Shown: one piece after another, positions 1 to 64,000 of the stretch
How the letters are laid out: each line of letters begins with the position of its first letter
How positions within the stretch are numbered: the stretch's first letter is position 1
Assembly: GCF_000745185.1 (NCBI RefSeq)
Contig: NZ_JQNJ01000001.1
Coordinates: 1,573,501 to 1,637,500 of the forward strand
Direction of reading: 5' to 3'
Length of the DNA stretch: 64,000 nucleotides
Source: Muricauda sp. MAR_2010_75
Lineage (GTDB): Bacteria > Bacteroidota > Bacteroidia > Flavobacteriales > Flavobacteriaceae
Program-made: the position numbers and the translations under genes
The notes under the pieces: model-generated
Database searches by the model: none
What the model was told of the DNA's origin: nothing
What the model saw: the letters and a program-made list of their open reading frames with translations, nothing else

Positions 1-669
1 CACCACATAGGTCAGGGTAATTTCTTCAATACGGCCCCATTCCCCTTCCACGATCACCACATCGTCCAGTTTTATGGGCTGGGCTATGGCAATTTGGATG
101 CCGGCCAATATGGTTCCGATAAGTTTTTGGGCCGAAAAACCAATGATAATACCCGCCACACCGGCTGAAGCAAAAATACTTATACCTAATTCTCGAATTT
201 CTTGAAAACTCATCAAGGCTAAACCAAGAGCCAGAAGAATGACAACAAAGATGATAATGCGTTCCAAGATGGTAAATTGGGTATAGATTTTTCGGGCCTT
301 TAGATTATCCGTTTCACCTACATCATAGTTTCTAAGGATGACCTGTTTTACAATCTTCAAAAGAGCGATTACCAGCCAGGTCATGGCAAAGATAAACAAG
401 AGGGTACTTGACTTTTTAAACCAATACTCCGATTCCTCAAGACTTAAAACGTTGCGCAGGGCATTAATCCGTAGGATGACGGAGACAAAAATCAAGATCA
501 ACGGTAGCGCCAATTTTTTAAAGGAACCATCGGGCAAGAGGTATTTCGGGTTTTTGCCCAAACGTTTCAACAGGATGGATATGGCCCAATATACAAAGAC
601 CAGGCAGAAAAGGGTAATCCCTAAATAAATCAGTGATTCTTTTGAAACGTTGTCGTAAAAGGACTCCAT
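1..669 (-). CDS. Mechanosensitive ion channel (MscS) family protein, partial
   Basis: Small-conductance mechanosensitive channel of the inner membrane; family members open under hypo-osmotic tension. The frame starts at the ATG at 669 (MESFYDN...) and runs off the left edge, so only the first 223 residues are present. Several hydrophobic segments are visible (about residues 12-32, 50-66, 88-105, 137-157). They are followed by the glycine/alanine-rich pore helix typical of MscS (SAGVAGIIIGFSAQKLIGT) and the start of the beta domain (QPIKLDDVVIVEGEWGRIEE), which is the most conserved part of the family. The gene is divergent from hemH. The C-terminal domain lies outside the window. Confidence 0.93.
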   Translation of the reverse strand, partial: MESFYDNVSKESLIYLGITLFCLVFVYWAISILLKRLGKNPKYLLPDGSFKKLALPLILIFVSVILRINALRNVLSLEESEYWFKKSSTLLFIFAMTWLVIALLKIVKQVILRNYDVGETDNLKARKIYTQFTILERIIIFVVILLALGLALMSFQEIRELGISIFASAGVAGIIIGFSAQKLIGTILAGIQIAIAQPIKLDDVVIVEGEWGRIEEITLTYVV

Positions 670-822
670 AGTAACAAAAATAGGGGAGAAAACTATACAT
701 CAAGGAATAGTACTCTCCGTTTTTGGATTGAATTTCATTATTTCTCCATAAGAAAGTATTTTGAAAGGGAAAATACAAAGTCAGAGTCAAGTTGTATTTT
801 TGAACTCTAAAACAAAAAAGCT

Positions 823-1869
823 GTGCCAAAAGGAGTTTTATTGGTCAATTTGGGCTCACCCGATAGCCCCACCCCTAAAGATGTTAAACCCTATTTAGAT
901 GAATTTTTGATGGATGAGCGTGTTATAGACGTGAATCCAGTCCTTAGGAACATTATTGTTAGGGGAATCATTCTAAATACACGCCCTAAGCGCTCTGCGG
1001 AAGCCTATGCCAAAATTTGGTGGGATGAAGGCTCTCCGCTCATTGTCATTTCAGAACGTTTCACGGAAAAAGTACGCCAAAAGACCGATCTTCCCATTGC
1101 TTTGGGTATGCGCTATGGGTCAATGACCATTAAAAGTGCCCTTAAAGAATTACAAAAAAAAGGGGTGGATGAGGTGCTGCTTGTGCCTTTGTATCCCCAC
1201 TATGCCATGTCTTCCTATGAAACGGTAGTAGTTAAGGCCATGGAAGCACAACAAGAACACTTCCCTGAGATGCACCTGACCACCTTGCCCGCTTTCTATA
1301 GCAATCCAGAGTATGTGAAAGTGCTCTCAAAAAGTATTGCGGAAGGATTGAAAGGTTTTGAATATGACCATATCTTGTTTTCCTATCATGGGATTCCGGA
1401 GCGACACATTAAAAAATCGGACCCCACCAAATTCCACTGCAAAATAGATGGGCAATGTTGCAAGACGAACTCCGTTGCACATCATACTTGCTATAAGCAT
1501 CAGTGCTTGGATACCACGGAACTGGTGAAGAAAGCGTTGGATTTGGATGACGCCAAAGTCAGTTCATCGTTCCAATCCAGATTGGGGAGCGACCCATGGT
1601 TGCAACCATTTACCGACGAAGAATTTGAACGCTTGGCCCAAGAAGGAAAAAAACGATTGGCGGTGATCACCCCAGCATTTGTGAGTGATTGCTTGGAGAC
1701 TTTGGAAGAAATAGCGATGGAAGGGAAACATCAATTTGAAGAAGCGGGAGGAGAAGATTATATCCACATAGCCTGTTTAAACGACAGAGACGACTGGGCT
1801 GGATTAATGGCAGCGTGGATCAAGGAATGGCAAGAAAATGGAAAACTTCCTGAAACTAGGGTTCAGTAG
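823..1869 (+). CDS. hemH: Ferrochelatase
   Basis: Inserts ferrous iron into protoporphyrin IX, the last step of protoheme synthesis. The 348-residue length fits the family. Seen in the sequence: the N-terminal VLLVNLGSPDSP motif, the SYHGIPERH motif with the conserved His189, and the SDCLETL motif with the conserved acid Glu292. A cysteine-rich stretch (GQCCKTNSVAHHTCYKHQC) lies after the His motif. The start is GTG at 823, because the conserved N-terminus begins directly there and no in-frame ATG lies close upstream. HemJ, the preceding oxidase step of the pathway, is encoded 25 kb away at 26650, so the heme genes are not in one operon. Confidence 0.96.
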   Translation: MPKGVLLVNLGSPDSPTPKDVKPYLDEFLMDERVIDVNPVLRNIIVRGIILNTRPKRSAEAYAKIWWDEGSPLIVISERFTEKVRQKTDLPIALGMRYGSMTIKSALKELQKKGVDEVLLVPLYPHYAMSSYETVVVKAMEAQQEHFPEMHLTTLPAFYSNPEYVKVLSKSIAEGLKGFEYDHILFSYHGIPERHIKKSDPTKFHCKIDGQCCKTNSVAHHTCYKHQCLDTTELVKKALDLDDAKVSSSFQSRLGSDPWLQPFTDEEFERLAQEGKKRLAVITPAFVSDCLETLEEIAMEGKHQFEEAGGEDYIHIACLNDRDDWAGLMAAWIKEWQENGKLPETRVQ

Positions 1870-1917
1870 GAAACCAAAAAACTAAAAAACAGCAAAGCGA
1901 ATTTGATAAAGGTATTG

Positions 1918-1925
1918 TAGTTTTG
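1918..1925 (+). promoter_or_regulatory. Possible -7 promoter element (TAnnTTTG type) for the MATE gene
   Basis: TAGTTTTG matches the Bacteroidota -7 consensus TAnnTTTG and lies 49 bases before the MATE start. No good TTG box is seen at the usual distance upstream, so support is weak. Confidence 0.25.
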
Positions 1926-1974
1926 GGGACACCATACTGCATACAGATTTCACTCTCAAAGCACAAGCATTGGC

Positions 1975-3354
1975 ATGGCCAAAGTAACCTCTGAAGAACT
2001 TGGGGTAGAACCCATCGGAAAATTGCTCATCAAACAGGCCGTCCCGGCTTCCATTGGTATTTTGGTGATGTCGCTCAATGTGTTGGTGGATTCTATTTTC
2101 GTGGGAAATTGGATTGGTTCCATCGCCATAGCCGCCATTAATGTGGTACTTCCCGTTTCGTTTTTTATTGCAGCCCTGGGCATGGCCATCGGTATTGGGG
2201 GTTCCAGTATCATTTCCCGTGCGTTGGGGGCCAATAATAGGGATAAGGCCCTTAAAACCTTTGGTAATCAAATAACATTGACCTTGATTGTTACCATTTC
2301 CATGGTCGCTTTGGGGCTCTACTACGTAGATAGCCTTATTCCGGCTTTTGGTGGCAAGGGGGCAATTTTTGACCCAGCAAAGATTTATTACACCATCATT
2401 CTCTACGGTGTACCCTTTTTAGCACTCTGTATGATGGGAAACACAGTCATCCGGGCCGAGGGGAAACCCAAGTTTGCCATGATTGCCATGATCATCCCTT
2501 CGGTGGGCAACCTGCTCATGGATTACATTTTCATTTATGTGTTCGATTGGGGAATGCACGGCGCGGCTTGGGCCACAACGGTTGGCTATTTGATGTGCTT
2601 TGCATATATCCTGTATTTTTTCCTCTCCAATAACTCAGAATTAAAGATAAGCCTACCCCATTTTGGGCTCGATATGCCTATTTTGAGAGAGATAGGTTCG
2701 CTTGGTTTTGTGACCTTGGCCAGACAGGCCGTGACCAGCATTACCTATTTGCTTATGAACAACATCCTTTTCAATTTGGGGGGAGAGGCCATGGTGGCGG
2801 TTTACGCCATTATCGGCAGAATGTTGATGTTTGCCCTGTTTCCGGTCTTTGGGGTTACACAAGGTTTCTTGCCCATTGCGGGGTTCAATTATGGGGCCGA
2901 AAAGTATGATCGGGTAAAGGAATCTATCTATACGGCCGTAAAATATGCAGCTCTGGTGGCAACCATTGTTTTTGTGATTCTCATGGTATTTCCTGGAGAA
3001 ATCGCTTCTTTGTTTTTAAGTAATCGACCTGAACTTTCTGAAAAAGAACTGGCAACAAACGTTTTTGTCCTACAGCATGCTCCGTTTGCCATGCGATTGG
3101 TATTTGCCGCCACGCCCATTATTGCTTTACAACTGATAGGGGCCGCTTATTTTCAAGCAGTGGGGAAAGCAATTCCGGCCTTATTGCTGACCTTGACCCG
3201 GCAGGGCTTCTTTTTTATTCCTTTGATACTCATATTGCCTCATTTTATGGAAGAAACCGGAGTATGGTTATCGTTTCCCATTGCAGATACTCTTTCCACT
3301 GTGGTAACCGGAATATATTTGGCCCGAGAAGTCAGGCTTAAGCTATCTAAATAA
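1975..3354 (+). CDS. MATE family efflux transporter
   Basis: Multidrug and toxin extrusion type transporter of the inner membrane; the family exports cationic or aromatic compounds using Na+ or H+ gradients, and the substrate here cannot be told. The 459 residues show about 12 hydrophobic segments in two halves. The N-terminal pattern (KQAVPASIGILVMSLNVLVD, then GSSIISRALGANN) is typical of the NorM/DinF-like branch seen in Bacteroidota. The start is ATG at 1975. It follows hemH by 105 bases and converges with the TPR gene at 3375. Confidence 0.93.
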   Translation: MAKVTSEELGVEPIGKLLIKQAVPASIGILVMSLNVLVDSIFVGNWIGSIAIAAINVVLPVSFFIAALGMAIGIGGSSIISRALGANNRDKALKTFGNQITLTLIVTISMVALGLYYVDSLIPAFGGKGAIFDPAKIYYTIILYGVPFLALCMMGNTVIRAEGKPKFAMIAMIIPSVGNLLMDYIFIYVFDWGMHGAAWATTVGYLMCFAYILYFFLSNNSELKISLPHFGLDMPILREIGSLGFVTLARQAVTSITYLLMNNILFNLGGEAMVAVYAIIGRMLMFALFPVFGVTQGFLPIAGFNYGAEKYDRVKESIYTAVKYAALVATIVFVILMVFPGEIASLFLSNRPELSEKELATNVFVLQHAPFAMRLVFAATPIIALQLIGAAYFQAVGKAIPALLLTLTRQGFFFIPLILILPHFMEETGVWLSFPIADTLSTVVTGIYLAREVRLKLSK

Positions 3355-3374
3355 ATAGGCATAAAAACAGAATA

Positions 3375-4871
3375 CTAGGCGATGTGATTGGCCAACAGCT
3401 TTACAAGCAAAGTCTCGACCTCTTCTAGTTTAATGGAACTCTCTTGATAGTTGGAAACAAACTCATACGCTGTATCAACTTTTATTCTTTGATGTACCAA
3501 ATGACCAGTTGCTTCAGAGAATTTATCGCTCTCCAATAGGGCCAGAATTTTATTGGTCCATAAATTTGGATGTCCATTAAAGCATAAGGCACGGTCATAA
3601 GATGCCAAAGCTCCCTCATAATGTTTTTGTTCATGAAGAGCAATGCCGTGCTGCAACCAAGCATAGTAAGAATTGGGATTGAAAGCCAAGGACTTTTCTG
3701 CTGCTATTTGAGCCTTTTCCCAGACCTTTAAGGTGTTATAGGCATAGGCTAATTGGTCCCAAGCCCTATAATCATCAAGATTCTTCAGCAGCATTTTTTT
3801 GGTGGAACTGATTGTGTAATCATCCTGTTTGTGTGGCTTCAGGAAAGCGGCGTCAATTTCCTTTTCAAAAATGGGGGGCACATTCCCATTGACCAACAAA
3901 TCTCGTTGTAAACGTAAATAGTTCAATTCGGTGAGTTCGTTAGGCTTTTTAAGAAGTATATCAACAACCGAAACAGTATCTCTGACAATTTTGGCCGGGT
4001 GGTTTTTGCATCGGTTGCACAAATTATTCAAAGCGTTGTCTTCTCCAATAAAATAGTAGTGCCAAAGCCAATAGAGCAGTTCAGCACCATTTTCAAGGCT
4101 TTCTGTATTTGTTTCAGGGATGGATCTTATATCAGCAGGAGGAGTTTCAAAATTGTTGGTCAACAGGCGCATGATCCAAAAAGCGTTGTCATACGCATCC
4201 ATCGCGTTTGTGGAAGATGTTGCAATCAGTTCAGTGCCGTTCAACCCATTACATATTTCTTGATAGTTACTGTATACATCACTATCATTGGCAAGATTGA
4301 TTTTTCCCGATAACAGTTTCAGCTCTTCTTGAAAAAAAGAAATCTCAGGGCTATCTGGCAGTTCCCCATCAATTATGGATTCAATAGCTATTTGGTGGTC
4401 ATGGGCGAAAAGCATGAAGTCTTGGTAAATAAGATTCAGATAGGCAAACGATTCTGGAGAATCTGCCAAGAATTTCATATCCAGTACACCAGAATTATGA
4501 AGAAACACTTCAGGGTATTTAAGGTCAAGATTTATATAATATTGCTGACCACCTGAATCAGCGCCAATCATAACCGAGTTGGTAAAGGCTTGGGCCAGTA
4601 CTTCAATTTTTCCATGCGAAAGAAGCCATTTAAAAGTATTGTTCGTTTGGTTTTCTGGCAATGCCAAATCAGTGGTAAAATAGTCTCCAAACCCAGCACC
4701 GGATTTATAATCTTGAAGAAATTGCAGCACCGCTTGTGTCGATTCAGAAATGGAATGGCCAAACAAGGTTTCCACGTTTTTTACAACTTCATGGCCGATA
4801 TTGGTTTTCTCTGTTGTTTTGGTCAATTCCTCAAAAAAGGAATCCTTAAAGTATTTTTCGGATTTTGTCAT
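3375..4871 (-). CDS. SUKH-like domain plus TPR protein
   Basis: No close known relative was recognised. Residues about 100-145 show the pattern of an SMI1/KNR4 (SUKH) fold: a glycine-rich IGADSGGQQYYINLD strand, a PEVFLHNSG turn, then FLADSPESFAYL. SUKH proteins are often immunity proteins for polymorphic toxins, but some have other roles. A CNRCKNH cysteine pair sits in the middle. The C-terminal part (about residues 365-455) contains at least two TPR-like helical repeats (AWDQLAYAYNTL..., AWLQHGIALHEQKHYEGAL). There is no signal peptide, so it is probably cytoplasmic. No toxin gene lies beside it, so an immunity role is only a possibility. The SUKH call is by eye from the motif pattern; the TPR part is firmer. 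Confidence 0.6.
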   Translation of the reverse strand: MTKSEKYFKDSFFEELTKTTEKTNIGHEVVKNVETLFGHSISESTQAVLQFLQDYKSGAGFGDYFTTDLALPENQTNNTFKWLLSHGKIEVLAQAFTNSVMIGADSGGQQYYINLDLKYPEVFLHNSGVLDMKFLADSPESFAYLNLIYQDFMLFAHDHQIAIESIIDGELPDSPEISFFQEELKLLSGKINLANDSDVYSNYQEICNGLNGTELIATSSTNAMDAYDNAFWIMRLLTNNFETPPADIRSIPETNTESLENGAELLYWLWHYYFIGEDNALNNLCNRCKNHPAKIVRDTVSVVDILLKKPNELTELNYLRLQRDLLVNGNVPPIFEKEIDAAFLKPHKQDDYTISSTKKMLLKNLDDYRAWDQLAYAYNTLKVWEKAQIAAEKSLAFNPNSYYAWLQHGIALHEQKHYEGALASYDRALCFNGHPNLWTNKILALLESDKFSEATGHLVHQRIKVDTAYEFVSNYQESSIKLEEVETLLVKLLANHIA

Positions 4872-5090
4872 GGGCGTTTCATCGCTTTTACCAAAAATCC
4901 CAAATCAGCCCCAATTTTGGCTAGCTCATTTGACCAATAGCCCTTTTGAACCAATATTTGTCCAATGATTGCAATTTTATGGTTCCAAGATCAATAAACA
5001 GGCAGGAGAGATAAATTTTAAGCAGATAGATTGATTTTAATCGTGTAACCAGAGATTTCGTTATTTTAGGGGCCTTGATTATACCAAACC

Positions 5091-6188
5091 ATGAAAAAAA
5101 CACTTGTATTAAGTCTAATAACTATTTTAACAATGGCCTGTGGCCAAAAAACCGAACAAAAAGAAATGTATACTCTATTTGTAGGAACCTATACCAATGG
5201 AGCCAGTGAAGGCATTTATTCACTTCAATTCAATGCCGAAACAGGCAGTTTGGATTCCATGAAATTGGCGGCCGAGTTACCCAACCCCTCTTTTTTGACC
5301 ATTTCCAAGGACAAACAACATCTGTATGCAGTTCAGGAAACCTCAGATTTTGATAGTCTAGGGGGAGGAGTCACCGCTTTCAAACTAAAAGATGGCGTCT
5401 TGGAACCACAAAATAGTATAGGCACTGGAGGTCCTGGCCCTTGCCATGTATCGCTTTCTGGAGATGGGCGCTTGGCGGTTTCCAATTATGTAGGAGGCAA
5501 TGTGGCCCTTTACAAATTAAAAGAAGATGGATCTTTTGGGGAAGCCCCACAGATCATAGACCATAAAGTTTTGGACACCACAAAAACGCCACATGCCCAC
5601 ATGGCACAATTTACCGAAGAAGGTGTTTTTGTGGCCGACTTGGGTTTGGATGCGGTTAAACGCTATAAATTGGATGGTAATAAATTTGTGCCCGGAGACC
5701 AACCCTCTTTGTCATTTGCCAACGGTGCAGGCCCCCGCCATTTTACATTTGGACAAAATGGGAAATTGTATGTAATCAACGAACTAAATGCCACCATATC
5801 GGTTTTTGAGAAAGATTCCAACGGAGCTTACCAAGAAATCCAAGTAGTGGAAACCTTAGACCCAACCTATGAAGGCAGGAATGCCTGTGCCGATATTCAC
5901 TTATCATCCGACGGAAAGTTTTTGTACGGCTCCAACAGAGGGGAGAACACCATCGTTATTTTTGCCGTGGACCCTGCCTCCGGGGAATTGACCTTGGTAG
6001 GAAGGCAACCCGTTCATGGTGATTGGCCCCGAAATTTTGCTTTGGATCCCACAGAAGAATTTTTGTTGGTGGCCAATAAAAGTAGCAGCAATGTTGTGGT
6101 GTTCAAAAGGGATAAGGAGGCGGGAATTTTGACTTATTTAAGTGAAGTTGAGGTGCCCAACCCTATTTGCTTGGAGTTCTTGGATTAA
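5091..6188 (+). CDS. Lactonase family beta-propeller lipoprotein
   Basis: Seven-bladed propeller of the 6-phosphogluconolactonase (YbhE/Pgl-like) lactonase family. The N-terminus is a lipoprotein signal with lipobox ILTMAC (Cys at about residue 17), so the mature protein is anchored in the envelope. That makes a role in cytoplasmic pentose phosphate metabolism unlikely and suggests hydrolysis of extracytoplasmic sugar lactones (inference). Family signatures include the start LFVGTYTNGASEGIY, GGPGPCHVSLSGDGR, the GPRHFTFGQNG blade and HGDWPRNFALDPTEEFL near the end. Length of 365 is normal. It converges with the next gene and the two stop codons share the bases TTAA at 6185-6188. Confidence 0.88.
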   Translation: MKKTLVLSLITILTMACGQKTEQKEMYTLFVGTYTNGASEGIYSLQFNAETGSLDSMKLAAELPNPSFLTISKDKQHLYAVQETSDFDSLGGGVTAFKLKDGVLEPQNSIGTGGPGPCHVSLSGDGRLAVSNYVGGNVALYKLKEDGSFGEAPQIIDHKVLDTTKTPHAHMAQFTEEGVFVADLGLDAVKRYKLDGNKFVPGDQPSLSFANGAGPRHFTFGQNGKLYVINELNATISVFEKDSNGAYQEIQVVETLDPTYEGRNACADIHLSSDGKFLYGSNRGENTIVIFAVDPASGELTLVGRQPVHGDWPRNFALDPTEEFLLVANKSSSNVVVFKRDKEAGILTYLSEVEVPNPICLEFLD

Positions 6189-7114
6189 AAGGAGAGCTTC
6201 CTTTTCACCAACCGGTAATTTTCCAACGTAGTTGGATTGACAATAGTATTGTTACCTTGGTCAAAATTATCCAACTGGGAATCTGCCACAAAATACATGT
6301 GATTTCTATTAATTGCGAAAGTTGTAGGGATGTCCGAGGATTGTTCAAATTCTGAAATTTTGGTTTCCGATAGAATTTCGGAACCCTCTTCATTCAACCT
6401 AAATTGAAAGATTCCATTTTGAGAAAGGTCTCGTTTTGCATTGACTATCCCAATAAGATGGTTTTGATAAAATTTCATCCCATCAATGCCCTTAAAAGCA
6501 TTGGGTTGGTTAATCAGTTTCTTGTTGGCAATGTCCAAAACCCGAATACCACTCGTGTAGGTGGCCAGATATAGATATTGCTCATTATTGGAAATAGCAA
6601 TGCCATTGGAATGTTTCACTTCATTATTGGAGAAAAAGACCTCCAATTGATTTGTGTTCGGATTAATGGTGTAAATGTCACTACTTTCTGAATCCGTAAT
6701 GTAAACGGTCCCTTTGGAATTCACGGCAATGTCATTCAAAAACACAAAATTTCCATTGTCCAGCGGGTAGGATTGGATGAGTTCTCCTAAATATATATCC
6801 AACAAAAGCAAGATGGAGGTATTATTTTCCTTGGACAACCCATTTCCCAATGCATAGAGCGTGTCTCCTTTAATGGTCATCCCAAAACCCGAAAGATATC
6901 CGTATTGATGACTGGAAAGAAATTCCTCAGGATTGCTTCCATCCAAATTGCAACGGACAATCTTGGCACTTTTTAAACTGTTTAAGTACACCTTTTGTAA
7001 AACTGGGTCGATGGCAATTCCTTCGGGAATCAAATCTTTCTCAAAATGGAGTTCAATTGGTTTTTCAGGATTAACGCATGAAATAAATAAGGCCAATAAA
7101 AAGACGATTCGCAT
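6185..7114 (-). CDS. SMP-30/NHL-like beta-propeller lipoprotein
   Basis: A 309-residue exported beta-propeller. A lipoprotein signal (LLALFISC, Cys at about residue 13) precedes repeated propeller strands of the SMP-30/gluconolactonase or NHL kind: LIPEGIAIDPVLQKVYLNS, then NDIAVNSKGTVYITDSESS and NGIAISNNEQYLYLATY. Metal-binding residues of true gluconolactonases cannot be confirmed by eye, so enzymatic activity is uncertain. It lies tail to tail with another exported propeller, the lactonase at 5091; a shared sugar-lactone theme is inference. Confidence 0.72.
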   Translation of the reverse strand: MRIVFLLALFISCVNPEKPIELHFEKDLIPEGIAIDPVLQKVYLNSLKSAKIVRCNLDGSNPEEFLSSHQYGYLSGFGMTIKGDTLYALGNGLSKENNTSILLLLDIYLGELIQSYPLDNGNFVFLNDIAVNSKGTVYITDSESSDIYTINPNTNQLEVFFSNNEVKHSNGIAISNNEQYLYLATYTSGIRVLDIANKKLINQPNAFKGIDGMKFYQNHLIGIVNAKRDLSQNGIFQFRLNEEGSEILSETKISEFEQSSDIPTTFAINRNHMYFVADSQLDNFDQGNNTIVNPTTLENYRLVKRKLSF

Positions 7115-7175
7115 GATTGACGATTGAATGCGGAAAATACTAAATATTACGGCTCAAATTTTGATTTTTAGAATT

Positions 7176-7637
7176 TCATTCCACCTGCTGAATCCCTGAC
7201 ACATGCGATGCAATGGCCTTCCATTGCCCATTGCGTTTTACCACTACATTGCTGGACTGGTAAATGGTCTTGGTGGAGTCCTTGAAGATGTGTCCCGTTC
7301 CACAAATCATTGCTGTGCCATTGGGTAGAATATCCAAGCGTTTTATTTCAAAGAAGAAGGAATCGTGGGGGCTGGAATGCGCCTTTATCCATTCCAATTC
7401 TTGGGCTTTGTTGGACCAGTTTCCATCGGCATCGATCATTTGAAAATCATCTCCCAAGATGGAACCAAGTAAAACCGTGTCTTGCTCCCGATAGGCCTTG
7501 GGCCAATCCACTTCTTTCAAATGCCGCAGCAAAGCTTGGTCTTGTTCTAAAATGATTGGGGTGGATTCTGTGGATTTTGTTTCTACTCCACAGGATAGCA
7601 ACGTCATAGTGGCAAGGATACTGAAATAGCGATTCAC
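7176..7637 (-). CDS. NTF2-like (DUF4440/SnoaL-type) lipoprotein
   Basis: 153 residues with a lipoprotein signal (MTLLSC, Cys16) and an NTF2-like cone fold: a helical start (LLRHLKEVDWPKAYREQDTV), the SILGDDFQMIDADGNWSNK hairpin and a C-terminal sheet ending GQWKAIASHVSG. Proteins of this kind bind small ligands or act as cyclases/isomerases; no function can be assigned. A second NTF2-like exported protein with the same arrangement is at 15790. Confidence 0.72.
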   Translation of the reverse strand: MNRYFSILATMTLLSCGVETKSTESTPIILEQDQALLRHLKEVDWPKAYREQDTVLLGSILGDDFQMIDADGNWSNKAQELEWIKAHSSPHDSFFFEIKRLDILPNGTAMICGTGHIFKDSTKTIYQSSNVVVKRNGQWKAIASHVSGIQQVE

Positions 7638-7712
7638 ATTTCTTTTTTTGATGTTTCAAAACTAACCGTAAAAAGGATGTGGTCAACAATAGGCTAGGTG
7701 AGCCGCGGAAAA

Positions 7713-8480
7713 TTAGGCGTGAGTCGCGGAGTCAGAATCGATGAAATCCTTAAAATACATCCGACTGAATTTAAGTTCGGTTCCATTTTTTAAATGAAGG
7801 ACCCCATCTCCATTTTTGTTCTTTTGGAAATGGTCCATAAAAAAGCGATTTACCAAATAGGAACGGTGCACTCGCTTAAAATTTTTGGGACAAACCTGTT
7901 TTTGGAAAGAACGTAGACTTTGATATTTTACAAACTTCCCTTTTTCAGTATGCAGTACAATACAATTATTACTGGTTTCCACATACATGATTTCATAGGG
8001 ATGAAGTATAAATTGCATTCCCTTCTTGCTTACTTTTATTTGCGTAGCTTTTTCGGATGCGTTTGGGGTTGATTTTGATTCAGTTCCAACAAAATGGAAC
8101 AAGAGAAAGAAATAGCAGAGCAAGTTTACGGCAATATTGTTGGTTAGTCCCGCATTCAGCAAATTGAAGCTGGGCGAAGTGCACTGGTACACCGTGGTCA
8201 TTAAAAAAACGACCAATACCTGTCCCACAATGATATTCAATGCTGAGGCCGATAATCCCAACCCTCCCTGAATCAATAGGGATTTGGAATGGGGGTTAAA
8301 AGACCATTTTTGGGCCCATACTTTGATTTGCTTTGCAGAAGCGGTCCAAAAAACAAAACTGGTAACGGCTAGAATACTCAATTCAGAAAAACAAGGAATC
8401 CCCAAACTTGCCTGAAACATGCGGCCAATGCCCATGTTGAGCAATACAAAGAGGCTTATTAGGGAAATAAGTTTGGGCAT
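7713..8480 (-). CDS. Membrane-anchored LytTR transcriptional regulator
   Basis: A DNA-binding protein with no receiver domain. Four hydrophobic segments occupy roughly residues 1-125 (for example ISLISLFVLLNMG and NIAVNLLCYFFLLFHFVG), followed by a LytTR domain at about residues 145-250 (KGMQFILHPYEIMYVETSNN..., FKRVHRSYLVN). LytTR domains bind paired 9-12 bp direct repeats. The architecture suggests a one-component regulator that senses a membrane signal directly; target genes are unknown. It is a single gene on the minus strand. A short perfect palindrome lies 32 bases upstream of its start (8512-8525). Confidence 0.82.
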   Translation of the reverse strand: MPKLISLISLFVLLNMGIGRMFQASLGIPCFSELSILAVTSFVFWTASAKQIKVWAQKWSFNPHSKSLLIQGGLGLSASALNIIVGQVLVVFLMTTVYQCTSPSFNLLNAGLTNNIAVNLLCYFFLLFHFVGTESKSTPNASEKATQIKVSKKGMQFILHPYEIMYVETSNNCIVLHTEKGKFVKYQSLRSFQKQVCPKNFKRVHRSYLVNRFFMDHFQKNKNGDGVLHLKNGTELKFSRMYFKDFIDSDSATHA

Positions 8481-8511
8481 AGGATAAATTTAAGGGAAAA
8501 AGTAGTTGGCT

Positions 8512-8525
8512 GTTAGCCTGCTAAC
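8512..8525. promoter_or_regulatory. Short palindrome upstream of the LytTR gene
   Basis: GTTAGC-CT-GCTAAC is a perfect 6-bp inverted repeat with a 2-base centre, 32 bases before the start of the LytTR gene. It could be an operator or a small hairpin. LytTR sites are usually direct repeats, so autoregulation is not strongly supported. Confidence 0.25.
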
Positions 8526-8615
8526 CATCATTTTTTTGAACTATCGAGCTTGCACTTTCTTGTATACCGCTATTTTTCTGGAAGAAAGATTCTAGGAATT
8601 AGGACAATATCCATT

Positions 8616-9014
8616 TTATTCCAGTTCCCCAATTTTTTTGAGAAATCTGAATATTTTTTTATCCACCTCGGATATGATATCCAAATCCTTATAGTTCAGC
8701 CATTTTATTTCTTCAATCTCACTTGACGGATGTAAAATCCCATTGTATTCAGCCCTGTAGCAGGTCATTTTGACTAAAACACCTTCTTTTGCCCCATCTG
8801 ATTGAGCAATGAATGTTCCAACATATTCAATCGTTTCTTTTTTGATTTTTACACTTAATTCTTCTAAAATTTCCCTTATAAGTGTTTCTTCATCAGTCTC
8901 TCCAGGCTCTCTTTTTCCACCAGGGATATAGTATTTGGTTTTTCCTTTAGATTTTGTGCTTAAAATTTGTCCATTCTTGGTTTCAATAAATGCGATTTTA
9001 TCAATTTCTTTCAT
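8616..9014 (-). CDS. Nudix hydrolase
   Basis: A 132-residue hydrolase of nucleoside-diphosphate-linked compounds. The Nudix box is complete: Gly33, Glu39, Arg47-Glu48 and Glu51-Glu52 in the spacing G-x5-E-x7-RE-x2-EE (GGKREPGETDEETLIREILE). The nearby start MKEIDKIAFIETKNGQIL is the usual first strand. Small single-domain Nudix proteins of this kind have varied substrates (oxidised nucleotides, NDP-sugars), so none is claimed. It stands alone on the minus strand in an AT-rich stretch with 135 and 182 non-coding bases on its sides. Confidence 0.9.
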   Translation of the reverse strand: MKEIDKIAFIETKNGQILSTKSKGKTKYYIPGGKREPGETDEETLIREILEELSVKIKKETIEYVGTFIAQSDGAKEGVLVKMTCYRAEYNGILHPSSEIEEIKWLNYKDLDIISEVDKKIFRFLKKIGELE

Positions 9015-9196
9015 TTTAGGTTATTATGGAGAATGTGGTGCAATGCTTTTCTTATGTTTTCAAGTTTGGATATAGTAATCTCCCCGCTGTTATCTTTGCT
9101 AAATGATGGCAGTTAGCTGATTTATTATCCATTTTCATGCATATTTTTGTTTCTTGTGAGCACTCCTTACCCATTTTGGATCATATTTAAAATACA

Positions 9197-9691
9197 CTAT
9201 ATTTTTGATAAATCGTAGCGTTGTTCTTTTATCAATTTTCCAAAACTTGTTGTTTCCTTTTCTTTTGTCAATATGAATCCATGCCTTTTGTAAAGTGAGG
9301 CTGCAGATAACAATTCATGGGTAGTCCATAGATAACAAGATCGATATTTTTTTTCTTGAAGGAAATCCATGAAAAGTGACATTAGTTTCTTTCCCAATCC
9401 AATGCCTCTAAATTCATGCTCAAGATAAAAATAGCGGAGTTGTGCAGTATGGTTTTTCCTGTGCATCAACAAAAGAAAACCCACAATCTTTTCTTCATAT
9501 TCACATATCCAAGCTCTATCCAGATCAGGGTTGTAATTTTCATAAAACTCATGCAAACCTGCTCCGACATAAGTTTCAAATGAAACACCATAATTATATT
9601 CTTCACCATATAGTTTGCCATGACGGTACATTACAAAACCCAGGTCACCAGGCTTAATGTTTGTCCTGATATGTGTATCGTTCAAATTCAT
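9197..9691 (-). CDS. GNAT family N-acetyltransferase
   Basis: Acetyl-CoA dependent acyltransferase. Residues IKPGDLGFVMYRHGKLYGEE, AWICEYEEKIVGFLLL and the acetyl-CoA loop RGIGLGKKLM identify the fold, and the tail (LYKRHGFILTKEKE) is the usual last strand-helix. The N-terminal pattern matches the acetyltransferase half of known single-chain MarR-GNAT proteins, and the gene sits 7 bases after the stop of a MarR gene, so the two probably form one transcription unit under the palindrome at 10140. ATG at 9691 is chosen; a GTG at 9694 directly before it is an alternative. The substrate is unknown. Confidence 0.88.
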   Translation of the reverse strand: MNLNDTHIRTNIKPGDLGFVMYRHGKLYGEEYNYGVSFETYVGAGLHEFYENYNPDLDRAWICEYEEKIVGFLLLMHRKNHTAQLRYFYLEHEFRGIGLGKKLMSLFMDFLQEKKYRSCYLWTTHELLSAASLYKRHGFILTKEKETTSFGKLIKEQRYDLSKI

Positions 9692-9698
9692 CACTGAT

Positions 9699-10127
9699 TT
9701 ACTTTTTGACTAATAAGTTCATTACTTTTTCGAAAAGGCTTACCAATTCTTCCTGTTCATTAGTGTCGAGATGACCAATAATTCCCGAAATACTGTCTGA
9801 AGACCTTTCGTTGAGTTTTAGAAATGTTTCTTTTCCTTTTAAGGTAAGTGTAAGAGAATATTCCCTTTTGTCGTTCTTAGACTTTGCTTTAACAATGATG
9901 CCGTGTTTTACCAGTTTTGAGATTAACCGACTTAAATAGCCTTCATCGATTTGAACGATTTCTTTTATTTGTCTTGCTGTAATGGTCGGTTTGTAATAGA
10001 TTTCAAACATTACCCTAACCTCTGAAAGGGAATACTGGCTTTGCAAAATATGATTATTTGTCAGACCGATTATCCCGGTATAAAAACGATTGAATTCTCT
10101 TATTTTTTGTATGGTATCTTTTTTCAT
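9699..10127 (-). CDS. MarR family transcriptional regulator
   Basis: A 142-residue winged-helix regulator. The core VRVMFEIYYKPTITARQIKE (helices 2-3), the recognition region DEGYLSRLISKLVKHG and the wing KSKNDKREYSLTLTLKGKE are typical. The start FNRFYTGIIGLTN resembles the N-terminus of bifunctional MarR-GNAT proteins, and the next gene encodes the matching GNAT half. A perfect 15-bp inverted repeat begins 13 bases upstream of the start, so autorepression is likely. The ligand is unknown. Confidence 0.92.
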   Translation of the reverse strand: MKKDTIQKIREFNRFYTGIIGLTNNHILQSQYSLSEVRVMFEIYYKPTITARQIKEIVQIDEGYLSRLISKLVKHGIIVKAKSKNDKREYSLTLTLKGKETFLKLNERSSDSISGIIGHLDTNEQEELVSLFEKVMNLLVKK

Positions 10128-10139
10128 GATGTAAAGATA

Positions 10140-10170
10140 ATAAAATACTTGCTTTAAGCAAGTATTTTAT
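10140..10170. promoter_or_regulatory. 15-bp perfect inverted repeat, likely MarR operator
   Basis: ATAAAATACTTGCTT and AAGCAAGTATTTTAT are exact reverse complements separated by one T. The inner part, ACTTGC...GCAAGT, has the size and form of MarR-family sites. It lies directly upstream of the MarR-GNAT pair, which argues for autoregulation. Confidence 0.7.
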
Positions 10171-10257
10171 CAAAGCCATATATCCATATGCATTTATAAA
10201 GACATGGCCAGGGTTCTACTTCGAATTTTCCTTATCAATATTTGTCTTTAAGGTATT

Positions 10258-11160
10258 CTATACCTGCCCTACACCTTCAGAAGTCATCACCACTCGTTTT
10301 AATGTACCGTCGGGATTGTAATATAAATAATCAACACAGACAGAACGTCTATGACTTCCTCCATCTTTTAACCCACCATTGTGGTAAAAGAAGTAAGATT
10401 TGCCTTTAAAATCCAAAATCGCGGGACGGTTGGTTTTACAGTTGCCTGCAAGTTCATTTAATATGCCCTTAAATTCCCATGGCCCTTGGATATTCCTACT
10501 CATGGCATAAGCAACTTTTTCTGGCATCTGATGACCATAGGAAAGGTAATACCAGCTATTATGTTTATGTATATGGATCCCCTCTTCAAATTCCGGTAAA
10601 TCCAAAATTCCGATCTTGCCTTCCAGTTCTATCATATTCTCCTTTAGTTTGGCAAAGTAGCATGTCTTGTTTCCCCAAAAAATATAAGGTTGGCCATCAT
10701 TATCTATAATCACACTTGGGTCAAGATTGGCCTTTTTGTTATCTGTGAAAGGTAGCATATCGAGTGTTATGATCGCAGAACCTCTTGCATCTTTAAAATG
10801 ACCTTTGGGACTTAAGGATTTTGCCACACCAATTGCGGATTCATTTGTGATGGCGTGCTCTATGGCAACATACCAATAAAATGTTCCTTTGTGATGAATT
10901 ACATTCGATGCATAGGCCTTACCACTTGACCATTTAAAATCTAAAGATTTTAGGGGAACTGGATGCTCATTCCATTCGACTAGATTGGAAGATGAAAAAC
11001 ACAACCATTCTCGAATAACATATTTCTCCGTACCTATTGGTGCTTCGTCATGACAGGTGTACAGATACAATGTATCGTCGTAGACCAATGCCGTTGGATC
11101 AGCAGTATATTTATGCCTGATGATGGGATTATTACATATCATCTTTACATTTTTTTGCAT
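10258..11160 (-). CDS. Glycoside hydrolase family 43 protein, intracellular
   Basis: Five-bladed propeller glycosidase acting on arabinose- or xylose-containing oligosaccharides in known members. The three catalytic acids of GH43 can be placed: Asp21 (YTADPTALVYDD), Asp147 (NLDPSVIIDNDG) and Glu193 (FEEGIHIH). At 300 residues it is a single catalytic domain with no carbohydrate-binding module. There is no signal peptide, so it should act in the cytoplasm on imported oligosaccharides; most Bacteroidota GH43 proteins are exported. No SusC/SusD pair or other glycosidase lies nearby. The start is ATG at 11160. Confidence 0.88.
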   Translation of the reverse strand: MQKNVKMICNNPIIRHKYTADPTALVYDDTLYLYTCHDEAPIGTEKYVIREWLCFSSSNLVEWNEHPVPLKSLDFKWSSGKAYASNVIHHKGTFYWYVAIEHAITNESAIGVAKSLSPKGHFKDARGSAIITLDMLPFTDNKKANLDPSVIIDNDGQPYIFWGNKTCYFAKLKENMIELEGKIGILDLPEFEEGIHIHKHNSWYYLSYGHQMPEKVAYAMSRNIQGPWEFKGILNELAGNCKTNRPAILDFKGKSYFFYHNGGLKDGGSHRRSVCVDYLYYNPDGTLKRVVMTSEGVGQV

Positions 11161-11248
11161 TTTCCATTCAATATCTTGAAATCATTTTTCTTACAGTATC
11201 CACAATTATGCTTCGCAATGATAGCAGCTATTATTGTGGTTCCTTTTT

Positions 11249-11731
11249 TTATCTTATGGGCTGCCTAAAAATACATTTTGGATTGTGGACCACTTTAAAG
11301 TTTACCGAGTTTGCAATGAAACAAAGCTCATTCGCTTTTTTATGGAGCTCCATGGCTTTATTTTCCATTGACTTTTCAGCAACTTTTACAGTCGGATTAA
11401 GCTCAACTTTTGAGAATCGTCCGCCGCCATCTTTTGATACCATCATGAGACCAGTGGCATTGTCCGAATATTCCAATACGTTTACACCACTTATTGCGCA
11501 TAAGTGCAAATACCACAGCATATGACAGGAGGCTAGGGATGCTACCAACAGTTCTTCAGGATTATACTTGTTTTTCTCACCTCTGAAAGTAGGGTCCGAT
11601 GAACCCAGGATTTCAGGCTTGTCCTTGACCGTTATAACATGGCTTCTTTCAAAATCTCGATAATTTGGAGTTCCCTTGCCCTTGTTACCAGTCCAATTTA
11701 TTGTAGCAGAATAGTGATGGTACTTTTTCAT
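11249..11731 (-). CDS. OsmC family protein (peroxiredoxin-like)
   Basis: Thiol-dependent peroxide-reducing fold. The two reactive cysteines of the OsmC/Ohr family are visible: Cys69 in LLVASLASCHMLWYLHL and a second Cys in KKANELCFIANS. The longer upstream frame is rejected as N-terminus: ATG at 11731 overlaps the stop of the ACT gene as ATGA, implying translational coupling, and MKKYHHYSATINWTGNKG is a normal OsmC start. It is the last gene of the ABM-ACT-OsmC cluster, which points to a role in oxidative or electrophile stress (inference). Confidence 0.9.
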   Translation of the reverse strand: MKKYHHYSATINWTGNKGKGTPNYRDFERSHVITVKDKPEILGSSDPTFRGEKNKYNPEELLVASLASCHMLWYLHLCAISGVNVLEYSDNATGLMMVSKDGGGRFSKVELNPTVKVAEKSMENKAMELHKKANELCFIANSVNFKVVHNPKCIFRQPIR

Positions 11732-12141
11732 ATTATGTAATCGTCGTCGTTCCACATTTTTTTCATCCATTCCTCTGAAATTTGCTTCCCTTTTTCATAA
11801 TTGTCCACAACAACAATCAGCTGATTGTCATGGTCACTATATTGTGTCAAAATATTTACGTTCGCTTCAGCCAGTTCTCTACAGAACATCCCTAGTTGAC
11901 CGGGTATATCTTGTCTCAGTTTTTGGATTATCACCTGACTGATTTGTCTAACCTCTATGCCAACACGTTCAAGTTCCAATTTAGCATTGTCAGCATCCTT
12001 AACCAGAAAATGGGCAATGCCATGATCTTTTCCAAGGAAGACCCCACCGCCCTCCAGACTAATATTTTTTTTCCCTAACACTTCTCCCATCAATGCAAGT
12101 TGTCCGGGCTTGTTTTCTAATATTACTTCAATATCTCTCAT
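11728..12141 (-). CDS. Tandem ACT domain protein
   Basis: 137 residues made of two ACT domains: residues 1-65 (MRDIEVILENKPGQLALMGE..., LEGGGVFLGKDHGIAHFLV) and 70-130 (RQDIPGQLGMFCRELAEANV). ACT domains bind amino acids or similar small ligands and regulate partners. With no catalytic domain it is a stand-alone sensor or binding protein. It overlaps the OsmC gene by 4 bases (ATGA) and follows the ABM gene by 40 bases. Confidence 0.87.
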   Translation of the reverse strand: MRDIEVILENKPGQLALMGEVLGKKNISLEGGGVFLGKDHGIAHFLVKDADNAKLELERVGIEVRQISQVIIQKLRQDIPGQLGMFCRELAEANVNILTQYSDHDNQLIVVVDNYEKGKQISEEWMKKMWNDDDYII

Positions 12142-12181
12142 ATTTTCAATGTTTTCTTTTTACATGGGTTTTAGAGGAGAA

Positions 12182-12490
12182 TTACCTGTCTTTCTTGCTG
12201 TATTCCCTGTCTATACTGGCTATTTTAATGTTGTAATCCTTAAATATTTTGGTTCTCCCAACAAATTGGGCCTCCTGATGGTTCTCATTACAGTGCCATT
12301 CCATTATTCCGACTTCATCCTTCCAGAGCGAAAGCGAAAGAACTTTTTCGGGATTGGTCAGACTTTGAAATCTCTCTACAGCAATAAAACCTTCAATTTG
12401 GTTTAATTCTGTTTTAAGTTTTGAAGCCAGTTCAAGATAATCTTCCCATTTGCCGTTGGTAACAAATGCTTCAAATAAAACTGCTATCAT
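12182..12490 (-). CDS. Antibiotic biosynthesis monooxygenase (ABM) domain protein
   Basis: 102 residues with the ferredoxin-like ABM fold: MIAVLFEAFVTNG (strand 1), a helix around WEDYLELASKLK, then GFIAVERFQSLTNPEKVLSL and the conserved SLWKDEVGIMEWHCNENHQE. Relatives include quinone-forming monooxygenases and heme or quinol-metabolising enzymes. It is the first gene of the minus-strand cluster that is divergent from an ArsR regulator; the shared intergenic space is 69 bases. Confidence 0.87.
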   Translation of the reverse strand: MIAVLFEAFVTNGKWEDYLELASKLKTELNQIEGFIAVERFQSLTNPEKVLSLSLWKDEVGIMEWHCNENHQEAQFVGRTKIFKDYNIKIASIDREYSKKDR

Positions 12491-12541
12491 TTTCTAATCA
12501 GTAAAGTTTCTACAAATTTGATGCATTGGTTATATTTACAC

Positions 12542-12557
12542 TTCATTTAATAATGAA
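12542..12557. promoter_or_regulatory. Palindrome in the ArsR/ABM divergent intergenic region
   Basis: TTCATT-TAAT-AATGAA has 6-bp arms and ends two bases before the ArsR start. It is in the right place for an operator acting on both directions. The arms are short and AT-rich, so support is moderate at best. Confidence 0.35.
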
Positions 12558-12559
12558 CA

Positions 12560-13246
12560 ATGGATAGCGATGATTTTGTCCTTGTGGCAGCTTTAATCTG
12601 TGAACCTGTTAGGGCAAGAATGTTATGGAAATTGTTAGACGGAAGAGCGTATACATCTACCGAATTGGCATTGTCCGCCGATGTGTCTCCTACATCTGCA
12701 AGCAATCATCTGTCAAAGTTGCTCAATGGGAATATTCTGAAAGTTGATACACAGGGAAGACACAGATACTACTCATTTGCCAACGATAATGTAGCATATG
12801 CCGTTGAGGCTTTGTCTAACTTGGTTGACGATAAAAACCCTATCGATTCGGAAATTCCCAAACAGAAAAAGAATGTTGAATATTGCAGAACCTGCTACGA
12901 CCATCTCGCGGGCTATGTGGGTGTGACCGTTACTGAGGCCATGGTTAGCAATGGATATTTGATGAAATCGGAAGATTCCTATCAGGTATCAAAGGAAGGT
13001 TGGGATTGGCTTATAAATTTCGATATTACGGAAAATGATTTGGCCAAAAGCCGTCGTCCGTTGACACGGCAATGTTTGGATTGGTCTGAACGCCGCCCAC
13101 ATTTGGCAGGTCAGCTAGGAGCCGTTTTCTTGGACTATACAATAAAGGATGATTGGTTCCGGAAGGTTAAGTTTTCGAGAGAGTTGGTAATTACATCAAA
13201 AGGGAGACAAGCGCTCAGCAAATTTCTTGGGGTTTCTATAGAGTGA
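12560..13246 (+). CDS. ArsR family winged-helix transcriptional regulator
   Basis: 228 residues. The N-terminal 80 residues form an ArsR-type winged helix (EPVRARMLWKLLDGRAYTST, ELALSADVSPTSASNHLSKL, then the wing VDTQGRHRYYSF). The C-terminal 130 residues are an extra domain with a CRTCYDHLAGYVG motif; this longer form is known in the family and differs from the short metal sensors. CRTC could bind a ligand or thiol-reactive compound (inference). It is divergent from the ABM-ACT-OsmC genes and is their probable regulator. Confidence 0.9.
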   Translation: MDSDDFVLVAALICEPVRARMLWKLLDGRAYTSTELALSADVSPTSASNHLSKLLNGNILKVDTQGRHRYYSFANDNVAYAVEALSNLVDDKNPIDSEIPKQKKNVEYCRTCYDHLAGYVGVTVTEAMVSNGYLMKSEDSYQVSKEGWDWLINFDITENDLAKSRRPLTRQCLDWSERRPHLAGQLGAVFLDYTIKDDWFRKVKFSRELVITSKGRQALSKFLGVSIE

Positions 13247-13361
13247 CTTCATCCAATTTCGATCTTTTCCTTTTTCCACAAAAATTCTTTTAACTCCGTT
13301 AATACAGGCCATCCACTTTTTATTCATCTAATGGGATTTGTAAACCAATACGGTCAAAGTA

Positions 13362-14456
13362 TCAGCTTTGCTGAGCTATGAAAATAATTATTGCCACAAA
13401 AACCAACCCAAGGAGTACTGCAAAGAAAATCTTCCAGAAACTATAGGGTCGTGTGCCCGAAATCTGTCCATTTTCCCCATTGATGAAAAAATTATATTCC
13501 TTACCTCGATACCGATAGGCACTCACATATACGGGCAATAATATGTGCTTAAAAGTCTCTTCGGAGAGTTGCATATCCATACTGGTGACCCGTTGGGTAT
13601 CTCCACCAATGTCCTGTCGGCACCAACGCTCCGCAATATCGCGAGCCATTTCCTTGGAATGCAGATGTCCTTCTTGAAGCGGAATGGTGTATTTTTCGGT
13701 TACAAAACCGGATAGAAAACTACTGTCAAAAGGCTGCAATAGCTTTAAGTTCCATTGCGCAATTTTTTGGGGAATGCGCCCTGATTTTTGTTGTGAAGCC
13801 TTGATTAAGGTATCATCAACAAACCCCGAAACTTTTCCAGCGGCAGGGTACCATCGTGTTTTTCGAACGCGTTGTGTTACCATTTTACCATTGGCGTTGC
13901 GTACCCTTCGGGTTTCATAATAATATTCGCCACGCTGACCAGTGTAGGTGGCCGCAAGTTGCGCATCAAAAGTCCAATACGGTAAATAGAGTCCTTTCGT
14001 AAATTGAGGGTCCAAGGCAGCTTTTTGCAATTTGTTTGGTGCAAACCACAGCCGTTTCACCCATTTCTTAAAAATGGCAAACGAAGCTTTCTGGTCAATT
14101 TGAAAAGGAAGCACCGCCCCAGGCAGAATCCAATTTTCCTTATAGGCATCCTCTAGTATTAAGGGCATACCGCAATAGACGCAGTGAAGCGATTTGTAGT
14201 TTTCCTCTACATGTTGATTGGCGCCACAGTTTTTGCAGTGCAACATGGAAATTTCCTCACTGTGCCGTTGCGCACCCATTTCCTGTAGGTAGGGGTACAG
14301 TTCCAACTCCTCAAACCCCTTTTCATCCAATTTGATGGTTTCCTCATGCCCACAGTACTCACAACTGATCTTCGTGGTGCCGGGCTTGTATTTAAGTTCG
14401 GCACCACAGTTGACACAGGCTTTTTTGAGTTCTGTTTTTTTAACGGCTTCTTCCAT
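13362..14456 (-). CDS. Zinc-ribbon membrane protein, partner of SPFH protein
   Basis: 364 residues. Two treble zinc ribbons can be placed through four CxxC pairs: Cys14/17, Cys32/35, Cys74/77 and Cys92/95. A central beta-rich region follows (GLYLPYWTFDAQLAATYTGQ, with the basic stretch TRRVRNANGKMVTQRVRKTR). The protein ends in a single membrane helix (WKIFFAVLLGLVFVAIIIFI), so the zinc ribbons face the cytoplasm. Genes of this type commonly stand beside YdjI-like SPFH genes, as here (14620, same strand, 163 bases apart). Molecular function is unknown; a membrane-stress role is inference. Confidence 0.82.
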   Translation of the reverse strand: MEEAVKKTELKKACVNCGAELKYKPGTTKISCEYCGHEETIKLDEKGFEELELYPYLQEMGAQRHSEEISMLHCKNCGANQHVEENYKSLHCVYCGMPLILEDAYKENWILPGAVLPFQIDQKASFAIFKKWVKRLWFAPNKLQKAALDPQFTKGLYLPYWTFDAQLAATYTGQRGEYYYETRRVRNANGKMVTQRVRKTRWYPAAGKVSGFVDDTLIKASQQKSGRIPQKIAQWNLKLLQPFDSSFLSGFVTEKYTIPLQEGHLHSKEMARDIAERWCRQDIGGDTQRVTSMDMQLSEETFKHILLPVYVSAYRYRGKEYNFFINGENGQISGTRPYSFWKIFFAVLLGLVFVAIIIFIAQQS

Positions 14457-14477
14457 GTTGCAATTCGCGCGAACCTA

Positions 14478-14493
14478 CCTGTCGGTGGACAGG
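14478..14493. repeat. Small extragenic hairpin
   Basis: CCTGTC-GGTG-GACAGG is a perfect 6-bp stem with a 4-base loop in the spacer between the zinc-ribbon and SPFH genes, next to the larger palindromic element at 14522. Function is unknown. Confidence 0.4.
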
Positions 14494-14521
14494 GGCGAGC
14501 ATCTCATATTTTGGATTCCTA

Positions 14522-14612
14522 TTTGTCATACTGAGCGAAGCGAAGTATCTCAATCATTTTTGTTGGCATCGAGAGATTCTTCATCCCCCTTTGGCGGATT
14601 CAGAATGACAAA
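14522..14612. repeat. Dispersed palindromic element, copy 1
   Basis: The element is bounded by TTTGTCATACTGA (14522-14534) and TCAGAATGACAAA (14600-14612), complementary at 12 of 13 positions. Inner stretches GTATCTC and GAGAGATTC add a second partial stem. A related element is at 32939-33018 (GTCATTTCGA...TCGAAATGAC with inner AGAAATCT/AGATTTCT). The GTCAT(T)nnGA...TCnnAATGAC end with an inner GA(A)ATCTC motif marks a family of intergenic repeats known in Flavobacteriia. Confidence 0.65.
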
Positions 14613-14619
14613 ATGAAAA

Positions 14620-15756
14620 TTATTGTCCCGGTAATGGCGGAGGGGTATTGCCGCCCAAGAATGATTTCAGTTCTTCCACTTCTTTCAACGGTGTCCATGC
14701 CGCCATGCCTTGTTTCCAGACCAAACTATCTCGATTGATTGTTCTTCCCGCGAAGAGGGCTTGCAGTTGCTCAAATGATACGGGGCCGTGTTGTGTGCCG
14801 TTGACGGCGTAAAAATACTGGGTCGGTGTGGGCATGGGTGGAGGGGTTTGTGCCGCTGCAGGCTGCCCTTGCATGGTTCCACCTCCGGCTTGGGGATTCA
14901 TCATGCCCCCCATTTGCTGGGCCAAAACAAAGCCCATTCCCATTCCCATTCCTGCCCCTGCGGTACCACCTTCATTTTGGGCGGCTGCTTCAATGGCCTT
15001 GGCGGTTTTGAACTTGGTCAATTTATCCAAATCCAATTTATCGATTCGGCTGTACTCAAAGATTTCCTTCTTGAGGTCTTCGGGCATGGAGACATTTTCA
15101 ATATAGAATTTCTCCAAGGAAATACCCACGCTCTGAAACTCGGGGGCCATGACTTCACGACAGGTTTCCGAAAGTTCAGTGGTATTGGCCGCATAGAGTT
15201 CAATGGGCAGATTGGCCTGACCGACCGTGTTGGTGAATCGTGTAGCAATCAAACTTTTTAGGTGCTCGTTGATTTCAAAATTGGTGAAATTGCTATCGGT
15301 TCCCACGATGTCGATGATGAACTTCCCTGCATCGGAAATTTTAAACGCGTAGGTGCCGAAGGCTCGTATTTCCACCAATCCAAATCGGTCATCACTTAAG
15401 GTAATGGGACTTTTGGTGCCCCATTTTTCATCGGTGAACAAATGGGTGTTTACAAAATAAACCTCCGCTTTAAAAGGCGAATTGAACCCGTATTTCCAAC
15501 CCTTCAATGTGGATAAAATAGGAAGGTTTTGAGTAGTAAGGTCATAGGTGCCCGGTTCAAAGACATCGGCCAATTGTCCCTCGTTGATGAACACAGCGGT
15601 CTGTCCTTCACGGACAATCAACTTTGCCCCATTCTTGATTTCGTTTTGGTAGCGTTCAAACCGATGTGCAATGGTGTCATCGGTATAGTCAAGCCACTCA
15701 ATAATGTCAATAAACTCGTTACTGAGCTTCTCTTTGATTTTTCCAAAAATATCCAT
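14620..15756 (-). CDS. SPFH domain protein with C-terminal GYF_2 domain (YdjI-like)
   Basis: 378 residues. Residues about 30-270 form an SPFH/band-7 domain of the YdjI or virion-core-like type (LIVREGQTAVFINEGQLADVF, KSPITLSDDRFGLVEIRAFG). A glycine/methionine-rich linker follows (GAGMGMGMGFVLAQQMGG), then a proline/glutamine-rich stretch. Residues about 315-370 are a GYF_2 (DUF4339) domain: YFYAVNGTQHGPVSFEQLQ and LVWKQGMAAWTPL. SPFH proteins oligomerise on membranes; GYF domains bind proline-rich peptides. The zinc-ribbon membrane protein downstream on the same strand is the likely partner. Confidence 0.88.
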   Translation of the reverse strand: MDIFGKIKEKLSNEFIDIIEWLDYTDDTIAHRFERYQNEIKNGAKLIVREGQTAVFINEGQLADVFEPGTYDLTTQNLPILSTLKGWKYGFNSPFKAEVYFVNTHLFTDEKWGTKSPITLSDDRFGLVEIRAFGTYAFKISDAGKFIIDIVGTDSNFTNFEINEHLKSLIATRFTNTVGQANLPIELYAANTTELSETCREVMAPEFQSVGISLEKFYIENVSMPEDLKKEIFEYSRIDKLDLDKLTKFKTAKAIEAAAQNEGGTAGAGMGMGMGFVLAQQMGGMMNPQAGGGTMQGQPAAAQTPPPMPTPTQYFYAVNGTQHGPVSFEQLQALFAGRTINRDSLVWKQGMAAWTPLKEVEELKSFLGGNTPPPLPGQ

Positions 15757-15789
15757 GGTTATAGTGTTTTTAATGATTCTTCGATTCAG

Positions 15790-16230
15790 TTATTTTACCT
15801 CGCAAGAGGTGTCCGCAATGATTTTCCATTCGCCATCAATTCGTTTTAGGACAAGCATAAAAATGCCATGCATATCTCCAACGGTCCGGGTCAGATTGTA
15901 CTTCCCCATGACCATATAGGCATCCTCATAGACTTTGGAAATCTCATTTGAGGTCAGTTCAAGATGACCAAAATGGTCTTTTGACGGATAACTTTTCTTG
16001 TATCGGTCCTTGGTACTTTGCCACCCTTTTACCACGCCAGCACTTCCGTAAAAGGTAAGTTCCTCCGATTTCCAATGGGTTTCCATAAAGGTGTCAATAT
16101 CATAATCGTTCCAAGCATCTTGCTGTACGGACAGTACCTTTACAATATCAGCTTTGTCCTTGGCCTCATCCGGAGCTTGGGAAAAGCAGGTGATGGAAAA
16201 CAACAAAATCAGATAAGAGAACTTTTTCAT
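15790..16230 (-). CDS. Exported NTF2-like (DUF4440) protein
   Basis: 146 residues: a signal peptide (MKKFSYLILLFSITCFSQA) followed by an NTF2-like cone fold (VLSVQQDAWNDYDIDTFMET, SEELTFYGSAGVVKGWQST, MVMGKYNLTRTVGDMHGIF, ending GEWKIIADTS). A Cys in the signal (TCFSQ) is not in a clear lipobox, so soluble periplasmic location is favoured. It resembles the NTF2-like protein at 7176 in design. No reaction can be assigned. Confidence 0.8.
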   Translation of the reverse strand: MKKFSYLILLFSITCFSQAPDEAKDKADIVKVLSVQQDAWNDYDIDTFMETHWKSEELTFYGSAGVVKGWQSTKDRYKKSYPSKDHFGHLELTSNEISKVYEDAYMVMGKYNLTRTVGDMHGIFMLVLKRIDGEWKIIADTSCEVK

Positions 16231-16351
16231 GTCAGTTTAACTTTGGAGCCTTAAATCTATGAAAAACGAACTTAGCTTCCGATGGATTAGTATAAAATCA
16301 AGGGGTTTTGTTACATTGGCTTTTGCCAAACGGATAAAAACGAAATAACCG

Positions 16352-17482
16352 ATGAAATTTCAAGCCAGAATCCCCCTCATTGTCACAGTCACATTGCTTC
16401 TTTTTGTGTCATGTGGAGAAGTCAGTGAAAAATCAAAAGGAACTGAAAAAGCAGTTGCGGTTGAATCTACCGTAGCCGAAAAAATTACATTGACCTTGGA
16501 GCAGGCCAATAGCTTGGCCACACTTCCGTTGGAATGTGTGCAAAAGGAATACCCAAACAAGTTGGGACACACCTTGGGCAGTAAAGAAGATTTGGGAGAG
16601 CCCCAAGCGTTGCATCCTGCATTTTATGGCTGTTTTGATTGGCATTCCTCGGTGCATGGCAATTGGTCCATGGTGCGTTTGCTGAAGGAGTTTCCAAATG
16701 TTGGGGAAGCGGAAAGAATGCGAAAAATACTTTCAGAAAACATCACTCCAGAGAACATTGCTGGGGAGGTGAAATATTTTGAGGGCGAACACAACAAAAA
16801 TTACGAGCGCACCTACGGTTGGGGCTGGCTGTTGAAACTGGCCGAGGAATTGCATACTTGGGATGACCCACTAGCCCGGGAACTGGAAACCAACCTACAA
16901 CCTTTGACGGAGCTGATTGCCCAAAAATTCATTGATTACCTGCCCAAATTGCAATATCCAGTTCGGGTGGGGACCCACACCAATACTGCTTTTGCATTGG
17001 CCTTTGCTTGGGATTATGCCCAAACCCTGAACAACACTGCTTTGCAGGAAGCCATTAAGCAACGGGCATTGGATTTTTATAAAAATGATGACGATTGTCC
17101 CCTGACTTGGGAGCCCAGTGGTGCCGATTTTCTTTCCCCTTGTTTTGAAGAGATGGATTTAATGCGACGCATTTTGGGCAAAGAGGAATTTTTAAAGTGG
17201 ATGGAACAGTTCCTACCCAGTTTACGGCAACCTGATTTTGATTTGGCCGTGGCCTTGGTCGGTGACCGTGAGGATGGCCAGTTGGTGCATTTGGATGGAT
17301 TGAACTTTAGCAGGGCTTGGGTGCTGTTTGGATTGGCCAATCAATATCCAAAGGAATACGGACATTTAACACCATTGGCCCATGAACATTTGGCTTATTC
17401 TTTCCCAAACCTTATTGGCGATAATTATGAAGGAGGCCACTGGCTGGGCACCTTTGCGATTTATGGGTTGGGAGAGCAGTAG
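16352..17482 (+). CDS. DUF2891 family lipoprotein
   Basis: 376 residues with a lipoprotein signal (LLLFVSC, Cys21) and the DUF2891 hallmark HPAFYGCFDWHSSVHGNWSM at about residues 88-107, then RTYGWGWLLKLAEELHTW, RVGTHTNTAFALAFAWDYA and CPLTWEPSGADFLSPCFEEM. The sequence is rich in His, Trp and Asp in an all-helical pattern like an (alpha/alpha) barrel, as in many glycan-active enzymes; the family's function is not established to my knowledge. A single gene, convergent with the DinB gene at 17494. Confidence 0.87.
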   Translation: MKFQARIPLIVTVTLLLFVSCGEVSEKSKGTEKAVAVESTVAEKITLTLEQANSLATLPLECVQKEYPNKLGHTLGSKEDLGEPQALHPAFYGCFDWHSSVHGNWSMVRLLKEFPNVGEAERMRKILSENITPENIAGEVKYFEGEHNKNYERTYGWGWLLKLAEELHTWDDPLARELETNLQPLTELIAQKFIDYLPKLQYPVRVGTHTNTAFALAFAWDYAQTLNNTALQEAIKQRALDFYKNDDDCPLTWEPSGADFLSPCFEEMDLMRRILGKEEFLKWMEQFLPSLRQPDFDLAVALVGDREDGQLVHLDGLNFSRAWVLFGLANQYPKEYGHLTPLAHEHLAYSFPNLIGDNYEGGHWLGTFAIYGLGEQ

Positions 17483-17493
17483 GTAGGATAAAA

Positions 17494-17997
17494 CTAGTTT
17501 TTTAAAACACTCACCGTTACCAACAATTGCCCCACATGTCTCTGACTATGTTCAGCGGCATGAAAAAGCAGGCCAATTACTGTTGTGGGCAATTTTTCAC
17601 GACCAACATATCGGGTTTCGGTAAGGCTGGATTCTGGGATGGTTTTAAAATAGTCCAACGCCTCGTTGACTTTATTCTCAAAATCTGAAATCAATGGTTG
17701 TGCATTGGGGGCGTTTTGTCCGTTGGCTTCATTTTTTAGAAAATGAAACTGTTCCTCGGTTAAAGTTTGTTCCTTGGCATAGGTTAGTAATCGGTCCAGT
17801 ACGCCCGTCAAATGCCGTAAGTGAAATCCAACCGAAGCTCTTCCAAACGGCTTTTCCCAAAGTTTTTCTTCAGGGAAATCAGCTAAATACTTTTTGACTT
17901 CCCGTACAGATTGCAGCAAAGCATGGGCCGCGGGTTGCAACAGTGCAGGCACATCAGGAATTGGACCACTCAACCAATATTCTTGGGGAGCTGACAT
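17494..17997 (-). CDS. DinB family protein
   Basis: Four-helix-bundle protein of the DinB/YfiT metal-binding superfamily, 167 residues. The three-histidine metal site is visible in GFHLRHLTGVLDRL and FHAAEHSQRHVGQLL. Family members act as thiol-dependent transferases or hydrolases. It follows the Gfo/Idh/MocA gene by 18 bases on the same strand, so the order DUF1080 - Gfo/Idh/MocA - DinB is probably one operon. A different DinB protein sits inside the second sugar cluster at 55309. Confidence 0.87.
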   Translation of the reverse strand: MSAPQEYWLSGPIPDVPALLQPAAHALLQSVREVKKYLADFPEEKLWEKPFGRASVGFHLRHLTGVLDRLLTYAKEQTLTEEQFHFLKNEANGQNAPNAQPLISDFENKVNEALDYFKTIPESSLTETRYVGREKLPTTVIGLLFHAAEHSQRHVGQLLVTVSVLKN

Positions 17998-18015
17998 AAA
18001 AATGGTTTTTACTTA

Positions 18016-19440
18016 TTAAAAATCCCGATAATCCCCGGACAAATATTTGTTCGCTTTTTCTTCCTTGAATTTTGCGGTTTCTGAATCCCAATGCAAGGTT
18101 TCTCCGGGGAATCGTCCTGCGATGGTGCCCAACAAAATGGTTTCGGTTAATCGAGCGGCATAATCAAAAGGAGCAGTAGTTTCTCCCTTGCCCAAACAAG
18201 CATCCACAAATTGATGGTAATGTTTGGGGCCTTCCGTTTCATAATTACGGATGGGTTCGCCCAAATTATGTTCTTCTGAAAGCTTGGCAATCTCTTTGGA
18301 GATGTCCACATATTTTCCTTTCCTGATTTTCTTGGGCAACTGCATAAAGTGGGGTAACAAGAGTCGTCCTTTTTCCCCAACGAACATGGCGCCTTGTTCT
18401 GGCAATTCATTTTCACCGGCAACACCTGCATCCAACGAAATTTTGTCCGCTACACTTTTGTCATCCGATTTCACCTTTTCTTTCATTTCCATACCTGGCA
18501 ACATAAGGTCTTCGCTGAGGGTTGGCGCACCTGGGCCATCGTACCAAACCCATTTTAAGGTTTTTGTGGTATAGGGCGTTTGCGGGAATTCATAGGTGAC
18601 TGTATTTTTTTCGGGATAGCCATAGCCACTGGGAGGTCGGCATTCCGTAGTGATGGTGTTGGGCACATCCAACGCCAAGGCATTATAAGGCGTATCGAAA
18701 ATATGGACCCCCATATCACCCAAAGTACCACAACCGTAATCGACTAACTTTCTCCAATTGCCAGGATGGTAATACCCATCTTTATAAGGCCGTTCTGCAG
18801 AAGTTCCCAACCACAGGTTCCAATCCAACTGCGCTGGAACAGGATCTTCCCCTTCGGGCGCCTTACCATCAAAACCCCAATTTTTTGGCGACCATGCGTG
18901 AACGGTATGCACTTTTCCAATGATACCAGATTGAATCAAAAGTGTAGCCAATTTGTAATCGTAAAACGAGTGTACTTGAATCCCCATTTGGGTCACCAGT
19001 CCTTTATCGGCGGCCATTTTTTTCATGGCTCGGGACTCGGAGACATAATGCGTCAATGGTTTTTGGCAATATACCGGTTTGTTCATCTCCATGGCCATCA
19101 AAGAAGCAGGGGCATGGGTATGATCTGGGGTTGAAACGATGACAGCATCAATTTCATCACCCATTTCTTCAAGCATGGCCCTATAATCGAAAAATACCCG
19201 TGCACCGGGGTGTAATTTGTGGGCAGCTGCCAAATTAACTGCATCCACATCACAAAGAGCCGTGACTTCCACTTGTGGGTGCGAAGAAATGGCCTTAAGA
19301 TCTTCATTTCCCATATTCCCCACACCAATGTGGGCTGTACGAAGTTTTTGCTGTGGATCTAAATTTTTCAAAAGGGATGGTGCGAGTGCCAGGCCCAAAA
19401 CACCGACACTGCTTTTTTTGATAAACTCTCGTTTGTTCAT
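18016..19440 (-). CDS. Gfo/Idh/MocA family oxidoreductase, exported
   Basis: 474-residue NAD(P)-dependent sugar oxidoreductase. The N-terminus (MNKREFIKKSSVGVLGLALA) is a Tat-like signal of the kind common in Bacteroidota, although the twin arginine is replaced by KR. The Rossmann motif is AHIGVGNMGNEDL, followed by DAVIVSTPDHTHAPASL and the EKP-like motif here reading CQKPLTHYVSESRAMKK. The later GCGTLGDMGVHIFDTPYNAL is typical. It lies 17 bases downstream of a DUF1080 gene. Family members with exported signals are implicated in 3-keto sugar chemistry; the substrate here is unknown. Confidence 0.9.
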   Translation of the reverse strand: MNKREFIKKSSVGVLGLALAPSLLKNLDPQQKLRTAHIGVGNMGNEDLKAISSHPQVEVTALCDVDAVNLAAAHKLHPGARVFFDYRAMLEEMGDEIDAVIVSTPDHTHAPASLMAMEMNKPVYCQKPLTHYVSESRAMKKMAADKGLVTQMGIQVHSFYDYKLATLLIQSGIIGKVHTVHAWSPKNWGFDGKAPEGEDPVPAQLDWNLWLGTSAERPYKDGYYHPGNWRKLVDYGCGTLGDMGVHIFDTPYNALALDVPNTITTECRPPSGYGYPEKNTVTYEFPQTPYTTKTLKWVWYDGPGAPTLSEDLMLPGMEMKEKVKSDDKSVADKISLDAGVAGENELPEQGAMFVGEKGRLLLPHFMQLPKKIRKGKYVDISKEIAKLSEEHNLGEPIRNYETEGPKHYHQFVDACLGKGETTAPFDYAARLTETILLGTIAGRFPGETLHWDSETAKFKEEKANKYLSGDYRDF

Positions 19441-19457
19441 GCTACGTTGTTAGTCAG

Positions 19458-20252
19458 TTATAGTTTTTTGATTTTAATATTGCGGAACCAGATGGGGCTG
19501 GAGTGGTCCTGCAGGGCAATATACCCTGTTTTGAACTTGCCATAATCGGGGGCATTGTCCCATTTCCCGGAATTCTTTTTGGCTTTCCAATCTTCGGACC
19601 AAGGCACAAATTCCAATAGCTTTTTGCCATTGAGCCAGTGTTCCACTTTTTCAGGAGTAAAAACGATTTTGGAAGAGTTCCACTCCATTACCGGATTCAA
19701 TTGTTTTTGGGATTCATCCGCTACGTGCATGGCGTAATCCGCTCCTGTTTTCTGCCAATCTTGAAGCAACTCAGGGTGTTCTGCACCAAATTGCGAGTTG
19801 TATCCCACCAAATCATGGATATTGGCATAGTTTTCATCATCAATAAGCTGATATTCTGGAGCTACTTCCGGAGGACCATCATAACCCTCCTTCACATGAT
19901 AAAGAATACCACTGTTTCCACCTTCGGGGATTTTCCATTCCAAATACAGCTCAAAATTGTCAAACTCTTCTGCTCCGTATAAAATGTCTTTTCCGCCGGT
20001 ATAATCCTGCTCGAGGCCCAACTCGGTATCAAAAGAGAGTGTACTGTCCTTTATGGTCCAACCAGGAGGAAGGGAATCCATATTATATCCTCGCCAACCT
20101 TCTAAACTGGTTCCATCAAAAAGATACTTCCATTCTGAAGTGACCTTTTCGGGCGTTTCGGCCATTTTAGGGCCATCTTCATTTTTAGGTTTGTTTTTAC
20201 AGGCAGTTGCAAGGGCAATAACAAGGATTAGAAGCTTGAAATAATTTTGCAT
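19458..20252 (-). CDS. DUF1080 (3-keto-disaccharide hydrolase type) lipoprotein
   Basis: 264 residues: lipoprotein signal ALATAC (Cys18), then a concanavalin-like beta-sandwich of the DUF1080 family. Seen: EWKYLFDGTSLEGWRGYNMD, FELYLEWKIPEGGNSGILYH, APEYQLIDDENYAN and a C-terminal IALQDHSSPIWFRNIKIKKL. DUF1080 proteins hydrolyse 3-keto-glycosides in characterised cases. It is the first gene of an operon with Gfo/Idh/MocA and DinB genes and is divergent from the Asp-box gene at 20357. Confidence 0.9.
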   Translation of the reverse strand: MQNYFKLLILVIALATACKNKPKNEDGPKMAETPEKVTSEWKYLFDGTSLEGWRGYNMDSLPPGWTIKDSTLSFDTELGLEQDYTGGKDILYGAEEFDNFELYLEWKIPEGGNSGILYHVKEGYDGPPEVAPEYQLIDDENYANIHDLVGYNSQFGAEHPELLQDWQKTGADYAMHVADESQKQLNPVMEWNSSKIVFTPEKVEHWLNGKKLLEFVPWSEDWKAKKNSGKWDNAPDYGKFKTGYIALQDHSSPIWFRNIKIKKL

Positions 20253-20356
20253 TGTATGGTAAATGATTTTTCTGGTTGGTTAAAGTACAAAATATTGATA
20301 ACCTTTTTTCTCCCATTTTCATTACATTTAAGGCCGACTAATTCAACACTTTAAAA

Positions 20357-23300
20357 ATGAAGACTAGCTTTCTCAAAATCGGTATGCTCGTGCTTACCGT
20401 AGCATTATGCATTGCCCCAGTTCAATCCCAACGAAAAAAGAAAACACAAACCGCTCCAGAATATCCAAAAGAGCTTTATTCCAGCTTGGAATATCGATTG
20501 ATAGGTCCGTTCCGTGGCGGACGTTCTGCAGCAGTGACCGGAGTGCCCGGAGAACCCAACCTGTTCTATTTTGGTGCTACGGGCGGAGGTGTTTGGAAAA
20601 CCACCAATGGTGGCCGTACTTGGAGTAATATTTCCGATGGTTATTTTGGTGGAAGTATTGGTGCTGTTGAGGTGGCCCAAAGCGACCCCAATGTCATTTA
20701 TGTTGGTGGCGGAGAGGTGACCGTTCGCGGAAACGTTTCAAGTGGATATGGGGTTTGGAAAACTGAGGATGGTGGTGCCACTTGGCAGGAAGCTGGACTT
20801 GAAAAAAGCAGGCATGTACCCAGAATTCGGGTGCACCCAACCGATTACAATACGGTGTATGCCGCAGTTCTTGGTGACATCTACAAACCAACCAAAGAAA
20901 GAGGAGTATATAAGAGTAATGACGGCGGAAAGTCGTGGAAGCAAGTACTTTTTGTGAATGACCAAGCGGGTGCCGTAGACCTGACATTTGACCCCAACAA
21001 CCCCAGAATTTTGTATGCGGCCACTTGGAGGGTGCAGCGAACGCCCTATAGTTTGAGCAGTGGAGGTGATGGTTCTGCGCTTTGGAAAAGTACCGACAGT
21101 GGTGAAACTTGGACCGAAATTTCAAAGAATGAAGGTTTCCCGAAAGATACGTTGGGAATCATTGGAGTATCCGTTTCACCCAAAAATAGTAACAGAGTTT
21201 GGGCCATTGTGGAGAACAAGGAAAAAGGAGGCTTATATCGCTCTGAAGATGGCGGAAAAAAATGGACCTTGGTCAATGAGGAACGCAAAATCCGTCAGCG
21301 TGCATGGTACTATACCCGTGTCTATGCTGATTCAGAAGATGAAGATGTGGTGTATGTCCTTAACGTTGCGTATCACAAAAGTACCGATGGCGGCAAAACG
21401 TTCAGCACCTTCAATGCTCCACACGGCGACCACCATGATTTATGGATAGCTCCTGAAAATTCCCAACGCATGATCATGGGAGATGATGGTGGCGCCCAAA
21501 TCAGTTATGATGGTGGCGAAACTTGGAGCACCTATTACAACCAGCCTACGGCGCAATTTTATCGTGTCACTACAGACAATGCTTTTCCGTATCGCATTTA
21601 CGTGGCACAACAGGACAATTCAACTTTGCGTATCAACCACAGGAGTGATGATGGTTCCATTGGTGAAGATGATTGGGAGGAAACCGCCGGAGGTGAATCG
21701 GCTCATATTGCCGTTGACCCTGCCAATGATGATATTGTGTACGGAGGAAGTTATGGTGGATTATTAACACGCGTCAACCATGAAACCAATACGACTAGAG
21801 GGGTCAATGTTTGGCCAGACAATCCCATGGGCTATGGCGCCGAAGGCATGAAATACCGTTTCCAATGGAATTTCCCCATCATTTTCAGCAAACATGACCC
21901 TAAAAAGCTATATACCTTCTCCAATCATGTGCATTTGAGCACCAATGAAGGTCAGAGTTGGGAATTGCTAAGTGATGACCTTACCCGAAATGACCCTACC
22001 AAATTGGTGTCCAGCGGAGGACCCATCACTCAAGATAACACCAGTGTGGAATACTACTGCACCATTTTTGCTGCCAACGAAAGCCCTTTAAAAGAAGGCT
22101 TGCTTTGGGTGGGTAGTGATGACGGTTTGATTCATGTGACCAAGGACGGTGGAGAAACTTGGGAAAATGTGACCCCACCCAATATGCCCGAATGGAACAT
22201 GATTAACAGTGTGGAACCTTCCGCTTTTGATGAAGGCACTTGCTATGTGGCCGCTACACGATATAAGTTGGGTGATTTTGCGCCGTATCTTTACAAGACT
22301 ACCGATTACGGAAAAACATGGACCAAGATTACCAACGGTATCGAAGACGAACATTTTACCCGTGTGGTTCGTGAGGACCCCAAGAGAAAAGGATTGTTGT
22401 ATGCCGGAACGGAAACAGGCATGTACATTTCCTTCAATGACGGACAGCGTTGGGAAAAATTCCAGATGAATTTGCCTATTGTGCCCATCACAGATTTGAC
22501 CATTAAAGATGATAATTTGATTGTGGCCACTCAGGGTAGAAGCTTGTACATCATCGATGATCTTACTGTGTTGCACCAGTTGGATGCAGCCAAAAAATCA
22601 GCGGATGCTATTTTGTACCATCCAAAAGATAGCTATCGTACCAAAGGAACAGCGGCAGAAAAACCCTCACTGACCGAAGGTCAAAACCACCCCAACGGTG
22701 TAGTGACCCATTTTTACCTGAAGGATGCTGCCGAAAAGGATAGTATTGTCCTTACCTATACCTCCATGTCGGGTGATACTTTGGCTTCGTACAGCAATAA
22801 ATCAGCCGATAAGGATAAAAAACTGACGGTTAAAAGGGGGGGCAACACCCATGTTTGGGATACGCGAGGTAAAGGCGCAAAACTGTTGGATGGCATGATT
22901 TTATGGTGGGCCAATCTCGATGGCGCCAAAGCAGTTCCCGGTTCCTACAAAGTCCACTTGAATGTGAACGGTAGTGATCAATCCCAAGACTTTAAGATTC
23001 TTCCCGATCCAAGAGCTGAGGTTTCTGTGGCCGATATGCAAAAGCAGTACGACTTCATTTCAGATATCAATGAAACCGTGGATAAGGCGCACAAGTCCAT
23101 TCAAAAGATTAGGGACATCAACACCAAATTGGATGCCTTCGTAAAACAGTACAAGGATAATCCCGCCACTGAAGCTTTGGTTGAAAAAGCGAAAAAGATG
23201 AAAGAGGAATTCGGTGAGATCGAAAAGGCATTGTATCAGACCAAGAACAGAAGTAACCAAGACCCTCTGAACTTCCCCATACGATTGACAAACAAATTAG

Positions 23301-23491
23301 CGCATTTGAACAGTTTGGTTTCCATTGATGATTTCCCTCCAACGGAGCAGGACATGGCCGTGAAAAATGAACTTTCGGGCAAGATCAAGACCCAATTAAC
23401 AGCTTTTGATGCCTTGGTGGATGATGAAATCCAAGCGTTCAATGACGAGTTCAACAGCTTGGGATTGGAGTATTTGAGCATAGAGGATTAA
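20357..23491 (+). CDS. Exported VPS10/Asp-box (BNR-like) repeat protein A
   Basis: 1044 residues. A signal peptide (cleavage after about residue 25, VQSQ) is followed by two beta-propeller regions with repeated Asp boxes: TTNGGRTW, TEDGGATW, SNDGGKSW, STDSGETW, SYDGGETW, TKDGGETW, TTDYGKTW. The C-terminal part (about 830-1044) has a beta domain (NTHVWDTRGKGAK...) and then a helical, coiled-coil-like tail. Sortilin-like (VPS10) family; in Bacteroidota such proteins are often annotated as glycosyl hydrolases without proof. No sialidase catalytic set (Arg triad, Tyr/Glu) was identified. The next gene is a full-length paralog 18 bases away. Confidence 0.87.
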   Translation: MKTSFLKIGMLVLTVALCIAPVQSQRKKKTQTAPEYPKELYSSLEYRLIGPFRGGRSAAVTGVPGEPNLFYFGATGGGVWKTTNGGRTWSNISDGYFGGSIGAVEVAQSDPNVIYVGGGEVTVRGNVSSGYGVWKTEDGGATWQEAGLEKSRHVPRIRVHPTDYNTVYAAVLGDIYKPTKERGVYKSNDGGKSWKQVLFVNDQAGAVDLTFDPNNPRILYAATWRVQRTPYSLSSGGDGSALWKSTDSGETWTEISKNEGFPKDTLGIIGVSVSPKNSNRVWAIVENKEKGGLYRSEDGGKKWTLVNEERKIRQRAWYYTRVYADSEDEDVVYVLNVAYHKSTDGGKTFSTFNAPHGDHHDLWIAPENSQRMIMGDDGGAQISYDGGETWSTYYNQPTAQFYRVTTDNAFPYRIYVAQQDNSTLRINHRSDDGSIGEDDWEETAGGESAHIAVDPANDDIVYGGSYGGLLTRVNHETNTTRGVNVWPDNPMGYGAEGMKYRFQWNFPIIFSKHDPKKLYTFSNHVHLSTNEGQSWELLSDDLTRNDPTKLVSSGGPITQDNTSVEYYCTIFAANESPLKEGLLWVGSDDGLIHVTKDGGETWENVTPPNMPEWNMINSVEPSAFDEGTCYVAATRYKLGDFAPYLYKTTDYGKTWTKITNGIEDEHFTRVVREDPKRKGLLYAGTETGMYISFNDGQRWEKFQMNLPIVPITDLTIKDDNLIVATQGRSLYIIDDLTVLHQLDAAKKSADAILYHPKDSYRTKGTAAEKPSLTEGQNHPNGVVTHFYLKDAAEKDSIVLTYTSMSGDTLASYSNKSADKDKKLTVKRGGNTHVWDTRGKGAKLLDGMILWWANLDGAKAVPGSYKVHLNVNGSDQSQDFKILPDPRAEVSVADMQKQYDFISDINETVDKAHKSIQKIRDINTKLDAFVKQYKDNPATEALVEKAKKMKEEFGEIEKALYQTKNRSNQDPLNFPIRLTNKLAHLNSLVSIDDFPPTEQDMAVKNELSGKIKTQLTAFDALVDDEIQAFNDEFNSLGLEYLSIED

Positions 23492-23509
23492 GGATAAAAA
23501 CTTTCAACC

Positions 23510-26500
23510 ATGAAAAAAGGATTATTTCTACTCTGTGCACTCTGTGGAACCTTGGCCTTCGCCCAGACCGCAAACGACTATTTTAAACCCATGAAGTTTA
23601 GGAACATCGGTCCGTTTAGGGGCGGTCGTTCTGTAACGGCAAGTGGTGTAGTGGGGGACCCATTGACCTATTATATGGGCACCACTGGAGGTGGACTTTG
23701 GAAAACCACCAATGCCGGACAACGTTGGGACAATATCTCCGATGGCTTTTTTGAAATGGGCTCCGTGGGAGCTGTTGCGGTATCGGAATCAAGTCCAAAC
23801 ATCATCTACTGTGGAATGGGAGAACATCCACCGCGCGGGGTAATGACTTCCTATGGAGACGGGGTGTACAAATCCAATGATGCAGGAAAGACCTGGATTA
23901 AACTTGGGCTGGAAAAAACACAACATATTTCCCGAATAGTTATCCATCCTACCAACCCCGATATTGTATATGTTGCCGCGCAGGGGGCATTATACGGTCC
24001 CAACAAAGAACGGGGAGTGTATCGGTCCACCGATGGAGGCAAGACTTGGAAAAATATCCTTTTTGTGGATGAAGGAACCGGAGCCGTTGAACTTTCTATG
24101 GATGCCAACAATCCTTTGGTATTGTACGCCGCCATGTGGGAGCATCAGCGTAAACCTAATATCGTAATCAGCGGAGGGGAAGGCAGTGGATTGTATAAAA
24201 CCACCGATGGGGGCGATTCCTGGACAGCATTGACCGAAGGACTTCCCAAAGAAAAAGGAAAGATGGGGATTGCTGTCAGTCCAGCGAATTCCAATAAAGT
24301 ATATGCCATTATTGAAAGCGATTCCAATGCGGATAAAGGCGGACTTTTTGTGTCCAATGATGCTGGAAAAACGTGGAGTATGGTCAGTGGCGATAATCGG
24401 TTGGTGCAACGTGCTTGGTATTATATTGAAGTGTTTACAGACCCCAATGACGAGGATACCGTTTATGTGTTGAGTGCTGAAATGTTTCGGTCTGAAGATG
24501 GCGGAAAAACATGGGAGACCATTGAGGTGCCCCATGGAGACACCCATGATCTTTGGATCAATCCGAAGGATTCCAAAAACATGGTCATGGCCGATGATGG
24601 TGGCGCTACCATTACCTTTAACTATGGGGAGAACTGGACGCGTCAGGATAATATGCCCACGGCACAGTTTTATCGCATCAATACCGATAATCTTTTCCCA
24701 TACAACATTTATGGCGGGCAGCAGGATAATACCTCGGTTAAAATAGCCAGTCTTTCGGTAGGTCGATGGAGCATTAACCAAGAAGATTGGCATTATTCAG
24801 CCGGTGGTGAAAGTGCTTTTTTAGGGTTCGACCCGGATAATCCTCGATACGTGATGGGCGGCAGCTATTTGGGAACCATTGAGTTGTTGGATATGGAATC
24901 GAAACTATCCACCAACGTTATGGCGGCACCCATCCAGTATTTGGGTCGCGATGCACGCGACATGAAATACCTCTACAACTGGAATGCACCCATCATCTGG
25001 TCCAAACATGAACCCGGAACATTTTATCACGGTGCCCAATTGGTACTGCGTACCAGAGATAATGGAATGACTTGGGAAGAAATCTCTCCCGACTTGACTC
25101 GCGATCAAGACGAACTTCAAGGAAAAGGTGGCGGACCGTATACCAATGAGGCCGTAGGTGCTGAGAACTATGGCACTTTGGCGTACATCATTGAATCACC
25201 CCTTGAAAAAGGAGTGCTCTATACGGGTAGTGATGATGGTTTGGTCCACGTAACTCGAAATGGCGGAGAGACTTGGGAAAATATCACCCCAAAAGGGCTT
25301 CAGGAATGTTTGGTTAATGCCATTGAGGTATCGCCGCACGACCCTGCCACGGTCTATATTGCCACAACTCGCTATAAATTCAATGACCATACCCCAGCAT
25401 TATACAAGAGCGCCGACTACGGAAAAACATGGACCAATATCAGTTCTGGGATTCCATATGGTTCGTTTACGCGGGCGGTTCGCGAAGATCAAGAACGCAA
25501 AGGTCTTCTTTATGCAGGTACGGAAAAAGGGCTTTACATTTCTTGGAACGATGGCAAAAATTGGGAGCAAATGCAATTGAATTTGCCTAAGGCGCCCATC
25601 ACCGATTTAAAAGTTCATAAAGGGGATTTGATCGTTGCCACATCCGGACGATCATTTTGGATTTTGGACAACATCACAACCCTGGCACAATACACATCAA
25701 ATCCAAATGCATTGAAATTGTATTCGCCTGAAGATGCAATTCATGGTTTTTGGGGAAGTCCACTCAATAGTAGTTCAAAAGAAGTCCAAGGCACCAATCC
25801 GTATGAAGGGGTCAACCCAGCTAATGGCATGGTCATCTATTACAATCTGCCCAAGGCGATGGACAGCACGGAAATTACCATGGACATCTTAAATGGGGAA
25901 GGTAAAATTGTGCGCAGCTTTACTTCCAAAAAGGATGAGAATTATGTGCCGCATCACGGGGGAGGTGCACCTCCAGCACCGGTTTTGGGGACCGATAGAG
26001 GATTGAACCGCTTTGTCTGGGATTTAAAAGCCCCAATAGTCCCTGGAATTCCAAATGTGTATATTGAAGCCGATTTTACAGGACATAAAGTCCCACCGGG
26101 GAGCTATACGATCCGTCTAAAAGTTGAAGGGGAAACAGTCACCGCTCAAGGCACTGTAGTACCTACTCCAAATGTGGATGTAACACCGGAAAATTACAAG
26201 GAACACGATGCGTTTATGACCGATGTGGAAGCCAAGCTCACCGACATGCATCAAAAAGTCAACACACTGTACAAGGTTCAGGGACAATTAAAGGAGCTTT
26301 TGGAGGATTTGGAAAATAAATCCCTTAAAGATGATGGAAAAGCGCTTTTGGCAAAGCTAAAGGCATGGGACGAAGATATGGTGCAGCGCAAATCGCAGGC
26401 GTATGATGATGTGGAGAATTTCCCCAATAAGTTTACCGCCGAATACTTGTTCTTGGCGAACCATAGCAACAGTGCTTTGCCGAAAATCAATCAACCCTCA

Positions 26501-26632
26501 AAGGATAGAAAGAAAGAATTGGATGCCCAATGGGTGGGATTACGGCAACGTGCCCTAACTTTGATGAACACCGACATTCCCAATTACAACAAAAAGCTTT
26601 GGGAAAATGGTGTGGGTGCCATCCGCATGTAG
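23510..26632 (+). CDS. Exported VPS10/Asp-box (BNR-like) repeat protein B
   Basis: 1040 residues with a signal peptide (ending LAFAQ) and the same arrangement as the upstream gene: [20 protein letters not shown] at the start, Asp boxes ([47 protein letters not shown]), matching blocks such as [11 protein letters not shown] and [15 protein letters not shown], and a helical tail. A Pro/Gly stretch [17 protein letters not shown] sits before the C-terminal domain and is absent from protein A. The 18-base gap indicates co-transcription after tandem duplication. The role is unknown; binding or breakdown of extracellular polymers is inference. Confidence 0.87.
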
Positions 26633-26649
26633 AATTAAAACAGAGAGTA

Positions 26650-27195
26650 TTGCTGTACGCATATATTAAATCGTTGCACTTGATTTTTGTGGTGACGTGG
26701 TTTGCGGGATTGTTTTACATTCCCAGACTGTTCATATACCATATTGAGGCAACGCAAAAGCCATCACCCGATAAGGAAATTCTGAGCGGTCAGTTGAAAT
26801 TAATGACCAAACGGTTGTGGTATATCATTACGTGGCCTTCGGCGATTTTGTGTACCGTCTTTGCGATTTGGTTGTTGATTTTGATGCCAGGATGGTTGCA
26901 ACAACCTTGGATGCACGTTAAACTCGCTTTTGTGGTGCTTTTGTTCGGGTATCATTTGAAGTGTCATCAAATCTTTAAACAATTACAGCGGGATGAGGTC
27001 AAGTATACCTCAAGATCCATGCGGATATGGAACGAAGTGGCCACACTCATTCTGTTTGCCGTTGTGTTTTTGGTGATTCTCAAGAATGCGTTCAATTGGA
27101 TCTATGGGGTTATCGGAATGGTTGTGTTGGCTATACTCTTGATGCTCGGCATTCGACTGTACAAACGCATACAGGATAAAAACCCGAATGCGTAA
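26650..27195 (+). CDS. hemJ: Protoporphyrinogen IX oxidase HemJ-like membrane protein
   Basis: About 181 residues with four hydrophobic helices. The first carries the HemJ signature SLHLIFVVTWFAGLFYIPRL with a conserved His; WMHVKLAFVVLLFGYH holds the conserved His and Lys of the family. HemJ converts protoporphyrinogen IX to protoporphyrin IX, the step before ferrochelatase (hemH at 823). No ATG fits: the frame opens upstream inside the previous gene, and homologous N-termini begin at the TTG/CTG pair at 26650-26655 (LLYAYIKSLH). TTG at 26650 is therefore proposed; CTG at 26653 is an alternative. It is 17 bases after the Asp-box gene. Confidence 0.8.
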   Translation: MLYAYIKSLHLIFVVTWFAGLFYIPRLFIYHIEATQKPSPDKEILSGQLKLMTKRLWYIITWPSAILCTVFAIWLLILMPGWLQQPWMHVKLAFVVLLFGYHLKCHQIFKQLQRDEVKYTSRSMRIWNEVATLILFAVVFLVILKNAFNWIYGVIGMVVLAILLMLGIRLYKRIQDKNPNA

Positions 27196-27197
27196 AA

Positions 27198-27273
27198 AAG
27201 TTCAAGTGTCAAGCTCAAGCGCAAGTTCAGTTAAATTATTAGGAACCCATTTTTAAACTTGAGACTTGAACTT
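27198..27273. repeat. Long imperfect inverted repeat between hemJ and the kinase gene
   Basis: AAGTTCAAGTGTCAAG (27198-27213) and CTTGAGACTTGAACTT (27258-27273) are complementary at 15 of 16 positions around a 44-base centre that contains further TCAAG/CAAGTTC words. It could fold after hemJ and act as a terminator or spacer hairpin, but no T-run follows. Confidence 0.45.
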
Positions 27274-27305
27274 GAATTTGCCCTTGCCTTCATTTGGCTT
27301 GATAA

Positions 27306-28784
27306 TTGTGTAATTTTATCTCAAATCAGCTAAGCTTGTTCAGTAAACTCTCCTTACGATCCCGGATTTTTTTCGCCATGATCTTACTGGTGGTCATTGC
27401 ATCCGTCTTAATAGCAGGGGTTACCATTTATCAATACAACGAGCAGGCGAGGGATTACCATGAAAACCGATTGGAGCGCAAGGAGGAACAAGTTATCCAA
27501 AGCATTTCCTATACACTCAGGGAAACTACCTATCCGGTGAATGCAGAAAATTTGGGCCTTATTTTCAAAGATGAGATCTATAAAATTGCCGATGTCCAAA
27601 ACGTAAACTTCAACATCTACGACCTTGACGGAAATCTGATCAAAAGTTCCCGGCCCAGTTTTGAAGCCGATTCCATTACCAATTGTTTGGACGCCAAAGT
27701 GCTCAATTTTCTCAGGGATAGTGGAGAAAAAAGATATGTGGAGGAACAACATGCCGCTGGCGACAACTATCAAGCTTCCTACACCTACATCAACGACCCA
27801 AAATTTAAGCCCATCGGCATTATGAACCTCCCTTATTTTGAGGACAATTCCTTTAACAATCATGAGCTAAAGGAATTTTTGTTACGGTTGGGAGGCGTGT
27901 ATTTGCTCATGTTGCTCTCAGCCATTCTTTTGGCCTATTTTATTTCAAAATATATAACGCGTTCCCTGCAGACGGTTTCCGATAAAATGAACAGGACCAA
28001 TCTGACCTTGCAAAATGAAAAGATTTATATTAAAAATCCCAGCGAGGAAATTGGCAAATTGGTGGATTCCTACAACCGAATGATTGATGAACTCGAAGAA
28101 AGTGCGGTGAAACTGGCCCGGAGTGAGCGGGAACAAGCTTGGCGTGAAATGGCCAAACAAGTGGCTCATGAAATCAAGAACCCATTGACCCCTTTGCGGT
28201 TGACCGTACAAAACTTTGAACGTAAATTCGACCCCAATGACCCCTCCATCCAGTCTAAGGTAAAGGAGTTTTCTAAGACCCTGATCCAACAGATAGACAC
28301 TATGAGCAACATTGCCACGGCCTTTTCCAGCTTTGCCAATATGCCTGCACAGCAGAACGAGACCTTTAACGTGGTGAAAATTGTAAAACTGGCCTTGGAA
28401 ATTTTCAATGAGGACTACATCCACTTTATTGCAGATGAAGAAGAAATCATTGCCAAGTTGGACCGTACACAACTCATTCGGGTCATAACGAATTTGGTTA
28501 AAAATGCCATTCAAGCTGTTCCCGAAGTGGAATCTCCCCGTATTTTGGTCACTGTGGCCACCGAAGGACAGCAAGTAAAAATTTCGGTAGCGGACAACGG
28601 AATTGGTATTTCAGATGAGTTCAAACACCGGGTTTTTGAACCCAAGTTCACCACAAAATCCAGCGGTACGGGGCTTGGCTTGGGAATGGTGAAAAACATT
28701 GTGGAAAACTATGGAGGAACCATTACTTTTACTTCAAAAGAGGGGAAGGGAACCGTCTTCTCCATACGATTTCCTAAAGAGTAG
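27306..28784 (+). CDS. Membrane sensor histidine kinase, NtrY-like
   Basis: About 492 residues. A first membrane helix (residues about 23-45), a periplasmic sensor region of about 150 residues, a second helix (about 195-215), then HAMP and a HisKA/HATPase core. The phospho-accepting residue is His288 in VAHEIKNPLTPLRLTVQNF, a sequence close to NtrY-type kinases. The N box (NLVKNAIQA), G1 box (DNGIGIS) and G2 box (SSGTGLGLGMVKNI) are intact. The start is uncertain: TTG at 27306 opens the frame and TTG at 27336 gives a more usual short cytoplasmic tail. No response regulator gene is adjacent, so its partner is elsewhere. Confidence 0.88.
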   Translation: MCNFISNQLSLFSKLSLRSRIFFAMILLVVIASVLIAGVTIYQYNEQARDYHENRLERKEEQVIQSISYTLRETTYPVNAENLGLIFKDEIYKIADVQNVNFNIYDLDGNLIKSSRPSFEADSITNCLDAKVLNFLRDSGEKRYVEEQHAAGDNYQASYTYINDPKFKPIGIMNLPYFEDNSFNNHELKEFLLRLGGVYLLMLLSAILLAYFISKYITRSLQTVSDKMNRTNLTLQNEKIYIKNPSEEIGKLVDSYNRMIDELEESAVKLARSEREQAWREMAKQVAHEIKNPLTPLRLTVQNFERKFDPNDPSIQSKVKEFSKTLIQQIDTMSNIATAFSSFANMPAQQNETFNVVKIVKLALEIFNEDYIHFIADEEEIIAKLDRTQLIRVITNLVKNAIQAVPEVESPRILVTVATEGQQVKISVADNGIGISDEFKHRVFEPKFTTKSSGTGLGLGMVKNIVENYGGTITFTSKEGKGTVFSIRFPKE

Positions 28785-28855
28785 GAACAATAATTTCAGG
28801 TTGAGCGTCCGCCTGACGGATGGCTAGGATGTCGAGACCCATTTAAACTGTATTT

Positions 28856-29638
28856 ATGAATTACGAAAACATTTACATAGAAGAAGAGAATAGCATAGCC
28901 ACCATCACCATTAATCGGCCTGAGAAAATGAATGCCCTCAACAAAAGAACCATTGAGGAGCTTCATGTGGCTTTTAAAGAATTGGATGATGACGATGACA
29001 CCAAGGTCATCATCATAACAGGTAGTGGGGAAAAAGCCTTTGTGGCCGGAGCTGATATTTCAGAGTTTGCCCATTTTTCGGTAAAGGAAGGCCGACAATT
29101 GTCCGCAATGGGGCAAAAAAACCTCTTCAACCTAATAGAGGGTCTCACTACACCTGTTATAGCCGCTATTAATGGTTTTGCGCTTGGTGGCGGTTTGGAA
29201 CTGGCCATGGCTTGTCATTTTCGGGTGGCAAGTAGCAATGCCCGCATGGGACTGCCCGAGGTGTCTTTAGGTGTAATCCCTGGCTATGGAGGTACACAAC
29301 GTTTGCCTCAACTTATTGGAAAGGGAAGGGCTATGGAAATGATCATGACTGCAGGAATGATCGATGCGGATAAGGCATTTGTCTACGGACTGGTGAACCA
29401 TGTGGTTTCACCTGAAGAGCTGTTGCCATTATGCGTTAAAATAGCGAGCAGGATATCGAATAATTCCACTGTGGCCATAAAACACGCAATAAAAGCCGTA
29501 AATGCTGGTTTTAAGTATGATGCTGATGGCTATGCCGTGGAGATTGATGCCTTTGGCCATTGTTTTGGCACCGATGATTTCAAGGAAGGAACATCGGCCT
29601 TTTTGGAAAAGCGCAAGGCAGACTTTCCCGGTTCATGA
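28856..29638 (+). CDS. Enoyl-CoA hydratase/isomerase (crotonase) family protein
   Basis: Adds water to 2-enoyl-CoA in fatty acid oxidation or related routes. 260 residues; both catalytic glutamates can be placed, Glu115 in ALGGGLELAMACHFR and Glu135 in MGLPEVSLGVIPGYGGTQRL. The oxyanion-hole region AFVAGADISEF is present. Possession of both acids favours hydratase activity over isomerase-only relatives. It lies 71 bases after the kinase gene; its stop overlaps an in-frame upstream ATG of the next gene (ATGA at 29635), although the true start of that gene is probably further in. Confidence 0.93.
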   Translation: MNYENIYIEEENSIATITINRPEKMNALNKRTIEELHVAFKELDDDDDTKVIIITGSGEKAFVAGADISEFAHFSVKEGRQLSAMGQKNLFNLIEGLTTPVIAAINGFALGGGLELAMACHFRVASSNARMGLPEVSLGVIPGYGGTQRLPQLIGKGRAMEMIMTAGMIDADKAFVYGLVNHVVSPEELLPLCVKIASRISNNSTVAIKHAIKAVNAGFKYDADGYAVEIDAFGHCFGTDDFKEGTSAFLEKRKADFPGS

Positions 29639-29664
29639 CCATTGGCTTAACCAAGCCAGACCTG

Positions 29665-31215
29665 ATGAAAAAACAAATACTTTTACTTTGCTTCCTATTG
29701 ATTGGGGTACTCTCCAGTGCCCAAAAAATGCCCGTTTCTTATGATTTTGGCGAGAAATTTAATGACCGCTACAGGTATTCAAACTTATTAACCTTGGATG
29801 AAGATGGCACCGGAGGCTACATTTTGGTAAGGGCCTATTACCAAGGCCTCATTTTAAGGCCCAAAGGCTACCTTATTGAACATTATAACAAGGATTTGGA
29901 ACTGGTATCCGAATACAATTACAAGCTTAAGGGTTTGGATTTTGTAGATGGCTTCCTAAAAAATGGACAGTTGAACCTGCTATTTCTCAATTATAACTAC
30001 GATCGAGGTCAATATGAATATTGGGTTCATACCAGCCCCATTATCGCCTTTAATTTTAGGTCAGAAAAACTGTTGTCCATTGCTTCCGAAGAAGTAAATG
30101 ACCCAGTGGGGAAAAACTTTTACAACCGTAATTTTTCCAACGGATTCTCTACGGCCGTTCTTTTTAATGAAGATAAAACAGGTTTCATTATAAGTACCCA
30201 TCACAAAAAAGGAAAGAGCAATAAGCACATCATCCATTTATATGATACCGCCTTGCGCAAAAGGTTTGAGTACGACTTTTCAGATGAGATTGAGGAAAAG
30301 AACTATGCCTTTGAAAATATAGCCATTACTCGTGATCTGCAAACGGTCTATATAGTTGGAAAAGCCTATTTTAAAAAGAGGCGTTTTCAGGTTGATGAAC
30401 GAAAATTCCAATATGAATTGATTCAGATTTCCCAAAATGGAAACAAGACCCAATCTTTTGTAGATCCCGGAAAGTACCCGGAAGCCTTATATCCCATTAT
30501 ACTTGACAACAGACTGGTCTGTATAGGGTTTTATGCAGATAGAAAGGATAATCGGTACAACGGCATCGCTTATTTTGATGTTGACCCAACCACATTAGAA
30601 GTAAATAGCCGAAAATACAACCCCTTTTCCCAGCAATTTATGGAAGACAAATTTGGACGGGATCAGGATAAGGACATCAAAAATTTAGTTTTTAAGGGAG
30701 TGGAGATAACAACTGAAGAGGATATCTTTTTCAACGCAGAAGAATACTTTGTCACCTCTGGACTTGAAGTTACCGGAGCCGGGCAACGGGTTAAGATTGA
30801 GCGGTATCACTACAATGACATAGTAAGTGTTAAGTTGGACTCCAATGGAAATATGGAATGGGCCAGAAATATCAATAAAACCGAAGTTACGCAAGGTGAT
30901 GGTGCTTATGCATCCTATAGTTCGTACTGCAAAGATGGAAAGACCTATTTCTTTATCTGTACGGCTGCTGAGAACCCGCAGTTGATCAACAATGAACGCT
31001 TGATTTTCAAACAAGGATTGAGCCGAAATAGAAACGTATTTCTAATTTCTTTGGATGAAAATGGGAAAATGGACTACGAAAAGATCATCGACCAACAAGA
31101 AGCCCGATTGCCATTAATGGTTTCCAAACCGTTAAAGAATGAGCAAGAGGACAACATGCTTTTCTATGCCAAAAGGGGCAGTAAAAAACAGTTGGTCAAG
31201 GTAGACTTCAACTAA
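29665..31215 (+). CDS. Exported protein of unknown function
   Basis: About 516 residues from ATG at 29665, where a clear signal peptide begins (MKKQILLLCFLLIGVLSSAQ). The upstream in-frame ATG at 29635 would put ten residues before the signal and is rejected. The mature protein is beta-rich with repeated strand-turn segments (YKLKGLDFVDGFLKNGQLNL, NKHIIHLYDTALRKRFEYDF, FENIAITRDLQTVYIVGKAY) that look like propeller blades. No catalytic motif or known domain was recognised. It probably shares a transcript with the crotonase gene. Confidence 0.75.
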   Translation: MKKQILLLCFLLIGVLSSAQKMPVSYDFGEKFNDRYRYSNLLTLDEDGTGGYILVRAYYQGLILRPKGYLIEHYNKDLELVSEYNYKLKGLDFVDGFLKNGQLNLLFLNYNYDRGQYEYWVHTSPIIAFNFRSEKLLSIASEEVNDPVGKNFYNRNFSNGFSTAVLFNEDKTGFIISTHHKKGKSNKHIIHLYDTALRKRFEYDFSDEIEEKNYAFENIAITRDLQTVYIVGKAYFKKRRFQVDERKFQYELIQISQNGNKTQSFVDPGKYPEALYPIILDNRLVCIGFYADRKDNRYNGIAYFDVDPTTLEVNSRKYNPFSQQFMEDKFGRDQDKDIKNLVFKGVEITTEEDIFFNAEEYFVTSGLEVTGAGQRVKIERYHYNDIVSVKLDSNGNMEWARNINKTEVTQGDGAYASYSSYCKDGKTYFFICTAAENPQLINNERLIFKQGLSRNRNVFLISLDENGKMDYEKIIDQQEARLPLMVSKPLKNEQEDNMLFYAKRGSKKQLVKVDFN

Positions 31216-31294
31216 AGTTTTCATAAACGTTAAATAGAATTTAGCACAATCGTATATTGGATATAATCCTTAAATTTGGAATAAATCCAATTTT

Positions 31295-32368
31295 ATGGAA
31301 TCCAAGAATTTTCTCAAAGGAAGGGGAGCACAGCAAAACACACCCAACAAGTTTCTGAAGCATGTGTATGAGATGCGGGAGGATTTTTTGGAATTTTGTC
31401 GCTTGGAAGGCGAGGAAGCTGAGAACAACAAAACCCAATACATCCCAATTTTTCCAAAAACCATTGTCAATAAAGTGGATAGTCCAGATGTGGGGATGTG
31501 GTATTCCATGAACCCATACCAAGGCTGTGAGCATGGATGTATCTATTGTTATGCCCGTAATGCCCATGAGTATTGGGGCTACAGTGCTGGATTGGATTTT
31601 GAACGCAAGATTTTGGTAAAAAAAGCGGCTCCCGAGTTGTTGGAAGCCAAGATCAGACACAAGAATTGGAAGGCACAGACCATTGTACTTTCGGGTAATA
31701 CCGACTGCTATCAACCTGCCGAAAAGGAGTTTGAAATCACCCGAAAATGTCTCCAGGTCTTCCTAAAGTATCGGCATCCCGTAGGGATCATTACCAAAAA
31801 TGCCTTGATTCTTCGCGATTTGGATGTTTTGAAGGAATTGAATGCACATCAATTGGTAGGGGTGAATATTTCGATCACTTCATTATCTGAAAAAACCAGG
31901 CGAAAGTTGGAACCCCGAACGGCTTCCCTTCAAAAAAGATTGAAAGCCATTAAAGTTCTTTCAGAAAACAACATTCCCGTCAATGCCATGTTGGCCCCCA
32001 TGATTCCGGGGATCAACAGCCATGAGTTGTTGGAATTGGCGAAAACGGTATCGGAACATGGGGCACTTTCTTTTGGGTTTACCGTGGTACGACTCAATGG
32101 GGCCATTGGACAAATTTTCACTGATTGGATCAAAAAGGCCATGCCCGATCGGGCCGAAAAAGTGTTGCATCTAATCCAAGACTGTCATGGAGGTACCATC
32201 AACGACAATCGTTTCGGACTTCGTAACCGGGGTGAAGGAAAAATTGCCACCCAAATCCACGATATGGCCAAATTGGCCAAACAGTTGTATTTTAAGGACA
32301 AAAGCTTCCCGGGGTTGAACAAAGAGCTTCATCAACAATATAAAGATGGACAGATGAAATTGTTTTGA
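31295..32368 (+). CDS. PA0069/Rv2578c-type radical SAM protein
   Basis: 357 residues. The [4Fe-4S] cluster site is Cys78, Cys82 and Cys85 (NPYQGCEHGCIYCYARN, C-x3-C-x2-C). The following NAHEYWGYSAGLDFERKILV and TIVLSGNTDCYQPAEKEFEI are hallmarks of this branch, which is related to spore photoproduct lyase by cluster region. The reaction of the family is not established. Single gene with its own upstream gap of 79 bases. Confidence 0.92.
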   Translation: MESKNFLKGRGAQQNTPNKFLKHVYEMREDFLEFCRLEGEEAENNKTQYIPIFPKTIVNKVDSPDVGMWYSMNPYQGCEHGCIYCYARNAHEYWGYSAGLDFERKILVKKAAPELLEAKIRHKNWKAQTIVLSGNTDCYQPAEKEFEITRKCLQVFLKYRHPVGIITKNALILRDLDVLKELNAHQLVGVNISITSLSEKTRRKLEPRTASLQKRLKAIKVLSENNIPVNAMLAPMIPGINSHELLELAKTVSEHGALSFGFTVVRLNGAIGQIFTDWIKKAMPDRAEKVLHLIQDCHGGTINDNRFGLRNRGEGKIATQIHDMAKLAKQLYFKDKSFPGLNKELHQQYKDGQMKLF

Positions 32369-32575
32369 TTATGCAAGTTTCAAATGAACCTAATGCCATT
32401 CGTGCGCATTGGTGCAATTCGTGTCTGGATAGAAATGCTTGTATTTGCTTTTATCGACAAATCAATTTTTTTAAATAAATTTAAAAAGCTAGTCCAATCC
32501 ATGTTGCATCTTTCGTCTTATGGATGAAAACAATGTGTAACCGTTCACTTTGGGTGGACATTAAAAAGTAAACAG

Positions 32576-32926
32576 ATGAGTAATTTTTTGTATTTGTTCA
32601 GGGGCGGCAATGAAGCTTATGCCAAACTATCAAAAGAACAACAACAATCCCACATGCAGGTTTGGGGCGAATGGATGGGCGGTCTAAAGGAAAAAGGACA
32701 GCTTTTGGACGGGCTTCCTTTGGAAAAGGATGGAAAAGTAGTGCACAAACGTGGAGAAGTGGTCACAAATGGACCCTTTGCCGAAGGTGCTGAGATGGTG
32801 GGAGGCTACCTCATTGTTTCAGCCAAGAACATTGATGAGGCTGTTGAGATCTCCAAAGGATGCCCCATTTTTGATTATGAAGGTGCCTTTGTTGAAGTAC
32901 GGGAAATCCTGTCCTTGGAACATTGA
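32576..32926 (+). CDS. YCII/DGPF domain protein
   Basis: 116-residue ferredoxin-like protein of the YCII family (FLYLFRGGNEAYAKLSKEQQ, VWGEWMGGLKEKGQLLDGLP, VTNGPFAEGAEMVGGYLIV with the DGPF-like motif reading NGPF). YCII proteins of this kind are the constant partner of ECF42 sigma factors, and an ECF42-type gene follows at 33044 on the same strand. A palindromic element of 80 bases sits between the two genes. Confidence 0.92.
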   Translation: MSNFLYLFRGGNEAYAKLSKEQQQSHMQVWGEWMGGLKEKGQLLDGLPLEKDGKVVHKRGEVVTNGPFAEGAEMVGGYLIVSAKNIDEAVEISKGCPIFDYEGAFVEVREILSLEH

Positions 32927-32938
32927 TTTTTTAATCTG

Positions 32939-33018
32939 ATGTCATTTCGAACGAATGTGAGAAATCTAAAACGCTTCATTAACGTACTATAGATTTCTCG
33001 TTTCACTCGAAATGACAT
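32939..33018. repeat. Dispersed palindromic element, copy 2 (double-stem hairpin)
   Basis: Outer arms ATGTCATTTCGA (32939-32950) and TCGAAATGACAT (33007-33018) are exact complements. Inner arms GAGAAATCTA (32959-32968) and TAGATTTCTC (32990-32999) are also exact. The element belongs to the same family as 14522-14612. It lies between the YCII gene and its sigma factor and could modulate their relative expression by folding in the transcript. Confidence 0.75.
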
Positions 33019-33043
33019 TTTAAGAGCCCCAGCAAAATTACTT

Positions 33044-34294
33044 ATGCCGCAAGACCACAAGAATACCGTTGAGCATCTTTTCCGGACGGAATATGGAAAG
33101 GTAGTGGCACTGTTGACCCATAAATTTGGGGCATCGTATCTGGAGCAGGTTGAGGATGCTACACAAGACACCTTTGTGAAGGCAATGCAGGTTTGGGCCT
33201 ATCAATCCATTCCAGATAACCCCACTGCTTGGCTCTATCGGGTAGCGAGCAATAGGATGATCGACCTGTTGAGAAGAGCCAAAAAACTGGAATATAAAGA
33301 GGTAGGGGAATTGTATCCAAAGAGTGAAGTTGGCCATGCTTCGGACCCTGCTTTGGACCAGACCATTTCAGACAGTCAATTAAAAATGATCTTTGCCTGT
33401 TGCCATCCAGCTCTATCGGAGGAACATCAGATTATTTTGAGTTTAAAATTAATGGGGGGCTTCAGCAACAAAGAATTGGCAGAGGCTTTAATGAAAAAGG
33501 AAGAAGCTGTAGCCAAGTCGTTTACCAGGGCCAAGAAAAAGTTCAGGAAAGAGGTACAGCTATTGAAAATTCCTGTGCAAATGGGATTGCAATCCCGTTT
33601 ATTCCAGATACTTCGGGTTATCTATCTGTTATTTACTGAAGGATATGCGGCCACTTCTGGATTACAGATCATTAAAAGGGACATCTGTTATGAAGCTTTA
33701 CGTTTGGCGCTTTTGCTCCAAGACAATAAGTACTGCAAGCACCCTAACCTAAATGCCCTGATTGCCTTGATGTGTTTCCATGCCTCACGGTTTGATGCTC
33801 GATTGGATAAAGTGGGAGAATTGGTGACCTTGGAGCATCAGGATCGTTCCAAATACAACCAAGAGTTGATTTCCATCGGTATTCAACATTTGGAAAATGC
33901 TGGGACACAAGATCGAACGCCTTCGGATTATCATTTGGAAGCGGCACGTTCATATTATCATAGTATCGCCAAAAGTTTTGCAGAAACCGATTGGAAAAGC
34001 ATCCTTTATTTATACGATGTACAATTAAAATTGTATTATTCGCCAATGGTGGCCTTAAACCGTATTATCCCTTTTGCCAAGCAACATGGCGCTAAAAAAG
34101 GCCTAGCTGAACTAGAAGTGCTTGGAAAACGAGGTGGTTTTGAGAATCAAGGGTTGTACCATGCCATTAGAGCAGAGCTTCAATCAGAGTTGAATCGGCC
34201 TAAAAAACAACAAGCATCCCTAAAGAAGGCCATTGCCCTCAGCGAAAATGAACTCGTTAAAAGGCACTACCAAAAGAAGATGAACCTCAACTAA
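33044..34294 (+). CDS. ECF42-type RNA polymerase sigma factor
   Basis: 416 residues. Sigma region 2 is at about residues 5-80 (VEDATQDTFVKAMQVWAYQS, TAWLYRVASNRMIDLLRR) and region 4 at about 120-175 (LSEEHQIILSLKLMGGFSNK, ELAEALMKKEEAVAKSFTRA). A helical, TPR-like C-terminal extension of more than 200 residues follows (TEGYAATSG, then RALLLQDN-type helices), which is the mark of ECF42. The gene normally pairs with YCII proteins, as seen here upstream. No anti-sigma factor gene is nearby, consistent with control through the C-terminal domain. Confidence 0.92.
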   Translation: MPQDHKNTVEHLFRTEYGKVVALLTHKFGASYLEQVEDATQDTFVKAMQVWAYQSIPDNPTAWLYRVASNRMIDLLRRAKKLEYKEVGELYPKSEVGHASDPALDQTISDSQLKMIFACCHPALSEEHQIILSLKLMGGFSNKELAEALMKKEEAVAKSFTRAKKKFRKEVQLLKIPVQMGLQSRLFQILRVIYLLFTEGYAATSGLQIIKRDICYEALRLALLLQDNKYCKHPNLNALIALMCFHASRFDARLDKVGELVTLEHQDRSKYNQELISIGIQHLENAGTQDRTPSDYHLEAARSYYHSIAKSFAETDWKSILYLYDVQLKLYYSPMVALNRIIPFAKQHGAKKGLAELEVLGKRGGFENQGLYHAIRAELQSELNRPKKQQASLKKAIALSENELVKRHYQKKMNLN

Positions 34295-34302
34295 AGCTGG
34301 CT

Positions 34303-35772
34303 TTACATCTGTTCTTCTTCCCCAATATGCTTTTTATAGAATTTCCATGCTTCGTGGGCCACATCACGACCCAGTTCCAAACCGGCTATATTATCAGATT
34401 GGATGTGATATCCACCCAGAACCCTTGAAATACCTGCCATTTCTGCAGTTTTGGTAAATGTTGGAAATTTTAAGGTGACAGTGTCCCCCAAATTTTCAGG
34501 TTCCGTAAGGTATCCTGCCACAAGCTCCACTTCCGATCCAAACTCATCGCTTCCGGTCCAAAGTTTTAGGGCTTCAGCGCAGCCACCACTGATTGTACTA
34601 TGTCCTGAGGTATAACTCGGGAAAGGCGGACATAAAAAAGTGTCTGGGGAATAAGGTCTCCACTGGTTGCCATCCATCTCTATCATACCTTTTCCAACAC
34701 CTCCCCAAGCCTTTATCTTTTGTTGGTCATAGTATTCGTGAACCAAGGCGTAGGGTCTTGCAAAATCATAGTACATTTTACTATCCCATGATGCGATGAA
34801 GGCATCCATGGCCACAACTTGGTTGTAGAAGAACATTTTTACGTCTTCGTCCAAGGTATGATCATCCCTTATGGAAACCTCTTGGGCAAATTTTAACCAG
34901 TGTCCAGCTTGTTGCACAGATTGTGGGCCATCTCGCATGAACTCGACCAAAGCTTTTTGCTCATCGGTGAGGTTGGCCTGCATCTCGATTACCTCTTTTA
35001 CCTCTTCTTCCAATTGTTTGGACCCTATTTTTGGAGGAGGTCCTGGACGGAACTGATCGCCAGATTTCAATGAAACGGGTTTTACTTTGTCCCAAAATGG
35101 GGTTAGGCATCCCGGAGCAAACTTTCCGCCTTTTCCATCAGAAAAATACTTGGGCTGCCAACGATTGGGATCATTATTTTGATCTACGGGGTTGACGGGT
35201 TCGTAACCGGTGTAATCGAAATAGGGTTCACCATTGGAACCTTCTTCCTCGCCATATTGGTTGGCACCGTCGCCTTTTCTAGCTTCGATGACTGCCTTGG
35301 CAGCAAGGTTTCCAATGCCTTCGGGAGTGGTTGGGTCCAAAGATTCGTTGTTGGGATCTAGGCCCAATTCTACCATAAAATTGGTAAAAAGCTCCTTGTC
35401 TGAATAATAATATTCGTTCATGGCCCTGTAGGCGGCATAACTAACGGCAATTTCCTTGTTTTTGAGCGTCCGCTCATCCGATGGGCGCCTTTCCACGCCA
35501 TCAAGGTATACAGGAATGGCCTTTTCATCATATCTAGACCAAGCATCGAAAATGGAAACAAAAATCAAGCCCAAAAATCTTGAGGTGATGGTAGGTCTTG
35601 GCTTAAACATTTCAGTGTCGTTTGCTGTTGCGATAATGGCCATTTCACTCCATTGGTAGGCAATGTTGTCAGCACCTTTGGGCTCCATGGCAGCATCGCT
35701 TGATTGTTGCATTTTTTGTTTGCAGTTCAGTAATGTTGCTACAACAAATAGCAGTAAGATTGCTCTTTTCAT
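34303..35772 (-). CDS. Vanadium-dependent haloperoxidase/PAP2-like lipoprotein
   Basis: 489 residues with a lipoprotein signal (VATLLNC, Cys17). The phosphate/vanadate site of the PAP2-haloperoxidase superfamily is visible: FPSYTSGHSTISGGCAEAL and later GISRVLGGYHIQSDNIAG with the second His, preceded by RPYALVHEYYDQQKIKAW. Members are either vanadium haloperoxidases or acid phosphatases; the two cannot be separated by eye. Export as a lipoprotein fits either. It is followed (upstream on the same strand) by a Gfo/Idh/MocA gene 77 bases away. Confidence 0.87.
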   Translation of the reverse strand: MKRAILLLFVVATLLNCKQKMQQSSDAAMEPKGADNIAYQWSEMAIIATANDTEMFKPRPTITSRFLGLIFVSIFDAWSRYDEKAIPVYLDGVERRPSDERTLKNKEIAVSYAAYRAMNEYYYSDKELFTNFMVELGLDPNNESLDPTTPEGIGNLAAKAVIEARKGDGANQYGEEEGSNGEPYFDYTGYEPVNPVDQNNDPNRWQPKYFSDGKGGKFAPGCLTPFWDKVKPVSLKSGDQFRPGPPPKIGSKQLEEEVKEVIEMQANLTDEQKALVEFMRDGPQSVQQAGHWLKFAQEVSIRDDHTLDEDVKMFFYNQVVAMDAFIASWDSKMYYDFARPYALVHEYYDQQKIKAWGGVGKGMIEMDGNQWRPYSPDTFLCPPFPSYTSGHSTISGGCAEALKLWTGSDEFGSEVELVAGYLTEPENLGDTVTLKFPTFTKTAEMAGISRVLGGYHIQSDNIAGLELGRDVAHEAWKFYKKHIGEEEQM

Positions 35773-35849
35773 ATTTAACGTTTAATCTAATAAGGCGGGC
35801 GAATATATGGGTTTAATACCTTAAATGCCAGCCATAAAACTAAAAAATA

Positions 35850-37274
35850 TTAGGCCAATTCCCAACCTTTGCGATATTCGCGGGTGACCCACTCGTTTGC
35901 TTTTTCATAATTGGTGATTTTCATATTGTCCCCATCCCAGAACAGTTTGCGTCTGCCAGGGTACTCAAAAGGCTCCCAATCACCTACTTTTTTACCTTCT
36001 TTCAATACTTTGTATTGGTAAGCTTTAACGGCTAAATTCCCCATAAGTACAGTTTCTGTCAATCGTCCAGCTTTTTCAAAATTGGAAGATGTTGGGGTGC
36101 CGTTCAAACAGCCATCCACAAAATTGGCCATATGTCCGCCCACACTTCCTGGAACTCGTGGATATTTTGGTGAGGGAGTTTTATACAAATCCATCATTTC
36201 CGAAGGAAGTAAACGCGCGTTTCTGGAATAAGTATCGCAAATAAGTGTACCTTTTTCACCATACATAATGGTTCCGCCACCACTATCACCAATGGTTTCA
36301 CCATCCTTTAATTCATCTGGAAGGTCAGGTTTAATTCCACCATCGTACCAGTTAAGGGCAATGTCTCCATGTTCTTCATGCTCAAACTTCAAATGGATTT
36401 TTGAGGATGGAGGGCAGGAAGGACTATAATCAGCTTCCACAAAATCACCTACCCAAACGGTTGTACAGCTGGCTTCCGCTTCTGTCGGATAGCCCAAATC
36501 AAGAACACTGAAGGGCGTTTCCATGATATGGCACCCCATATCGCCCAAAGCACCGGTGCCAAAATCCCACCAACCCCGCCATTTGAATGGCAGATAAGCT
36601 TCATTGTAATCCCGCATTGCGGCAGGCCCTAGCCAAGTGTCCCAATCCAATTCCCGAGGGACTCTTTGTTTTTTAGCAGGAACTGGGACACCCTGAGGCC
36701 ATACGGGGCGGTTGGTCCAGCAATCTATGGTATGTACTTTTCCAATAATTCCAGATTCTACCCATTCCCGTGCAATGCGACTGCCATCACTTGAAGCACC
36801 TTGGTTTCCCATTTGGGTAACAATTCCATTTTCTTGGGCAACTTTGGTCATTAATCGGGCCTCATAAATGTTATGGGTCAATGGTTTTTCTACATAGGCA
36901 TGTTTTTTCTCCCGCATAAAGGGTAAAGCAATTGTGGCATGCATGTGATCGGGAGTGGCTACCATTATGGCATCTATGTCGTTTAGGTGTGCATCGAAGA
37001 CCTTTCTAAAATCCTTATATCGTTTAACATCGGGAAAAAGTTCGTAGGTGGGTTGGGCACGGCGGTCATCCACATCACAGAACGATACAAATTTTACCTT
37101 GCCCGTCTCGTTAAGTCCGCGAATTACACTTTCACCTCTTCCACCTACGCCAAATGCACCTACATATAAAGTATCACTTGGAGGAACATGGGTCTTTCCC
37201 AAAACATGGCTTGGAACAATTGAAAAAACAGCGGAAGCAGCTGCCGCATTTTTAATGAATTTTCTTCTTTGCAT
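35850..37274 (-). CDS. Gfo/Idh/MocA family oxidoreductase with Tat-type signal
   Basis: About 474 residues. ATG at 37274 is chosen because it begins a twin-arginine signal (MQRRKFIKNAAAASAVFSIV); the frame extends 12 residues further upstream without one. Rossmann motif VGAFGVGGRGESVI, then AIMVATPDHMHATIALPFM and the conserved EKPLTHNIYEARLM. The C-terminal half has GTGALGDMGCHIMETPFSVL and WYDGGIKPDLPDEL, placing it with the exported subgroup as at 18016. Substrate unknown; periplasmic NAD(P) use implies tightly bound cofactor (known for some family members). Confidence 0.9.
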   Translation of the reverse strand: MQRRKFIKNAAAASAVFSIVPSHVLGKTHVPPSDTLYVGAFGVGGRGESVIRGLNETGKVKFVSFCDVDDRRAQPTYELFPDVKRYKDFRKVFDAHLNDIDAIMVATPDHMHATIALPFMREKKHAYVEKPLTHNIYEARLMTKVAQENGIVTQMGNQGASSDGSRIAREWVESGIIGKVHTIDCWTNRPVWPQGVPVPAKKQRVPRELDWDTWLGPAAMRDYNEAYLPFKWRGWWDFGTGALGDMGCHIMETPFSVLDLGYPTEAEASCTTVWVGDFVEADYSPSCPPSSKIHLKFEHEEHGDIALNWYDGGIKPDLPDELKDGETIGDSGGGTIMYGEKGTLICDTYSRNARLLPSEMMDLYKTPSPKYPRVPGSVGGHMANFVDGCLNGTPTSSNFEKAGRLTETVLMGNLAVKAYQYKVLKEGKKVGDWEPFEYPGRRKLFWDGDNMKITNYEKANEWVTREYRKGWELA

Positions 37275-37331
37275 TTTGTTGTTTAGTTTGAATAGTTCTC
37301 CAAGATACAAAAATCAACTCGAGGTCAAAGA

Positions 37332-37988
37332 CTATTCTCCTTCCCACTCCTTGTAAAACTGTTTTAGGTAGTCCAACATGAATTGATGCCGCTCTTGGGC
37401 CATTTTTTTGCCAGTTTCTGTGTTCATTTTTTCATTTAATAAAAGGAGTTTTTCATAAAAATGATTGATGGTCGGTGCCTGCGAGTTTTTGTACTCCTCT
37501 TTGGTCATGTGAAGATTGGGAGGAATATTGGGGTCATACAGAGGTCTGTTTTTAAATCCACCATAATTAAATGCCCTTGCAATACCAATGGCACCCATGG
37601 CATCCAATCGGTCGGCATCTTGCACCACCTGCAGTTCTTTTGATGAAAAAATTTGGGAATTAGTGTCCAAACTGTTTTTAAAGGACATGTTTCGGATAAT
37701 GCTGACCACATGATCAATGATAGGGTTGTTCACTTTTTGGGAAATTAGAAAATCCCGGGCCATTTTAGGTCCCACGGTTTCATCACCATTATGAAATTTT
37801 GGGTCGGCAATGTCGTGCAACAGTGCTGCCAATTGCACTACCAGTACATCCACTTTTTCATGCTCGGAAATCAATTTTGTTGTATTGAAAACCCTTTCAA
37901 TATGAAACCAATCATGGCCACCTTCAGCATTTAGAAGTGTTTCCTTTACAAAATTGACGGTATGCTGTACCAATATATCCTGATTCAT
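37332..37988 (-). CDS. HD domain phosphohydrolase (YedJ-like)
   Basis: 218 residues with the HD metal site: His25/His29 in GGHDWFHIERV, His58-Asp59 in LLHDIADPKF and a later Asp in VQDADRLDAMGAIGIARAF. This last motif is typical of YedJ/YpgQ-type HD proteins, some of which cleave nucleoside di- or triphosphates. Its start overlaps the stop of the plsC-like gene as ATGA, so translation is probably coupled. Confidence 0.9.
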   Translation of the reverse strand: MNQDILVQHTVNFVKETLLNAEGGHDWFHIERVFNTTKLISEHEKVDVLVVQLAALLHDIADPKFHNGDETVGPKMARDFLISQKVNNPIIDHVVSIIRNMSFKNSLDTNSQIFSSKELQVVQDADRLDAMGAIGIARAFNYGGFKNRPLYDPNIPPNLHMTKEEYKNSQAPTINHFYEKLLLLNEKMNTETGKKMAQERHQFMLDYLKQFYKEWEGE

Positions 37989-38722
37989 TTTGAAAGAGAT
38001 ATTCCTGAAACAATCTGCTTTTCAACTTGGGCTATCAATGCTTCCACATCACCTTCAATCTCCACTGGAGGATGGACTTTAAATGTAAGATGGTTACCTA
38101 ATCCCATGGGAAATTTTCCGTAGCGCAGCAACTTCCATGAATTATTTATACTGATAGGTACAATCAATGCGGAAGGTGCATTTTTCATCAACACTTTCAA
38201 TCCCGTTGTACGGAAAGGTTTGGGTACTCCGTTCCGGCTGCGGGTACCTTCCGGAAAAATTACGGCACTACGACTGTTCGTTTCAATGTATTTGCCCAAT
38301 TTTTGGAGTTCAGCAATGCTTTGCTTCGGGTCTTTACGATCTATGAGGGCGGAACCACTGTGTCTCAAATTAAAGGATACACTGGGAATACCTTTGCCCA
38401 ATTCAATTTTACTGACAAACTTGGGATGGTACTTTCGCATATACCAAATCAAAGGAGGAATATCGTACATGCTCTGGTGATTGGTAACAATGATCAGCGG
38501 TCTATCGGTTGGGATGGTTTGCTGGTTTTCAAATGTATATCGGGTACCGAGCACGTTGGTACATCGCATAATGAACCAATTAAGGATGGAAACGCTTCGT
38601 TTGTGCGCATCATACCCAAAGACCTTCAAACAAAACCATTGTATGGGATGAAAAATGACCAGCACCAATCCAAAGCAAATGAAAAAAAGTACGGTCAAAG
38701 GGTATGAAAGCAATTTTGGCAT
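37985..38722 (-). CDS. plsC: 1-acyl-sn-glycerol-3-phosphate acyltransferase
   Basis: Makes phosphatidic acid from lysophosphatidic acid at the inner membrane. 245 residues with an N-terminal membrane helix (about 8-30). The HX4D catalytic motif is NHQSMYD (His82, Asp87) and the substrate motif is PEGTRSR (157-163). Upstream of the HD hydrolase gene with a 4-base overlap. The start is ATG at 38722. Orthology to plsC itself rather than another acyltransferase of the family is probable but not proven. Confidence 0.9.
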   Translation of the reverse strand: MPKLLSYPLTVLFFICFGLVLVIFHPIQWFCLKVFGYDAHKRSVSILNWFIMRCTNVLGTRYTFENQQTIPTDRPLIIVTNHQSMYDIPPLIWYMRKYHPKFVSKIELGKGIPSVSFNLRHSGSALIDRKDPKQSIAELQKLGKYIETNSRSAVIFPEGTRSRNGVPKPFRTTGLKVLMKNAPSALIVPISINNSWKLLRYGKFPMGLGNHLTFKVHPPVEIEGDVEALIAQVEKQIVSGISLSK

Positions 38723-38801
38723 CCTTGGCGAATTGTGGATTTAGGTGAACGAAATTTGGGACTAAAATAAAGCATAGCCAACTTTTTTAATGCTGAAAAA
38801 C

Positions 38802-38826
38802 AAAAAACCACCCTTAAGGGTGGCTT
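38802..38826 (-). terminator. Intrinsic terminator after the bacilliredoxin gene
   Basis: On the minus strand CCACCC-TTAA-GGGTGG (38808-38823) is followed directly by TTTTTTG. It lies just after the bacilliredoxin stop. The plus-strand side also has a T-rich tail, so it may work in both directions. Confidence 0.85.
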
Positions 38827-38848
38827 AATTTTTTAAATCGGGGAAGGG

Positions 38849-39259
38849 TTAACAGAACTCGTTATAGGCTTCCATTAAGTTTTCTGCGATAAGCTCCGCA
38901 GGTCTTCCCTCAATATGGTGTCTTTCGATCATGTGCACCAATTCGCCATCTTTAAAGAGGGCCATACTTGGCGATGATGGTGGAAAAGGCACCATGTGGT
39001 TTCTTGCCGTGTTCACCGCTTCGGTGTCCACTCCGGCAAACACAGTGACCAAGTGGTCTGGTTTTTTGCTGTTTTGCAGGCTCAGTTTGGCTGCTGGTCT
39101 GGCGTTGGCAGCTGCACATCCACAAACTGAATTGACCACAACCAGTGTGGTTCCATCTTGTTTAAGTGCATTTTCAACGGCTTCACTTGTATATAGTTCT
39201 TCAAACCCGGCGGTGGCCAAGTCTGCTCGCATAGGTTTTACCAATTCTTCAGGATACAT
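38849..39259 (-). CDS. Bacilliredoxin (BrxA/BrxB, YphP/YqiW family)
   Basis: 136-residue thiol-disulfide protein with the unusual CGC active site (Cys46-Gly47-Cys48 in NSVCGCAAANARP). Family members remove bacillithiol from proteins; in Bacteroidota this links to bacillithiol use. The rest, KPDHLVTVFAGVDTEAVNTA and PSSPSMALFKDGELVHMIER, is highly conserved. Single gene with its own terminator. Confidence 0.95.
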   Translation of the reverse strand: MYPEELVKPMRADLATAGFEELYTSEAVENALKQDGTTLVVVNSVCGCAAANARPAAKLSLQNSKKPDHLVTVFAGVDTEAVNTARNHMVPFPPSSPSMALFKDGELVHMIERHHIEGRPAELIAENLMEAYNEFC

Positions 39260-39383
39260 AGGCTTCTTTTTAATTAGGTTACAAAGATACGTTTTTGTCG
39301 GGTTTATACCATGACCCTTAACATTGCTTATGGTATTGATTCCTTTGCAAAGCCCTATATTTGGGCTTTAAATTTTTTGAAGG

Positions 39384-40121
39384 ATGATTAAATGGGTGGC
39401 CGCCTTTCTCGGCTATTTTTTATTCCGGTTTCCAGGAGCCATTTTGGGATTCATAGTAGGTAGTTTTTTGGACAACCTTGGAGGGTCCGGAGGCGGCCCT
39501 AAAACCGTGTTTCAAGATTATACGCGGCAACGGGCTTCCCCTGCCGATTTTGAACTGAACTTGCTTTCGCTCTGTTCCATCGTTATCAAGGCCGATGGGC
39601 AGGTGAACCAACGGGAGTTGGATTATGTGCGACAGTACTTTTTGAGTACGTATGGCAAGGAAAAGGCCAATGCCATTTTTAGGACGTTCAATGACGTTAT
39701 TAAAAAGCGGGAAATATCTTCCCAGCGCATTTGTGAATATATGGTGCAGCGCACCCGGTATGAGGTTCGTTTGCAATTGTTGCACTTTTTGTTTGGCATA
39801 GCCCAGGCTGATGGGCAGGTGAGCAAGGCCGAACTTAACAAATTACGGGAAATCGCGGGGTATTTGCGTGTGGGCCGACATGATTTTGACAGTATCATGG
39901 CCATGTTCATCAAGTCCACGGATAATTCTTATAAGATTTTGGAAATTGACAAAAATGCCACAGACGAGGAAGTAAAGAAAGCCTATCGCAATATGGCCAA
40001 GAAATATCATCCGGACCGTGTTGTTACCAAAAATGAGGCCATTAAGAAAGGGGCTGAGGAAAAATTCAAGGAAGTGCAGAAGGCTTATGAGATTATCCAA
40101 AAAGAAAGGGGAATTTCATAG
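39384..40121 (+). CDS. Membrane-anchored TerB-DnaJ (DjlA-like) protein
   Basis: 245 residues: an N-terminal hydrophobic glycine-rich segment ([20 protein letters not shown]) anchors the protein; residues about 50-165 are a TerB-like helical domain ([20 protein letters not shown], with a second [20 protein letters not shown]); residues about 175-245 are a J domain with the HPD motif (KKYHPDRV). The J domain would recruit a DnaK ATPase to the membrane. The same layout is found in DjlA. Single gene between brx and the HupE gene. Confidence 0.9.
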
Positions 40122-40125
40122 TTTT

Positions 40126-40157
40126 AGTTAGGAGTTAGGAGTTAGGAGTTAGGAGTT
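40126..40157. repeat. Tandem heptamer repeat
   Basis: AGTTAGG is repeated four times in perfect register (40126-40153), followed by a partial AGTT. It starts four bases after the TerB-DnaJ gene and lies about 70 bases before the HupE/UreJ start. Copy number could vary by slippage. Confidence 0.8.
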
Positions 40158-40225
40158 GTTGGATGGTGTACACCTCAAAACCAAGACTATAAATCATGAA
40201 TTCTAAACCATAAACAACAAATAGG

Positions 40226-40810
40226 ATGCAAGAATTTTTGTTTTATGTGAAACTAGGGCTGAACCACGTGTTGGATTTTGGCGCGTATGACCATATCCTG
40301 TTTTTATCCGCTTTAGCAGTCCCGTTTACCTTTAAGAATTGGAAGCGAGTTGTAATTTTGGCGACCATATTCACTATTGCTCATTGCACTTCATTGGCCC
40401 TGTCCGTCTATGAGGTCTTTACTGTGGATGTGGAACTCATTGAATTCTTGATTCCAGTCACTATTTTGTTGACGGCACTTTTCAATTTTGCTTATGTGTT
40501 TCGGGAAGCCATGCAGGTGGGATTGTATTTGCACGTTCTGGCCACGGCATTTTTTGGATTGATTCACGGTTTTGGCTTTTCAAACTACTTTAAGATGTTG
40601 ATGGCAGAGGAAGAGGACAAAATCACACCTTTGTTGGGTTTTGCTACTGGAATAGAGCTTTCGCAAGTGACCATTATCCTGATTATTTTGACCCTGGCTT
40701 TTGTGATGTTGGACCTACTAAAAGTTAAAAGACCCATTTTTATTGCGGTGACCTCAATTTTGATCATCGCTATCACAATACCCTTGCTCATTGCAACGTT
40801 TCCCAACTAG
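40226..40810 (+). CDS. HupE/UreJ family membrane protein
   Basis: 194 residues with six or so membrane helices. The family motif is HVLDFGAYDHILFLSALAV at the N-terminus, then FTIAHCTSLALSVYEVF and FFGLIHGFGFSNYF, which hold the conserved Asp/His residues proposed to bind metal ions such as nickel. In other bacteria members import Ni2+ (or Co2+) for hydrogenase or urease; no such enzyme is in this window, so substrate is open. Confidence 0.92.
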   Translation: MQEFLFYVKLGLNHVLDFGAYDHILFLSALAVPFTFKNWKRVVILATIFTIAHCTSLALSVYEVFTVDVELIEFLIPVTILLTALFNFAYVFREAMQVGLYLHVLATAFFGLIHGFGFSNYFKMLMAEEEDKITPLLGFATGIELSQVTIILIILTLAFVMLDLLKVKRPIFIAVTSILIIAITIPLLIATFPN

Positions 40811-40896
40811 AGGCTTCGTTAAATTTAATCGAATAAGGTTGTAAGGGTCTTCCAAAGCAGGTATATTTATTTCATTATCCGCGGATTTAGTGCTAT

Positions 40897-41334
40897 ATGA
40901 AGGAGAGTAAACAAGAAAAATACGACAAAGCGTATCTAAGAATGGCCCAAGAATGGGGCAAACTCTCCTATTGTAAAAGAAGACAGGTGGGCGCCATTAT
41001 TGTTAAAGATCGGATGATTATATCCGACGGATACAACGGAACACCTACCGGATTTGAAAATTTTTGTGAGGATGATGAAGGGTACACCAAGTGGTATGTG
41101 CTCCATGCTGAGGCCAATGCAATCCTAAAAGTAGCCTCATCCACACAGTCCTGCGAAGGGTCCACTTTGTACATTACCTTATCCCCATGCAGGGAATGCA
41201 GTAAGCTGGTGCATCAAGCTGGCATAAAACGTGTGGTATACCAAACGGCCTACAAGGATGATTCAGGTCTGAAGTTCTTGGAAAGGGCAGGAGTAGAGAC
41301 CGTTCATTTGCCCGTTTTGGAAGAAATGGTCTAA
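40897..41334 (+). CDS. dCMP deaminase family protein
   Basis: Zinc deaminase making dUMP from dCMP. 145 residues; the zinc site is His70-Ala-Glu72 (LHAEANAIL) with Pro97-Cys98 and Cys101 (SPCRECSK). The N-terminal part has the insert GYNGTPTGFENFCEDDEG typical of dCMP deaminases (ComEB-like) and not of tRNA or cytosine deaminases. It lies 16 bases before the S41 protease gene. Confidence 0.92.
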   Translation: MKESKQEKYDKAYLRMAQEWGKLSYCKRRQVGAIIVKDRMIISDGYNGTPTGFENFCEDDEGYTKWYVLHAEANAILKVASSTQSCEGSTLYITLSPCRECSKLVHQAGIKRVVYQTAYKDDSGLKFLERAGVETVHLPVLEEMV

Positions 41335-41350
41335 AAAAACCATTGCTATT

Positions 41351-42979
41351 ATGAAGAAAATCAAAGGATATATTTGGCCCACATTGCTAGCTCTAGCCGT
41401 AGCTATTGGGATTTTTATAGGAGGTAAGCTTCATTTTAATGACGGCCCTGAAAAACTGTTTTCCACCAATTCCAAAAAAGACAAACTCAATCGACTTATT
41501 GATTATATCGACTACGAATATGTGGATGATATTGATACCGATAGCATCGTGGATGTTACCGTGAACAATATTTTGGGAAAACTGGACCCTCATTCCGTCT
41601 ATATTCCTAAGAGTGAAATGGAAGAGGTCTCTGAAAGCATGAAAGGCGATTTTGTGGGAATAGGGGTTAGCTTCTACAAATACAAGGATACCATCACTGT
41701 TATTAGAACCATAAAAAATGGACCTAGTTATATCAGTGGGATAAAACCGGGAGACCGTATTCTATCCGCAAATAATGATACTCTTTTTGGGCGCAGAATC
41801 CCAAATGACGATTTAGTCTCCAAATTAAAGGGCAAAGTTGGTACTAAAGTCGATTTAAAAGTATTCCGAAAGTCCGAAAACAAGATTTTGGACATCACTG
41901 TCATTCGTGATCATGTGCCAATTAAAAGTGTGGATGCCTATTACATGCTTACCAAAGATATGGGCTACATCAAAATAAATCGATTTGCAGAGTCCACCTT
42001 TGATGAATTCAAGGATGCCCTGAAAAAGCTCAAAATTAGGGGAGCTGAGAAATTGGTCTTGGACCTGCGTGACAATCCTGGGGGTTATTTGGGCATCGCC
42101 GAAAAATTGGCCGATGAGTTTTTGGAAGATGATAAGCTGATTTTGTTCACCAAAAACAAAAAAGGGCGTGTTAAAAAAGCATACGCTACCAACAAAGGCG
42201 ATTTTGAGAACAAACCGGTCTATGTTTTGATCAATGAACGTTCCGCTTCGGCCAGTGAGATTATTGCTGGAGCCCTACAAGATAATGATATTGGCACCAT
42301 TGTGGGAAGGCGTTCCTTTGGAAAAGGATTGGTACAGCGCGAGATGGATTTGGGTGATGGTTCGGCCGTGCGCCTGACCGTTTCAAGATATTATACGCCG
42401 ACGGGGCGTTCCATTCAAAAATCGTACAAAAATGGGAATCGGGATTACTATCAGAAGTTCATGGAACGGTACGTCAGTGGAGAGCTTATTTCTGCAGATA
42501 GCATTAAAGTAGCGGATTCCCTAAAGTTTGTAACGCCCAAAGGAAAAGTGGTCTATGGCGGTGGCGGAATTATTCCTGATGTTTTTGTTCCCATTGGAAG
42601 TAACGAGGAGGAGGCTATTGAGAGCATGGATGATACCTATCAGTTTTTTTCCCGATTTGTTTTTGAACATTTGGAAAAGGACCGAACCCGCTATGCGGAC
42701 TATACCCGAAATCAGTTTTTGGATGAATACCGAGTGGACGACATCCTTTTTGATGAGTTCATTGAGTTTGTACTGAACCGAAAGGTCAAACTAGACTTTT
42801 ATGCTCAGGAAGACAAGATAAAAGCTTTTATAAAAGCGAACATAGCCGAACAACTGTACTCACCCAACCTTTCGGCCCAAATCAAGGGAGAGTACGATTC
42901 CATGCTCAAAAAGGTAAAGGATATTGACGCCGCTGTCATAGAACGGTCTTCAGAAGGTATAATCGGGATGCACAATTAA
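41351..42979 (+). CDS. S41 family C-terminal processing peptidase
   Basis: 542 residues: a signal anchor (IWPTLLALAVAIGIFIGGK), a PDZ domain at about 90-175 (GVSFYKYKDTITVIRTIKNG, ISGIKPGDRILSANNDTLF) and the tail-specific protease core. The catalytic dyad is Ser300 in the SASASE motif and Lys325 in SFGKG. It cleaves exported proteins at their C-termini. The last 150 residues are a helical extension as in Bacteroidota CtpA-like enzymes. Its stop shares TTAA with the convergent small gene at 42976. Confidence 0.94.
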   Translation: MKKIKGYIWPTLLALAVAIGIFIGGKLHFNDGPEKLFSTNSKKDKLNRLIDYIDYEYVDDIDTDSIVDVTVNNILGKLDPHSVYIPKSEMEEVSESMKGDFVGIGVSFYKYKDTITVIRTIKNGPSYISGIKPGDRILSANNDTLFGRRIPNDDLVSKLKGKVGTKVDLKVFRKSENKILDITVIRDHVPIKSVDAYYMLTKDMGYIKINRFAESTFDEFKDALKKLKIRGAEKLVLDLRDNPGGYLGIAEKLADEFLEDDKLILFTKNKKGRVKKAYATNKGDFENKPVYVLINERSASASEIIAGALQDNDIGTIVGRRSFGKGLVQREMDLGDGSAVRLTVSRYYTPTGRSIQKSYKNGNRDYYQKFMERYVSGELISADSIKVADSLKFVTPKGKVVYGGGGIIPDVFVPIGSNEEEAIESMDDTYQFFSRFVFEHLEKDRTRYADYTRNQFLDEYRVDDILFDEFIEFVLNRKVKLDFYAQEDKIKAFIKANIAEQLYSPNLSAQIKGEYDSMLKKVKDIDAAVIERSSEGIIGMHN

Positions 42980-43179
42980 TCCTTGTTCAGCTTTTTCTGT
43001 ATTTTTTTTGAGGTCATAAAAATCAGCAAGAGTACAATGGCGCACAATGAGGCCACTATCCCTATCAAAGCTACGGTACTATCCCCTTCAAAGGGATTTT
43101 CAAAATCTACCAATGTTACATTGTAGCCAATAAGAGCCAAGGCCAGAATAATAAGGATAATGCTGAATGTTTTATTCAT
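42976..43179 (-). CDS. Small two-helix membrane protein
   Basis: 67 residues with two hydrophobic helices (SIILIILALALIGYNVTLV and VALIGIVASLCAIVLLLIFM) joined by a short acidic loop, and a lysine-rich tail (SKKIQKKLNKD). No known domain recognised. It lies nine bases downstream of the MarC gene on the same strand, so the two are probably co-transcribed. Confidence 0.72.
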   Translation of the reverse strand: MNKTFSIILIILALALIGYNVTLVDFENPFEGDSTVALIGIVASLCAIVLLLIFMTSKKIQKKLNKD

Positions 43180-43188
43180 GGTATGGCT

Positions 43189-43770
43189 TTATAGATGCTC
43201 AAAGAGCTGGTTGATGTTGGCTGCAAAAAGCTTTACGGCAATGGCCAAGAGTATTACACCGAATACTTTTCTAATAATACTGAGGCCTATTTTCCCCAAG
43301 ACCCGCTCAATTTTGGCGCTTGATTTAAGCACAATATATACAAAGATAATATTTAGGATAATGGCAACAATAATGTTTTCCACATGATATTCCGCTCTAA
43401 GGGCCAAGAGTGAGGTCATGGTGCCCGCTCCGGCAATCAGTGGAAAAGCAATGGGAACTATGGAGGCACTTTCAGGCTCATCATCTTTGTAAAGGGTAAT
43501 GCCCAAGATCATTTCAATGGCCAAAAAGAAGATGATAAAGGAACCCGCCACAGCAAAAGAGTTGACATCTATACCGATTAGCGAAAGGATTCGTTCCCCA
43601 ACAAAAAGAAAGGCCACCATTATACAGGCCGCCACAATGGAAGCTTTTTCAGACTGAATATGGCCCACTTTGCTGCGCAAGGATATAATTATGGGAATAC
43701 TGCCCACAATATCAATTACCGCAAAAAGGATCATACTGGCAGTTGCAATTTCCTTAAAATTCAAATTCAT
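43189..43770 (-). CDS. MarC family integral membrane protein
   Basis: About 193 residues with six membrane helices (MILFAVIDIVGSIPIIISL, FAVAGSFIIFFLAIEMILGI, SIVPIAFPLIAGAGTMTSLL). The two SIP/AFP-L-AGAG segments are the MarC signature. Despite the name, the family has no proven role in multidrug resistance. ATG at 43770 is preferred; an in-frame ATG at 43794 would add eight residues. Confidence 0.92.
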   Translation of the reverse strand: MNLNFKEIATASMILFAVIDIVGSIPIIISLRSKVGHIQSEKASIVAACIMVAFLFVGERILSLIGIDVNSFAVAGSFIIFFLAIEMILGITLYKDDEPESASIVPIAFPLIAGAGTMTSLLALRAEYHVENIIVAIILNIIFVYIVLKSSAKIERVLGKIGLSIIRKVFGVILLAIAVKLFAANINQLFEHL

Positions 43771-43863
43771 CACGTTGCTTTTTTTGGTCTGCAAATGTAC
43801 GTCTTAAAACGACTTTTGGATGATATAAAATGTTGGGAAAACATCAATTTTTTTGTTTTGGAT

Positions 43864-43871
43864 TACCTTTG
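43864..43871 (+). promoter_or_regulatory. Likely -7 promoter element of the DUF3109 gene
   Basis: TACCTTTG is an exact TAnnTTTG match ending 20 bases before the chosen start at 43892. No clear TTG box at 17-23 bases upstream. It supports the ATG at 43892 over the in-frame ATG at 43853, which lies upstream of it. Confidence 0.4.
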
Positions 43872-43891
43872 CCCCAAAAGAAGGGAAACAG

Positions 43892-44464
43892 ATGTTTCAG
43901 ATAGGTAAAACCATAGTGTCCGAAGAGATTCTGGAAAACGATTTTGTATGCAACCTAAATGCGTGCAAAGGTGCTTGTTGTGTTGGAGGGGAATATGGGG
44001 CACCAGTGGAGGATGCGGAAACCGATATTCTGATAAATATTTACGAAAAAGTAAAGCCCTATCTAAGGCCTGAGGGCATTAAGGCCATTGAAGAGCAAGG
44101 GACTTTTGTAAAAGGGGAAGATGGAGAATGGGAAACCCCCTTGGTAAAAAACAGTGAATGTGCCTACGTTATTTTTTCTGAGGAAGGGATCGCCAAATGT
44201 GGCATTGAAGCCGCTTGGGAAGATGGTGCGGTAAAATGGCGAAAGCCCGTTTCTTGCCACCTGTATCCTGTCCGTACCCGTGAATATTCCGAGTTTACCG
44301 CGGTAAACTACCATAAATGGGAAATATGTGATCCTGCTTGTAGTTTGGGAAAAGAATTAAAAGTGCCCGTTTACAAGTTTGTAAAAGACGCCCTAATTCG
44401 GAAATTTGGAAAGAAATGGTACGAAGAATTGGAGGAAGTGGCCGTGGGCCATGCTAAATCGTAG
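43892..44464 (+). CDS. DUF3109 family cysteine-rich protein
   Basis: About 190 residues. ATG at 43892 (MFQIGKTIVSEEIL) is the usual N-terminus for this family. Eight or so conserved cysteines are visible: VCNLNACKGACCVGGEYGAP near the start, then ECAYVIF, KCGIEAAW, PVSCHLYPVRT and EICDPACSLG. The pattern suggests bound zinc or an iron-sulfur cluster, related to YkgJ-like proteins. Function unknown. It converges with the kinase gene and overlaps it by 11 bases. Confidence 0.9.
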   Translation: MFQIGKTIVSEEILENDFVCNLNACKGACCVGGEYGAPVEDAETDILINIYEKVKPYLRPEGIKAIEEQGTFVKGEDGEWETPLVKNSECAYVIFSEEGIAKCGIEAAWEDGAVKWRKPVSCHLYPVRTREYSEFTAVNYHKWEICDPACSLGKELKVPVYKFVKDALIRKFGKKWYEELEEVAVGHAKS

Positions 44465-45749
44465 GGATGTCCAAGATCACCTTGGTTCCCTTTGGGCTGC
44501 CATCCGTATTGAACAAGTCCACAATATCCACATCAAATTTGTTCTGGTAATCTTTTGAGAAATTGGCCAATCGCTCCTTGGTGATTCGGATACCGACTGA
44601 TTTTCGTTTCAGCACTCTGTTTTCTTTATTGGCCTCGGCGGCTCCCCTACCCACACCATTGTCCTCAATTTCAATGGAAACGTGGTTCTGACTCTTTCGT
44701 TTTACGTTCAAATGAATCATCTTCTTGCCTTCCTTGGGAGAAAGTCCATGCCAAAGGGAATTTTCAAGGAAGGGCTGTAAGGCCAATGAAGGGATTTTTA
44801 TATTGGAGGGGCAGAGATTTTCATCCACAGTGATTTTAAAATCGATTTCATTGGAAAACCGGATGTTCTCAATGTTCATATACAATTCAATGGTCTCCAG
44901 TTCTTCCGCCAAGGTAATTTCCCGCTGGGACGAAGCCTCCAGTATTTTACGCACCAACTTTGAAAATTTGTTCAGATAGTGAACTGCATTTTTTTGCTCA
45001 TTGTTGATGATGTAAAGCTTGATGGAGTTCAATGAGTTGAACAAAAAATGGGGGTTCATCTGGCTGCGGAGCATGTTTTGTTCCAAGGAAAGCACCCTTT
45101 TTTCATTCTTGTTTTGGTACTGTCGGTACAAAATGTAAAGAATGGAGGCCACCAGCCCCACAATCAAGGCACTTACCAATAAGGTGGTCTGGTTTTTCTT
45201 TAATCGTAGGCGCACAATTTCATTTTCTTTGGCCAGAACAGAGATTTGGTTGTTCTTTTTTTCTGCCTCATATCGTACAATAACATCGTTCATGTACCTT
45301 AAATTGGTAGCACTGGAGATTTCCTTTTCAAACTCAGAAGCCTTTTTAAAATAGGCGTAAGCCTCTTTAAAATTTCCCCTTTCCCGTTCAAGGTCGGAAA
45401 GCTTTTGGTATCCGGCAACAACATTACTGGGCATGTTGTGGTTTTGAGCCATTTCCAATCCTTCTTGGATAAACTGATCAGCCTTGTCAAACTCTCCTAC
45501 TTTTGTATACGCCCAACCTGTATTTATAAAAATGGACGAGGTAATAAAAAAATCACCTATATCTTTGGATTCTTTATGAAGGGGTTCCAGCAGCACAAGT
45601 GCGGCATAGGGCATATCCTGTTTTAAATAGACCTGGGCCAAGCTGTTCTTGCAGATGACACGCCCATAATCTGAACCGATTTCCTCATTATAGGCCAGGG
45701 ATTTCCGGTAGTTTTCCAATGCACCCTCCAAATCTCCCTTTTGCTCCAA
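44454..45749 (-). pseudogene. LytS-type sensor kinase, C-terminal part after a frameshift
   Basis: This is the downstream part of a gene whose upstream part is at 45623-46420. It opens at EQKGDLEGALENYRKSLAYN in the middle of a TPR, continues through more TPRs, a membrane helix (TTLLVSALIVGLVASILYIL) and a complete His_kinase/HATPase domain: MNPHFLFNSLNSIKLYIINN with the phospho-accepting His, LQPFLENSLWHGLSPKEG (N box) and DNGVGRGAAEAN (G box). The kinase core is intact, so a fragment could be active if translated on its own. The first codon of the open frame (TTG at 45749) is not a convincing start. The partner regulator is at 46436. Confidence 0.85.
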
Positions 45750-46420
45750 ACAATCCCAATGTTTTGGTGGTTTATGGCAAGCCCCAATTTGTTGCCCAGT
45801 TCTTCTTCCAGCTTCAGGGCTCTCTTAAACTGCATGATGGCCAAATCATGCTGTTCCAAGGTTTGATATAGGTTTCCAATACTGTTCAAGGACACATTGA
45901 TGCTCCTTTTGATATGATGTGATGGGTTTTCAACCTCCTCTGCTATTTCCAAGGCTTTTTGGTTGTAGTCCAATGCAGTTTTAATGGCATCGGTGCGGCG
46001 ATAAACCACCCCTAGCATATTCAAGCTAAGAACCTTTAGTTCTGTGTTGTTTGCCTTTTCCGAAAGTTCAAGGGCCTGTTCATGAAGGTCGGCAGCTTTT
46101 TTAAATTGGGAAATGTTCCTGTATTTTGTTCCTAGTTGGTCTAGCGCATAAGCTTCCCCTTCCAAATAGTTGTTTTCTCTGGCCAGATTGGCAAAATAGC
46201 GTAGAAGGGTGGTATCCTGTTTTTCTTCCTTGAGTTCGGTGTCCAGGGAGAGATAGGTTTTGGGCATGAGTTCAACCAATCGCTCGGCCTTTTCTTTAAA
46301 ATCATCTGGGATTTCTTGGGCACGGGCCATGTGAAAGCCAAGCAATACCAGTAGTGGGCATAAGATTGCCTTTCGCAGTGGACCTAGGTTTTTGATGTGT
46401 TTGATCTCAATTGTAAGCAC
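45623..46420 (-). pseudogene. LytS-type sensor kinase, N-terminal TPR part before a frameshift
   Basis: Starts with a signal sequence (ILCPLLVLLGFHMARAQ), then tandem TPRs (YALDQLGTKYRNISQFKKAA, LNMLGVVYRRTDAIKTALDY, LNSIGNLYQTLEQHDLAIMQ). After NHQNIGIV at about 45750 the frame leaves the TPR pattern and reads WSKREIWRVHW. In the other frame it continues as LEQKGDLEGALENYR, exactly completing the repeat. One extra T in the coding-strand GTTTGG would restore one reading frame of about 650 residues. Either a real one-base deletion or a sequencing error. Confidence 0.85.
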
Positions 46421-46435
46421 AGGTATATTGGGACG

Positions 46436-47170
46436 TTATAACATATCCAGAAAGTCGGATTTTTTTTGCCTCGAGACTGGGATTTTATGATTGGATTCCA
46501 ACACAACGTATCCATCGGTCTTTAGGAATTCCTTTATTTTGTTCAGGTTGATGATGTAGGAGTTGTGAATCCTAAAAAAGCTATTGTCTGGCAAGAGGGT
46601 ATTTACTTCCTTTAACTTTTTGGTAAGTAATATTTTTTGACCATCGCTCAGGAAAATGGTACTGTAATTCCCATCAGATTCAGCATAAAGAATATCATCA
46701 CTGTTCAGGAACACCAATTTTCCATCGGTATTTATCGTGATTTTTTTGCTGTGCGATTCAGCATTGAAATTCAACAATATTTTCTCTAACCGATTCACGG
46801 TCAAATTCTTGGCGTTATATTTTTTTATCTTGGCAATGGTCAGCTCAAGGTCATCGGTGTCAATGGGTTTGAGCAAATAATCAATGGCCTCATTCTTTAA
46901 GGCCTGAAGGGCGTATTGGTTGTATGCTGTGGTGATGACCACCGGAAAATCCTTGTTCTTTAAGTTTTTGATGAACTGGAAACCGTCCATGGCTGGCATT
47001 TCTATATCCAAGAAGAGACAGTCCGGAGTATTTTGTTCCAGATAGTCCAAGGCCTCGTGCGCATCGGTGAACGATGCAATAATGTCCACCTCATCGCTCA
47101 AGTTGGTCAACTCCCAACTCAAACTCTGCAATGCCTTGATTTCGTCATCTACAATAACCGCTTCTAGCAT
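46436..47170 (-). CDS. LytTR response regulator
   Basis: 244 residues: receiver domain with acidic pocket Asp8-Asp9, phospho-acceptor Asp55 (CLFLDIEMPAMDG), Thr80-Thr81 and Lys101 (LLKPIDTDDL), then a LytTR DNA-binding domain at about 140-240 (SDDILYAESDGNYSTIFLSD, FRIHNSYIINLNKIKEF). It is 15 bases upstream of the frameshifted LytS-type kinase on the same strand and is clearly its partner. Target genes are unknown. Confidence 0.94.
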   Translation of the reverse strand: MLEAVIVDDEIKALQSLSWELTNLSDEVDIIASFTDAHEALDYLEQNTPDCLFLDIEMPAMDGFQFIKNLKNKDFPVVITTAYNQYALQALKNEAIDYLLKPIDTDDLELTIAKIKKYNAKNLTVNRLEKILLNFNAESHSKKITINTDGKLVFLNSDDILYAESDGNYSTIFLSDGQKILLTKKLKEVNTLLPDNSFFRIHNSYIINLNKIKEFLKTDGYVVLESNHKIPVSRQKKSDFLDML

Positions 47171-47467
47171 ATAAACAATAATAGGTATTTCAAATTTAGG
47201 ATTATTCTGTTTATGCTTCTTAAAATTATGTGTTGATGGACTAGTAACACGTATAACTGGTCAAAAATGCCAAATCAAGTGAAAAGGGCTTCCTTTTTTG
47301 ATGAACGCCCCCTTATTGAGGGCAAAAAGGAATCTCAATGCTCAAAATCAACAAACCAATTATACAAAAAAGCCAACCGTTTATACATACCAACAAGGAT
47401 ACAGGACCATTGTTATCTATCTTGGCACTGTCAAAAATTGGGGTATTCATCTAATATCAAAATTAAT

Positions 47468-47602
47468 ATGAAAAAGTGTTTTGTACTGTTCATAATTTTA
47501 ATAATGGCCTTGATTTTTGCCGCTGTTTCGGAAAGTAAGGACATGGAAGTACAGCAAAATTGGGATAGTGTGGCCGTAGAGGGCCACCATGCTCCCAGAT
47601 AA
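47468..47602 (+). CDS. Possible 44-residue exported peptide
   Basis: ATG at 47468 opens MKKCFVLFIILIMALIFAAV followed by SES and a mature tail of about 20 residues (KDMEVQQNWDSVAVEGHHAP then R and stop). The first 22 residues are a textbook signal peptide. It stands alone, divergent from the LytTR/LytS system and 14 bases before the structured block at 47617. The same frame extends upstream to 47267 with no sign of coding. No homology can be claimed. The 300 bases before it (47171-47467) show nothing else. A chance frame is possible. Confidence 0.4.
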   Translation: MKKCFVLFIILIMALIFAAVSESKDMEVQQNWDSVAVEGHHAPR

Positions 47603-47616
47603 ACGTTCATAAATAT

Positions 47617-47792
47617 TATTACCAATAAATAGTACGGCCAAAGCAACCAATTCTCTTGATTATAGAAACCGCTTGCAAAGAAAAATCTTCAGAGGAACCT
47701 TGGTTTAATGTTTGATTTTGGGTTTCGGGGGAACTACCTGGAATTAAATGGATCCAATGGCATAACCTGAAGAGGCCGTACGTTTGGTAATA
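47617..47792 (+). ncRNA. Candidate structured RNA upstream of nrdBA
   Basis: Nested helices, all read from the sequence: TATTACCAA (47617-47625) with TTGGTAATA (47784-47792); GTACGGCC (47632-47639) with GGCCGTAC (47774-47781); TCTTCAG (47686-47692) with CTGAAGA (47767-47773); CCTTGG (47698-47703) with CCAATGG (47754-47760, one bulge); TTTAAT (47704-47709) with ATTAAA (47743-47748); and an apical GGTTTC/GAA..ACC hairpin with a GGGG loop (47721-47738). A 46-base side arm (47640-47685) can form its own hairpin. An intrinsic terminator follows at 47831. No coding frame covers it. Length and rod shape resemble 6S RNA, but class is not established; a leader/attenuator for nrdB is the main alternative. 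Confidence 0.55.
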
Positions 47793-47830
47793 TCATTGAA
47801 TTATGGCACTAACCGCAGTTCATAAGCAGT

Positions 47831-47873
47831 AAGACCAATTAGTATGTTGCAATATACTTTTTGGTCTTTTTTT
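47831..47873 (+). terminator. Intrinsic terminator downstream of the structured RNA
   Basis: AAGACCAA (47831-47838) pairs with TTGGTCTT (47861-47868), with an inner AGTAT/ATACT stem (47841-47845 and 47854-47858), followed by an uninterrupted T-run to 47873. It faces plus-strand transcription although no gene over 45 codons ends nearby, so it implies a short transcript from this region. Confidence 0.85.
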
Positions 47874-47965
47874 GTTTGTGGAAAATTCCAACGTAAAAGT
47901 TATCAAAGGACAGGTTTGGCCGAGGCCAGCAAGGGTAACCGCCACACTAGATTTCAACAGTCAGT

Positions 47966-47982
47966 GTTAAAAACTTTAACCC
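47966..47982. promoter_or_regulatory. TGTTAA-N5-TTAACC element upstream of nrdB
   Basis: An imperfect inverted pair of TTAAC half-sites 105 bases before nrdB. A further TTAACA lies at 48075-48080, eight bases before the start. The same hexamer forms a three-copy array upstream of nrdA (49125-49151). Possible shared operator; not a match to the classical NrdR box. Confidence 0.3.
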
Positions 47983-48087
47983 CGTTTCGCGAATACATAC
48001 TTTACAATCTACCAACAATTTTGAATCTTTGTTAGTCCCTATTCACATGGAAATCTCCTTCCAGATTGTAAATTTTAACAAGCGATT

Positions 48088-49074
48088 ATGTCAGAAGCAA
48101 TTGAGCCCATATTACAAGAAAACAAAGATAGATTTGTAATTTTTCCCATTAAACACCACGATTTGTGGGATTGGTATAAGAAGCAAGAGGCTTGTTTTTG
48201 GACTGCCGAGGAAATCGATCTGCATCAGGATTTATCGGATTGGAACACCAAGTTGAACGATGACGAACGTTACTTCATCAAACATATTTTGGCCTTTTTT
48301 GCCGCTTCGGATGGAATTGTAAATGAAAATCTGGCCGAAAACTTTGTCAATGAAGTTCAGTACTCTGAGGCCAAATTCTTCTACGGTTTCCAAATTATGA
48401 TGGAGAACATCCACTCTGAAACCTACTCATTGCTCATAGACACCTATGTGAAGGAGGAAAAGGAAAAGAGTGTGCTCTTCAAGGCCATTGAAAATTTTCC
48501 TGCCATTAAAAAGAAAGCTGATTGGGCCTTAAAATGGATAGAATCACCAAGTTTCGCCGAAAGATTGATTGCCTTTGCCGCAGTGGAAGGGATTTTCTTC
48601 TCCGGCGCCTTCTGTTCCATCTTTTGGCTGAAGAAAAGAGGATTGATGCCTGGACTCACGTTTTCCAATGAGTTGATTTCACGGGACGAAGGAATGCATT
48701 GCGATTATGCTGTGCACTTGCACAACAACCATTTGCAAAACAAAGTGTCCAAGGAGCGTATCAAGGAAATTATAGTTGATGCATTGAACATAGAAAGAGA
48801 GTTCATTACAGAGTCACTTCCCGTGAGCCTCATTGGAATGAACGCCAAATTAATGACCCAATACCTGGAGTTTGTAACTGACCGATTGTTGGTTGAGTTG
48901 CAATGCGAGAAAGTGTACAATGCCACCAATCCATTTGATTTTATGGATATGATTTCCCTCCAAGGGAAGACCAATTTCTTTGAAAAACGCGTGTCTGAAT
49001 ATCAAAAGGCCGGTGTTTTGAACAAGGAGAAAGATTCTGATTCGCAAAAAATCAGTTTCGACGCAGATTTTTAA
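48088..49074 (+). CDS. nrdB: Ribonucleotide reductase class Ia, beta subunit
   Basis: 328 residues; generates the tyrosyl radical needed for ribonucleotide reduction. The radical Tyr is Tyr99 in [20 protein letters not shown], the form found in eukaryotic R2 and in Bacteroidota rather than the E. coli one. Diiron ligands lie in [10 protein letters not shown] (E region), ENIHSE and [14 protein letters not shown]. The gene precedes nrdA by 119 bases. The region upstream holds the structured RNA candidate, its terminator and TTAACA repeats. Confidence 0.96.
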
Positions 49075-49124
49075 GTAACCAAATTGTTTGTTGACTTCCG
49101 ATAGCCCCGGAAGTTTTCATGCAC

Positions 49125-49153
49125 TTAACACAAAATGTTAAATTTTTAACATT
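49125..49153. promoter_or_regulatory. TTAACA/TGTTAA array upstream of nrdA
   Basis: Three half-sites in alternating orientation: TTAACA (49125-49130), TGTTAA (49136-49141), TTAACA (49146-49151). The last two form AATGTTAA-ATTT-TTAACATT (49134-49153), a perfect 8-bp inverted repeat 40 bases before the nrdA start. Candidate operator or hairpin in the nrdB-nrdA spacer. Confidence 0.4.
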
Positions 49154-49193
49154 CAATAAGAACCAACAATAACCCTAAAATATTCGTAGCGCC

Positions 49194-51665
49194 ATGTATG
49201 TAGTAAAAAGAGATGGAAGAAAGGAGCCGATCATGTTCGACAAGATTACGGCCCGAGTTAGAAAACTTTGTTATGGACTCAATCCCCTGGTGGACCCGGT
49301 AAAGGTGGCCATGCGGGTTATTGAGGGATTGTACGATGGGGTTACCACATCCGAGCTGGATAATTTGGCAGCCGAAATCGCAGCCACCATGACCACTACC
49401 CATCCCGATTATGCAAAATTGGCGGCGCGTATCTCCGTTTCCAACCTGCACAAAAACACAAAAAAATCCTTCTCCGAAACGATGAAGGACCTCTACGAAT
49501 ATGTGAATCCAAGAACCGGTAAAAAAGCACCACTGCTTTCTGATGAGGTGTACAAGGTGGTTTCCGAGAATGCCGAAACCTTGGATTCTACCATTATTTA
49601 CAACCGGGATTTTGGCTACGATTATTTCGGTTTTAAAACCTTGGAACGTTCCTATTTGCTTAAAATCAATGGCAAAATTGCGGAGCGTCCCCAGCACATG
49701 CTCATGCGTGTGGCCGTTGGTATCCATTTGAATGACATGGAATCTGCCATAGAGACTTATGAGTTGATGTCCAAAAAGTTCTTCACTCATGCTACACCCA
49801 CACTCTTCAACTCAGGAACACCAAAACCACAGATGTCTTCCTGTTTCCTGCTTGCGATGAAGGATGACAGTATCGATGGGATCTACGACACCTTGAAGCA
49901 AACCGCCAAAATTTCCCAATCTGCAGGAGGAATTGGACTTTCAATCCACAACATAAGAGCAACAGGTTCCTACATCGCAGGAACCAATGGAACGTCAAAT
50001 GGAATTGTGCCCATGCTTCGCGTTTATAATGACACAGCGCGCTATGTGGACCAAGGTGGTGGAAAAAGAAAAGGGAGCTTCGCCATTTATGTGGAGCCTT
50101 GGCATGCTGATATTTTCGACTTTTTGGATTTGAAGAAAAACCACGGTAAAGAGGAAATGCGCGCCCGCGATTTGTTCTACGCCATGTGGATTCCGGACTT
50201 GTTTATGAAACGGGTAGAAGCCGATGGCGAATGGACCTTGATGTGCCCCAATGAATGCCCAGGACTGTTCAGCAACCACAGTGATGAGTTTGAAAAGTTG
50301 TATACTCAGTATGAAGCTGAGGGAAAAGGACGCAAGACCATTAAAGCACGCGATCTTTGGGAGAAAATATTGGAGTCACAGATAGAGACGGGAACCCCAT
50401 ATATGCTCTACAAGGATGCAGCCAACCGCAAAAGCAACCAAAAGAACTTGGGTACCATCCGTTCTTCCAATTTGTGTACTGAAATCTTGGAATACACTTC
50501 TCCCGATGAGGTGGCGGTATGTAACTTAGCCTCCATTGCGTTACCCATGTTCATCAAAAATGGGGAATTTGACCACAAGGAACTTTTCCGGGTAACAAAG
50601 CGAGTGACCAAAAACCTGAACAAGGTAATTGACCGTAATTTCTATCCGGTGGAAGAAGCCAGAAACTCCAACATGAGGCACCGACCTATTGGTCTGGGGG
50701 TGCAGGGATTGGCCGATACTTTCATTATGTTGCGCATGCCTTTCACGAGTGATGAGGCCAAAAAATTGAACCAGGATATTTTTGAGACCCTATATTATGC
50801 TGCGGTTACCGCTTCCATGGAAATGGCCAAGGAGGAAGGAACCTATTCCAGCTATGAGGGATCGCCCATTTCAAAAGGAGAATTTCAGCACAATCTTTGG
50901 GGTATCAAAGACCAAGAACTTTCCGGAAGATGGGATTGGGAAAAACTCAGAAAGGAAGTAAAAAAGAACGGGGTCAGGAACTCTTTGTTGGTCGCTCCAA
51001 TGCCAACTGCTTCCACGTCACAGATTTTGGGGAACAATGAATGTTTTGAGCCTTATACTTCCAACATTTATACCCGTAGGGTATTGTCTGGAGAGTTCAT
51101 TGTAGTGAACAAACACCTTTTGGAAGATTTGGTCCGATTGGGCCTATGGAACGAAAACCTGAAACAAGAGTTGATGCGTGCCAACGGTTCCATTCAACAT
51201 ATCGATGTGATTCCGCAGGAAATCAAAGAACTCTACAAGACGGTTTGGGAGCTCAGTATGAAGGACATCATTGATATGAGCCGTCAACGGGGTTATTTCA
51301 TAGATCAAAGCCAATCGTTGAACCTCTTTATGGAAAATGCCAACTATTCCAAGCTTACATCGATGCATTTCTATGCTTGGAAGAGTGGTCTCAAAACAGG
51401 TATGTATTACCTCAGGACCAAGGCAGCAGTGGACGCCATTAAATTTACTTTGGATAATTCCAAAAAGAAAGAAGAGCCTGTTGCTGTTGTGGTGGAATCT
51501 GAAATAACATCGGCAACTAAAGCTGAGGCTTTAAAAGTAGAAGCTACAGATGCCAGTCAACAAGAAGTGGACATACAACCTATGACGCCAGAAGAGATGA
51601 AAGAGATGATCGCACGCGCCAAGGAAGGTCAAGCAGACGATGATTGCTTGATGTGCGGATCGTAG
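49194..51665 (+). CDS. nrdA: Ribonucleotide reductase class Ia, alpha subunit
   Basis: 823 residues; reduces ribonucleoside diphosphates to deoxyribonucleotides. An N-terminal ATP-cone ([20 protein letters not shown] to about residue 90) gives allosteric activity control. Active-site residues: redox pair Cys217 ([10 protein letters not shown]) and Cys443 ([11 protein letters not shown]), thiyl radical Cys428 with Asn426 and Glu430 (NLCTE). The tail ends DDDCLMCGS, whose Cys pair re-reduces the active site. An acidic, alanine-rich linker of about 50 residues precedes this tail. Eukaryote-like R1, matching the R2 type at 48088. Confidence 0.97.
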
Positions 51666-51711
51666 CTTGTACTGAGCTTTATCAGTATGTGTGATAGTGT
51701 TTATTGATTAG

Positions 51712-51757
51712 TACCTCGGAGAACGTTCACCCCACTTAGAACCATCCGAGGTATTTT
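51712..51757 (+). terminator. Probable terminator after nrdA
   Basis: TACCTCGGA (51712-51720) pairs perfectly with TCCGAGGTA (51745-51753), then TTTTC. The 24-base loop is long, so efficiency is uncertain. Position between nrdA and the convergent gene at 51780 fits. Confidence 0.6.
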
Positions 51758-51779
51758 CATTTCAAAATGGAGAACAAAA

Positions 51780-52433
51780 TTACAGTGACCAAGCTTTGCC
51801 GTCGGTCAATGTAGTTACATCGTCACATGGAATGTATTCACCTGGAATAGGTGCATAGGCCAATACCTCTTCCCCTACATATTCAGAATTTTTATAAGCA
51901 AAAATGGCCATATCCCTTAAATCGTTGGCAAATGAAAAACGGGCAATGTCATCATCAATATCGCCTTGGCCACCATTCATTACAGCTTCCATATAGCTGT
52001 CAATGGCCTCTGTATGGATTTCTTCTTGCTCCGGTGTGCGTTTGGCCAAGTATGTCTTTAAAACAGGCTCTATATCGGCAGCTTCCACATCTGTTAAAGA
52101 CTGTTTGCCAGAATCGGATAGGACCTTGTCAAAAAATTTGTCCATTCTCAACTTTACAAAATCCAATTGCTCTTTAGGTAATACCTCATCCATAAAAGAA
52201 TCAAAGAACACATGAAGGTTCATTTCTGTTGCAGAGGGCGTATCCGTTTTTGGTAAGATGATATCCAAGGTCTGTGCAAGTGCATATCCTTGGTCTTGGC
52301 TCAAAAAGGAAGGCACCCATTCTGCATACGCAGGTTTATCCTTACAGCTTTGGAGTAATCCCAATAGTGTTGGAGTGGCCACGGCATATCCAAAGGCCAT
52401 CCCCATATTTTTAAGTGCAGATCTTCTTTCCAT
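51780..52433 (-). CDS. Gluconate 2-dehydrogenase subunit 3 family protein
   Basis: 217 residues, small partner subunit of membrane-bound FAD sugar dehydrogenases. It begins with an export signal of Tat style (MERRSALKNMGMAFGYAVAT) and a Cys near residue 30 (LLQSCKDK) that could be a lipobox. The body matches the family: LAQTLDIILPKTDTPSATEM, VHVFFD-like HVFFDSFMDEVLP and FAYKNSEYVGEEVLAYAPIP. The partner GMC gene ends at the base where this gene begins (TAATG overlap), so the two are translated together and the signal here probably carries the catalytic subunit out. Confidence 0.92.
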   Translation of the reverse strand: MERRSALKNMGMAFGYAVATPTLLGLLQSCKDKPAYAEWVPSFLSQDQGYALAQTLDIILPKTDTPSATEMNLHVFFDSFMDEVLPKEQLDFVKLRMDKFFDKVLSDSGKQSLTDVEAADIEPVLKTYLAKRTPEQEEIHTEAIDSYMEAVMNGGQGDIDDDIARFSFANDLRDMAIFAYKNSEYVGEEVLAYAPIPGEYIPCDDVTTLTDGKAWSL

Positions 52434-54151
52434 TATATATTTCCTTTTTTAAGTTCTTGAGCGGCATGGTTTGCAGCTCTTGCAGTAAATGCCATATAGG
52501 TCAATGAAGGATTCACGCAGCTCGCAGATGTCATGAAAGCTCCATCAGTAACATAGACATTTTTACAGGCATGAACCTGATTGTACCCATTCAATACAGA
52601 GGTTTTTGGATCACGTCCCATACGAGCGGTTCCCATTTCGTGGATGCCAAGTCCTAAAGCTCCGGGGTTATCATAAGGTTCAACATCCCTAAGTCCAGCT
52701 TTGGTAAGCATTTCCACGGCCTGTTCTTTCATGTCTTCTCTCATGTTCCACTCGTTTTCCTTGAACTCAGCATCAAAAGTAACCGTAGGTAAGCCCCATT
52801 GATCCAATTTATCATAATCCATCGTCATTCGGTTATCTTCATAAGGTAGCACCTCGCCAAATCCACCCATACCAAAAGACCAGCCTCCTGGTTTAAGAAT
52901 AGCTTCTTTTAGGTCTTTTCCATACGAAAGTTCAGCTACGGTTTCTTCCCAGTTGTCCCTTCCGGCACCACCTTGATAGCCATACCCTCTAATAAACCTG
53001 TCGGTATTGGAACTACCACCCAAGTTTCTAAATCGAGGAACATAGACCCCATTGGGTTTTCTTCCCTTATAATATTTGTCGTCAAAGCCATCAAACTTAC
53101 CTGAAGCACCAACACCTAAATGATGGTCCATGATGTTTCTTCCCAATTGGTCGGAGTCGTTACCCAATCCATTTTCAAAGCGATCAGATTTGGATTGCAT
53201 CAATATGGAAGTTGAAGCTAGGGCAGAGGCGCAAAGGAAAATTACCTTGGCCTTGAACTCAAATTCTTCTTTGGTCTCACGGTCAATGACTTTTACCCCA
53301 GTTGCTTTTTTGGTATTTGGATCATAAATTACTTCATGAACAATGGAATCTGGGCGCAATGTCATATTCCCGGTTCTTTCCGCAGCAGGTAAGGTAGAGG
53401 AAACGCTACTGAAGTAGGCTCCAAAAGGACATCCTCTGATACAACGGTTCCTAAACTGGCAACGCACACGTCCGTCACCATCAAATTGTTTGTCACTATT
53501 GATGTGGGCCACTCTTCCTGCAGTAATCACGCGACCATCAAAATGCTCGGCCACTTTTTCCTTTACATGGTTCTCCACACAGTTGAGTTCCATCATGGGT
53601 TCAAAAATACCATCCGGAAGTTGGGGGAGTCCCAAAGTTTCACCGGTAACTCCAATATAACTCTCAACCTTGTCATACCAAGGGGCAATATCTTTATAGC
53701 GAACTGGCCAATCCACGGCAATACCATCATTTTTATTGGCACCAAAATCAATATCACTCCAGCGGTAGCTATGACGACCCCACATAATGGAACGTCCACC
53801 TACATGGTAGCCGCGCATCCAATCAAATCGTTTTGTTTCATTATAAGGATGGTCAATATCATCCACAAACCAAAAATTGTGTGGTGCTTTCACCGTATAT
53901 CCAGTTCTGGCCTGTTTTTCTTGTCTGGCCGCTTTTTCTCTTGGCAATTCACCATTATGGGGGAAATCCCAAGGGTCTGAATTAGCTGTAGGATAGTCTT
54001 CTCTGTGTTTTACCATGGGACCACGTTCCAAGACGAGGGTCTTTAGGCCGTTCTCACATAGCTCCTTTGCAGCCCAACCACCACTAATGCCTGTTCCTAC
54101 TACAATGGCATCATATGATTCCTGCTCCTCGTTGTAATAAAATTTACTCAT
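52433..54151 (-). CDS. GMC family FAD oxidoreductase (sugar dehydrogenase catalytic subunit)
   Basis: 572 residues. FAD-binding GTGISGGWAAKEL at the N-terminus; C-terminal substrate region with His in GLGIHEMGTARMG and Asn in SASCVNPSLTYMAF. A cysteine cluster Cys231-x5-Cys237-x3-Cys241 (CQFRNRCIRGCPFG) resembles the iron-sulfur site of FAD-glucose/gluconate dehydrogenases. No signal peptide of its own, consistent with co-export with the small subunit at 51780. Given the DUF1080, epimerase and Gfo/Idh/MocA neighbours, a glycoside 3-dehydrogenase is a good guess (inference). Divergent from the epimerase operon at 54288. Confidence 0.92.
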   Translation of the reverse strand: MSKFYYNEEQESYDAIVVGTGISGGWAAKELCENGLKTLVLERGPMVKHREDYPTANSDPWDFPHNGELPREKAARQEKQARTGYTVKAPHNFWFVDDIDHPYNETKRFDWMRGYHVGGRSIMWGRHSYRWSDIDFGANKNDGIAVDWPVRYKDIAPWYDKVESYIGVTGETLGLPQLPDGIFEPMMELNCVENHVKEKVAEHFDGRVITAGRVAHINSDKQFDGDGRVRCQFRNRCIRGCPFGAYFSSVSSTLPAAERTGNMTLRPDSIVHEVIYDPNTKKATGVKVIDRETKEEFEFKAKVIFLCASALASTSILMQSKSDRFENGLGNDSDQLGRNIMDHHLGVGASGKFDGFDDKYYKGRKPNGVYVPRFRNLGGSSNTDRFIRGYGYQGGAGRDNWEETVAELSYGKDLKEAILKPGGWSFGMGGFGEVLPYEDNRMTMDYDKLDQWGLPTVTFDAEFKENEWNMREDMKEQAVEMLTKAGLRDVEPYDNPGALGLGIHEMGTARMGRDPKTSVLNGYNQVHACKNVYVTDGAFMTSASCVNPSLTYMAFTARAANHAAQELKKGNI

Positions 54152-54222
54152 TTATTCGGATTGTTTATTTGCTAAATGTATTAATTATTAAATTAATTTT
54201 CTACATTTAATCCCTATGTTTA

Positions 54223-54256
54223 TTGAGAATTCTCTACTATAACGTTGTAGTTTTTG
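54223..54256 (+). promoter_or_regulatory. Possible promoter of the epimerase-transporter operon
   Basis: TTG (54223-54225), 22 bases, then TAGTTTTTG (54248-54256), close to the Bacteroidota TTG-N17-23-TAnnTTTG pattern with one extra T. It ends 31 bases before the start at 54288. Confidence 0.35.
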
Positions 54257-54287
54257 GATTCTATAAGAAAATCGATAGTTTGAATTT

Positions 54288-55283
54288 ATGAACAAAAAGA
54301 ATGTTTTTCAAAACGGCTTTTTGGCCGTAATGGTAATTTTAGTGTCAGCATTTTATTCCTGCAAGCAGAATCAGAAAAAAGAAACCTCTGATAATCAAGC
54401 GTCCGAGGAAGTTGTGGCTGAAACAACAGAACCTTCCTATAAACTTTCCTTGGCCCAATGGTCCATCAACAGAATGATCAGAGAAGATGGGGTTGATCCC
54501 TACAAGTTTGCCGAAATGGCCAACGAATGGGGTTTTGAAGGATTGGAGTACGTAAGCCAGTTGTATTATCCCGAGTTGGAAAAGGACAATTTTTCGGAAG
54601 CTGCCATGAAAACTTTTGTTGAAAAAAGCAAGGCCGAGAGTGAGAAATATGGTCTTGAGAACCTACTGATCATGGTAGATGGACAGGGAGATTTGGCGGC
54701 AGAAGATGAGAATGAACGTAAAGAAGCCGCAGAAAACCACCACAAATGGGTTGATGCTGCTGCAGCTTTGGGCTGTCACTCAATTCGAGTGAATTTAAAT
54801 GGAACCCAAGACCCTGAGGTATGGGTACCAGCTTCCATTGATGGACTTACGCAATTGGCTACCTATGCCAAAGACAAGAATATCAATGTAATTGTTGAAA
54901 ACCATGGTGGCCCTTCATCAAACGCAGCATTGTTGGCAGAAGTCATTGAACAAGTGGGTATGGAGAATTGTGGTACATTGCCAGATTTTGGCAATTTCTG
55001 CATCAAAAGGGAGGCAGGGGATTATTACGAATCCAAATGTGTTGAGGAATATGATCGATACAAAGGAGTTGAGGAATTGATGCCCTATGCCAAAGGGGTC
55101 AGTGCCAAATCCTATGGTTTTGATGAAGAAGGCAAGGAGACCACCATCGACTTTGCCAGAATGATCAAGATTGTTAAAGATTCGGGTTATACGGGATTTA
55201 TTGATGTTGAATATGAAGGGAACGAACTGAGCGAGGAAGAAGGTATATTGGCCACAAAAAGATTATTGGAAGAACTTCTTTGA
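54288..55283 (+). CDS. Sugar phosphate isomerase/epimerase-type TIM barrel, lipoprotein
   Basis: 331 residues. A signal with lipobox (SAFYSC, Cys25) and an acidic linker precede an AP-endonuclease-2-like TIM barrel: LSLAQWSINRMIREDGVDPY, WGFEGLEYVSQLYY, IRVNLNGTQDP, INVIVENHGGPSS, GTLPDFGNFCI and TGFIDVEYEGNEL, the last three carrying likely metal ligands. The family normally works in the cytoplasm; as a lipoprotein it acts outside, so its substrate is probably a free (keto-)sugar rather than a phosphate. First gene of a five-gene operon with gaps of 7-30 bases. Confidence 0.9.
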   Translation: MNKKNVFQNGFLAVMVILVSAFYSCKQNQKKETSDNQASEEVVAETTEPSYKLSLAQWSINRMIREDGVDPYKFAEMANEWGFEGLEYVSQLYYPELEKDNFSEAAMKTFVEKSKAESEKYGLENLLIMVDGQGDLAAEDENERKEAAENHHKWVDAAAALGCHSIRVNLNGTQDPEVWVPASIDGLTQLATYAKDKNINVIVENHGGPSSNAALLAEVIEQVGMENCGTLPDFGNFCIKREAGDYYESKCVEEYDRYKGVEELMPYAKGVSAKSYGFDEEGKETTIDFARMIKIVKDSGYTGFIDVEYEGNELSEEEGILATKRLLEELL

Positions 55284-55308
55284 CCCACCTCAATAAGTTA
55301 AAGGCTCT

Positions 55309-55752
55309 ATGAAGGGATTTTTACAACAACTCTTCGACTATAATTTCTACTGCAACAAAAAATTGATTGCACAGTGTGGTTCCCAGGATAAAATCCCGGA
55401 GAACTGTGCACGCCTTTTTAGTCATATCTTAAATGCCCATCATATATGGAACCAACGGATTTTGGGGGCACCAACAACGTATACGGTTTGGCAGGAACAT
55501 CCCTTTGAAAACTGGGAGGACATCCACTATGAAAACCAAAGGACTTCGTTTGAGATCATTACCAATGCGGATGACCTTTACAAAAGGGTGGAATACGAAA
55601 ACAGCCAGGGGAGAACCTTTGGCAACGAACTAAAGGATATCCTTTTTCACGTAGTGAACCATTCTACCCACCACCGTGGTCAAATTTTAATGGATTTAAG
55701 GGATTCCGGTATCACTCCAGAACCTTTGGACTATATATTTTATAAAAGGTAA
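55309..55752 (+). CDS. DinB family protein
   Basis: 147-residue four-helix bundle. Metal-binding histidines: LFSHILNAHHIW and FHVVNHSTHHRGQIL. No signal peptide. It sits inside the sugar operon, 25 bases after the epimerase and seven before the NupG-like transporter. A second DinB protein follows a DUF1080-Gfo/Idh/MocA pair at 17494, which suggests that the association is not accidental. Confidence 0.9.
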   Translation: MKGFLQQLFDYNFYCNKKLIAQCGSQDKIPENCARLFSHILNAHHIWNQRILGAPTTYTVWQEHPFENWEDIHYENQRTSFEIITNADDLYKRVEYENSQGRTFGNELKDILFHVVNHSTHHRGQILMDLRDSGITPEPLDYIFYKR

Positions 55753-55759
55753 TCTCTCT

Positions 55760-56989
55760 ATGGGCGCAAAAATAAAGTTCCAGCTTTCGTTTATGATGTT
55801 CTTGGAGTTCTTCATTTGGGGAGGTTGGTTTGTGACTTTGGGTACCTTTCTGGGAAACAATTTGAATGCTACTGGTGGTCAAATGGCACAAGCATTTTCA
55901 ACCCAGTCTTGGGGAGCCATTATTGCCCCTTTTATTATTGGATTGATTGCGGACAGATACTTTAATGCGGAACGAATTTTGGGTATGCTCCATCTCATGG
56001 GAGCCTTGCTGATGTATCAAATGTACCAAACTACAGAGTTTGCGCTTTTCTATCCGTATGTGTTGGGCTATATGATTCTGTATATGCCTACACTTGCTCT
56101 AGTGAACTCTATTTCCTTCAATCAAATGAAAGACCCTGCAAAAGAGTTTTCCCCCATTCGGGTTTTTGGTACCATTGGCTGGATTGTGGCTGGACTTGTA
56201 ATCAGCTACGTGTTTCTTTGGGATTCTCCCGAAGGGATACAATCCGGAATGTTAAAGAACACCTTCCTAATGGTAGCTTTGGCATCCGCCGTATTGGGAT
56301 TGTTCAGTTTTACCCTGCCCAAGACCCCTCCCAGAGTGGACAGAAATGAGAAAGTAAGCATTTCTGAAATGTTGGGGCTTGATGCCTTGAAACTGTTGAA
56401 GGATAGAAACTTCTTGATTTTCTTTATTTCTTCAGTCTTGATCTGTATTCCATTGGCATTTTATTACCAAAACGCCAACCCCTTCTTATCTGAAATCGGA
56501 ATGGATAATCCCACCGGGAAAATGACCATCGGCCAAGCCTCCGAAGTGCTTTTTATGCTGCTGTTACCTTATTTTTTCACAAAATTTGGATTTAAAAAGA
56601 CAATTATGGCTGGGATGTTGGCCTGGACTATACGATATTTGTTGTTTGCCTATGGCAATGCCGGTGAAATGGCCTTTATGCTACTGATAGGCATTGCACT
56701 CCACGGTATTTGCTACGACTTTTTCTTTGTATCAGGTCAAATTTATACCGATTCAAAGGCTGGCGACAAATACAAAAGTGCAGCGCAAGGGCTCATTACT
56801 TTGGCCACTTATGGTGTGGGTATGCTGATAGGATTTTGGGTGGCCGGACAAATTACGGATGCCAACATAATAGGAGAAAACCAACACAGTTGGACAAAAA
56901 TATGGAGCTTCCCTGCTATTTTTGCGCTGGGCGTGGCCCTTATTTTCCTGATTTTCTTTAAAAACGAAAAAGTATCATACAAACAATAA
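55760..56989 (+). CDS. NupG-type (nucleoside:H+ symporter family) MFS transporter
   Basis: 409 residues, about 12 membrane helices. The start SFMMFLEFFIWGGWFVTLGT, then GLIADRYFNAERILG and IRVFGTIGWIVAGLVIS, are signatures of the nucleoside permease branch. In Bacteroidota, members are frequently encoded with sugar oxidoreductases, so the substrate here is more likely a (keto-)sugar or glycoside than a nucleoside (inference). Second of two transporters in the operon. Confidence 0.9.
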   Translation: MGAKIKFQLSFMMFLEFFIWGGWFVTLGTFLGNNLNATGGQMAQAFSTQSWGAIIAPFIIGLIADRYFNAERILGMLHLMGALLMYQMYQTTEFALFYPYVLGYMILYMPTLALVNSISFNQMKDPAKEFSPIRVFGTIGWIVAGLVISYVFLWDSPEGIQSGMLKNTFLMVALASAVLGLFSFTLPKTPPRVDRNEKVSISEMLGLDALKLLKDRNFLIFFISSVLICIPLAFYYQNANPFLSEIGMDNPTGKMTIGQASEVLFMLLLPYFFTKFGFKKTIMAGMLAWTIRYLLFAYGNAGEMAFMLLIGIALHGICYDFFFVSGQIYTDSKAGDKYKSAAQGLITLATYGVGMLIGFWVAGQITDANIIGENQHSWTKIWSFPAIFALGVALIFLIFFKNEKVSYKQ

Positions 56990-57011
56990 TTAACTGAATA
57001 AATTAGACCTA

Positions 57012-58184
57012 ATGGAACAAGTAAACAAGAATAGACTTTTTATAGCATCCTGTGTAGCCTTGTTGGTAACAGCAATGACTTTTGCCATAAGAGCACGACT
57101 GGAGACCGTTTTTGGACCCGAAGGGGTTGGACTTACCCTGGAACAAATAGGCTATGCCTTTACTCCTGCCTTTTGGGGATTTACCTTGGCAATGCTTTTG
57201 GGCGGCCCTTTGGTAGATTTTTTGGGAATTAAAAAAATCACATGGATTGCATTCATTACCCATGCTATTGGTATTGTCTGGACTATTTTGGCCAATGATA
57301 TGACCTCACTTTTCATCGCCACTTTGTTTGTAGGCATTGGTAATGGTTTTGTTGAGGCGGCACTGAATCCTATGATTGCATCAATGTATCCTAAAAGCAA
57401 GACCAAAATGTTGAACCGTTTCCACGTGTGGTTTCCTGGCGGCATTGCAATAGGAGGCGTTGTAGGATGGCTGGTCATGGATGTAATGGGTCTTAGCTGG
57501 CAAATAATGGTAGGTACGCTATTTATCCCATTGATTATCTATGCGATACTATTTTTTGGACAAAAATTTCCGGTTACCGAACGTGTGGCCCTTGGGGTTA
57601 CCAATAACAAAATGCTATCAAGTATTGGTAAGCCCCTCTTCATTTTTATGGTACTTTGTATGATGCTTACGGCCGCATCAGAATTGGGTACCACACAACG
57701 TATAGAATCCTTGTTAAAGGAATCAGGTACCATACCACTATTGGTGCTTGTCTTTATCAACGGAATTATGGCCTTGGGTAGAGCTTTCGCAGGTCAGGTC
57801 ATTCATAAATTACAACCGTCAGGTATGCTCCTCTTTTCTGCAATATTTACATTTATAGGCCTTTGGTTGTTGACCATAACAAGTGGCTCTGCAACATTTT
57901 TGGCCGCAGGGGTATTTGCAATAGGGGTCACTTTTTTCTGGCCGACCATGCTCGGTTTTGTTGCAGAATACCTGCCAGAAACCGGTGCTTTGGGATTGTC
58001 CATAATGGGAGCGGCCGGAATGCTTTCTGTATCGATAGTACTACCCATCATGGGGAACCTTATGGATAACGCCAGTGCACATGAAGCTCTTCGTACTATG
58101 TCAGCCTTACCTGCCATATTGATTGTGGCCTTTATTGGATTGTATATATTTATGCGAGGAAAAAAAGTTCAGACAGAAGAGTAA
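57012..58184 (+). CDS. MFS transporter
   Basis: 390 residues and about 12 membrane helices (CVALLVTAMTFAIRARLETV, FWGFTLAMLLGGPLVDFLGI with the MFS loop, IGNGFVEAALNPMIASMYP, NRFHVWFPGGIAIGGVVG). General MFS_1 type, resembling FucP/sugar permeases in the FHVWFPGG stretch. Substrate not assignable; context is sugar catabolism. 22 bases after the NupG-like gene and 30 before the Gfo/Idh/MocA gene. Confidence 0.9.
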   Translation: MEQVNKNRLFIASCVALLVTAMTFAIRARLETVFGPEGVGLTLEQIGYAFTPAFWGFTLAMLLGGPLVDFLGIKKITWIAFITHAIGIVWTILANDMTSLFIATLFVGIGNGFVEAALNPMIASMYPKSKTKMLNRFHVWFPGGIAIGGVVGWLVMDVMGLSWQIMVGTLFIPLIIYAILFFGQKFPVTERVALGVTNNKMLSSIGKPLFIFMVLCMMLTAASELGTTQRIESLLKESGTIPLLVLVFINGIMALGRAFAGQVIHKLQPSGMLLFSAIFTFIGLWLLTITSGSATFLAAGVFAIGVTFFWPTMLGFVAEYLPETGALGLSIMGAAGMLSVSIVLPIMGNLMDNASAHEALRTMSALPAILIVAFIGLYIFMRGKKVQTEE

Positions 58185-58214
58185 GTTTCAATAATAGAGT
58201 AAAAATTAAGATTT

Positions 58215-59351
58215 ATGCCAAAAAAAATCAGACTTGGAATTCTTGGAGGCGGCGGAGACTCCCTCATTGGAGTATTGCACAGAGTAGCCTCCTTCATTAA
58301 TGACAACTATGAAATCGTAGGGGCGGTCTTCAACCCAAATTTTGAGGACAACATAAATTTTGCAAAGGAGATTGATGTTCCAACCAACCGTATCTATAAG
58401 GATTTTGATACATTGGTAGAAGAGGAATTAAAGCTTCCTGAAGATGAGCGAATTCAGGTTTGTTCCATCTTAACACCAAACTTCCTGCATTTTCCAATGG
58501 CGAAAAAACTATTGGAGAAAGGGTTTCACGTCATTTGTGAAAAGCCAATGACCACCACTTACGAAGAAGCCAAGATTTTACAGGATCTTTTGGCCAAATC
58601 CGGAAAGGTGTTCGCTGTGACGCATACGTATACCGGTTACCCCATGGTGCGTCAAATGCGGGAAATGATCAAGGCAGGAGCCTTGGGCAAGATTCACAAA
58701 GTGGATGCTAGATATTACCAAGGATGGATCAATGCCATTATCCACGATAAGGAAAAACGGTCTTCCGTCTGGCGATTGGACCCCAAAAAAGCGGGAATCA
58801 GTTCTTGTATGGGAGATATTGGGGTGCACGCCTTTAATATGATCGAGTTTACCACTGGACTTCAGATAAAATCCCTGTTATGCGATTTCAACTACATGTA
58901 TGATGACAATGTTATGGATGTGGATGGAACCGTCCTCATTCGTATGGACAAGAATGTAAAAGGGGTAATCAGGGCAAGTCAGGTGGCCACTGGTGAGGAA
59001 AATGGTCTGGCCATTGCCATTTATGGTGAAAAAGGTGCTTTTAGATGGGAGCAGGAAAAACCCAATTTCCTCTATAAAATGAGCGATACAGAGCCTGTAC
59101 AGATCTACAAGCCAGGACATGCCTATAACTCTGAACTTTCCTTGGATGGTACCAAGTTGCCTCCCGGACACCCGGAAGGTATCTTTGATGCCATGGCCAA
59201 TATCTATCTGGGGGCTGCAAGGGCGATTCGGGGAGAAAAGTATAATGATGGGGAATTCCCTACCATGCTGGATGGTGTCCGAGGACTTAATTTCATTGAA
59301 AGTACGGTGGCCTCGCACAAGCAAGGCAACGTTTGGGTAGACATGGATTGA
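58215..59351 (+). CDS. Gfo/Idh/MocA family oxidoreductase, cytoplasmic
   Basis: 378 residues without a signal peptide. Rossmann motif LGILGGGGDSLIGVLHR, then CSILTPNFLHFPMAKKLLEK, EKPMTTTYEEAKILQDLLAK (EKP signature) and SSCMGDIGVHAFNMIEFTTG with the active-site His. Last gene of the operon that begins at 54288; a strong terminator follows. It probably oxidises or reduces the imported sugar (3-keto reduction is one option). Differs from the two exported family members at 18016 and 35850. Confidence 0.93.
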   Translation: MPKKIRLGILGGGGDSLIGVLHRVASFINDNYEIVGAVFNPNFEDNINFAKEIDVPTNRIYKDFDTLVEEELKLPEDERIQVCSILTPNFLHFPMAKKLLEKGFHVICEKPMTTTYEEAKILQDLLAKSGKVFAVTHTYTGYPMVRQMREMIKAGALGKIHKVDARYYQGWINAIIHDKEKRSSVWRLDPKKAGISSCMGDIGVHAFNMIEFTTGLQIKSLLCDFNYMYDDNVMDVDGTVLIRMDKNVKGVIRASQVATGEENGLAIAIYGEKGAFRWEQEKPNFLYKMSDTEPVQIYKPGHAYNSELSLDGTKLPPGHPEGIFDAMANIYLGAARAIRGEKYNDGEFPTMLDGVRGLNFIESTVASHKQGNVWVDMD

Positions 59352-59374
59352 TGCATTTTACCTTGATACAAAAG

Positions 59375-59405
59375 AAAAATGGCCGCAACTAGCGGCCATT
59401 TTTTT
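59375..59405. terminator. Bidirectional intrinsic terminator
   Basis: AAAAATGGCCGC and GCGGCCATTTTT form a perfect 12-bp stem around the loop AACTA, with A/T runs on both sides. It separates the convergent Gfo/Idh/MocA (plus) and ASCH (minus) genes and serves both. Confidence 0.93.
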
Positions 59406-59868
59406 ATCGTTTAAAAAGCAGTTCAATTCCCTGAAACACCACGATCATACTTTCTCGGGGAATCTTACCAAATTCGGCAAGTTCACGGGAGAAATAGGAC
59501 CAATGTTTCTTTTTCCAATACTCCAGGCTTTTATCGCCCTCACCTTCCAATCGGGCCTGTTCTTCACGAACGGCAAAAAATGGCACCAATTTTACCGAAG
59601 AGGTCCGTATAATGCACTTGGCATTTCCCTCCCAATCGGTAACCACGGAAAACTCTCCGATTTTAGGCAATGGCTCCTTTCGTTGTTGCAACCCCATCAG
59701 GGAATGGGAAACCGCTCTTTTGGTTTCTTTACAAATTAAATCGACACAGGCATTCGCATCTTCTTCACTATCGTAAAAACGAATGACTTTGGGAGCATCT
59801 TTTGAAGCAAACTCCAAATGGGCGTCCAAAAAGTCGCCCCACAGATTCCGGGCAGATGCATTTTCCAT
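59404..59868 (-). CDS. ASCH domain protein
   Basis: 154 residues with an ASCH (PUA-like RNA-binding) fold: NLWGDFLDAHLEFASKDAPK, RFYDSEEDANACVDLICKET, HSLMGLQQRKEPLPKIGEFS and VVTDWEGNAKCIIRTSSVKL, ending with FFAVREEQARLEGEGDKSLE. Similar proteins may act on RNA or modified nucleosides; the role is open. It stands between the two sugar operons in opposite orientation and its stop adjoins the shared terminator. Confidence 0.9.
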   Translation of the reverse strand: MENASARNLWGDFLDAHLEFASKDAPKVIRFYDSEEDANACVDLICKETKRAVSHSLMGLQQRKEPLPKIGEFSVVTDWEGNAKCIIRTSSVKLVPFFAVREEQARLEGEGDKSLEYWKKKHWSYFSRELAEFGKIPRESMIVVFQGIELLFKR

Positions 59869-59984
59869 AAGCAGGTATTTTAAAAAACTTTATGTTGCTT
59901 TAATTGTTGGCGAATTCCTATATTTATGTTTTCTACATGGGGAATAAAAATATCATAGAAATTTTTTAAATATAGAGGATAAAT

Positions 59985-59998
59985 CGCAAAATTTTGCG
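59985..59998. promoter_or_regulatory. Palindrome upstream of the second sugar operon
   Basis: CGCAAAATTTTGCG is a perfect 14-bp palindrome 28 bases before the epimerase start. Size and position suit a sugar-responsive repressor site. No regulator gene is adjacent. Confidence 0.45.
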
Positions 59999-60026
59999 GA
60001 TTTGTCGATTCATAAAACCAAATTAA

Positions 60027-61079
60027 ATGAAAACTATCAAAGGACCGGCTGTATTTTTGGCACAATTTGTAGACAGTCAACCTCCGTTCAATTCTTTGGA
60101 CGGATTATGCAAATGGGCCTCTGGCCTTGGCTATAAAGGAATTCAAATACCAACATGGGAATCGTTCCTCATCGATTTGGACAAAGCTGCAGAAAGTCAG
60201 GATTACTGTGACGAACTCAAGGGAAAAATAAACTCCTATGGCCTTGAGATCACAGAATTGTCCACACACTTACAGGGACAATTGGTAGCAGTCCATCCAG
60301 CCTATGACATCATGTTTGACAATTTTGCACCGGAAGCACTTCATGGAAAACCCAAAGAGCGGACCCAATGGGCCATTGATACTGTAAAAAAGGCTGCAAC
60401 CGCAAGTAGAAGATTGGGATTAAATGCCCATGCCACATTTTCTGGCGCCTTACTTTGGCATACCATGCACCCTTGGCCCCAAAGACCACCAGGATTGGTG
60501 GAAATGGGTTTTGAGGAGTTGGCCAAAAGATGGATGCCCATCCTGAACCATTTTGATGAAGAAGGTGTGGATGTATGCTACGAAATCCACCCGGGAGAGG
60601 ATCTTCACGATGGGGATACCTTTGAGCGCTTTTTAAAAGCTACCGGCAATCACAAAAGGGTAAACATTCTTTACGACCCAAGTCACTTCGTTCTTCAACA
60701 ATTGGATTACATTGAGTACATCGATTTTTACCATGAGTTCATCAAATCGTTCCACGTGAAGGATTCCGAGTTTAACCCCACTGGGAAGAAAGGTGCCTTT
60801 GGAGGCTATAACGATTGGGGCGACAGAGCCGGACGTTACCGTTCGTTGGGTGATGGTCAAATCGACTTTAAGACCATTTTCTCCAAATTAACCCAATACG
60901 GATGCGATGTTTGGGCCGTGATGGAATGGGAATGTTGTATTAAAAGTCCAGAACAGGGAGCACGTGAAGGCGCCAAGTTCATTCAGGATCATATTATAGA
61001 GGCCACCCAAAAAACCTTTGATGATTTTGCTGGGGCCGACATTGATTCAGAAAAACTCAAAAACATACTGGGACTATGA
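60027..61079 (+). CDS. Sugar phosphate isomerase/epimerase-type TIM barrel, cytoplasmic
   Basis: 350 residues of the IolE/AP-endonuclease-2-like family, no signal peptide. Likely metal ligands are in CYEIHPGEDLHDGD (Glu), YDPSHFVLQQ (Asp/His), FHVKDSEF (His) and VMEWECC (Glu). In related clusters such enzymes isomerise or cleave 3-keto sugars. Its stop overlaps the next start (ATGA at 61076), so it is coupled to the DUF1080 gene. The cytoplasmic partner to the lipoprotein barrel at 54288. Confidence 0.93.
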   Translation: MKTIKGPAVFLAQFVDSQPPFNSLDGLCKWASGLGYKGIQIPTWESFLIDLDKAAESQDYCDELKGKINSYGLEITELSTHLQGQLVAVHPAYDIMFDNFAPEALHGKPKERTQWAIDTVKKAATASRRLGLNAHATFSGALLWHTMHPWPQRPPGLVEMGFEELAKRWMPILNHFDEEGVDVCYEIHPGEDLHDGDTFERFLKATGNHKRVNILYDPSHFVLQQLDYIEYIDFYHEFIKSFHVKDSEFNPTGKKGAFGGYNDWGDRAGRYRSLGDGQIDFKTIFSKLTQYGCDVWAVMEWECCIKSPEQGAREGAKFIQDHIIEATQKTFDDFAGADIDSEKLKNILGL

Positions 61080-61825
61080 GAAAATCAATTTTATTGACTG
61101 TTTTAATCTTGGTTTTCGCCTGCAAAGAAAAGTCCAAGGAAAATGCATCTGAAGAAACGGAACAAGAGGAAATGGAGATTGTTCAAGAACCGGAATGGAC
61201 TGTTTTGTTTGATGGTTCATCGTTTGACGGATGGCATATTTACAACGGTGGAGAGGTAGGTGCACCCTGGAAGTTGGAAGATGGCGCCATGATTTTTGAT
61301 CCTTCTTTGGATGAATCCGATGGGAAACACTATAACCTTGTCACCGATGAGGAATACACCAACTTTGAACTTTCCTTAGAGTGGATGGTGACCGAAGGAG
61401 CCAACAGTGGGGTCATGTGGGGTGTGGTGGAAGATGAAAAGTATGGAGAACCCTATAATACGGGCCCAGAAATTCAAGTTTTGGATAATATTGGTCACCC
61501 CGACGGAAAAAACGGTCCAACCCGCCAGGCAGGTGCTTTGTACGACATGATTCCTACGGATTCGACTGCCGTAAAATCAGTTGGGGAGTGGAATCGTATG
61601 GTGATTGCCATAAATCATGAAACCAACGAGGGCAGTGTAGTTTTGAACGACAACACAGTTGCTGAATTTCCAGTAAATGGAGAAGCTTGGGAAGAAATGG
61701 TCTCCAAATCCAAGTTTGCCGACTGGGAAGGGTTCGGCAATTTTAAAACAGGAAAAATCGCGTTACAACACCATGGGGAACCCATTGTAATCGGTTACAG
61801 AAATATTAAGATAAAAGAATTATAA
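61076..61825 (+). CDS. DUF1080 (3-keto-disaccharide hydrolase type) lipoprotein
   Basis: 249 residues. Lipobox ILVFAC (Cys16), an acidic Glu-rich linker, then the DUF1080 sandwich: WTVLFDGSSFDGWHIYNGGE, FELSLEWMVTEGANSGVMWG, GPEIQVLDNIGHPDGKNGP and IALQHHGEPIVIGYRNIKIK. Overlaps the epimerase gene by four bases and is one base from the next DUF1080 gene. Similar to the gene at 61827 and to the separate one at 19458, but clearly diverged from both. Confidence 0.93.
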   Translation: MRKSILLTVLILVFACKEKSKENASEETEQEEMEIVQEPEWTVLFDGSSFDGWHIYNGGEVGAPWKLEDGAMIFDPSLDESDGKHYNLVTDEEYTNFELSLEWMVTEGANSGVMWGVVEDEKYGEPYNTGPEIQVLDNIGHPDGKNGPTRQAGALYDMIPTDSTAVKSVGEWNRMVIAINHETNEGSVVLNDNTVAEFPVNGEAWEEMVSKSKFADWEGFGNFKTGKIALQHHGEPIVIGYRNIKIKEL

Positions 61826-61826
61826 G

Positions 61827-62585
61827 ATGCAAAAGCTAAGAAGTATTCTATTGGTTTTGTTGGTATTGATCGCCGCTAATGGTTTTGCCCAACTAGAGGA
61901 AGAACCCACCAAACCGGAACAAACCGAGTTCTATGAACCTGTTGTACCTGTTGTAACGCCAGGAAAAGATGGCGCACCACCTAGCGATGCCATTGTTCTT
62001 TTTGATGGAACTGATTTGGATCAATGGATTAGTACAAACGATAGTACTTCCGCCAAATGGACGGTGAACAAGGATGGTAGCATGACGGTAAAAAACAGAA
62101 CCGGAGACATCCAGACCAAACAAAATTTTGGCAGTATTCAACTTCATATTGAATGGAAGTCCCCTGCCGAAATACAGGGTGAAAATCAAAGTAGGGGCAA
62201 TAGCGGTGTCTTTCTTTCGGGATTGTACGAAGTACAAGTTTTGGACAACAATAATAATGACACTTACGTGAACGGTCAGGTTGGCTCCATTTACAAACAA
62301 CACACCCCATTGGCGATGGCTTCAGTTCCAACAGGGGAGTGGAACACCTATGATATCATTTATCATGCGCCCGTGTTTGAGAAAGGTCAAAAAATCAAGT
62401 CCGGAACGCTTACGGTGATTCATAATGGTGTGCTTATCCAGGATCATGTGGAAATCAAAGGGACAACACCCTACATTGGTTGGCCCAAGAACCCGATTCA
62501 TGGAGATGGACCGCTTCGACTTCAAGACCATGGCGATAACAGTCGGGTAAGCTTTAGAAACATTTGGGTACGGGAACTGGATTAA
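61827..62585 (+). CDS. DUF1080 (3-keto-disaccharide hydrolase type) exported protein
   Basis: 252 residues with a standard signal peptide (LLVLIAANGFAQ) rather than a lipobox, so it is probably soluble in the periplasm. Family motifs: IVLFDGTDLDQWISTNDSTS, IQLHIEWKSPAEIQGENQSR, NSGVFLSGLYEVQVLDNNNN and LRLQDHGDNSRVSFRNIWVR. Two different DUF1080 proteins in one operon, one anchored and one free, suggests different substrates or steps (hydration and hydrolysis). Confidence 0.93.
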   Translation: MQKLRSILLVLLVLIAANGFAQLEEEPTKPEQTEFYEPVVPVVTPGKDGAPPSDAIVLFDGTDLDQWISTNDSTSAKWTVNKDGSMTVKNRTGDIQTKQNFGSIQLHIEWKSPAEIQGENQSRGNSGVFLSGLYEVQVLDNNNNDTYVNGQVGSIYKQHTPLAMASVPTGEWNTYDIIYHAPVFEKGQKIKSGTLTVIHNGVLIQDHVEIKGTTPYIGWPKNPIHGDGPLRLQDHGDNSRVSFRNIWVRELD

Positions 62586-62670
62586 TTTTCTAGCCTTATA
62601 ATTCCACTTTCATGAAGGTCAAGGGGCCAAAAGCTATTTTGGTTACCTTTGGCTAAATATCTATTTCTAT

Positions 62671-63528
62671 ATGATTCAATCCATGACCGGTTTTGGGAAG
62701 CATGTGGCGCAGCTTCCATCCAAGAAAATTACTGTAGAGCTCAAATCCCTCAACAGTAAAAGTTTGGATATCAATGCCAGAATTCCACAATCGTATCGCG
62801 AAAAGGAATTGGAGCTTCGTAAAATGATAGCTGATGTGCTGGTGCGCGGCAAGGTGGACTTGGGGCTTTATGTGGAGATTACGGGAGAAGAAACCACAGC
62901 CGAGGTCAATAAGGGTGTGGTTAAAAATTACATGGAACAATTGGCACAAATTGCCAAAGGCGATGACTTAAAGTTGCTTGAATTGGCATTACGTATGCCC
63001 GACACCCTTAAAACAGACAAGGACGATATTGATGAAACCGAGTATGAGGCCATAAAAGAGTCTATGAAACAGGCCCTTTCTGAAATATCAGCATTTAGGA
63101 GCGAAGAGGGGAAGGTGTTGGAGCAGGATTTTGTAGAACGCCTGAAAAAATTGACCTCGCTGCTCGATGAGGTCAATGCCATGGACCCAGAACGTTTGGC
63201 CACAGTACGGGAACGCTTGGAAAAGGCCGTGGCCGATCTTAAGGTTGAACTGGATGAAAACCGGTTTGAACAGGAGTTGATCTACTATTTGGAGAAGTAC
63301 GATGTTACTGAAGAGAAAGTACGCTTGGCCAATCACTTGAATTATTTTGAAACCACCTTGAAATCCGATGACTCCAATGGGAAAAAATTAGGGTTCATTG
63401 CCCAGGAAATAGGTCGGGAGATCAATACCATCGGTTCAAAAGCCAATTACGCGCCCATGCAGCAATTGGTGGTGCAGATGAAGGATGAATTGGAAAAAAT
63501 CAAGGAACAAATGCTCAATGTACTATGA
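62671..63528 (+). CDS. yicC: YicC/YloC family endoribonuclease
   Basis: 285 residues. N-terminal MIQSMTGFGKHVAQLPSKKI is the family signature; the C-terminal DUF1732 part ends KKLGFIAQEIGREINTIGSK. Members are endoribonucleases that act on small RNAs and mRNA. The stop overlaps the gmk start (ATGA at 63525), the usual yicC-gmk arrangement. Confidence 0.95.
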   Translation: MIQSMTGFGKHVAQLPSKKITVELKSLNSKSLDINARIPQSYREKELELRKMIADVLVRGKVDLGLYVEITGEETTAEVNKGVVKNYMEQLAQIAKGDDLKLLELALRMPDTLKTDKDDIDETEYEAIKESMKQALSEISAFRSEEGKVLEQDFVERLKKLTSLLDEVNAMDPERLATVRERLEKAVADLKVELDENRFEQELIYYLEKYDVTEEKVRLANHLNYFETTLKSDDSNGKKLGFIAQEIGREINTIGSKANYAPMQQLVVQMKDELEKIKEQMLNVL

Positions 63529-64000
63529 CAAAGGGTGGTAAACTTATTATTTTTTCGGCACCTTCGGGTAGTGGAAAAACTACCATTGTCAAGTATTTGC
63601 TGGACCAGCCCGAACTGAATCTGGCCTTTTCCATTTCGGCCACTTCCAGACCGCGAAGGGGAAAGGAAAAGAATGGGGTAAACTATTACTTTATGTCCAT
63701 TTCCGAGTTTAAAAAGCACATTAAACAGGGCGATTTTCTGGAGTGGGAAGAAGTGTATCGCGATAACTTTTATGGCACCCTAAAAAGTGAGGTGGAACGC
63801 CTTTGGGCCGAAGGAAAAAATGTGATTTTTGATATTGATGTTTCCGGGGGGCTCCGAATCAAAAAGAAGTTTCCAGAGGAGACTTTGGCCGTTTTTGTGA
63901 AACCGCCCAGTGTGGATGAGTTAAAAATCCGGTTGAAGAAGCGCAGCACCGAAAGCGACGATAAAATCAACATGCGAATTGCAAAAGCATCCGTGGAATT
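63525..64000 (+). CDS. gmk: Guanylate kinase, partial
   Basis: Phosphorylates GMP to GDP. The frame starts at ATG 63525 and is open to the right edge, giving the first 158 residues. P-loop FSAPSGSGKTTIV, GMP-binding ATSRPRRGKEKNGVNYYFMS, then DFLEWEEVYRDNFYGTLKSE and VIFDIDVSGGLRIKKKFPEE. Coupled to yicC through a 4-base overlap. The lid end and C-terminus are outside the window. Confidence 0.96.
   Translation, partial: MTKGGKLIIFSAPSGSGKTTIVKYLLDQPELNLAFSISATSRPRRGKEKNGVNYYFMSISEFKKHIKQGDFLEWEEVYRDNFYGTLKSEVERLWAEGKNVIFDIDVSGGLRIKKKFPEETLAVFVKPPSVDELKIRLKKRSTESDDKINMRIAKASVE

Follow-up and report, generated by a model that had tools for sequence, protein, structure and literature searches.

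The window, by which we mean the whole stretch of 64,000 nucleotides of Muricauda sp. MAR_2010_75 DNA that was analysed, contains at 47617-47792 a real conserved RNA, whose folded shape has been kept by evolution and which has a divergent LytTR response regulator gene and its histidine kinase on its upstream side. We propose that this RNA forms the 3' portion of a transcript under LytTR control and would act in trans as a regulatory RNA, a reading that we hold to be somewhat better than an even bet. The original prediction had left the choice between a new small RNA, a 6S-like RNA and a leader attenuating nrdBA; the first of these interpretations stands, and the other two are abandoned on the evidence given below. 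The features on which the argument rests are collected in Table 1.

Table 1. Features of the RNA locus in the window, with two examples of the exported protein from other loci.
Feature	Position	Strand	Basis
TPR sensor histidine kinase (His_kinase PF06580), two frames	44454..46420	-	Pfam; synteny
LytTR response regulator (Response_reg + LytTR)	46436..47170	-	Pfam; synteny
Weaker direct-repeat pair facing the lytTR gene	47229..47262	-	8 mismatches of 26
Two LytTR-type direct repeats, period 21	47354-47366 and 47375-47387	+	pattern search
Proposed promoter -7-like element TATCTTGG	47418..47425	+	read in the sequence; similar stretches in relatives by eye
44-aa MKKC-type membrane microprotein	47468..47602	+	ORF pattern after the repeats
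Structured RNA core (P1, P2, P3, P4, apical hairpin)	47617..47792	+	fold, model matches, covariation
P1, 9 bp	47617-47625/47784-47792	+	fold; double changes within the genus and in other genera
P2, 8 bp, 5' arm GTACGGCC	47632-47639/47774-47781	+	fold
P3, side hairpin, GCAA/TTGC stem (47643-47646/47673-47676)	47643..47676	+	fold
P4, 7 bp, 5' arm TCTTCAG with CTGAAGA	47686-47692/47767-47773	+	fold
Inner stem, 2+4 bp	47698-47703/47754-47760	+	fold
Long apical hairpin, 15+3 bp (47709-47726/47731-47750)	47709..47750	+	fold; seen in aligned clades
Near-invariant apical motif GGTTTCGGGGGAACTACC	47721..47738	+	sequence comparison across loci
Intrinsic terminator, seven T (stem 47831-47847/47852-47868; T run 47867-47873)	47831..47873	+	folding
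180-aa exported protein, examples	L041 -806..-251; L211 -721..-166		relative to the apical motif

Folding confirms the nested helices and the terminator at the place where they had been predicted. The free energy of the 47605-47880 segment is -80.8 kcal/mol (z -4.94) and that of the core, 47612-47800, is -52.6 (z -3.67), and in both cases none of the 200 shuffles folded equally well, which agrees with the earlier claim of a nested order beyond chance. The claim that no coding frame covers the block also holds, all three forward frames of 47610-47796 being interrupted by stops, and the longest stop-free stretch over the six frames of 30 genus members is 27 to 61 codons. Two covariance models were used: R1, built from the 30 loci of the window's genus, and R2, built from an alignment of other genera (A5) with the window's genus left out. 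R1, which was trained on the window locus among others, matches 47610-47796 and assigns the RNA to the forward strand with 170 bits against 28 on the reverse one, whereas R2, in which the genus had no part, recovers the window copy at 47616-47794 with 61.4 bits (E 5.9e-12 over its genome).

The demonstration of pairing rests on an RNAalifold run, on the pair counts in A5 and on the pair counts within the genus. A5 comprises 31 sequences, all from genera other than that of the window, and, like the 57-row alignment A4, was hand-picked from 86 representatives of 143 sequences. RNAalifold, unaided, predicted 37 pairs on A5, 16 of them with compensatory changes; these pairs, together with P4, H1 and H3, extended by hand from the same alignment, give a 55-pair structure in which 90.8% of the cells are paired, against 86.0% after shuffling and 27-44% in slid registers. 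Double changes affect 27 of these pairs (17.7 in shuffles) and 105 cells (38.6 in shuffles), and all five measures exceed all 500 shuffles. Within the genus, the counts over 30 sequences were not equalled by any of the 500 shuffles for four of the measures, the fifth being reached by 5 of the 500, and they also exceed all six slid registers. On the other hand, the P2 sites of a 147-locus table were located via their complementarity, and this table is therefore no proof of pairing. The original prediction was to be refuted by a loss of the pairings in relatives; they are kept, in favour of a real RNA. A chance fold devoid of any functional RNA would account for the good appearance that single-genome folds of intergenic DNA can have, but neither for the covariation nor for the fact that R2, derived from other genera, finds the window, and we regard its probability as negligible.

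The individual helices contribute unequally to this evidence. In P1, double changes occur at 2 of 7 pairs within the genus and at 3 of 8 in other genera. P2 shows none within the genus and 5 out of 9 pairs in other genera, the GUACGGCC/GGCCGUAC of the window being replaced elsewhere by, for example, GUACGACU/AGUCGUAC or GUGCGGUC/GAUCGCAC. P3 is paired in all 30 genus sequences, yet without double changes, while P4 has a double change at 5 of its 7 pairs within the genus, though only 81.7% of its cells are paired, and the corresponding helix of other genera has one at 4 of 6 pairs. Certainty is lowest for P3 and, in the short form, for the inner helices. The window holds this short form of about 180 nt; a longer form, of about 205-233 nt, is found in many other genera and has additional hairpins in the stretch from P2 to the apical hairpin.

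The most conserved part of the RNA is the apical motif GGTTTCGGGGGAACTACC, in which a GGU-UUC/GAA-CU-ACC stem is closed around GGGG. The exact 18-mer is present in 64 of the 65 loci found by the models, some of which are repeats of one genome, the models themselves having been trained on sequences with the 18-mer; the loci L062-L181 were fetched with the exact 18-mer, a choice that by itself makes the motif invariant among them and in many of the sequences aligned in A4 and A5. Within the genus, four loci (L257-L259, L261) carry a C to T change, and in L260 the GGU...ACC is replaced by GGA...UCC, a compensatory exchange that keeps both stem and loop. Pairing of the loop with rRNA or a conserved mRNA was considered and set aside: the window's own genome contains 11 scattered 10-mer sites, one of which is the RNA itself, and 7 of the 10 others were inspected. 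Across the genus, a 12-nt exact complement of the loop does not recur: among the 31 of 36 genomes that hold the 12-mer, it occurs only at the RNA's own position in 25, and at one or two further sites in 6. The seed would therefore be shorter or imperfect, or the partner would be a protein.

This last possibility leads to a different reading, in which the G-rich hairpin would titrate a conserved RNA-binding protein under LytTR control, according to the logic of a 6S- or CsrB-like decoy. The near-invariance of one hairpin in its sequence, and not in its pairing alone, would suit such a function, as would the want of an exact 12-nt antisense site recurring in the genus. The motif is nevertheless present as a single copy in the window, and not as a repeated array, a shorter or imperfect antisense seed could serve as well, and the protein partner is a postulated one; we therefore consider the decoy improbable.

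The distribution of the RNA is narrow. A DNA search of 59 genomes, including its own, gave good matches solely in the window's genus, with 30 loci in 30 genomes at E 5e-15 or better, the window's own among them. The covariance model added 5 of the 6 remaining genus genomes, bringing the RNA to 35 of 36, and the sole genome without it (G007) is an assembly that is 83% complete. Among 397 genomes sampled from the family, R1 was positive in 54 (32 of 237 genera) and R2 in 61 (36 of 237 genera), with a single R2 match per genome; a second, weak R1 match in G108 (E 0.006) was not repeated by R2. R2 matched 10 of the 296 genomes of an order sample, all of them within Flavobacteriaceae, and gave 6 matches among the 296 genomes of a phylum sample, 5 of them inside the family, the samples overlapping and having been searched with stricter filters that possibly missed weak relatives. 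The sixth phylum match (G823, E 0.0049) lies outside the family; in a sample of 296 genomes, chance alone would give a match of this strength, and it was discarded.

When named genomes were searched with the 18-mer of the apical motif, at least 120 stretches were retrieved. The 80 that were tabulated are labelled Allomuricauda, Flagellimonas, Muricauda, Maribacter, Zobellia, Arenibacter, Robiginitalea, Eudoraea, Croceivirga, Croceitalea, Kriegella, Pricia, Saonia, Muriicola, Flavobacterium and Cellulophaga, all of them Flavobacteriaceae genera, or are Flavobacteriaceae, Bacteroidia or Bacteroidetes bins, and two are labelled otherwise, Cytophaga sp. FL35 (L079) and an Algicola bin (L134). No viral contig contained the 18-mer. 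On present evidence, the RNA family is restricted to part of the Flavobacteriaceae.

The RNA lies next to a two-component system. Counted over 166 unique loci regardless of kinship, and with LytTR defined as a protein cluster by BLAST linkage, a divergent LytTR gene lies upstream in all 81 loci with at least 2200 nt of upstream sequence and in 125 of 134 when 1450 nt or more are required, and the TPR histidine kinase in all 65 with at least 3500 nt. The linkage to a histidine kinase and a LytTR regulator that characterises the class of LytTR-controlled RNAs is observed here, and the proposed transcription unit is preceded, again as in that class, by paired direct repeats with a spacing of about 21 bp. 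Synteny alone cannot prove that LytTR regulates the RNA. In the window, the kinase is split over two frames that meet near 45755, while it is a single frame in the relatives set beside it, which represent the six longest among the 104 ORFs of the cluster. This frame change may be a real mutation or an assembly error and, if real, signalling may be lost in this strain.

Direct repeats resembling TACCATTTATACA were found with 8 mismatches of 26 or fewer in 135 of the 142 loci (among the 166) in which the start of the regulator could be placed, the half-site consensus having been read off the same loci. Their period is 21 in all 135, where 20 to 22 was allowed, and 2.3% of the shuffles scored as well. 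In the genome, the box pattern is matched exactly by the repeats of the window and nowhere else, one more site being found at 2 mismatches. In the family sample, 91 of 397 genomes contain box patterns with at most one mismatch. Of these, 44 belong to the 61 R2-positive genomes, 17 of which therefore lack such a box, and 47 to the 336 genomes that R2 does not match, an overlap counted by hand from two tables and irrespective of the position of the box relative to the RNA locus. LytTR-like boxes are enriched with the RNA and are not exclusive to it. Repeats of this kind with a 21-base period are also seen in genomes without an R2 match, for example G095, G319 and G351. The weaker pair facing the lytTR gene is present at 8 mismatches or fewer in 104 of 142 loci, against 0.7% of shuffles, and its position suggests a possible autoregulation. 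The proposed promoter element at 47418..47425 is read as -7-like by reference to TAnnTTTG, which we take to be the relevant consensus.

Between the repeats and the RNA lies an ORF for a membrane microprotein. An ORF beginning with M[KR][KR]C and containing a hydrophobic stretch follows the repeats in 124 of 142 loci (123 in its strict form), mostly at a distance of 60-145 nt. The controls gave such an ORF in 2 of 142 cases for the reverse strand, in 2 of 142 after shuffling and in 4 of 123 downstream. The tail of the microprotein varies freely among loci. A weak match to a coronavirus Pfam family (E 0.0078, below the cut-off) and weak NCBIfam matches were taken as chance.

A second protein, of about 180 aa and predicted to be exported, is encoded in 62 of 166 loci, or in 33 of 81 if one counts those whose upstream sequence is long; it is absent from the loci of the window's genus in the microprotein survey. 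The members tested gave no match in Pfam or NCBIfam, and the AlphaFold model (pLDDT 81), an N-terminal helix followed by a beta-rich domain, found no fold match at E 0.001 or better. Its core displays a motif like DGVFGFANI..GE.PFFA..G. In 10 of the 47 loci listed (L091, L101, L104, L107, L136, L143, L153, L167, L169, L172), the stop codon of this ORF is situated 1-6 nt before P2, so that the RNA can hardly have a promoter of its own there and must, judging from this spacing, be made together with the mRNA or cut from it. In the remaining loci listed, the gap between ORF and P2 reaches up to 332 nt, and an own promoter is possible where the gap is longer. A promoter just before P1 is not claimed, because the conserved ATGA at this place could, judging by eye, be explained as an extension of P1 with TCAT and because the ORF reaches P2 in those 10 of 47 loci.

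The same spacing is what would be expected of a structured 3' UTR acting exclusively in cis, which would protect or time the mRNA of the microprotein and of the exported protein and would have no target in trans. A structured 3' end with a terminator blocks 3' exonucleases, and P1/P2 together with the terminator would do so here. The apical motif is, however, more conserved than the encoded proteins, and an invariant 18-mer would seem unnecessary for a mere stabiliser, so that we consider this explanation unlikely, though the least so among the rivals. The trans-acting reading is preferred to it because the RNA motif outlives the proteins, the 180-aa protein being missing from the genus loci surveyed and the tail of the microprotein being variable.

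Downstream of the RNA, the terminator begins 39 bases past the end of P1. A scan with a strict consensus found no terminator in the window, although this one is plain by folding, and a permissive test, which recognised an element resembling a terminator in 100 of 119 loci, is weak because 559 of 1190 shuffles (47%) pass it too. The multi-branched fold and the invariant loop could evoke a ligand-binding, riboswitch-like RNA controlling the downstream gene, such as the nrdBA leader envisaged by the original prediction, and nrdB indeed follows in 60 of the 102 loci whose downstream sequence extends over 1600 nt or more. These 60 of 102 are to be set against the constant LytTR gene upstream: the downstream genes differ between loci, the RNA has its own terminator, and a separate promoter-like block conserved in the genus precedes nrdB, so that a leader or riboswitch appears very improbable to us. 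This block, TAGATTTCAACA..TGTTAAAAACTTTG followed by TTTTTGAATCTTTG at 47945-48032 (+), between the terminator of the RNA and nrdB, looks like a promoter with an operator. It is also kept in loci where an adjacent nrdB was not found.

In the model that we favour, that of a trans-acting RNA, the histidine kinase and the LytTR regulator would most likely switch the transcript on. The regulator would bind the repeats, RNA polymerase would start near 47430, and one transcript would carry the microprotein and the RNA as far as 47873; in a fair proportion of other genera, it would also carry the exported protein. The RNA, probably made on the command of the regulator together with a tiny membrane protein, would then act in trans through its G-rich and nearly invariant apical loop, which would be the contact site for an RNA or a protein partner.

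The RNA does not belong to the families that were compared with it. Rfam 15 gave no match at the gathering score, either in the window or in 19 loci of other genera, and lenient thresholds yielded only matches below gathering, to microRNA, leader and other models, the best being a microRNA model on the terminator hairpin with 23.9 bits where 89 are needed; over 43000-53000, no match up to E 0.1 was obtained. This holds for RNAIII, presumably among Rfam's models, to which no homology was therefore detected. Nor was a prior description of the RNA found in the open-licence literature, and the option of a new small RNA is supported by the conservation, the covariation and the lack of an Rfam match. 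As for the 6S-like option, 6S-Flavo (RF01685) is, like the present RNA, a flavobacterial RNA of 100-200 nt, but its model does not match the locus at the gathering score, and the genome has a separate 6S-Flavo gene elsewhere (C1:190612-190721, 96 bits).

Flavo-1 (RF01705) does not match the locus either. It is listed for Bacteroidetes by Weinberg 2010 (PMC2864571) and is described as an orphan structured motif widespread in Flavobacteriaceae, whose matches lie sense or antisense to transcripts (PMC9723704), whereas the RNA studied here has one R2 match in each of its 61 positive genomes and stands beside one regulator. The transcriptome of F. psychrophilum reports 85 new RNAs, and among the small RNAs of Flavobacterium psychrophilum is the structured Rfp18, whose deletion lowers the mRNA of two metalloproteases (PMC9723704). 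By its description, Rfp18 resembles the present RNA as a structured flavobacterial sRNA, and it comes from another genus. In the order sample, the 10 genomes with an R2 match all lie outside g147, the most-listed genus, which we infer to be Flavobacterium.

To our knowledge, few trans-acting RNAs have been characterised in Bacteroidota. An RNA family with strong covariation, which accompanies one LytTR system at all 81 loci of sufficient length in marine genera such as Maribacter, Zobellia, Arenibacter and Muricauda/Flagellimonas, provides a defined starting point. Furthermore, the regulator, the repeats, the microprotein, the RNA and the terminator are all comprised within 46436-47873 of the window and are separable one by one. 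The ORF of the microprotein is so short that annotation may overlook it. Could this be a two-component system of Bacteroidota devoted mainly to one promoter, with the RNA as its effector, and an independently evolved counterpart of agr-RNAIII, whose transcript would hold both the microprotein and the RNA? We advance the idea tentatively, judging it rather more apt to fail than to hold.

The closest parallels are indeed to be sought among Gram-positive bacteria, from which alone such an arrangement is so far described in the portions of the literature found. RgaR and VirR are regulators of the LytTR family, and RNAIII is about 510 nt long. In S. aureus, AgrC-AgrA, with a regulator of the LytTR type, acts on divergent promoters, one product being RNAIII, a structured RNA that encodes a very short peptide (PMC3673130). 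RgaR, AgrA and VirR activate regulatory RNAs behind direct repeats, namely SpoZ, RNAIII and VR-RNA/VirT/VirU, and at the spoZ promoter the two G residues that are critical in the repeats for RgaR, G-51 and G-72, are 21 apart (PMC10602386). With RNAIII, the locus shares a LytTR-type regulator, divergent promoters, here proposed, and a structured RNA with a very short peptide ORF; it differs by its phylum, by a core of about 180-230 nt and by being known from its sequence alone. With SpoZ (RgaS-RgaR, Clostridioides difficile) and VR-RNA (VirS-VirR, Clostridium perfringens), it has in common the direct repeats upstream of the RNA, which is here placed behind a microprotein ORF and beside the regulator genes. 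The sequences, compared through Rfam only, revealed no relation, and it is by analogy that the architecture appears to be the same in kind as that of RNAIII, VR-RNA and SpoZ.
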